Below, one piece after another: positions 1-26,600 of a stretch of 26,600 nt of DNA (its first letter is position 1; every line of letters begins with the position of its first letter). Source of the DNA: Nitrospirae bacterium CG2_30_53_67 (GTDB lineage: Bacteria > CG2-30-53-67); the NCBI GenBank assembly GCA_001873285.1, contig MNYV01000142.1, positions 1-26,600 of the forward strand, in the 5' to 3' direction. The position numbers were made by a program, and so were the translations under genes. The notes beneath the pieces were generated by a model, which saw only the letters and a list, made by a program, of their open reading frames with translations, was not told the DNA's origin and ran no database searches.

Positions 1-51
1 GGTTTTAAGAATCTGATCGGTATCGCCGTCAAAGAGAGCAAGGAGGGGTGA
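1..51 (+). CDS. 3' end of an AtpZ/AtpI-like ATP synthase accessory protein (partial)
   Basis: The first base opens a reading frame that gives GFKNLIGIAVKESKEG and a TGA at 49-51. Only these 16 C-terminal residues are in the window. The identity is inferred from position: in deltaproteobacterial Fo clusters a small two-helix AtpZ-type protein usually precedes the ATP synthase I chain, atpB and atpE. The coding end carries the AGGAGGGG ribosome binding site of the next gene, so the two genes are probably translated in tandem. The fragment is too short for a family call on sequence alone. Confidence 0.5.
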   Translation, partial: GFKNLIGIAVKESKEG

Positions 52-58
52 TCCCTTG

Positions 59-463
59 ATGAAAGAAACGGCGGCAGAACGGGTGATCCCCAGGGGAACC
101 ACATGGCAAGGGCTCCTTTTTCTGGCCTTGCTGACCGGCCTCGGCTATGTTTTTTTCGGCAAAGGGGCGGCCTTGGGCATGGTGGTCGGCATGGCGGTCG
201 GCCTCGCCAACTTCAAGGCTCTTGTTTTCATCATCATGCGTTTCTTCAGGCCGGCGCCGCTGCACAAGATTTTCTACGGGCTGATGGGCGTGCTGAAATT
301 TTTGATTTTGGTCTTGGTTTTTTTTGGTCTGATCTATTATAAACTTTTTAATGTCTATGGCATCGTGGCCGGCTTTTCCGCCGCCCTGCTCATGGTCCTG
401 GCTGAAGGGATGATCCTGGCAGGCCGATCCGCTGGCAATTCGGTTATGTCAAAGGTTTTGTGA
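59..463 (+). CDS. atpI: ATP synthase subunit I (AtpI-like), Fo assembly factor
   Basis: This is a 134-residue membrane protein with about four hydrophobic helices: roughly residues 19-36, 39-58, 75-95 and 100-120. That is the size and topology of the ATP synthase I chain, thought to help assemble the c-ring or supply Mg2+ to it. The long hydrophobic runs with glycines near residues 31-50 are visible in the sequence; the function comes from the family and from the neighbours atpB and atpE. AGGAGGGG at 41-48 serves as the ribosome binding site. A TTG at 56 directly before the ATG at 59 is an equally possible start. The gene is separated from atpB by a repeat-filled gap of about 216 bp. Confidence 0.75.
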   Translation: MKETAAERVIPRGTTWQGLLFLALLTGLGYVFFGKGAALGMVVGMAVGLANFKALVFIIMRFFRPAPLHKIFYGLMGVLKFLILVLVFFGLIYYKLFNVYGIVAGFSAALLMVLAEGMILAGRSAGNSVMSKVL

Positions 464-482
464 AAAAAGGATGGAAGATAAA

Positions 483-645
483 ACCACTGGGTGCACAGAG
501 AAGAGCCTTGGTCGCCACCAAGGCACAAAGGCATTAAAAGAAACTATTCAGCCACGAATGGGCACAAATAAATAACTGCTGTTTCTTTGTGCAGATTCGT
601 GTTCATTCGTGGCAAAAAGGTTTTTTGTTTTCTCTGTGTTCTGTG
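483..645 (+). repeat. Imperfect palindromic intergenic repeat between atpI and atpB
   Basis: Nested inverted repeats fill the atpI-atpB gap. CACAGAGAA (494-502) pairs with TTCTCTGTG (630-638). GCCACGAATG (551-560) pairs with CATTCGTGGC (604-613). A third hairpin, GCCTTGG/CCAAGGC, lies at 505-511 and 518-524. Phrases such as 'cattcgtggc' and 'ttctctgtgtt' recur between genes in many uncultivated bacterial genomes, so this is probably a dispersed REP/MITE-like unit. It has no coding potential and ends about 35 bp before atpB. Confidence 0.6.
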
Positions 646-679
646 GTCAGATTTCGGCAATTCACAGAGGAGAAGCGAC

Positions 680-1348
680 ATGCATGAACCGCCGATGTTT
701 TTAAGCTTCCTGGGATACGAGTATCTGGCCGTGGGGTACGCCGCGGTCACCGTTCTGCTCCTGATCCTCATGGGAAAAATCGCAACCTCGAATCTGGCCC
801 TTGTCCCCGCCGGTGTGCAGAACTTCTTTGAGGTGGTTCTTGAGACCATCATGAACTTCATGGCGGGAGTCATGGGGGAAAAGAACGCCAGACGGTTCTT
901 CCCCATGATTGCGACCTTCAGCCTCTTCATCTTCACCTGCAACATGATGGGGATCTTCCCCGGCATGTATTCGGCCACTTCGAATCTGAACATCACCGTG
1001 GCCTGCGCCGTGATTGTCTTTATCTCGGTTCATTTCTTCGGCGTCAAGGAGCATGGTTTCAAGTATCTCCTGCATTTTATGGGGCCGGTGATCTGGCTTG
1101 CGCCCCTCATGCTTCCCATAGAGATCATCGGGCACCTGGCCAGACCGGTTTCCCACAGCCTGAGATTGTTCGGGAATATCATGGGAGAGGATACGCTTCT
1201 CATTATCCTGGCCGGGCTGGTCCCGCTTCTGGTCCCGCTTCCGATCATGGTTCTGATGATCTTTACCAGTTTTGTGCAGACCTTTGTCTTTGTGCTCCTG
1301 GCGATCCTTTATATTCAGGGGTCCGTGGAGCACGCAGAGGAACACTGA
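680..1348 (+). CDS. atpB: F-type ATP synthase subunit a (Fo)
   Basis: Subunit a is the stator half-channel of Fo that carries ions to and from the c-ring. The 222-residue product has five to six hydrophobic segments. The diagnostic block SHSLRLFGNIMGED at 158-171 contains the essential arginine (R162, equivalent to E. coli R210). Its length is close to that of other bacterial a subunits without a long N-terminal extension. The frame is open back to 587, but ATG 680 is preferred: it follows AGAGGAGAAG (666-675), whereas the upstream extension is repeat sequence. atpE follows after a 275-bp GC-rich gap with no gene that I can see, so transcription probably continues into it. Confidence 0.96.
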   Translation: MHEPPMFLSFLGYEYLAVGYAAVTVLLLILMGKIATSNLALVPAGVQNFFEVVLETIMNFMAGVMGEKNARRFFPMIATFSLFIFTCNMMGIFPGMYSATSNLNITVACAVIVFISVHFFGVKEHGFKYLLHFMGPVIWLAPLMLPIEIIGHLARPVSHSLRLFGNIMGEDTLLIILAGLVPLLVPLPIMVLMIFTSFVQTFVFVLLAILYIQGSVEHAEEH

Positions 1349-1623
1349 TGGATTTTACCCCAAGGCGCCCCATCCTTCCCCGGACTGGCTCCTCGAACCG
1401 GGGCGGGCAAAACGGGGTGTAACGGGGCTTGCTCCCGGGATGTTCCGGGATCTACTCTTGCGGTTCACGGCCGGATGACCGTGCCTTCCGCAGCCGCTTT
1501 CCGGGGACGGAAAAACGGGGCTCTCTTGGAGGTGGGGTGGGATAGGATACCTTCTGAGGGCGGCGGGACGGACCTTCGGATCATCGAGCCTGGACGGCAA
1601 ATTGAGAAGGGAGGTAGAATACC

Positions 1624-1950
1624 ATGAAGAAGATCCTGTCAAGATTGTTTATTTTTGCAGCCGCACTTCTAAGCGCGGTTCCTGCATTTGCCATGGAAGA
1701 AGCGGCGGCAGGCGGCGGGGCTGAGAAGGGGACCATTGCCATGGCCACGGCCATCACCATTGCCGTGGCGGCCTTCGGCGGAGCGCTCGGTCAGGGGTTT
1801 GCCGTGAACGGCGCCATGCAGGGGATCGCAAGGAATCCCGGCGCATCCGGAAAGATCATGACCAACATGATCATCGGTCTTGCGATGATCGAGTCCCTGG
1901 TCATCTACGGTCTGGTCATTGCTTTCATGCTGCTCGGTAAGATGGGTTAA
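1624..1950 (+). CDS. atpE: F-type ATP synthase subunit c (Fo rotor ring)
   Basis: Subunit c forms the rotor ring that binds H+ or Na+. The 108-residue product begins with a signal-like segment: KK at 2-3, a hydrophobic core, and AFA at 21-23 as a possible cleavage site. The usual two-helix hairpin follows. The polar loop is ARNPGA (69-74) and the ion-binding carboxylate is E90 in helix 2. Q57 lies 33 residues before E90, and S91 and Y95 follow it. This is the spacing of the Q32, E65, S66 and Y70 ligand set of sodium-type c subunits, but the position of T67 is a leucine here. Start: AAGGGAGGT lies about 8 nt before ATG 1624. A perfect terminator follows at 1971. Confidence 0.96.
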
Positions 1951-1970
1951 TTTTATCGCGGTGTCAGCCC

Positions 1971-1998
1971 GGCGGGACACGTGAGGTGTCCCGCCTTT
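1971..1998 (+). terminator. Rho-independent terminator after atpE
   Basis: GGCGGGACAC (1971-1980) pairs perfectly over 10 bp with GTGTCCCGCC (1986-1995) across a 5-nt loop, followed by TTTCTT. It lies 20 nt past the atpE stop and just before the universal stress gene, so it closes the Fo transcript. Confidence 0.88.
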
Positions 1999-2019
1999 CT
2001 TCTGAAAAGGATTTACAGA

Positions 2020-2460
2020 ATGGCCAAGGTTCGAAAAATTCTTGTCGCCGTCGACTTCAGTGAAAACTCCAAGAACTGCCTCAAATATGCCTTCGAGTTT
2101 TTCAAAGGCTGCGGGATTGAGATGCATGTGGTCCATGTGGTGTACGAGCCTCTCCCTGCAGGGTCCTATATTCCTCATCCTTCGGTCAATCAGATGGAGA
2201 AATCTTCTGTGGAATATGCGACCGAAGAACTTACAAAATTCATGCCCAGAAGGATCATGAACAGCGGCGAGGAGATCCATCCGGTCGTGCTGGAAGGGGA
2301 GCCTTACTCCACATTGATCGAGTATGCCGAGAAGAACCAACTGGAACTCATCGTCATGGGCAGCCGGGGAGCGAGCGGACTGGAGAGGATGCTTCTGGGA
2401 AGCGTGACCGACAAGGTTATCCGCAAGTCGCCGATACCCGTGCTGGTGGTCAAGAACTGA
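2020..2460 (+). CDS. Universal stress protein, UspA family, ATP-binding type
   Basis: This is a cytoplasmic single-domain USP of 146 residues. The N-terminal strand KILVAVDFSENS carries the usual acidic residue after strand 1. The C-terminal part contains GSRGASGLERMLLGS, which matches the G-x2-G-x9-G-(S/T) nucleotide-binding motif, followed by VTDKVIRKSPIPVLVVK. It therefore looks like the ATP-binding branch (MJ0577-like) rather than the non-binding UspA branch. ATG 2020 is chosen because the protein begins one strand before the fold, with AAAAGG upstream. The gene follows the atpE terminator and probably has its own promoter, which I could not pin down. The stress that induces it cannot be read from the sequence. 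Confidence 0.9.
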   Translation: MAKVRKILVAVDFSENSKNCLKYAFEFFKGCGIEMHVVHVVYEPLPAGSYIPHPSVNQMEKSSVEYATEELTKFMPRRIMNSGEEIHPVVLEGEPYSTLIEYAEKNQLELIVMGSRGASGLERMLLGSVTDKVIRKSPIPVLVVKN

Positions 2461-2527
2461 CGGAGTTCCGATCTCTTTTCACACCTTTCCGTTTTTCATG
2501 TAATATCATCGTTGAGCGAGGATGGGT

Positions 2528-3958
2528 ATGACGGGAAAGATTCGAGTCCGGTTTGCCCCGAGTCCCACAGGTTATCTGCACATCGGAGGGGTGAGGACCG
2601 CCCTGTTCAATTATCTTTTTGCCCGGAAGCACGGCGGCTCGTTTGTTCTCCGCATCGAGGATACGGACGTGGAGCGGTCCACCGAGGCCTCCATCCAGGC
2701 GATTCTCGACGGCATGGGCTGGCTCGGCCTGGACTATGACGAGGGGCCGGTCCTCCAGAGCCGGCGGATGTCTCTGTACCAGGAACACGTGGAGAGACTG
2801 ATCGCCGAAGGCATGGCCTACCCCTGCACCTGCTTACCCGAAGAGCTGGAGGAGCGCCGCAGGCAGGCATTGAAGGAGGGGAGGACGCCCAAGTACGACG
2901 GCCGATGCCGTGAAGGGACTGGGAACGTTCTCGGGAGGAAAGCGGTCATCCGCTTCAAGACGCCGCTTTCCGGAACCACCGAAGTGGCGGACATGATCCA
3001 CGGGGTCATCACCTTCGAGAACAGCCAGCTCGACGATCTGATCATCCGCCGCTCGGACGGCACACCCACATACAATTTCTGCGTGGTCGTGGACGACGCC
3101 CTCATGGGAATGACCCATATCATCCGGGGTGATGATCACCTGAATAACACGCCGAGGCAGATCCTCATGTACCAGGCGCTGGGGTATGATGTCCCCAAGT
3201 TCGCCCACGTCCCCATGATCCTCGGCTCGGACAAGACCCGGCTCTCCAAACGCCACGGCGCCACATCCATCATGGCCTACAAGGAAATGGGCTACCTTCC
3301 CGAAGCCATGATCAATTACCTGGCACGGCTGGGATGGGGTTCCGGCGACCAGGAGATTTTTTCCAGGGAGGAACTGATCGAGAAGTTCTCGCTTGATGGG
3401 ATCGGCAAGTCGCCGGCGGTTTTCAATCCTGAAAAACTCCTCTGGCTCAACCACCATTATATCAAGACCGGAGACCCGGAACGCCTGGCCTCCATCCTCA
3501 ATGGGATCCTCGTACAAAAGGGTATTCTCACTGAACCCTATCCCTCAGAGAAGATGGGCTATCTTGCCGAGGTGGTCAAGTGCCAGCAGGAGAAACGCAA
3601 GACCCTGGTCGAGATGGCCGAGCTTTCCACTTACTTCTTCGAACGCGAGATTGTTATGGATGAAAAGGCAGGGAAAAAATACCTGACTCCGGAAAACCTT
3701 CCTCTCCTGGAGGATCTCATGTCGAGATTTGCCGCCCTCGATGACTTTTCCGTGGAGAAGATTCAGGCGATCTTTGAGCAGGTCATGGCCGAAAAGGAGA
3801 CCGGACTCGGTAAGATCGCACAACCTGTGCGCGTGGCCCTGACCGGAGGAACGGTCAGCCCCGGTATCTTTGAACTGGTCTCCATCCTCGGCAAGGAATC
3901 CGTTCTAAAACGGATGAAAAAGGCAGTGGAATATATCAGGAACCGGCCGACGATCTGA
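2528..3958 (+). CDS. gltX: Glutamyl-tRNA synthetase
   Basis: A class I synthetase that charges tRNA-Glu, probably as a monomer in the cytoplasm. The HIGH signature appears as [11 protein letters not shown] near the N-terminus and the KMSKS signature as [10 protein letters not shown] near residue 240. CTC followed by YDGRC, around residues 97-123, matches the Cys-x-Cys...Tyr-x3-Cys zinc site of bacterial GluRS. At about 476 residues it is a standard full length. ATG 2528 has GAGG six nt upstream; ATG 2522 is possible but abuts the GAGG. A separate glnS is present, so this enzyme need not mischarge tRNA-Gln, though this was not tested. A tRNA-Gln/tRNA-Glu pair lies immediately downstream. Confidence 0.97.
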
Positions 3959-3969
3959 TCCCTTTCTCC

Positions 3970-3998
3970 TTGACAGAAAATAACGATTTTGTTACTTT
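3970..3998 (+). promoter_or_regulatory. Sigma-70-type promoter for the tRNA-Gln/tRNA-Glu operon
   Basis: TTGACA (3970-3975), a 17-nt spacer and TACTTT (3993-3998) lie directly upstream of the first tRNA base at 4011. The predicted start of transcription is near 4005. The consensus -35 and exact spacing fit a strong tRNA promoter. Confidence 0.72.
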
Positions 3999-4010
3999 TA
4001 TGAGCGACAT

Positions 4011-4084
4011 TCGGGTGTCGTCCAATGGTAGGACAGCAGACTCTGGATCTGCCTATCGAGGTTCGAATCCTTGCACCCGAGCCA
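4011..4084 (+). tRNA. tRNA-Gln (anticodon CUG)
   Basis: A full cloverleaf can be folded. The acceptor stem is TCGGGTG/CACCCGA, the D stem GTCC/GGAC, and the anticodon stem GCAGA/TCTGC with loop CTCTGGA (anticodon CTG). The T arm is CGAGG-TTCGAAT-CCTTG. The discriminator is G at 4081 and CCA is encoded at 4082-4084. It reads CAG codons and is the substrate of GlnRS encoded at 6674-8374. Confidence 0.95.
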
Positions 4085-4087
4085 TAG

Positions 4088-4162
4088 GGTCCCATCGTCT
4101 AACGGTTAGGACGTCGGCCTCTCACGCCGGTAATACGGGTTCGAATCCCGTTGGGATCACCA
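4088..4162 (+). tRNA. tRNA-Glu (anticodon CUC)
   Basis: The acceptor stem GGTCCCA pairs with TGGGATC (one G-U). The anticodon stem TCGGC/GCCGG carries loop CTCTCAC, anticodon CTC. The T loop is TTCGAAT. The discriminator is A and CCA is encoded at 4160-4162. It starts only 3 nt after tRNA-Gln, so the two are co-transcribed and processed. Its last 22 bp are repeated exactly at 4302-4323. Confidence 0.95.
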
Positions 4163-4301
4163 TCTCCCTCACCATTTGTCCCTCCCTCCAATTTGTTTCT
4201 ACGATTCGAAAGTGTGCTTTTTGGGATTCGGTCATGAGCGGAAGGGGTCATCCATCTCCGTTCGCCGAGCCCGAGCAGGGCTCTTGCTCCCGGCTGCATG
4301 G

Positions 4302-4323
4302 TCGAATCCCGTTGGGATCACCA
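4302..4323 (+). repeat. Duplicate of the tRNA-Glu 3' end (att-like site)
   Basis: These 22 bp are identical to 4141-4162, from the T loop to the CCA of tRNA-Glu. Identity stops at the base after CCA and at the base before the T-loop segment. Duplication of a tRNA 3' end flush with the gene end is the classic footprint of tyrosine-integrase insertion. Only about 140 bp of non-coding sequence lies between the copies, including a GAGCCC/GGGCTC hairpin at 4267-4283. If it is an element, only a remnant is left between them. A decayed second tRNA-Glu is the alternative. Confidence 0.65.
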
Positions 4324-4331
4324 CTTTAAAG

Positions 4332-4368
4332 TTGACAATTGTACTGTTGAAATGTACTATTGAACAGT
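4332..4368 (+). promoter_or_regulatory. Promoter and probable operator of the first toxin-antitoxin pair
   Basis: TTGACA (4332-4337), 17 nt and TACTAT (4355-4360) form a good promoter. Overlapping it are two direct copies of TGTACT(G/A)TTGAA (4340-4351 and 4353-4364) and an inverted repeat ACTGTT...AACAGT (4343-4348/4363-4368). This is where an autoregulating antitoxin-toxin complex would bind. The repressor role is inferred from toxin-antitoxin biology. Confidence 0.65.
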
Positions 4369-4389
4369 TCATTCAAGGAGGTGATTCAC

Positions 4390-4671
4390 ATGATCACGGT
4401 TAAAGAGGATACGGCTCTCATAGGGATTGCGGAGTTGAGGAACAAGGCTTCCGATGTTCTGAGTATAATAAAAAAACACCGTGTTATTCTGACCAAACGG
4501 AATAAACCCTTGGGTGTTATCATCGATTACGATGAATACAAAGAAATGCAACGGATCATTGATGAAGTAGAGGATCTTGCCTTGGGATCCATAGCCAAAG
4601 ACCGTCTGGAGAGAAAAGGAAAAAAATACGTCAGCCTGGATGAGACGGAGAAAAAGGTGGGGCTCAGGTAA
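4390..4671 (+). CDS. Phd/YefM-type antitoxin
   Basis: A 93-residue protein with the Phd/YefM N-terminal fold: LIGIAELRNKASDVLSIIKK, then a strand VILTKRNKPLGVIIDYDEY, which is the usual dimerising, DNA-binding half. The charged C-terminal tail (residues 60-93) would wrap the toxin. AAGGAGGTGA lies just before ATG 4390, a near-perfect ribosome binding site. The stop TAA shares one base with the toxin ATG (TAATG), so translation is coupled. It probably represses the promoter at 4332-4360 together with the toxin. Confidence 0.85.
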   Translation: MITVKEDTALIGIAELRNKASDVLSIIKKHRVILTKRNKPLGVIIDYDEYKEMQRIIDEVEDLALGSIAKDRLERKGKKYVSLDETEKKVGLR

Positions 4672-4958
4672 TGTACACCGTCCTGATCGATGAGCTTGTC
4701 CTCAAAGAAGACTTCAGAAAGATCGACAAACCTGACCAGCAGAGAATCATCAAGACCATCAGGAAAAAGCTGACGAGTGAACCTGAAATCTTCGGCTCGC
4801 CCTTGCGAGCCGACCTTAAAGGGTTATGGAAGCTGAGAGTGGGACCCTATAGAGTCATTTATGAGATAAAGAAAAAAGAGGTTCTGGTCTACGTCATCAA
4901 GGTTGGATTCAGACGGGACGAGGAAGTGTATAAAGAAATTTTAAAACGTTTCAAATAA
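4671..4958 (+). CDS. RelE/ParE-superfamily toxin
   Basis: A 95-residue basic protein with the RelE fold signature. There are helices rich in K/R, then LRADLKGLWKLRVGPYRVIYEI and a final strand VYVIKVGFRRDEEVY. RelE-type toxins cleave mRNA on the ribosome, whereas ParE types poison gyrase. The R-x-G-x-YRVIY block with the final (H/F)R-x-(D/E)-Y resembles the RelE/StbE group, but the target cannot be decided here. It overlaps the antitoxin stop by one base and has no promoter of its own. Confidence 0.85.
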   Translation: MYTVLIDELVLKEDFRKIDKPDQQRIIKTIRKKLTSEPEIFGSPLRADLKGLWKLRVGPYRVIYEIKKKEVLVYVIKVGFRRDEEVYKEILKRFK

Positions 4959-4975
4959 GGTTATGTCAAATTTCT

Positions 4976-5004
4976 TTTACAAAGAAACCTATTTCTGCTA
5001 CACT
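4976..5004 (+). promoter_or_regulatory. Predicted promoter of the DNA methyltransferase gene
   Basis: TTTACA (4976-4981), a 17-nt spacer and TACACT (4999-5004) lie about 65 bp before the methyltransferase ATG at 5070. This gives the gene its own transcription start, separate from the toxin-antitoxin pair. Confidence 0.5.
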
Positions 5005-5069
5005 CGTTTTGTCGCTTAATAACATCGTTCGATATTGAATAGACAAACTGGATAGGGTATAAAGACTGC

Positions 5070-6365
5070 ATGAATAAGCACAATATTTTTATAGCGGATT
5101 CTCGTTCGATGTCGGAAGTTCCGGATGAGTCCGTCCATCTCGTCATTACGTCGCCGCCTTACTGGCAACTCAAGGATTACGAGAGTGTCCAGCAGATCGG
5201 CTTTCATGATACCTACGAAGAATACATAAACAACCTGAACCTCGTATGGAAAGAATGCCACCGTGTCCTGCACGGCGGTTGCCGTCTGTGCATCAATATC
5301 GGTGATCAGTTCGCCAGATCTGTATATTATGGCCGCTATAAAGTCATCCCCATCAGAACCGAGATCATTAAATTCTGTGAATTCATCGGTTTCGATTATA
5401 TGGGGGCCATTATCTGGCAGAAGGTGACGACCTGTAACACGACGGGCGGGGCTACGATTATGGGGTCGTACCCCTATCCACGAAATGGAATTATCAAGAT
5501 TGATTACGAATTTATCCTGCTCTTCAAAAAACCCGGCAGCCCCCCGCCGGTCGACAAGGCGGCGAAAGAGCAGTCCAAGCTGTCTGTAGAAGAATGGAAC
5601 GAATACTTCGCCGGACACTGGAATTTTCCCGGGGAGAAACAGGATAAGCATCTGGCCATGTTTCCAGAAGAGCTTCCCCGGCGGTTGATCAGGATGTTCA
5701 GCTTTGTCGGGGAAACGGTTCTTGACCCATTCCTGGGAAGCGGCACGACCTCCCTGGCGGCAAAGCGTCTTCAAAGGCACTCGATCGGATACGAGATCAA
5801 TGAGTCATTTTTACCGGTGATCAGAAAAAAAATCGGGGTTGAGCAGGCCGATATTTTCAGTCAGACCGTTGTAGAAGTCGTTAAACCGGCACGAGAGACC
5901 ATCGACCGCCGGCAGGAAATACAAAAAATGCCTTATATATTTCACGATCCTGTCCGATTCGACAAGAAGATCGATCCCAGGAAGATGACCTTCGGTTCAA
6001 AAATCGAAGCCAACGGAAACGGTAAAGGGCAGTATCTACATTTGAAGCGCGTGATCGCCCCCAACATGATGGAACTCAATAACGACATGATCGTCAGGTT
6101 GATCGGCATTGGAACAAAGGCAGGCAAGGAGCCGGAAGCCATGAAATGGCTTTGGGACAAATTAAAGGGGCAGAGCGTTTACCTGAAATTCGACCAGGCA
6201 AAATATGATGAAAACAGCCGGCTGCTCTCTTATCTGTATCTGAAAAATAATACCTTTATCAATCTTCATTTACTTCGCTCAAATCTGGTCCAATTAGACG
6301 AGACATTCCCATTCAGACACCATGACAAGTTCAAAGCGATCCTTAGAGAAGAAATCCGACCATGA
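5070..6365 (+). CDS. Beta-class DNA methyltransferase (likely m4C) with C-terminal SNase-like domain
   Basis: This 431-residue protein transfers a methyl group from S-adenosylmethionine to a DNA base. The catalytic motif IV, TSPPYW (27-32), comes before the SAM-binding motif I, DPFLGSGTT (219-227). This order defines the beta class, and the S-P-P-Y form is common in N4-cytosine enzymes. The block around PYPRNGIIKIDYEF (135-148) resembles CTAG-specific enzymes such as M.MjaI and M.MthZI as I recall them. Residues about 339-427 look like a staphylococcal-nuclease fold (VRLIGIGT, then NSRLLSYLYL and FINLHLL). The arginines equivalent to R35 and R87 are kept (R343, R384), but the positions of D40 and E43 read G348 and A351, so this domain is probably not catalytic. 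The ribosome binding site is weak. A nuclease fragment follows. Confidence 0.88.
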   Translation: MNKHNIFIADSRSMSEVPDESVHLVITSPPYWQLKDYESVQQIGFHDTYEEYINNLNLVWKECHRVLHGGCRLCINIGDQFARSVYYGRYKVIPIRTEIIKFCEFIGFDYMGAIIWQKVTTCNTTGGATIMGSYPYPRNGIIKIDYEFILLFKKPGSPPPVDKAAKEQSKLSVEEWNEYFAGHWNFPGEKQDKHLAMFPEELPRRLIRMFSFVGETVLDPFLGSGTTSLAAKRLQRHSIGYEINESFLPVIRKKIGVEQADIFSQTVVEVVKPARETIDRRQEIQKMPYIFHDPVRFDKKIDPRKMTFGSKIEANGNGKGQYLHLKRVIAPNMMELNNDMIVRLIGIGTKAGKEPEAMKWLWDKLKGQSVYLKFDQAKYDENSRLLSYLYLKNNTFINLHLLRSNLVQLDETFPFRHHDKFKAILREEIRP

Positions 6366-6383
6366 AGAAACTCAAGATGAGAA

Positions 6384-6671
6384 ATGATCAGAGCATGGGT
6401 CAAAGACTTGGTTATCGTGAAAACATTTGTCGGCTTGAAATTTCAGGAGGCGATTCTGAAACGTGTCGCCGCACATACGGGAAAATCCTATAGGACATCC
6501 GATCCTGAAGAAGAGGCGAGGGGGATCGATGGCTATATCGGCGATCATCCCGTCAGCATCAAACCACAGACTTATGAATCGAAGCAGATGTTACCGGAAA
6601 GCATCGGGGTACAAATCATCTACTATGAAAAAGTCAAGAACGGAATTAATATCTTTTTTGACGAATTGTAA
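6384..6671 (+). CDS. MjaI-like restriction endonuclease, C-terminal fragment (probably inactive)
   Basis: The 95-residue frame contains WVKDLVIVKTFVGLKFQEAIL, then EEEARGIDGYIGDHPVSIKP and VQIIYYEKVKNGINIFF. I recognise this as the C-terminal half of MjaI-type (CTAG) type II endonucleases. The family is nearer 170-200 residues, so about 80-100 N-terminal residues are missing. An in-frame TGA at 6378 blocks any upstream extension. The methyltransferase stop overlaps an ATG at 6362 (ATGA), where the intact gene would start, but that frame is different and stops at 6493. This suggests deletion plus frameshift, leaving a solitary methyltransferase. The family assignment is from memory. Confidence 0.6.
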   Translation: MIRAWVKDLVIVKTFVGLKFQEAILKRVAAHTGKSYRTSDPEEEARGIDGYIGDHPVSIKPQTYESKQMLPESIGVQIIYYEKVKNGINIFFDEL

Positions 6672-6673
6672 TA

Positions 6674-8374
6674 TCATCGCTTTTTTTCTTTCCCTGTCTT
6701 TTGGATTCTGGCCCATTCATCACGTAATGTTACCGTCCGGTTGAAGACGAGCCGGTCCTGAGTGGAGTCTCGATCCACGCAGAAGTAACCCAGTCTTTCA
6801 AACTGGTAACGGCTTCCTGGTGCTGCACCCGCGAGGCCGGGTTCCAGCCTGCACGATGTCACCGTCTCCATGGATTTCGGATTCAGAAAGGCCTTGAAGT
6901 CGGGTGTGTCCTTATCCCCCTCGGGATCGGCTTTGGTGAAGAGATGATCGTAGAGGCGGACTTGGGCCTGGATCGAGTGGGCGTCAGAGACCCAGTGCAG
7001 GGTGGACTTGACCTTGCGGCCGTCCGGGGAGTCGCCGCCCCGTGTGGCCGGGTCATAGGTGCAGTGGAGTTCCACCACCTCGCCGGCCTGGTTTTTTACG
7101 GCGCTGACGCATTTTATGAAATACGCGTACCTCAGCCTGACCTCCCGGCCCGGGCAAAGGCGGTAGAACTGTTTGGGCGGGTCCTCCATGAAATCCTCCT
7201 GTTCGATGTAGAGGATTCGTGAAAAGGGGACCTTCCGTGTCCCCATGCCGGGATCTTCGGGATTGTTGACGGCCTCCAGTTCCTCCATACGGCCTTCAGG
7301 ATAGTTGTCGATGACCACGCAGAGGGGCCGAAGCACGGCCATGACGCGGGGGACCCGCTTATTCAGGTCTTCACGCAGGCAGTGTTCAAGGAGTGCAATA
7401 TCAACCATGCTCTCCCTTTTGGCCACGCCGATGCGTTCACAGAAGCTGCGGATGGCCTCGGGCGTGTATCCCCGCCTGCGAAGCCCGGAGATGGTGGGCA
7501 TCCGGGGATCGTCCCAGCCGGAGACATGCCCCTCCTGAACCAGTTGCAGGAGCTTCCGTTTGCTCATGACCGTATGGCCGAGGTTGAGGCGGGCGAACTC
7601 GATCTGCCGGGGATGATGGATTTCCAACTGATCAAGAAACCAATTATAGAGCGGCCGGTGATCCTCAAATTCCAGCGTGCAGATGGAGTGGGTGATCCCT
7701 TCGATGGAATCCGACTGCCCGTGGGCAAAGTCGTACATGGGATAAATGCACCATTTCTCGCCGGTTCGGTGATGCGAGGCGTGAAGGACCCGGTACAGGA
7801 CCGGGTCCCGCATATTCAGATTCGGGGAGGCCATGTCGATCTTTGCCCGGAGCACACGGGAGCCGTCTCCGAATTCGCCGGCGCGCATCCGTTCAAAGAG
7901 GTCCAGGTTCTCTTCAATAGAACGGTTCCGGAAGGGGCTCTCCCTGCCCGGCTCGGTTGGGGTGCCGCGGTATTCGCGGATTTCATCCGCGCTCAGGTCA
8001 TCCACATAGGCCTTGCCCTTCTTGATCAACTGAACGGCAAATTCATAAAGTTTCTCGAAATAGTCGGATGCATAGTAGAGCCTGCCGTCCCAGTCGAACC
8101 CGAGCCAGCGGACGTCCTCCTGGATTGATTCCACGTACTCGACTTCCTCTTTGGCCGGATTGGTATCATCGAACCGAAGGTTGCAGAGGCCTCCGAATTC
8201 CCCGGCGATGCCGAAATTGAGACAAATGGATTTGGCATGTCCGATATGGAGATAGCCGTTAGGTTCCGGCGGGAACCGGGTCTGCACCCGCCCTTGGTTC
8301 TTGCCGTCTTTTATATCTTCGGAAATGGTCGTCCGTATAAAATCAGATGGCGGTGTCTTGCCATGCATGCCCAT
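6674..8374 (-). CDS. glnS: Glutaminyl-tRNA synthetase
   Basis: A class I synthetase that charges tRNA-Gln. It has the HIGH block [16 protein letters not shown] near residue 40 and the KMSKS equivalent VMSKRK in the middle, followed by the C-terminal beta-barrel anticodon-binding region. At about 566 residues it is the length of E. coli GlnRS (554). The frame runs open to 8503, but that extension is repeat sequence. ATG 8374 and TTG 8380 are both candidates; GAGG (minus strand, 8392-8389) is 8 nt from the TTG and 14 nt from the ATG. The gene faces the accessory block, with its stop only 2 bp from the end of the nuclease fragment. It was probably once coupled to pyrE (see the element at 8399-8643). 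Confidence 0.96.
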
Positions 8375-8398
8375 ATTCAAGTGTATGTCCTCAATAAT

Positions 8399-8643
8399 GA
8401 CGGTTTCGTAATAAGTCCTCAAATAGGACGGCAAAGAAAAAAGGCCCAGATGCAAGGCGCGCAAGTCCTGAGGAATCAGCGCGTACATAGACGTACGCTG
8501 CAATGACCTCTCTGCGTGCCCGCCTGAGCGAGGACCTGCCTGCCACGCTGTGGCGCAGGCATGGCGCTCGCAGTCAGGCGGTCACGCACAGGCAGGCGAA
8601 GGACGCAGCGCAACGCCGCAGATGGACTTTTTACGAAGCCGTC
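8399..8643 (+). mobile_element. MITE-like element, family 1, copy 1 (between pyrE and glnS)
   Basis: Terminal inverted repeats: GACGGTTTCGTAATAAGTCC (8399-8418) and GGACTTTTTACGAAGCCGTC (8624-8643). Flanks AATAAT (8393-8398) and AATAAC (8644-8649) look like a 6-bp target duplication with one change. The core 'gatgcaaggcgcgc', 'gtcctgaggaat' and the hairpin GCGTAC/GTACGC are shared with the copy at 18662-18815. It encodes no transposase, so it is non-autonomous. It supplies the last three codons and the stop of pyrE. A 90-bp unit is inserted inside it. Confidence 0.85.
8508..8597 (+). repeat. 90-bp palindromic unit nested in the MITE-like element
   Basis: Compared with the copy at 18662-18815, this stretch is extra, lying between 'gctgcaatgac' and 'gaagga'. 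It is palindromic: 8514-8532 pairs with 8567-8587 with few mismatches (CCGCCTGA against TCAGGCGG), and an inner CCTGC/GCAGG hairpin lies in between. Similar CCTGCCTG text occurs in the other repeat family at 16630-16656. It looks like a REP-type unit that entered the MITE. Confidence 0.65.
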
Positions 8644-9173
8644 AATAACTCATCAATCGAGAATATGGGGTGATAATCGTAGTTACGGAGGGATTCTCTG
8701 CCGCCCATATTCCTGTCCACGATTGAAATAACCATTGCAATCTTCAGTCCGGCCTCTTTCAGCCGTTCTATGGCCGTCAGCACGGATTTCCCTGTGGAGA
8801 CGACGTCTTCAACGACGACGATTCTCCCCCCTTTTTCAATGATCCCCTCTATGTATTTTTGAGTCCCATGCTTCTTGGCTTCTTTTCTCACACTGACGAC
8901 GGGGATATTCTTCCTTTGTTGATAGAAGGCATAGTGACTGACACTGAAGGCAATGGGAATGGCCCCGTACATGAGGCCGCCGATATAGTCTATATGCTTG
9001 TCCCCGATCATGCCGTAGATCAGTTCGCCGATCAAAGAGCCGGTTTCGGGGGTGTTGATGACCTGCTTGGCATCAATATAATAAGCGCTCTCGCCTCCAT
9101 GCGCAAGGGTGAACCTGCCGATTTGCAGGGCTTTCTTTTGTATGATCTCTTTGAGTTGTTGTCTTGCATCCAT
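8631..9173 (-). CDS. pyrE: Orotate phosphoribosyltransferase
   Basis: It converts orotate and PRPP to OMP in pyrimidine synthesis. The 180-residue product carries the PRPP-binding motif VVVEDVVSTGKS and the lysine-rich loop VRKEAKKHGTQK expected of OPRTase. GAGG lies 5 nt before ATG 9173. The C-terminus is odd: the final residues TAS and the TAA come from the terminal repeat of the MITE-like element ending at 8643. With the element removed, the frame would end DELLRTYT and stop 2 nt before the glnS ATG. The protein core is intact, so the enzyme is probably functional. Confidence 0.94.
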   Translation of the reverse strand: MDARQQLKEIIQKKALQIGRFTLAHGGESAYYIDAKQVINTPETGSLIGELIYGMIGDKHIDYIGGLMYGAIPIAFSVSHYAFYQQRKNIPVVSVRKEAKKHGTQKYIEGIIEKGGRIVVVEDVVSTGKSVLTAIERLKEAGLKIAMVISIVDRNMGGRESLRNYDYHPIFSIDELLTAS

Positions 9174-9196
9174 GTCCGCCTCTTTTGGGCCTGCAT

Positions 9197-9223
9197 CTTA
9201 TATCAAAAAAATCTTTTTGACAA
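9197..9223 (-). promoter_or_regulatory. Possible promoter of pyrE
   Basis: On the minus strand TTGTCA (9223-9218) and TATAAG (9202-9197) precede pyrE, but the spacer is only 15 nt. A second TTGTCA copy lies at 9236-9231 as part of a direct repeat. The short spacing keeps this tentative. Confidence 0.3.
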
Positions 9224-9290
9224 ATCTTTTTGACAATCGGAATAAAAGAAAAAAAGATGTTCACCGGCCCGTTTATGCCCATAATTTTAC

Positions 9291-9319
9291 TTGCAATGGC
9301 ATTTCGGGTTTGCTATAGT
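9291..9319 (+). promoter_or_regulatory. Promoter of the RRM RNA-binding protein gene
   Basis: TTGCAA (9291-9296), 17 nt and TATAGT (9314-9319). The start of transcription would be near 9326, leaving a 5' leader of about 140 nt before ATG 9467. A long leader on an RNA-binding or cold-shock-type gene is often regulatory. No hairpin stands out clearly by eye. Confidence 0.6.
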
Positions 9320-9466
9320 GCACGCGAGAAGAAGGAAAGCTTACTAACCGGGTAGAGAGCAGATACTTATCGCGTCGTTCATACCTGCCGTGTAAATTTC
9401 ACTGCAAGCGCTTTTGTATGGGTCCCGCCTGAGTCTCTGCCTATCCCAAATGAGGAGAGAAGAGTT

Positions 9467-9775
9467 ATGTCAATGAAACTGTATGTGGGAAATCTTTCTT
9501 ATGAGATGAGCGAGTCCCAACTGAGTGATCTTTTTACCCCCTTCGGCGCCATTGAAAGCGCAAAGATCATCACCGACAAATATACGGGGAACTCCAAAGG
9601 TTTCGGATTTGTCGAGATGTCGAGCCGCGAGGAAGGCGAGAAGGCCATCAGCGAGTTGAACGGCAAACAGATCAATAATCGCGCGATCACGGTTAATGAA
9701 GCCCGTCCCAAACCGGAGAGGGGCAGTTCCGGCGGCAGGGGCGGCGGCGGAGGCGGAGGCAGAGGGAGATACTAA
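9467..9775 (+). CDS. RRM-domain RNA-binding protein with glycine-rich tail
   Basis: A 102-residue protein with a single RNA recognition motif: RNP2 is LYVGNL (5-10) and RNP1 is KGFGFVEM (44-51), both with the aromatic residues that stack on RNA. The tail (86-102) is almost only G, R and S, as in the cyanobacterial and deltaproteobacterial Rbp proteins often linked to cold response. It probably acts as a small RNA chaperone; its targets are unknown. GAGGAGAG (9452-9459) precedes ATG 9467. The gene is monocistronic, with its own promoter at 9291 and divergent from pyrE. Confidence 0.93.
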   Translation: MSMKLYVGNLSYEMSESQLSDLFTPFGAIESAKIITDKYTGNSKGFGFVEMSSREEGEKAISELNGKQINNRAITVNEARPKPERGSSGGRGGGGGGGRGRY

Positions 9776-10015
9776 GTCCTTCGATTCATATCGGTATCGA
9801 TTTTTAAGAAAATCCTCAACAAGAAAGGCATCCTATGCCATTGTGGGAATGGCATGAATGTTGGGGGTTTGTCTTGTTTTTTATGAAAAGAGGACAAAAC
9901 ATATCCACATCATCAGGTACAGCGCCATCCTTACAGAATAGGTGATTTTTGACTATTTTTTCTTGCAATCAAGAATCCTCTATGCTAAATTTTATAATTT
10001 AAAATTTGCTGATTC

Positions 10016-10206
10016 AGTGGTCCTGTTCATAAATATGGTAACGTACCGACTTGTACTCGGTTTACCGGTAGAGGGTCATAGGGCGGTCTCATCTCCGCGC
10101 GCGACTGAGGCGTACCCCCTCCCCTGTGGTACGTCGCAAGGAGCGGAACTTTGATCCGACCGCCCTATGACCCTCGAATGCGACCGTATTTACGAATAGG
10201 GCCACT
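10016..10206 (+). mobile_element. MITE-like element, family 2, copy 1 (upstream of rpsB)
   Basis: The ends are inverted repeats: AGTGGTCCTGTTCATAAA (from 10016) against the reverse complement of the right end, AGTGGCCCTATTCGTAAA. The inner arms GAGGGTCATAGGGCGGTC and GACCGCCCTATGACCCTC also pair. The same element, inverted, lies at 16596-16783. It is about 190 bp with no frame for a transposase, so it is non-autonomous. Its centre (CGCGCGAC, TGAGGCGTAC, GGTACG) resembles the centre of family 1. Confidence 0.8.
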
Positions 10207-10221
10207 AATCTATAAAACTCT

Positions 10222-10265
10222 CCAGAAGATAAGCGAAGCAGAAAAAAACTGCTGATTTCTTCTGG
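10222..10265 (+). promoter_or_regulatory. Hairpin in the rpsB leader
   Basis: CCAGAAGA (10222-10229) pairs with TCTTCTGG (10258-10265), and inside it AGCAG (10237-10241) pairs with CTGCT (10249-10253) across an A-rich loop. It lies about 100 nt before rpsB. Ribosomal protein leaders often bind the protein they encode, so S2 feedback is a possibility but not shown. Confidence 0.4.
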
Positions 10266-10366
10266 ATATCACACACATATCCGGATCCAGGGGGGTGGTG
10301 CGCATCGGGCGTTTCCCCGGGAGATGAAGGATATGGAGGAAAAAACCATTATAAGGAGAAACGGTT

Positions 10367-11155
10367 ATGCCGATTGTCACCATGAAAGAGCTTTTGGAGG
10401 CCGGGGTCCATTTCGGGCACCAGACCAACCGATGGAATCCGAAGATGAAGAAGTTCATCTTCGGCGAACGGAACGGGATCTATATCCTGGATCTTCAGAA
10501 AACCTTGCGCAATATCAAGGAGATTCATAACACGGTCAAACAGATCATATCCGATGGAAAACATATCCTGTTTGTGGGGACCAAAAAACAGGCTCAAGAC
10601 GCCATCTATGAGGAGGCCGTACGGTGCGGGATGTTTTACGTGCATCAGCGCTGGCTCGGCGGGACATTGACCAATTTCAAGACCATCAGAAACAGTATTT
10701 CAAAGTTGAAGAATATCGAAAAGATGAAGGAGGACGGGACCTTTGAGAAATTCAGCAAGAAAGAGTCCCTGATGATAGAGAAAGACCGGCTCAAATTGGA
10801 AAAGTATCTGGGGGGCATCAAGGATATGACCAGTCTTCCCGGCGCCCTTTTTATCGTAGATCCCAAGAAGGAGAAAATCGCCGTTCATGAAGCCCGGATC
10901 ATGGGAATTCCCATCATCGCCATCGTGGATACGAACTGCGATCCGGACGAGATCGATTATTGTATCCCCGGAAACGATGACGCCATCCGTTCCGTCCGCC
11001 TCGTGACATCCAAAATCGCCAATGCGGTATTGGAGGCCAAGGAGAGAAGGGCGCCTGATATTGAAGAAGCGATGATGGCTGCGGCGGCCGGAAGCGAGGC
11101 GCCGGATCAAACCCTTCAGACAGAATCCTCTCAGGCGCCTGCACAGGAATCATGA
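10367..11155 (+). CDS. rpsB: 30S ribosomal protein S2
   Basis: A 262-residue S2 with the typical opening [22 protein letters not shown] and the block [14 protein letters not shown]. The conserved C-terminal core is [14 protein letters not shown]. It binds the small subunit late in assembly and is needed for bS1 binding. AAGGAG lies about 8 nt before ATG 10367. It heads the rpsB-tsf-pyrH-frr-uppS-cdsA-dxr cluster. The tail after residue 235 is low in complexity (Ala, Ser, Gln), as is common in S2. Confidence 0.98.
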
Positions 11156-11216
11156 AATCAAACAGATCCGCCGGCAGAAGGGAGGCGGGAGGTATGGAAT
11201 CGTAAGGAGGAAAAGT

Positions 11217-11828
11217 ATGGGCGGTATTTCAGCCGATCAGGTCAAAGAGTTGAGGAGCCGGACCGGCGCGGGGATCATGGACTGCAAAAAGGCTCTTGCG
11301 GAGTCCAACGGGGAACTGGAGGGAGCCATTGATTATCTCAGGAAGAAGGGACTTTCGGCAGCGGCGAAACGTTCCGGCCGGACCACAGCCGAGGGGCTGG
11401 TCAGTTCGTACATCCATGCCGGAGGAAAGATCGGGGTGCTGGTTGAAGTGAATTGTGAAACCGATTTCGTAGCCCGCAATGAAGAATTCCAAACCATGGT
11501 CAAGGATATTGCCATGCATATCGCCGCCGCACGGCCGCTCTTCATCCAGAGGGAGGAAGTTCCTCAGGATTTCCTCGACCGGGAGCGCGGCATCTTTAGG
11601 GAACAGGCCATCGGATCCGGCAAGCCGGAAAAGATTGTGGACAAGATCGTCGAAGGGCGCCTGGACAAATATTACGGAGAGGTCTGCCTGATGGAGCAGC
11701 CCTTTGTCAAGGATACGGACATCACGATCAAGGACCTGATCACCCGGAACATTGCAAAGATCGGGGAAAATATCCAGATCCGCCGCTTTGCCCGGTATGA
11801 GCTGGGTGAAGGGATAGAGAAGAGTTAA
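11217..11828 (+). CDS. tsf: Translation elongation factor Ts
   Basis: EF-Ts exchanges GDP for GTP on EF-Tu. The N-terminal UBA-like part is present ([19 protein letters not shown], about 10-28), as is the signature [14 protein letters not shown] (about 78-91). At 203 residues it is the short form, without the second core subdomain and coiled coil of the 283-residue E. coli protein; short forms are known in Thermus and chloroplast lineages. A strong AAGGAGG precedes ATG 11217. It lies 61 nt after rpsB in the same operon. Confidence 0.97.
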
Positions 11829-11867
11829 TCTCCGTTACACGCCTGCAAGGAAGGATGATATCCAAGA

Positions 11868-12587
11868 ATGGCCGGCCTGAAATTCAAAAGGATCCTGCTG
11901 AAACTGAGCGGAGAGGCCCTGATGGGGAAAAGGGAATATGGGATCGATCCCGATACCATGCTGGCCATCGCCCAGGAAATTCGTGAAGTTCAGGATCTTC
12001 ATGTGGAGATGGCCATTGTGATCGGAGGCGGGAACATCTTCCGAGGGATCTCGGCCATGGCCCAGGGCATGGACCGGGCCACAGGTGATTACATGGGGAT
12101 GCTCGCCACCATGCTGAACGCCCTCGCCCTTCAAAGCATGCTGGAGAAACAGGGGGTGATGACCCGTGTGCTTTCTGCGCTGGAGATGAAGGAACTGGCC
12201 GAACCCTATATCCGAAGACGGGCCACGCGGCATCTGGAGAAAGGGCGGGTGGTGATCTTCGGCGGCGGGACGGGCAATCCTTATTTTACCACGGATACGG
12301 CTGCGGCCCTGCGGGCCATGGAGATCAACGCCGAAGTGATTCTCAAGGCCACCAAGGTGGACGGCGTCTATACCGACGACCCCATGATTGACAAGGATGC
12401 GAAACTGATCAAGGAGCTGACCTACATAGAGGTCTTGCAGAAGAAGCTCAAGGTCATGGACTCCACGGCTATTTCTTTGTGTATGGACAACAAACTTCCG
12501 ATTATTGTCTTCAACATGATGCAGCATGGGAATATCAGGAGGGCCGTCCTGGGGGAAAAGATCGGGACCATTGTTCGAGGAGGGTAA
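11868..12587 (+). CDS. pyrH: UMP kinase
   Basis: It phosphorylates UMP to UDP and is a hexamer of the amino-acid-kinase fold. Visible motifs are LLKLSGEAL (phosphate loop, about 10-18), [10 protein letters not shown] (about 51-60), [19 protein letters not shown], and [13 protein letters not shown] near the nucleotide site. At 239 residues it is the family length. It lies 39 nt after tsf and 2 nt before frr, whose ribosome binding site is inside the pyrH end. Together with pyrE it supplies pyrimidine nucleotides, though that gene is in another transcript. Confidence 0.97.
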
Positions 12588-12589
12588 CC

Positions 12590-13147
12590 ATGAACGAAGA
12601 TACCAAAGCCTGTGCCCAAGAGAAGATGGATAAGGCTATTACCGCTTTGAAGAATGAGTTTGCCCGGGTGCGGACCGGCAGGGCCTCGACAGCGCTGCTC
12701 GACCACATCATGGTGGATTATTATGGGACCCCCACACGGCTGAATCAATTGGCGACCCTTTCCGTGCCTGAAAGCCGGATGATCACGATTCAGCCCTGGG
12801 ATGCCACCGCGCTGAAGTCCATCGAGAAAGCCATTCTCAAGTCGGACCTGGGGTTGACGCCTTCGAATGATGGAAAGATCATCCGGATGACCATTCCCGA
12901 ACTGACCGAAGAGCGCAGGCGTGAGATCGTGAAAATCATCAAGCATGTGACCGAGGAGTGCCGGATTTCCATCCGTCAGATCAGGAAGGAAGCAAACGAC
13001 CAGCTCAAAAAGATGGAGAAGGAAAAGGCGATTACCGAGGACGAACACCGCCGGATCCAGGATGAGATCCAGAAGATGACCGACAAGACGATCCAGCAGG
13101 CTGATCAAATCTTAGAGAAGAAGGAAGCGGAAGTCATGCAGATATAA
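12590..13147 (+). CDS. frr: Ribosome recycling factor
   Basis: RRF splits post-termination ribosomes with EF-G. The 185-residue product matches the family length. It contains FARVRTGRASTALLDHIMVDYYG near the N-terminus and the C-terminal helical hairpin of domain I with REIVKIIKHVTEECRISIR. ATG 12590 follows GAGGAGGG by a short spacer and sits 2 nt after the pyrH stop, so the longer open frame from 12479 is not used. A family 3 repeat begins 8 nt after the stop. Confidence 0.97.
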   Translation: MNEDTKACAQEKMDKAITALKNEFARVRTGRASTALLDHIMVDYYGTPTRLNQLATLSVPESRMITIQPWDATALKSIEKAILKSDLGLTPSNDGKIIRMTIPELTEERRREIVKIIKHVTEECRISIRQIRKEANDQLKKMEKEKAITEDEHRRIQDEIQKMTDKTIQQADQILEKKEAEVMQI

Positions 13148-13155
13148 GGTATCTT

Positions 13156-13240
13156 GGGGTCAAGGGTTATAGTGTTTTTCTCTAAAGATTTTGTTTGCGT
13201 TTCAGTATTTCAATTGAATCCTTGAACCCTGGAACCCTTT
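13156..13240 (+). repeat. Dispersed repeat family 3, copy 1 (short form, frr-uppS gap)
   Basis: It starts GGGGTCAAGGGTT, continues GTGTTTTTCTCT and ATTTTGTTTG, and ends in CCTTGAACCCTGGAACCC. The two ends form an inverted repeat (GGGTCAAGGGTT against AACCCTTGA-like text). Longer copies in the same orientation lie at 20682-20872 and 21462-21658. No coding potential. Confidence 0.75.
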
Positions 13241-13269
13241 CAGCCCGCTAAAGGTCTCGGAAGACCATC

Positions 13270-14085
13270 ATGAACAGAGAGGTTTCCACCATCGGGGAAA
13301 AGAGCCGCGCCGAAGACTTCGATCTTTTGCAGCAGATCGATCTTTCCGCCGTTCCGAAACACGTCGCCATCATCATGGACGGCAACGGCCGCTGGGCCCG
13401 TGCCCGCTCCGTCCCCAGGATAGAGGGGCATCGTGCAGGGGTGAAGGCCGTGGACGAGGTGGTCACCTGTGCGCGGGAGATCGGCATCAAGGTGCTCACC
13501 CTTTACGCCTTCTCCATGGAGAACTGGCAGCGGCCCAAGGAAGAGATCAGGGCCTTGATGTATCTTCTCAAGGAATACATCTTAAGGAAGATCTCCGTGA
13601 TGAAGGCTAACCATATCCGGTTCATGACCATCGGCCGGATTCAGGAACTGCCCAAGGACGTCCAGCCGCTCCTGAAGCGGGCTGAGGAAGAGACCCGGGA
13701 GAACCATGGACTGATCTTGAACCTGGCCTTGAGCTACGGAGGGAGGGCGGAGATCGTTGATGCCATCCGGTCCATCCTGCAGGATTTTTCCGAAAACAGG
13801 ATCCGAATCGACCAGGTGGACGAAGCCCTTGTCGCTTCCCGCCTATACACCGCCGGCCTGCCGGACCCGGATATCATGATCCGGACCAGCGGGGAACAGC
13901 GTATCAGTAATTTCTTATCCTGGCAGTCGGTTTACACCGAACTCTATTTTACCCCTATCTGGTGGCCGGACTTCAGACGCAGGGCATTCCTCGAGGCCAT
14001 GATTGATTTCCAAAGAAGGGAGAGACGTTTCGGCCTGACCGGTGAGCAGGTAAAAACGATTAAGGGGAAGGAAGATGCCTTCTAA
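13270..14085 (+). CDS. uppS: Isoprenyl transferase (undecaprenyl diphosphate synthase)
   Basis: It condenses isopentenyl diphosphate onto farnesyl diphosphate to make the C55 carrier for peptidoglycan and O-antigen. The cis-prenyltransferase motifs are in order: IIMDGNGRWA (about 35-44) with the catalytic Asp, HRAGV, LTLYAFSMENWQRP, then RTSGEQRISNFLSWQ and YTELYF near the C-terminus. At 271 residues it has a slightly long N-terminus. The 3' end overlaps cdsA by 11 nt, so the two are translationally coupled. A small GGTCT/AGACC hairpin lies just before the start. Confidence 0.95.
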   Translation: MNREVSTIGEKSRAEDFDLLQQIDLSAVPKHVAIIMDGNGRWARARSVPRIEGHRAGVKAVDEVVTCAREIGIKVLTLYAFSMENWQRPKEEIRALMYLLKEYILRKISVMKANHIRFMTIGRIQELPKDVQPLLKRAEEETRENHGLILNLALSYGGRAEIVDAIRSILQDFSENRIRIDQVDEALVASRLYTAGLPDPDIMIRTSGEQRISNFLSWQSVYTELYFTPIWWPDFRRRAFLEAMIDFQRRERRFGLTGEQVKTIKGKEDAF

Positions 14086-14878
14086 ACGGGTGCTTACCGC
14101 CCTGGTCGGTCTCCCGCTCTTTATCCTTCTGATCTTCCGCGGGTCTCCATCTCTTTTTTTCTTCTCAGTTCTGATCGTCGCCTTACAGGGGCAGAATGAA
14201 TTCTACCATCTCCTGGAGAGCGGGGAAGTGCGGCTGCAGAAATTTCTCGGCCTGCTCATGGGAGCGCTTCTGCTGATCGGTTTTTACACCGAGGACGGCC
14301 GGCTCGTTGCGGCGTCCATCTCCCTGTTCCTGATCCTGATCCTGGTGTTCAGGACCTTGTCCATGCGTGACGTGGCCCAGGCCGCCAAGGAAATCGGGGT
14401 GACCTTCTTCGGCTTATTTTATGTCTCTTATTTTCTCGGATACCTGATCCTGATCCGCGGCCAGGAACACGGCCGAGCATGGATCTTCTTTCTGTTCCTT
14501 GTGATATGGGCCGGAGATACCGGCGCCTACTATCTCGGGCGCCGTTTCGGTAAACACAAGCTGTTTTTGAAGATCAGTCCCAAGAAGACCTGGGAGGGCG
14601 CGGTTGGAGGACTTGCCTGCAGCCTGGCGGCGTCTGCGGTTGGGCAGTATTTTCTCTTTCCGGCGAATGATCTCAATCATATGGTCCTCTTGGGCGGCGG
14701 GCTGGGACTCATCGGGCAAATCGGGGACCTGGCCGAGTCTCTCCTTAAAAGGTCATCCGGGTTCAAGGATTCCGGTTCTGTTTTTCCCGGACACGGGGGT
14801 ATCCTGGACCGTTTTGACAGTATCCTCCTTGCATCTCCGGTTCTTTATTACGCGGTATGGTTCGGGGTTTATGATTGA
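14075..14878 (+). CDS. cdsA: Phosphatidate cytidylyltransferase
   Basis: It makes CDP-diacylglycerol from phosphatidate and CTP in the inner membrane. The 267-residue protein has about seven to eight hydrophobic helices and the C-terminal family signature: LLKRSSGFKDSGSVFPGHGG followed by ILDRFDS. The charged residues of the H-G-G-x-x-D-R-x-D motif are intact. AAGGGGAAGGAAG upstream gives ATG 14075 a strong ribosome binding site inside the end of uppS. Neighbours uppS and dxr place it in the envelope lipid part of the operon. Confidence 0.95.
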   Translation: MPSKRVLTALVGLPLFILLIFRGSPSLFFFSVLIVALQGQNEFYHLLESGEVRLQKFLGLLMGALLLIGFYTEDGRLVAASISLFLILILVFRTLSMRDVAQAAKEIGVTFFGLFYVSYFLGYLILIRGQEHGRAWIFFLFLVIWAGDTGAYYLGRRFGKHKLFLKISPKKTWEGAVGGLACSLAASAVGQYFLFPANDLNHMVLLGGGLGLIGQIGDLAESLLKRSSGFKDSGSVFPGHGGILDRFDSILLASPVLYYAVWFGVYD

Positions 14879-14908
14879 GGTTCTCATCGTCTATTCTATT
14901 TCGAGACG

Positions 14909-16117
14909 ATGAACAGCAGGGGCCCTATGGGATCGAATGCCAAACAAAGGGTTGTGATCCTCGGCGCCACGGGCTCGGTCGGCGTGAACACGCTGAGGGT
15001 GATCGAGCAGTTTCCGGAACGATTTGAGGTTCTCGGACTCACCGCCTATCGAAATGTGAAGCTTCTTGCCGAGCAGGTGAGACGGTTCAACCCGAGGCGG
15101 GTCTCAGTGGGGACTCAAGAGGATGCGGAAGATCTTGCCGCCTCTCTAATGATGCCGTCCGTGCGGATCGGTTACGGCGTGGAGGACCTGGTAGAGATTG
15201 CCGCCCTCAAGGGGGCCGACCTGGTGGTCTCTTCGATTGTAGGGGCGGCCGGGCTGGTCCCGACGCTCACCGCCATACGGGCGGGGAAGAGGATTGCGCT
15301 GGCCAACAAAGAGACCCTGGTCATAGCAGGGCGTCTGGTGATGGAGGAGGCGGCAAGGCACGGCTCCGAGATCATCCCTGTGGACAGCGAGCACAGCGCG
15401 ATCTTTCAGTGCCTGGCCGGTGAGGATAAAGAGAAAGTTCGGCGTCTGATCCTCACGGCCTCCGGAGGGCCCTTCCACGGTTTTTCCCCGCAAGACATGG
15501 ACCGGGTCACGCCCGAGGATGCCCTCCGGCACCCGAAATGGGACATGGGGCGGAAGATCAGTATCGATTCGGCATCGCTCATGAACAAAGGCCTGGAGGT
15601 CATCGAGGCCCGATGGCTTTTTGATATCCCGGTGGACCGTATAGAGGTTCTGGTGCATCCCCAGAGCATCGTCCATTCCATGGTGGAGTTTGTCGATGGC
15701 TCGGTCCTGGCACAGATGGGGAATCCGGACATGCGTCTCCCGATCTCCTATGCCCTGGGTTATCCGGACCGGCTTCCGACCGGGCTTATGCCCCTTGATC
15801 TCGTGCGCAACGGGCCGCTCACCTTCATGCCGCCCGATCAGGAAAAGTTCCCCTGTCTCAGCCTCGCCTATGAGGCGATCCGGGCCGGCGGGCTCATGCC
15901 CGCCGTTCTGAACGCCGCGAATGAGGTTGCCGTGGAGGCGTTCCTGAGTCGGAAACTTGATTTTTCGGAGATCGCCGAGATCATACGAGAGACCATGATG
16001 ACTCTGAATGTTGAGAATTATACCACGATTGAAGACGTGCTCCGGACGGATTTGAAGGCCAGGAAGGCGGCCAGGGAGGTGATTTCAAAACGAAAAAAAA
16101 GCGCTAAAGAATCCTGA
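14909..16117 (+). CDS. dxr: 1-deoxy-D-xylulose-5-phosphate reductoisomerase
   Basis: The second step of the MEP pathway: DXP to MEP with NADPH and a divalent metal. The dinucleotide motif is ILGATGSVGVNTLRVIE near residue 20. ANKETLVIAGR and the metal site VDSEHSAIFQC are in place, as is LTASGGPFHGF. At 402 residues it is full length (E. coli 398). Two starts are possible: ATG 14909, which lies in a CATCGTCT/AGACGATG hairpin (14885-14892/14904-14911), or ATG 14927, which has AGGGG 4 nt upstream. With ispG further down, the operon holds two steps of isoprenoid synthesis that feed uppS. Confidence 0.96.
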   Translation: MNSRGPMGSNAKQRVVILGATGSVGVNTLRVIEQFPERFEVLGLTAYRNVKLLAEQVRRFNPRRVSVGTQEDAEDLAASLMMPSVRIGYGVEDLVEIAALKGADLVVSSIVGAAGLVPTLTAIRAGKRIALANKETLVIAGRLVMEEAARHGSEIIPVDSEHSAIFQCLAGEDKEKVRRLILTASGGPFHGFSPQDMDRVTPEDALRHPKWDMGRKISIDSASLMNKGLEVIEARWLFDIPVDRIEVLVHPQSIVHSMVEFVDGSVLAQMGNPDMRLPISYALGYPDRLPTGLMPLDLVRNGPLTFMPPDQEKFPCLSLAYEAIRAGGLMPAVLNAANEVAVEAFLSRKLDFSEIAEIIRETMMTLNVENYTTIEDVLRTDLKARKAAREVISKRKKSAKES

Positions 16118-16163
16118 CCATTTTCCGATAAGGCGCTTGAAATCCTGTATCAGGAGGAACCCT

Positions 16164-16535
16164 ATGCTTTTCGGAGAGTTTTTAATCAAAAGGGGAGTGG
16201 CCACAGAGGAGCAGATCGTCAAGGCGCTTGACGAGCAGAAGAAGATCAGGCTTCCGCTCGGCACCGTGGCCGTTACGAATCATTTTCTCAGCATCAAGGA
16301 TGTGTATGCGGTTCTGAACAGACAGGTCGAAGACCCTGAAAAAAAGTTCGGAGAGATTGCCTTGGAACTGGGGCTCCTGACCGAGCAAGAGCTTGATAAG
16401 ATTATTGAACTTCAGTATGAGAAGAACCCCAATATCGGAGAGATCCTGGTCAGGCGCGGTGTTCTAAACAAAGAGCGTCTATTTGAAGAGTTGAATGCCT
16501 TTGTCAGGATCAAGGGAGCGGTTCTCTCGGAGTAA
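16164..16535 (+). CDS. Small MshEN/GspE-N-like domain protein
   Basis: This 123-residue protein is made of four copies of a helical unit of about 22 residues, near 4-25, 32-54, 63-84 and 92-113. Each follows the pattern G-E-x3-x-x-G-x5-(E/K)-x-(L/V)-x4-x-x-Q. This is the layout of the MshEN (GspE/PilB N-terminal) domain, which in other proteins binds cyclic di-GMP or a partner ATPase. No ATPase domain is attached and no secretion gene is near. GGAGG lies about 9 nt before ATG 16164. It follows dxr by 46 nt, an unusual place in this operon. Family and ligand are inference from the repeat pattern. Confidence 0.65.
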   Translation: MLFGEFLIKRGVATEEQIVKALDEQKKIRLPLGTVAVTNHFLSIKDVYAVLNRQVEDPEKKFGEIALELGLLTEQELDKIIELQYEKNPNIGEILVRRGVLNKERLFEELNAFVRIKGAVLSE

Positions 16536-16955
16536 GTTCCGATCATTACAGACGATTTTCCATCCCCTCCTTATGCAGTTTAAGTCTTGAGCCTAAGAGG
16601 TCCTATTCGTAAATACGGTGGCATTCGAGCCTGCCTGTGCCATGGCAGACAGGTGCCGTAGGGCGGGCTCATCGGCGTTCCGCTCCTTGCGGTGTACCAG
16701 AGGGGTACGCCTCAGTCGCGCGCCTTGATGCGTCCGCCCTACGACCCTCTCGGTACGTCACCCTGTTTACGAACAGGACCACTAAGTGGCCCGTTTAAGA
16801 CCCGGCCTCTCTCTGACGCGTTCACCCCGTAAGACGTTTGTTTTCTGATATTGCGTTTGTTTTCATCCTTTATTTGTGTTAAGTTATATCAAATCAGCGC
16901 TCTTTTCAGGCATGGAAAGACTTTGCCAGTAATGAGAATTTTTTAAGGATCGGAT
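16536..16955 (+). other. Gene-free interval before rseP
   Basis: 420 bp without a credible gene. The family 2 MITE-like element occupies 16596-16783. The remaining 170 bp is AT-rich near 16840-16900 and may hold an rseP promoter. The best I see is a TTATAT near 16886 without a convincing -35 box. AAGGATCGG before ATG 16956 is the rseP ribosome binding site. Confidence 0.5.
16596..16783 (-). mobile_element. MITE-like element, family 2, copy 2 (upstream of rseP)
   Basis: The reverse complement of this 188-bp stretch matches the element at 10016-10206 from end to end: AGTGGTCCTGTTCGTAAA, GAGGGTCGTAGGGCGG, GCGCGCGACTGAGGCGTAC, CGCAAGGAGCGGAAC, and ATTTACGAATAGG at the far end. It differs by a small palindromic stretch around TGCCATGGCA (16640-16650). 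The two copies are inverted relative to each other and 6.4 kb apart. Confidence 0.8.
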
Positions 16956-18653
16956 ATGTCATCTTATGCAGCCGTCATGTTGTTGGATTTTTCATTTTTA
17001 AGGGCTTTTGGCGCAGAGCATCCCACCCTGCTCAGTATATTTGCCTTTATCGTGGTCCTGGGCGTTCTGATCTTCGTTCACGAACTGGGGCATTTCATCC
17101 TGGCCAAATATTTCGGGGTAGGGGTGGAGAAGTTCTCACTCGGATTCGGACCCAGGATCTTCGGCAAGAGTTATGGGGGGACCGAATATTTGATCTCCGC
17201 CGTTCCCCTCGGCGGGTATGTAAAAATGATCGGAGAAGATCCCAAGGAGCCCTTGCCCCCCGAAGACCAGAAGCGCTCCTTTAACAACCAGCACGTGATG
17301 AAACGTTTCCTGATCGTAGCCGCAGGGCCTGCATTCAACCTCCTTTTTGCAGTCATCGTCTTTCTGGGGATGTTCATGATCGGTTACCCTTCGGACGACA
17401 CCACGATCGGATGGGTCGAGAGGAACTCAGCCGCATGGGAGGCCGGCCTCCGGTCCGGAGACCGGGTCCTGGCCGTGAACGGAGAGCAGATCCGACTGTG
17501 GGAGGATCTTTCCAAACGGATCAGGGAGAGCAAGGCCCAGGCGCTTTCCCTTGAGGCCGTCAGGGACAGCGGCGGATTCAAGGTTGTGGTTCAGCCTGAA
17601 ATCACGGAAGGGAAAAATCTGTTCGGCGAAGACGAGAAACGTCCCTACATCGGCATACAGCACCAGACTCTCGGCCCGGTTGTGGGCCTGCTGTCCCCTC
17701 TCTCCCCGGCCGGGAGGGCCGGTTTCAAGACAGGGGATCTCATTTTGAGCGTGAATGGGGAGGAGGTCGAGAGTATCCCTCTCCTTGAAAAGATCATTAT
17801 GCGCCATCTTGGGAATCGTATGCAGTTCGAGGTCGAGCAGGACGGCAAAAAGATTCCGATGAGCGTCGTCCTGACGCAGCCCGAGATCGAATCGCTTCAG
17901 AAGGGGGGAGAGTACCAGGTCTTGGAGAGATTCGGCCTGGCCTATGCGGAACTGTTCGTCCGGCAGGTGACCTCAGGTTCCCCGGCAGAGAAAGCCGGGA
18001 TCAAGGCCGGTGATCTCATCAACGGAATAGACGGCAGACCGGTTTACACTTTTGCAGAACTTCAGGAGAAGATCAGCAGGAAGCCCGGCATCCCCATGAG
18101 GTTGAAGATAGTCAGAGCAGGCGTGAGCTTGATGCTCACGGTCACTCCGAATGCGGTAACCGAGAAGGATGCTCTGGGGAACAAGGTCTCCGTAGGGAAG
18201 ATCGGGATATTAAGCGCCCATTATCCGAAGCCCGGCCCCACCATTCTGGTGCGATACAATCCATTCACAGCGCTTGAGAAGTCGCTGGCCATGACCGGAG
18301 AGTTCATCGTCCTGATCCTGATCAGCCTGGTCAAACTGATCCAGCAGGTCATTCCCGTTGAGACCATGGGCGGGCCCATCATGATCGCCCAGCTTGCGGG
18401 CCAGCAGATCCAGTACGGGGTTCTGGAACTCTTCAAGTTCATGGCGCTGATCAGCATCAATCTGGGAATCCTGAACCTTCTTCCCATTCCGATTCTGGAC
18501 GGGGGGCATATTCTCTTTTTCGCCATTGAAGGGGTTCTTGGACACCCGCTCAGTATGAAGAAGCGGGAGATTGCCCAGCAAGTCGGCCTTTTTCTTCTGG
18601 TTTTTCTCATCCTCTTTGTAACGTACAATGACATTATGAGATTATTCGGTTAG
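16956..18653 (+). CDS. rseP: Site-2 zinc metalloprotease RseP, with three PDZ domains
   Basis: An intramembrane protease of the inner membrane that completes regulated cleavage of anti-sigma factors and signal peptides. The zinc motif HELGH is at 42-46 in the first helix and the LDGGH motif at 514-518 supplies the third ligand. Between them lie three PDZ-like units, about 147-215, 236-308 and 323-400, each with an A-G-(L/F/I)-x-(S/T/A)-GD-x-(V/I/L) core. E. coli RseP has two units and is about 450 residues, so this 565-residue form has an additional one. ATG 16956 has AAGGATCGG upstream. The stop is 8 bp from the MITE copy that separates it from ispG. Confidence 0.95.
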   Translation: MSSYAAVMLLDFSFLRAFGAEHPTLLSIFAFIVVLGVLIFVHELGHFILAKYFGVGVEKFSLGFGPRIFGKSYGGTEYLISAVPLGGYVKMIGEDPKEPLPPEDQKRSFNNQHVMKRFLIVAAGPAFNLLFAVIVFLGMFMIGYPSDDTTIGWVERNSAAWEAGLRSGDRVLAVNGEQIRLWEDLSKRIRESKAQALSLEAVRDSGGFKVVVQPEITEGKNLFGEDEKRPYIGIQHQTLGPVVGLLSPLSPAGRAGFKTGDLILSVNGEEVESIPLLEKIIMRHLGNRMQFEVEQDGKKIPMSVVLTQPEIESLQKGGEYQVLERFGLAYAELFVRQVTSGSPAEKAGIKAGDLINGIDGRPVYTFAELQEKISRKPGIPMRLKIVRAGVSLMLTVTPNAVTEKDALGNKVSVGKIGILSAHYPKPGPTILVRYNPFTALEKSLAMTGEFIVLILISLVKLIQQVIPVETMGGPIMIAQLAGQQIQYGVLELFKFMALISINLGILNLLPIPILDGGHILFFAIEGVLGHPLSMKKREIAQQVGLFLLVFLILFVTYNDIMRLFG

Positions 18654-18661
18654 TCAGTCTT

Positions 18662-18815
18662 GATGAACTCGTAAAAAGTTCATCAGTGAGACGGCACAGT
18701 AAAAAGCTCCGGATGCAAGGCGCGCGAGTCCTGAGGAATGAGGCGTACTGAGAGGTACGCTGCAATGACGAAGGATGAAGCGCAACACAGCAGGCGGACT
18801 TTTTACGAAGCCGTC
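18662..18815 (+). mobile_element. MITE-like element, family 1, copy 2 (between rseP and ispG)
   Basis: 154 bp. The right end GGACTTTTTACGAAGCCGTC (18796-18815) is identical to that of the copy at 8399-8643. The left end GATGAACTCGTAAAAAGTTC is its imperfect inverted repeat. AGTCTT occurs directly before (18656-18661) and after (18816-18821) the element. The match extends to GTCAGTCTT (9 bp) because the end of the element coincides. This is a target duplication of at least 6 bp. The core hairpin GCGTAC/GTACGC is conserved. Confidence 0.88.
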
Positions 18816-18842
18816 AGTCTTGCCGGGGTGACACGGGCGACT

Positions 18843-19913
18843 ATGGAAATCAAGAGAAGAAAGACCCGTCAGATCCGCGTCGGGAATATCCTGATCGGGG
18901 GAGGCGCCCCGGTTACGGTCCAGTCCATGTGCAGTACCGATACACGGGATGCCGGGGCCACCGCGGCACAGATCATCCGGCTCCAGGATGCAGGGTGCGA
19001 CCTGGTCAGGGTCGCGGTTCCGGACCAGGATGCAGCCAGGGCCCTGTCAAAGATCAAAGAGAAGATCAGTATCCCGCTGATTGCAGATATCCATTTCGAC
19101 TACCGCCTCGCCCTTGAATCTGTCGAGCGAGGTGCGGACGCCTTGCGGATCAACCCCGGTAACATCGGTAAACCCGAGAGGGTTGAGGCCGTGGTCAGGG
19201 CGGCTATGAGCCGGGGGATCCCCATCCGGATCGGGGTCAATGCCGGGTCCCTGGAACCTGAGTTATGGGAGAAATACGGCGGCCCCACGCCGGAGGCCAT
19301 GGTGGAGAGCGCCCTCCATCATATCCGATTCTTTGAGAGTCTGGATTTCAGAGAGATCAAGATCTCACTTAAGGCCTCGGACGTGAAGAGGACCGTGGAG
19401 GCCTACCGCCTGATGGCTGATCTGACCGACTATCCGCTCCATATCGGGATCACGGAAGCGGGGACCCTTGTCCCCGGCGCCGTCAAGTCTTCGGTGGGGC
19501 TGGGGATCCTTCTATCCCAGGGCATCGGGGATACCCTCAGGGTCTCTTTGACCGAAGACCCGGTGCAGGAGGTCAGAGTCGGTATGGAGATCCTCAAGTC
19601 CCTAAGACTCAGGGAGGCGGGGCCGGTCATGATCTCCTGCCCCACCTGCGGGAGGTGTGAGATCGACCTTATCGGTCTGGCCCATGATGTGGAAGAAAGA
19701 CTCTCCCGTCTGAAGACCCCGCTCGATGTCGCCGTCATGGGATGCGTGGTCAACGGCCCCGGCGAGGCCAGGGAGGCCGACTTCGGCATTGCCGGCGGCA
19801 AAGGCGTGGGACTGATCTTCCGCAAGGGGAAGATCGTTCGCAAGGTCAGAGAGGAAGACCTTGCGGATGCGCTCATGGAAGAGATCCGGAAGACAATAGG
19901 CAGTGGGCAGTAG
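18843..19913 (+). CDS. ispG: 4-hydroxy-3-methylbut-2-enyl-diphosphate synthase (HMBPP synthase)
   Basis: The [4Fe-4S] enzyme of the MEP pathway that converts MEcPP to HMBPP. The TIM-barrel part has [14 protein letters not shown] near 23-36 and RINPGNIG near 102-109. The C-terminal cluster domain has CPTC (C266, C269) and [10 protein letters not shown] (C301, E308), the full ligand set. At 356 residues it is the compact bacterial type. The open frame extends upstream to 18738 through the MITE, but homology starts at ATG 18843. The ribosome binding site is weak. The last codons (ATAGGCAGTGGGCAG) run into repeat-like text. Before the MITE entered, the gene began about 35 nt after rseP. Confidence 0.96.
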
Positions 19914-19987
19914 GCAGGTCTCCCCTTGCCGGTGTCTTTTATATTTTTCAGTTTTTCCCTGTATGCTATCTACTGACTACTGTCTAC
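19899..19987 (+). repeat. Imperfect inverted repeat at the ispG 3' end
   Basis: GGCAGTGGGCAGTAGGCAG (19899-19917) resembles the reverse complement of CTACTGACTACTGTCTAC (19970-19987). Text of this kind recurs between genes in related genomes. It overlaps the last codons of ispG and reaches nearly to nth. It could act as a weak 3' hairpin. Confidence 0.35.
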
Positions 19988-20003
19988 TTGGGTTGAGTTC
20001 TCC

Positions 20004-20654
20004 ATGCGCGACAGCGATATTGATGCGGTGATCCGCATTCTCAAACAGGAGGTCCGCAAATGGAAGGAGCCTATTGTGAGCAGGGTGGCCGAACAGAGCC
20101 GGGACCCTTTTCAGATCCTGATCTCCTGCATCCTTTCGCTCCGGACACAGGACGGGACCACGGCCGCCGCATCGGAGAGGCTTTTTCGCGTTGCGAAGAC
20201 ACCCGAGGCGCTTTTGAGGCTCACTGTAAAAAAGATCGAGCGGCTGATCTATCCGGTGGGTTTCTACCGGGTCAAGGCCGGGAACATCAGGACGATCTCA
20301 AAGAGATTGATCGAGTTCTATGATTCAAAAGTCCCGAATGAGATTGATGAACTCCTGAAACTTCCGGGTGTGGGAAGGAAGACCGCCAACCTGGTGGTGA
20401 CCATCGGATACAACAAGTACGGCATCTGTGTGGACACACATGTGCACCGGATCACGAACCGGTGGGGATACGTCAAGACAGGATCACCGGAGAAGACGGA
20501 ATTCGCCCTCCGGGAGAAACTTCCCAGGAAACACTGGAAGATCATCAATGATCTGCTGGTGACCTACGGGCAGAACCTCTGCCGGCCCATGAGGCCGCAT
20601 TGCGGGGAATGCCGGATCTTCCGGTATTGTGACAGGGTGGGTGTGGAAGGATAA
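20004..20654 (+). CDS. nth: Endonuclease III (DNA glycosylase/AP lyase)
   Basis: It removes oxidised pyrimidines and nicks abasic sites in base excision repair. The helix-hairpin-helix is LPGVGRKTANLVV with catalytic Lys126, and VDTHVHR carries the catalytic Asp144. The iron-sulfur loop C193-x6-C200-x2-C203-x5-C209 is intact. At 216 residues it is the family length. SLRTQD replaces the E. coli SAQATD, as in many non-enterobacterial forms. ATG 20004 lacks a strong ribosome binding site. It follows ispG by 90 bp, so it may be a late member of that transcript. Confidence 0.94.
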   Translation: MRDSDIDAVIRILKQEVRKWKEPIVSRVAEQSRDPFQILISCILSLRTQDGTTAAASERLFRVAKTPEALLRLTVKKIERLIYPVGFYRVKAGNIRTISKRLIEFYDSKVPNEIDELLKLPGVGRKTANLVVTIGYNKYGICVDTHVHRITNRWGYVKTGSPEKTEFALREKLPRKHWKIINDLLVTYGQNLCRPMRPHCGECRIFRYCDRVGVEG

Positions 20655-20681
20655 GGAAAGATTAAATATCGAAAATTTAAG

Positions 20682-20872
20682 ATCATCTCCAAAATAGTGA
20701 GTGAGAACATCAGGGGTCAAGGGGTCAAGGATTCCAGGGGTCAAGTGAAGTGCTAAAAACATAAGGGGCCGAGGGTCCTAGGGGTCAAGGGTTCCAGTAT
20801 TTTTCTCTGGAGATTTTGCTTGAGTTTCAATATTTCACTTGAACCCTTGGCCCCTGGAATCCTCGAACCCTT
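20682..20872 (+). repeat. Dispersed repeat family 3, copy 2
   Basis: A full copy of about 190 bp: TCTCCAAAATAGTGAGTGA, GGGGTCAAGG repeated, TCAAGTGAAGTGCTAAAAAC, TTTTTCTCTGGAGATTTTG, then CTTGAACCCTTGGCCCC. Inverted arms (GGGGTCAAG and CTTGAACCC-like) make it self-complementary. It matches 21462-21658 in the same orientation and 13156-13240 in part. It ends about 35 bp before the next gene. Confidence 0.75.
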
Positions 20873-20906
20873 TTTACCTGTATTTTTTCTTACGGGATGT
20901 ACATAT

Positions 20907-21398
20907 ATGGAAGATTTTTACGCGGATCCCCAAGTCAAACAATATCTCTCCAAGGTCAACGAGGACATTGGGCGGGGAAGGATGAGTCCGGAGACCTTCA
21001 GAGAAGACTTTTCCTTTCATCAGGCCCTGATCCAGAGGGCCGAGCTTGATCTGCAGAAAGAGGTGTTGAGTCTGGAGATCGAGTGCAAGGACTGGCTCAA
21101 GGAGAACACCGGCGCCGCCAACCCCTATCTCGCCCACAGGCTGAACTTTCATGATGTGGTGCAGATCTACTACAAGAATCGGGAGCCGAGGGTCGAGCCG
21201 AGGATCTTCGATCTCCAGGCGCTGACCATCTCCGATTTTCTGATCGAGGCCAAAGACCTGTACGCGAACCGGGTTCCGGCCGGACGCAAGCCGATTCTTC
21301 TGGATATCCAGATGCCGCTCGAGGATTCGGAGATGATCATCCTCTGTTCCGAATTCGAGGTCTATGCGGGGGACCGCATGGTCATCGTGGGGCCGTAG
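20907..21398 (+). CDS. Hypothetical protein between two direct repeats
   Basis: I do not recognise this 163-residue protein. It is rich in Glu, Asp and Leu, with helical stretches (about 20-75). It ends in a strand-rich part: RKPILLDIQMPLEDSEMIIL, then EFEVYAGDRMVIVG. No membrane segment or metal motif is visible after the start. The frame is open upstream to a TTG at 20820, and that extension contains FFLTGC, a lipobox-like string, but lacks a basic n-region and is largely repeat DNA. ATG 20907 with GGGA 8 nt upstream is a modest start. The gene may have lost an original 5' end to the repeat. Confidence 0.6.
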   Translation: MEDFYADPQVKQYLSKVNEDIGRGRMSPETFREDFSFHQALIQRAELDLQKEVLSLEIECKDWLKENTGAANPYLAHRLNFHDVVQIYYKNREPRVEPRIFDLQALTISDFLIEAKDLYANRVPAGRKPILLDIQMPLEDSEMIILCSEFEVYAGDRMVIVGP

Positions 21399-21700
21399 CC
21401 GCACACTTAGGCATTCCAGCCGCCTTTACACTGACTCGCCGCTGTGTTATTATAAAATAGGTTCTTCTCCAAAAGAGTGGGTGAAAACAAAAGGGGCCAA
21501 GGGGTCAAGGGTTCCAGGGGTCAAGTGAAGTACTAAAAACATAAGAGGCCGGGGAATCCAGTGTTTTTCTCTGGAGATTTTGTTTGCATTTCACTATTCC
21601 ACTTGAACCCTCGAAACCTTGAACCCTTGAACCCTTGAACCCTTGAACCCTTGAACTTTTATGTCTCTATGGAGATTAGCCCCATAAGAGAGGTTCATCC
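21399..21700 (+). other. Gene-free interval before the PHP gene
   Basis: 302 bp with no gene. Apart from about 60 bp after the preceding stop and about 40 bp before the PHP start, it is filled by the family 3 repeat copy at 21462-21658. GAGAGG just before 21701 is the ribosome binding site of the next gene. I see no promoter. Confidence 0.55.
21462..21658 (+). repeat. Dispersed repeat family 3, copy 3, with an 8-bp tandem array
   Basis: Same layout as 20682-20872: TCTCCAAAAGAGTGGGTGA, GGGGTCAAGGGTTCCAGG, TCAAGTGAAGTACTAAAAAC, TTTTTCTCTGGAGATTTTG. The 3' arm has expanded to seven units of an 8-bp motif (TTGAACCC, with variants TCGAAACC and TTGAACTT) from 21603 to 21658. The expansion fits slippage in the repeat arm. 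Confidence 0.8.
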
Positions 21701-22354
21701 ATGCTGAAGGCTGATTTTCATATACACACCGATTCAGACCCCCTGGATCGTATCCGTTACTCCAACGAGGAGATCATCAACCTTGCGTCGGGAAAAGGGT
21801 ATGATGTCCTTTCCATTACGAATCATGGGGTGATCACATTCGACGAGGAACTCAAGGAGTATGCCTGGAGCCGGGGTATTCTCCTCATGCCCGGCGTGGA
21901 ACTGACGGTGGAAGGCAAGCATGTCATCCTGATCAACGCTCGGCCTGAACACCAGTCCATCCGTAATTTTCATGACCTGCGGGAAGTCAGATCCGAGGAC
22001 CTCCTGATCATCGCCCCGCACCCCTTCTTCCCGAAACCATACTGCCTCAACGGAAGTTTTGAGCGGAATCAGGAGATCTTCGACGCCGTGGAGTTCTCCC
22101 ATTTTTACCATCCCCTGATTAATTTCAACAAAAAGGCGGTGCAGGTCTGCAGCGTCAAGGGGATTCCCCTGATCGGTTCTTCGGACACCCACCTCATCCG
22201 CCAGTTCAACACGACCTGGACCCTGGTTGATGCGGTCAAAGAGCCTCTCTCCGTGGTCCGTGCCGTCCGCTCCGGCAGGGTCGAACTCGTGACCCATCCC
22301 TTGAGTCTCCTTGAACTGGCCATCGTGGGTTTCCATATCTCCCGGATCAGTTGA
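21701..22354 (+). CDS. PHP-domain metal-dependent phosphoesterase
   Basis: A 217-residue protein that is almost only a PHP domain. Metal-binding motifs appear in order: DFHIHTDSD (5-13), ITNHG (39-43), GVELT (65-69), APHPF, EFSHFYH, and SSDTH near residue 163. This set of His, Asp and Glu residues is what binds the trinuclear metal centre in PHP phosphatases (for example YciV/TrpH-type or histidinol phosphatase). The substrate cannot be named. GAGAGG precedes ATG 21701. It lies in a repeat-rich part just before proS. Confidence 0.85.
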   Translation: MLKADFHIHTDSDPLDRIRYSNEEIINLASGKGYDVLSITNHGVITFDEELKEYAWSRGILLMPGVELTVEGKHVILINARPEHQSIRNFHDLREVRSEDLLIIAPHPFFPKPYCLNGSFERNQEIFDAVEFSHFYHPLINFNKKAVQVCSVKGIPLIGSSDTHLIRQFNTTWTLVDAVKEPLSVVRAVRSGRVELVTHPLSLLELAIVGFHISRIS

Positions 22355-22444
22355 TTCCTGTTGCAATCCAGCCCCGTTTCTGTTAAATAATGATGAAATT
22401 TATAAATGAAGAATAAATGCCCTATATACACTAAGGTTATCCCA

Positions 22445-22495
22445 TCACCCTCCCCTCTCCCCCTTTGAAGGGGGAGAGGATAAAGGTGAGGGGGT
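22445..22495 (+). repeat. Strong hairpin repeat upstream of proS
   Basis: CCTCTCCCCC (22454-22463) pairs perfectly with GGGGGAGAGG (22470-22479) over a TTTGAA loop. The outer text CACCCTCCC and GGTGAGGGGG adds partial pairing. This C/G-rich palindrome recurs between genes in many bacterial genomes. It lacks a T-run directly after the stem, so it is not a typical terminator. Confidence 0.6.
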
Positions 22496-22538
22496 TCGAG
22501 AAACATAGTTTGATTCCTGATTTCTAAAGGTCTATCCT

Positions 22539-24248
22539 ATGCGCTGCTCCCAGCTTCTGATCCCGACGCTCAAGGAGGACCCGGCCGAGGCCGAGGTCGT
22601 GAGCCACAAATTCATGCTACGTGCCGGGATGATCCGGAAACTCGCGGCAGGCATCTACACCTACCTTCCCCTGGGCTACCGGGTCATCCGCAAGGTGGAG
22701 AATATCATCCGTGAAGAGATGGACCGAGCCGGCGCCCAGGAACTTCTGATGCCCGCGGTCCAGCCCGCGGCCCTCTGGCAGGAGAGCGGCCGCTGGGAGC
22801 ATTACGGGAGAGAACTCCTGCGCTTCAAGGACCGCAAGGATACCGAATTCTGCATCGGCCCCACGCACGAAGAGATCATCACCGATCTGGTGAGGATGAA
22901 TGTCCGATCCTACCGGGAACTCCCGCTCAATCTCTATCAGATCCAGACCAAGTTCAGGGACGAGATCCGCCCTCGGTTCGGGCTCATGCGCGGCCGGGAG
23001 TTCATCATGAAGGACGCCTACAGTTTCGACCGGGACGAGGCCGGGGTTGATGAGAGCTACCAGAAGATGTACAAGGCCTACTGCCGGATCTTCGAACGCT
23101 GCGGCCTTGAATTCCGGGCCGTGGAGGCCGACACCGGCGCCATCGGAGGGAGCTTCTCCCACGAGTTCATGGTCATGGCCGACACGGGCGAGGACACCAT
23201 CGCCTGCTGCGACACCTGTGGTTATGCGGCCAACATCGAACGGGCCGAGATTCGGGAGGCTCCGGCGCCGGCATCCCGGGAACCCGAATCGGCGCTGGAT
23301 CCGGTTGCGACACCCGGCAGGAAGAGTGTGAAAGAGGTTGCCTCGTTCCTGCACACCGCTCCTGAACGCCTGATCAAGACCCTGATCGTCATGGATGGGA
23401 AAGGCCATGCGGCGGCGGCCCTGGTTCGGGGCGATCATGATCTCAATGAGATCAAGCTCAAGAACCATCTCGGATGGACCTCCATTCAAATGGCCGATGA
23501 GGAGACGGTCCGCAAGGTGACCGGCGGGCCGTCCGGATTTTCCGGCCCCGTGGGCCTGAAAGGGATCTCCGTGGTTGCTGATCCGGCCGTGAAGTCCATG
23601 AGCAACGCCGTAGCGGGCGCCAACCGCCAGGACATGCACCTTTGCAATGTGAACGTCCCAAGGGACTTCAGCCCGGAGATATTCAAAGACATCCGTATCG
23701 CTAAGGATGGCGACGGCTGCTTCCGTTGCAGCGGGACGCTCCATCTCAGCCGGGGGATCGAGGTGGGACATGTCTTCAAGCTGGGGACCAAGTACAGCGA
23801 GGCCATGGGCGCGACCTTCCTCGACGAAGACGGCAAAAGCAAACCCATGATCATGGGCTGCTACGGCATCGGCGTGGGAAGGACCGCTGCCGCGGCCATC
23901 GAGCAGAACCACGACCAGAACGGCATCTGCTGGCCCCTCCCCATCGCCCCCTTCTCCGTCCTGGTGCTTCCTCTGAACGTCAAGTCCGAAGAGGTGAAAA
24001 GAGCGGCCGAGAAGATCTATGAAGAGCTGAACCTGGAAGGGATCGATACCCTGCTTGACGACCGGAACGAGCGTGCGGGATTGAAATTCAAAGACGCAGA
24101 CCTGATCGGCATTCCCTTGAGAGTCGTGATCGGCGACAAAGGGTTGAAGGACGGGATCGTGGAGATCAAGGAGAGAAAATCCGGAGAGGTCACAAAGGTC
24201 TCGCTGGCGAGTGCAACAGAGAGCATCCTGCAGATGATTCGGAAATAG
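22539..24248 (+). CDS. proS: Prolyl-tRNA synthetase, bacterial type with editing domain
   Basis: A class II synthetase that charges tRNA-Pro. Motif 1 lies in the first 60 residues. [15 protein letters not shown] follows near 105-119. Motif 2 is [15 protein letters not shown] (about 138-152) and motif 3 is [17 protein letters not shown] (about 445-461). The region between motifs 2 and 3, about 225-405, is the INS editing domain that clears Ala-tRNA-Pro, which marks the bacterial form. The C-terminal anticodon-binding domain is complete. At 569 residues it is full length. AAAGG lies 8 nt before ATG 22539. It is the last housekeeping gene before the accessory cluster. Confidence 0.97.
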
Positions 24249-24251
24249 ATG

Positions 24252-24280
24252 TTGTGAATAGCGCACGCTTCTGCTATACT
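24252..24280 (+). promoter_or_regulatory. Promoter of the nucleotidyltransferase cassette (leaderless start)
   Basis: TTGTGA (24252-24257), a 17-nt spacer and TATACT (24275-24280). The ATG of the first gene is at 24288, only 7 nt after the -10 box, so transcription would start at or next to the ATG. There is no Shine-Dalgarno sequence in between. Confidence 0.6.
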
Positions 24281-24287
24281 ACGAACC

Positions 24288-24488
24288 ATGATTCCACAGG
24301 TTTCGCACGACTACAAAGAGGAGACCCTCGAAGCCAAGGCGATCTGGTTTCAGTCCTTGCATCTGTCCGAAAGGATGGATCTCCTCTGCTTCTTTACTGA
24401 CCTGGCCCTGACCATCAATCCAAGACTGGCGGATATCAAGGATGCTCAACAGACTGGGCGACGTATTCAAGTCCTTTCAAAACCATAA
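24288..24488 (+). CDS. Small protein preceding a nucleotidyltransferase
   Basis: A 66-residue protein with helical text: EAKAIWFQSLHLSERMDLLCFFTDLALTINP. I have a memory of similar short proteins placed before AbiEii-like nucleotidyltransferases, where they may be partner or antitoxin proteins, but I cannot prove the family. The ATG directly follows the promoter at 24252-24280. The 3' end overlaps the next gene by 47 nt. The translation is likely leaderless, which is unusual in this window. The overlap with the next gene argues that the two form one unit. Confidence 0.65.
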   Translation: MIPQVSHDYKEETLEAKAIWFQSLHLSERMDLLCFFTDLALTINPRLADIKDAQQTGRRIQVLSKP

Positions 24489-24897
24489 TGTGAAATACGT
24501 GGTGATCGGCGGCATTGCCTCCGTGCTCCACGGCGTTCCAAGGGCCACCTTTGATCTGGACATACTTATCGAGGCGACTCCGCAGAACGTTCAAAGCCTC
24601 CTTGATGCGCTGACCCATGCAGGCTTTGGAACCGCGAGCCTGACGAGTGTCCAGGAAATCCTTGCCAATGAAATCACCATATTCAAAGACCGCGTCCGCA
24701 TCGATGTGCAGACATCTACACCGGGTCTTGACTTCAAAACAGCGTGGGACAAACGCGTCACCATGAACTACAGTGGCCAAGAGTTCTACGTACTTTCCAA
24801 GGAAGATTTGATTTCATCCAAGCGCGCCGCAGGTCGAAAGGTTGACCTGGAGGATGTGAGACTTCTCGAACTTCCAAATTCCGATGAGAGCCGTTAA
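24442..24897 (+). CDS. Nucleotidyltransferase-fold protein (AbiEii/MNT-like)
   Basis: 151 residues. The fold signature is present: VVIGGIASVLHG (20-31) gives the G-G motif, and TFDLDILIEA (36-45) gives the D-x-D metal pair (D38, D40). A third acid comes from RIDVQT near residue 93. Such proteins transfer a nucleotide to a protein or tRNA end; in toxin-antitoxin settings they are MNT antitoxins or AbiEii toxins. Which role applies is not readable. It starts inside the preceding 66-residue gene, with GGCGG about 9 nt before ATG 24442. Two RelE-type modules follow, so it sits in a stabilisation or defence cluster. Confidence 0.78.
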   Translation: MLNRLGDVFKSFQNHNVKYVVIGGIASVLHGVPRATFDLDILIEATPQNVQSLLDALTHAGFGTASLTSVQEILANEITIFKDRVRIDVQTSTPGLDFKTAWDKRVTMNYSGQEFYVLSKEDLISSKRAAGRKVDLEDVRLLELPNSDESR

Positions 24898-24981
24898 TTT
24901 CCTTCATGAAGGGGGCGGGGGGGCCGGACCACGGTATAATGACCATTATTATTTATAGAATGGTTTTTTCAGGAGTATGGC

Positions 24982-25251
24982 ATGAAAGATTTACAAGAGA
25001 TTCTTCCGGTAACCAGGGTGAAGAAAGAGCTGCTTGAGATCATCAAGAGAATGGAGAGATTTGATGAGGCGGTGGCGATCACCAGGAATGGCGTTCCCGT
25101 TAGTGTAATGATGTGTTTTGATCGATACGAGGGTTTGATGGAGACCATAGAAATTCTCTCTGATCCGGCTACAATGAAGGCGCTGAAAAAATCAGTACAG
25201 GATTTCAATGAGAAGAGGACGATCAGTCATAAGGAGGCCTGGGAGGATTGA
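24982..25251 (+). CDS. Phd/YefM-type antitoxin (second module)
   Basis: An 89-residue protein with the Phd/YefM layout: ILPVTRVKKELLEIIKRME, then AVAITRNGVPVSVMMCFDRYEGL, then an acidic tail for toxin binding. AGGAG lies 7 nt before ATG 24982. The stop TGA overlaps the TTG start of the toxin (TTGA), so the two are coupled. A TATAAT (24935-24940) and the inverted repeat CCATT...AATGG (24943-24963) upstream may be its promoter and operator, but I see no good -35 box. Its sequence differs from that of the antitoxin at 4390, so the two modules are not recent duplicates. Confidence 0.82.
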   Translation: MKDLQEILPVTRVKKELLEIIKRMERFDEAVAITRNGVPVSVMMCFDRYEGLMETIEILSDPATMKALKKSVQDFNEKRTISHKEAWED

Positions 25252-25538
25252 GCCCATACCGTTTGACCTATTCACAAGTCTGCCGAAGCCTGATTAAAAA
25301 GTTACATTCCAAGATCAAGCCTGCCCTGAAGAATGAAATTGAAAGATTGTCCGCCACACCTTTTCTCGGGAAACCTTTGATTGAAGAATTTGAAGGGTTT
25401 CATTCGCTTCCGTACAGACGCTATCGGATCATCTACAGAGTGAATAATCAAGAAAAGGTGGTCGAGATTCACTTTGTCGGGCATAGGAAGGACTTCTACG
25501 AAGACTTCCGAAAATTATTGAAGGGAGGTTTCAAGTAA
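25248..25538 (+). CDS. RelE/ParE-superfamily toxin (second module)
   Basis: A 96-residue protein with helices of the RelE fold, then PLIEEFEGFHSLPYRRYRIIYRV and the final strand VEIHFVGHRKDFYEDF. The YRIIY core and the terminal H-R-x-x-x-Y are typical of RelE/StbE toxins. The start is a TTG at 25248, overlapping the antitoxin stop by 4 nt, with AAGGAGG 10 nt upstream inside the antitoxin gene. A rare start codon on the toxin would keep its output below that of the antitoxin, which fits the usual balance of such pairs. Confidence 0.82.
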   Translation: MSPYRLTYSQVCRSLIKKLHSKIKPALKNEIERLSATPFLGKPLIEEFEGFHSLPYRRYRIIYRVNNQEKVVEIHFVGHRKDFYEDFRKLLKGGFK

Positions 25539-25581
25539 AAGAGTGAGGAGGGTCATTTCCGGACGCGTTTCCATACGATTT

Positions 25582-25609
25582 TGGAAATACTTGTGTGGAA
25601 ATACTTGTT
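25582..25609 (+). repeat. 14-bp tandem direct repeat upstream of the third module
   Basis: TGGAAATACTTGTG (25582-25595) is followed at once by TGGAAATACTTGTT (25596-25609), identical but for the last base. It runs into the -35 box at 25608. It may be an operator for the ribbon-helix-helix antitoxin, or a simple duplication. Confidence 0.65.
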
Positions 25610-25636
25610 GACATGATATGTTCGATCGAATACAAT
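25608..25636 (+). promoter_or_regulatory. Promoter of the third toxin-antitoxin module
   Basis: TTGACA (25608-25613), 17 nt and TACAAT (25631-25636). The spacer ends in the perfect palindrome TTCGATCGAA (25621-25630), a candidate operator for autorepression. AGGAGG lies just before ATG 25665. Confidence 0.72.
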
Positions 25637-25664
25637 GTAATACATAAATATCAGGAGGTATTCC

Positions 25665-25883
25665 ATGACTACAGCAATATCCGTCAGACTAACGAAGTCC
25701 CTTGCAGAGCAACTCGACAACATCGCCAAGGAAACAGAGCGGCCGCGTTCCTTTATTATCCAGAAAGCATTAGAGTCCTACATCGAAGATTACGCGGATC
25801 TCCAGGTGGCCCTCGACCGTCTTCATGATAAAACCGATCCTATCATCACGGGCAAGGAACTGAGGAAGTCTCTTGGCTTATAA
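25665..25883 (+). CDS. Ribbon-helix-helix (CopG/RelB-like) antitoxin
   Basis: A 72-residue protein with the ribbon-helix-helix pattern: strand TAISVRLTKSLAEQLDNIA, then ETERPRSFIIQKALESYI. The acidic C-terminal half (Y-A-D-L-Q-V-A-L-D) would bind the toxin. It belongs to the CopG/DUF6290 type of small antitoxins rather than the Phd type of the other two modules. CAGGAGG lies about 7 nt before ATG 25665, and the promoter is 25608-25636. Its end overlaps the toxin by 11 nt. Confidence 0.85.
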   Translation: MTTAISVRLTKSLAEQLDNIAKETERPRSFIIQKALESYIEDYADLQVALDRLHDKTDPIITGKELRKSLGL

Positions 25884-26133
25884 TGTTGTTTACAAGAAAT
25901 CGGTACACCGTGATTTAAAGAAAGTATCCCGGTCCGGAGCAGGACACATACTCTCCAAGATTGAAACCGAACTTTCAAAAAAAGCGGACAAGTATCCGGT
26001 TTTGAAGGGACAATTTGCGGGTCTTCGAAAGTATCGTATCGGAGACTACAGGGTGATCTACGCAATCGTTGGCCAAGACGTTCTTATTCTCAGAATCGGC
26101 CATCGGAGAGACGTGTATAAAAAAGAAATCTGA
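25873..26133 (+). CDS. RelE-family toxin (third module)
   Basis: An 86-residue basic protein: VVYKKSVHRDLKKVSRSG, then FAGLRKYRIGDYRVIYAIVG, then LILRIGHRRDVYKKE. The R-x-G-D-YRVIY and G-H-R-(R/K)-x-x-Y elements are the clearest RelE signature of the three toxins here. The start is a TTG at 25873 with GAGG 7 nt upstream, inside the antitoxin gene; no in-frame ATG is available. It ends 6 bp before the stop of the convergent surface-protein gene. Confidence 0.87.
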   Translation: MAYNVVYKKSVHRDLKKVSRSGAGHILSKIETELSKKADKYPVLKGQFAGLRKYRIGDYRVIYAIVGQDVLILRIGHRRDVYKKEI

Positions 26134-26139
26134 GAATTA

Positions 26140-26600
26140 TCAAGACTCCATATCCGTATTTTCAAATAGCCCGGCCCCCCTCTTCATTATCTTCGAAACT
26201 TTCAAAAAGACCGCAGAAACCAGAATCCCCGAACAGAAGAGGAACTTCCAGGAAATTCCGCTCTTCACCATGAACGATCCGAAGAGGACCAGGGGGATCA
26301 GCAGGATCCTGACTATGCCCCCAAGCAGCTGACTATCTGCAATGCGCTCGGCCAAGGGAGGGCTGTACTGATAGTATAAACGGACAAAGGCCCGTCCCGG
26401 CGAGTTGGTCATGAGGCAGCGGTCACGGAACTCCTGCAGGGTGCGGACATGCCTTTCCAAAGGGGATCCGAAGGCGGCCGTGGCGATGAAGCAGTTCCCG
26501 CCGCCTTTGCCGTCGCTGGCGGAGCCTGAGATGGTGATGGTCTCCGAGGTTCCAAAGAACCCCCGGGCATCGGTCGCTGTTACCGTGGCTGTTCCTTTCC
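26140..26600 (-). CDS. C-terminal part of a surface protein with a CFI-box membrane anchor (partial)
   Basis: Only the C-terminus is in the window; the frame is open to the edge. Reading from the edge, a strand-rich stretch ([20 protein letters not shown]) resembles an immunoglobulin-like or cadherin-like repeat. A Gly-rich linker and the CFI box [17 protein letters not shown] follow. Then comes [30 protein letters not shown], and last two hydrophobic helices and a basic tail. This C-terminal region is known from large exported proteins of deltaproteobacteria and archaea and probably anchors or sorts them. It is convergent with the third toxin gene. Confidence 0.82.

Follow-up and report, generated by a model that had tools for sequence, protein, structure and literature searches.

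An IS1182-derived MITE at the pyrE-glnS junction of Nitrospirae bacterium CG2_30_53_67 donates the pyrE stop codon

Introduction

In the window, the 26,600-nt stretch of contig MNYV01000142.1 from Nitrospirae bacterium CG2_30_53_67 that was analysed here, the genes for orotate phosphoribosyltransferase (pyrE) and glutamine--tRNA ligase (glnS) are separated by a long inverted repeat that reaches into the end of the pyrE frame. A preliminary description read this arrangement as a miniature inverted-repeat transposable element (MITE) that had split an ancestral, translationally coupled gene pair. The locus thus raises the question of what the repeat is, what its arrival did to pyrE, and whether a coupled pyrE-glnS operon existed before it. 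The features discussed are collected in Table 1.

Table 1. Features of the pyrE-glnS junction (window coordinates)
Feature	Position	Strand	Description
glnS, glutamine--tRNA ligase	6674..8374	-	NF011291 880 bits, TIGR00440 765 bits; ATG start, in-frame TTG at 8380
Target site duplication, copy 1	8394..8397	none	ATAA
IS1182-type MITE	8398..8644	- (relative to pyrE/glnS)	247 bp: canonical 156 bp plus 90-bp extra module
Terminal inverted repeat, glnS side	8398..8418	+	TGACGGTTTCGTAATAAGTCC
GC-rich palindromic module, 90 bp	8508..8597	none	In window copy; absent from the congener's orthologous element and from 156-bp copies
Terminal inverted repeat, pyrE side	8624..8644	-	TGACGGCTTCGTAAAAAGTCC; source of pyrE codons T-A-S and stop TAA
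Target site duplication, copy 2	8645..8648	none	ATAA
pyrE, orotate phosphoribosyltransferase, 180 aa	8631..9173	-	TIGR00336 145 bits, cut-off 107; stop inside element
Promoter-like site upstream of pyrE	9195..9223	-	TTGTCA-17-TAAGAT; consensus match only; conserved in congener

Results

The element begins at T8398 and ends at A8644 (TGACGG...CCGTCA), with a perfect 4-bp duplication, ATAA, on either side. Both the element and its target duplication had been recognized in the preliminary description, but the limits given there (8399-8643) are slightly off, and the duplication is of 4 bp rather than the 6 bp of AATAAT/AATAAC. The longer strings consist of ATAA plus one base per side: the left one adds the A that precedes the target and the T with which the element opens, the right one the closing A of the element and the C that follows the target. 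Exact 4-bp duplications in the register TGA...TCA are found at 14 of 31 full-length copies of the family (shuffled pairings gave a mean of 0.9 and a maximum of 5), with a per-base identity of 0.79. When the joined flanks of nine copies from the window genome were matched against the only available congener, four sites (L002, L007, L009 and L010) were empty there and carried the 4-bp site once, which fixes the register. The 6-bp register was set aside: exact duplications are fewer (10 of 31), and C, not T, follows the target at three of the four empty sites. For the window copy, 4 bp gives an exact match and 6 bp leaves one mismatch. A residual chance is left for a register of the form A-N4-T, the flanking bases being usually A and T. 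Direct proof of target duplication comes from the duplications across the family together with the empty sites.

At least 13 further, dispersed loci of the window genome match the element, and a pattern built on the terminal repeats has 33 matches there and 68 in the congener, against none for a reversed-pattern control. It is short, lacks a transposase gene, has 21-bp terminal repeats, is present in at least 13 other copies in the window genome and about 40 in the congener, and shows target site duplication as well as empty sites, as expected of a MITE. The usual size of a copy is 156 bp; the window copy is longer because of the palindromic module, of which only a 23-nt piece occurs elsewhere in the genome (contig C60), and which may either have been gained in the window genome or lost in the congener. 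Two further copies in the window genome are enlarged mid-element as well (254 and 352 bp), and at one site (L015) the flanks are common to both species and the element interiors differ; the family is therefore mosaic.

A second copy of 156 bp lies in the window itself, between rseP and ispG (18661-18816), with a perfect GTCT duplication; the same junction in the congener holds a different, shortened element. Since the long ispG frame from 18738 begins within this copy, the true ispG start is probably further downstream, near an ATG at about 18846. Related copies also occur in other phyla. One of them, in a genome that belongs to a different phylum from the window's (G094:C249:1826-1972, L083), is 86% identical over 148 bp and has a perfect ACAT duplication, which suggests horizontal spread or else a binning error. 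A literature search with the core of the terminal repeat returned unrelated papers only.

A candidate source of the mobilizing activity is a 1,928-bp element in the window genome (G000:C150:5797-7724; L167 1298-3225). It carries the gene for an IS1182-family transposase (NF033551, 364 bits, cut-off 270), and its ends, TGACGGCTTCGTAAAAAGTCC / TGATGGTCTCCTAAAAAGTCT, match those of the MITE. The unequal end pair TGACGGCTTCG / TGATGGACTCG is found in many MITE copies, as in the full-length element. The MITE ends being the same as those of an autonomous IS1182 element, we regard the family as IS1182-derived; similarity to the full-length element is limited to the ends, and it is these shared ends that suggest mobilization by its transposase or that of a relative. 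The transposase is present in one copy in the window genome, and no match at E <= 1e-20 was obtained in eight other genomes, which are drafts. The full-length element is flanked by ATAT/GTAT, three of four bases being alike, and sits between def and fmt, where it provides the def stop codon. The def-fmt junction of the congener holds a remnant of an element (L174) and is no clean empty counterpart to the full-length element.

The RNA of the window element is predicted to fold into a strong hairpin (-121.5 kcal/mol, z -6.5). This fold, combined with the intergenic placement, is what a structural RNA or a REP-like regulatory element would display, but such a reading does not account for the exact 4-bp duplications, the empty sites and a full-length insertion sequence with the same ends, and there is no Rfam match within the element. 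We consider it very improbable that the repeat is anything but a transposon copy.

PyrE at present ends in ...DELLTAS, and the codons for TAS together with the stop TAA lie in the terminal repeat. The ends, the duplication and this position bear out the earlier view that a MITE inserted at the 3´ end of pyrE, duplicating its target and lending the gene its last three codons and stop. Removal of 251 bp (the element and one target copy) restores a frame that reads ...DELLRTYT and stops with TGA at 8379-8377, 2 nt before the glnS ATG (8374-8372) and overlapping the TTG at 8380-8378; the GAGG at 8392-8389 (minus strand) then falls inside pyrE, again as described. The restored frame had also been offered as direct support for the target duplication. 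It is no such proof: of the three possible frames through the rejoined sequence, two run into a stop ahead of the glnS ATG anyway, and an open frame that then stops is weak evidence, not beyond chance expectation. In the congener, the same restoration yields no stop and the frame runs into that of glnS, because the sequence that today lies beyond the pyrE stop is of a length that differs by one base. The tails of PyrE homologues beyond the conserved ...ELL region are unrelated and vary freely, from about 0 to 14 residues, so the change from RTYT to TAS should be of little consequence.

The congener is the sole other genome of the genus (G001, Hainich-H32-bin143-1, CAKKPE010000049.1), and a broad contig scan of genomes with PyrE found it alone. 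It carries a 156-bp element at the same place between pyrE and glnS, and its PyrE already ends in TAS. Judged by this shared site, the insertion is shown to have been present in the common ancestor of the two species; it is not recent, the two being 83% identical in PyrE and 92% in GlnS.

Whether the element entered a coupled operon is a separate matter. A search of close relatives for an empty pyrE-glnS site found none, the only congener having the same insertion. Four other genomes of the family (G002-G005; GlnS 76-78% and PyrE about 40% identical to the window proteins) have no insertion at glnS, and glnS is not next to pyrE. Unlinked genes in relatives free of the element had been named in advance as evidence against an ancestral pair; the refutation is only partial, because the two genes could have become neighbours on the stem of the genus, ahead of the insertion. 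Nor was glnS beside pyrE at any of about 50 other pyrE loci examined, which came from many families, and a pyrE stop overlapping a glnS start was not found in an element-free relative, the congener carrying the element and the other family members being unlinked. A bicistron with TGA overlapping TTG agrees with the restored window junction, where GAGG stands 8 nt upstream, and with the adjacent, co-directional genes of both species. Set against this are the missing empty site, the missing linkage, the ease with which restored frames stop and the congener restoration that enters the glnS frame. The relatives at hand thus do not favour a coupled ancestral bicistron, and we regard it as rather doubtful that the insertion split one. 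In the genus itself, pyrE and glnS were probably contiguous before the element arrived.

The neighbourhood may itself be new, because the PyrE of this genus is diverged and lies outside the class clade. PyrE sequences of G002-G007 form a supported clade (97/92), from which the two congeners are excluded on a long branch, and PyrE identities between the genus and the remainder of the class are 36-41%, compared with 54-87% within that remainder. Linkage of pyrE and glnS was seen in this genus only. Under this account, pyrE became the neighbour of glnS on the genus stem as a foreign or strongly diverged gene, the element was inserted shortly afterwards, and there was no old operon at all. However, an AU test does not reject a single clade of all eight PyrE (p 0.167), and a native gene evolving fast would look similar. 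A xenologous pyrE is suggested, hinted at by the tree and not proved by the AU test; a recent origin of the neighbourhood as a whole has, in our estimate, slightly less than an even chance.

A simple scan revealed neither a terminator-like nor a sigma-70-like promoter site inside the element. The element does lie between the two genes, but "split" overstates its effect: pyrE and glnS are still adjacent and co-directional, no terminator-like site separates them, and they are merely spaced by a hairpin. A retained operon with a hairpin spacer appears to be the likeliest present state. Elsewhere in the window, a gene resembling a DNA methyltransferase (motif TSPPYW) is followed by a small ORF (5070-6671, by eye), possibly a restriction-modification pair. 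Two gene pairs whose translations resemble, by eye, toxin-antitoxin modules of the Phd/RelE type are located at 4360-4958 and 24982-25538.

The frames of other genes likewise end at the TGA or TAA of the element (offset 0) or at its TAA/TAG (offset 11). These are the genes of a CitMHS transporter, an AsmA-like protein, a class V aminotransferase, an amidase_3 protein and an M3 peptidase, together with accD, rpsF (capped at a site that the two species share) and def, the last by the full-length element; a trmFO-like gene, recognized by eye only, is also capped. About ten identified genes besides pyrE, in two species, end in an element. We claim no statistical excess, because short offsets were screened for and some of the long frames may be antisense artefacts. 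Stops at offsets 0 and 11 of its ends, the ten or so capped genes and the copies in other phyla would be in keeping with a family shaped, by target choice or by selection, towards stop-donating insertion at the 3´ ends of operon genes, but this seems unlikely.

Discussion

Taken as a whole, the locus is best explained by insertion of an IS1182-derived MITE that donated a stop to pyrE and probably left the operon in place with a hairpin before glnS, and we hold this explanation with considerable confidence. In the common ancestor of the window species and its congener, a MITE of about 156 bp entered a 4-bp target among the final codons of pyrE, directly ahead of glnS, presumably moved by the transposase of the full-length IS1182-type element or a relative. 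The terminal repeat can close two of three entering frames within 14 nt, by TGA at offset 0 or TAA at offset 11, and pyrE thereby exchanged a short, non-conserved tail, as read from the restored flanks, for T-A-S-stop. Both genes are probably still co-transcribed from a promoter that precedes pyrE, and glnS would now depend on its own start for translation, beyond a long RNA hairpin.

The insertion is real and well supported, and it is an ordinary one of a known kind; its exact limits and the candidate IS1182 partner are new details. MITEs associated with ISMac2, of the IS1182 family, have been described from Methanosarcina acetivorans (160 bp, 14 copies, inverted repeats of 26 bp, direct repeats of 4 bp; PMC3852290, Table 4). 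Going by that description, they resemble the present family in size, copy number, 4-bp duplication and IS1182-family partner, but their host is archaeal and their repeats are of 26 bp, compared with about 21 bp and slightly unequal ends here. There is also a published precedent for a MITE that caps genes at their 3´ ends: QMITE2 of Coxiella burnetii is 150-190 bp long, lies mainly at gene 3´ ends, has short C-terminal overlaps with kdgK, ogt, recN and ruvB, and extends enhC in one strain (PMC5896051). QMITE2 is a separate element family that, unlike the present one, has 7-11 nt duplications and an internal GTAG REP (PMC5896051). IS1272, also of the IS1182 family, replaces a target stem-loop without duplication (PMC5678879); the partner transposase family is the same, whereas here a 4-bp target is duplicated.

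The restored frame of pyrE cautions against inferring an ancestral operon from such a restoration, as stops in two of three frames can convince by chance. More generally, a small transposon with stop codons in its ends can hit the end of a housekeeping gene, within its last codons, and yet not break it: the C-terminus is altered (here to TAS) and a long hairpin comes to precede the gene that follows, an effect that is general and easily missed. For the poorly sampled lineage studied here, the analysis adds a high-copy MITE family tied to a candidate IS1182 transposase.
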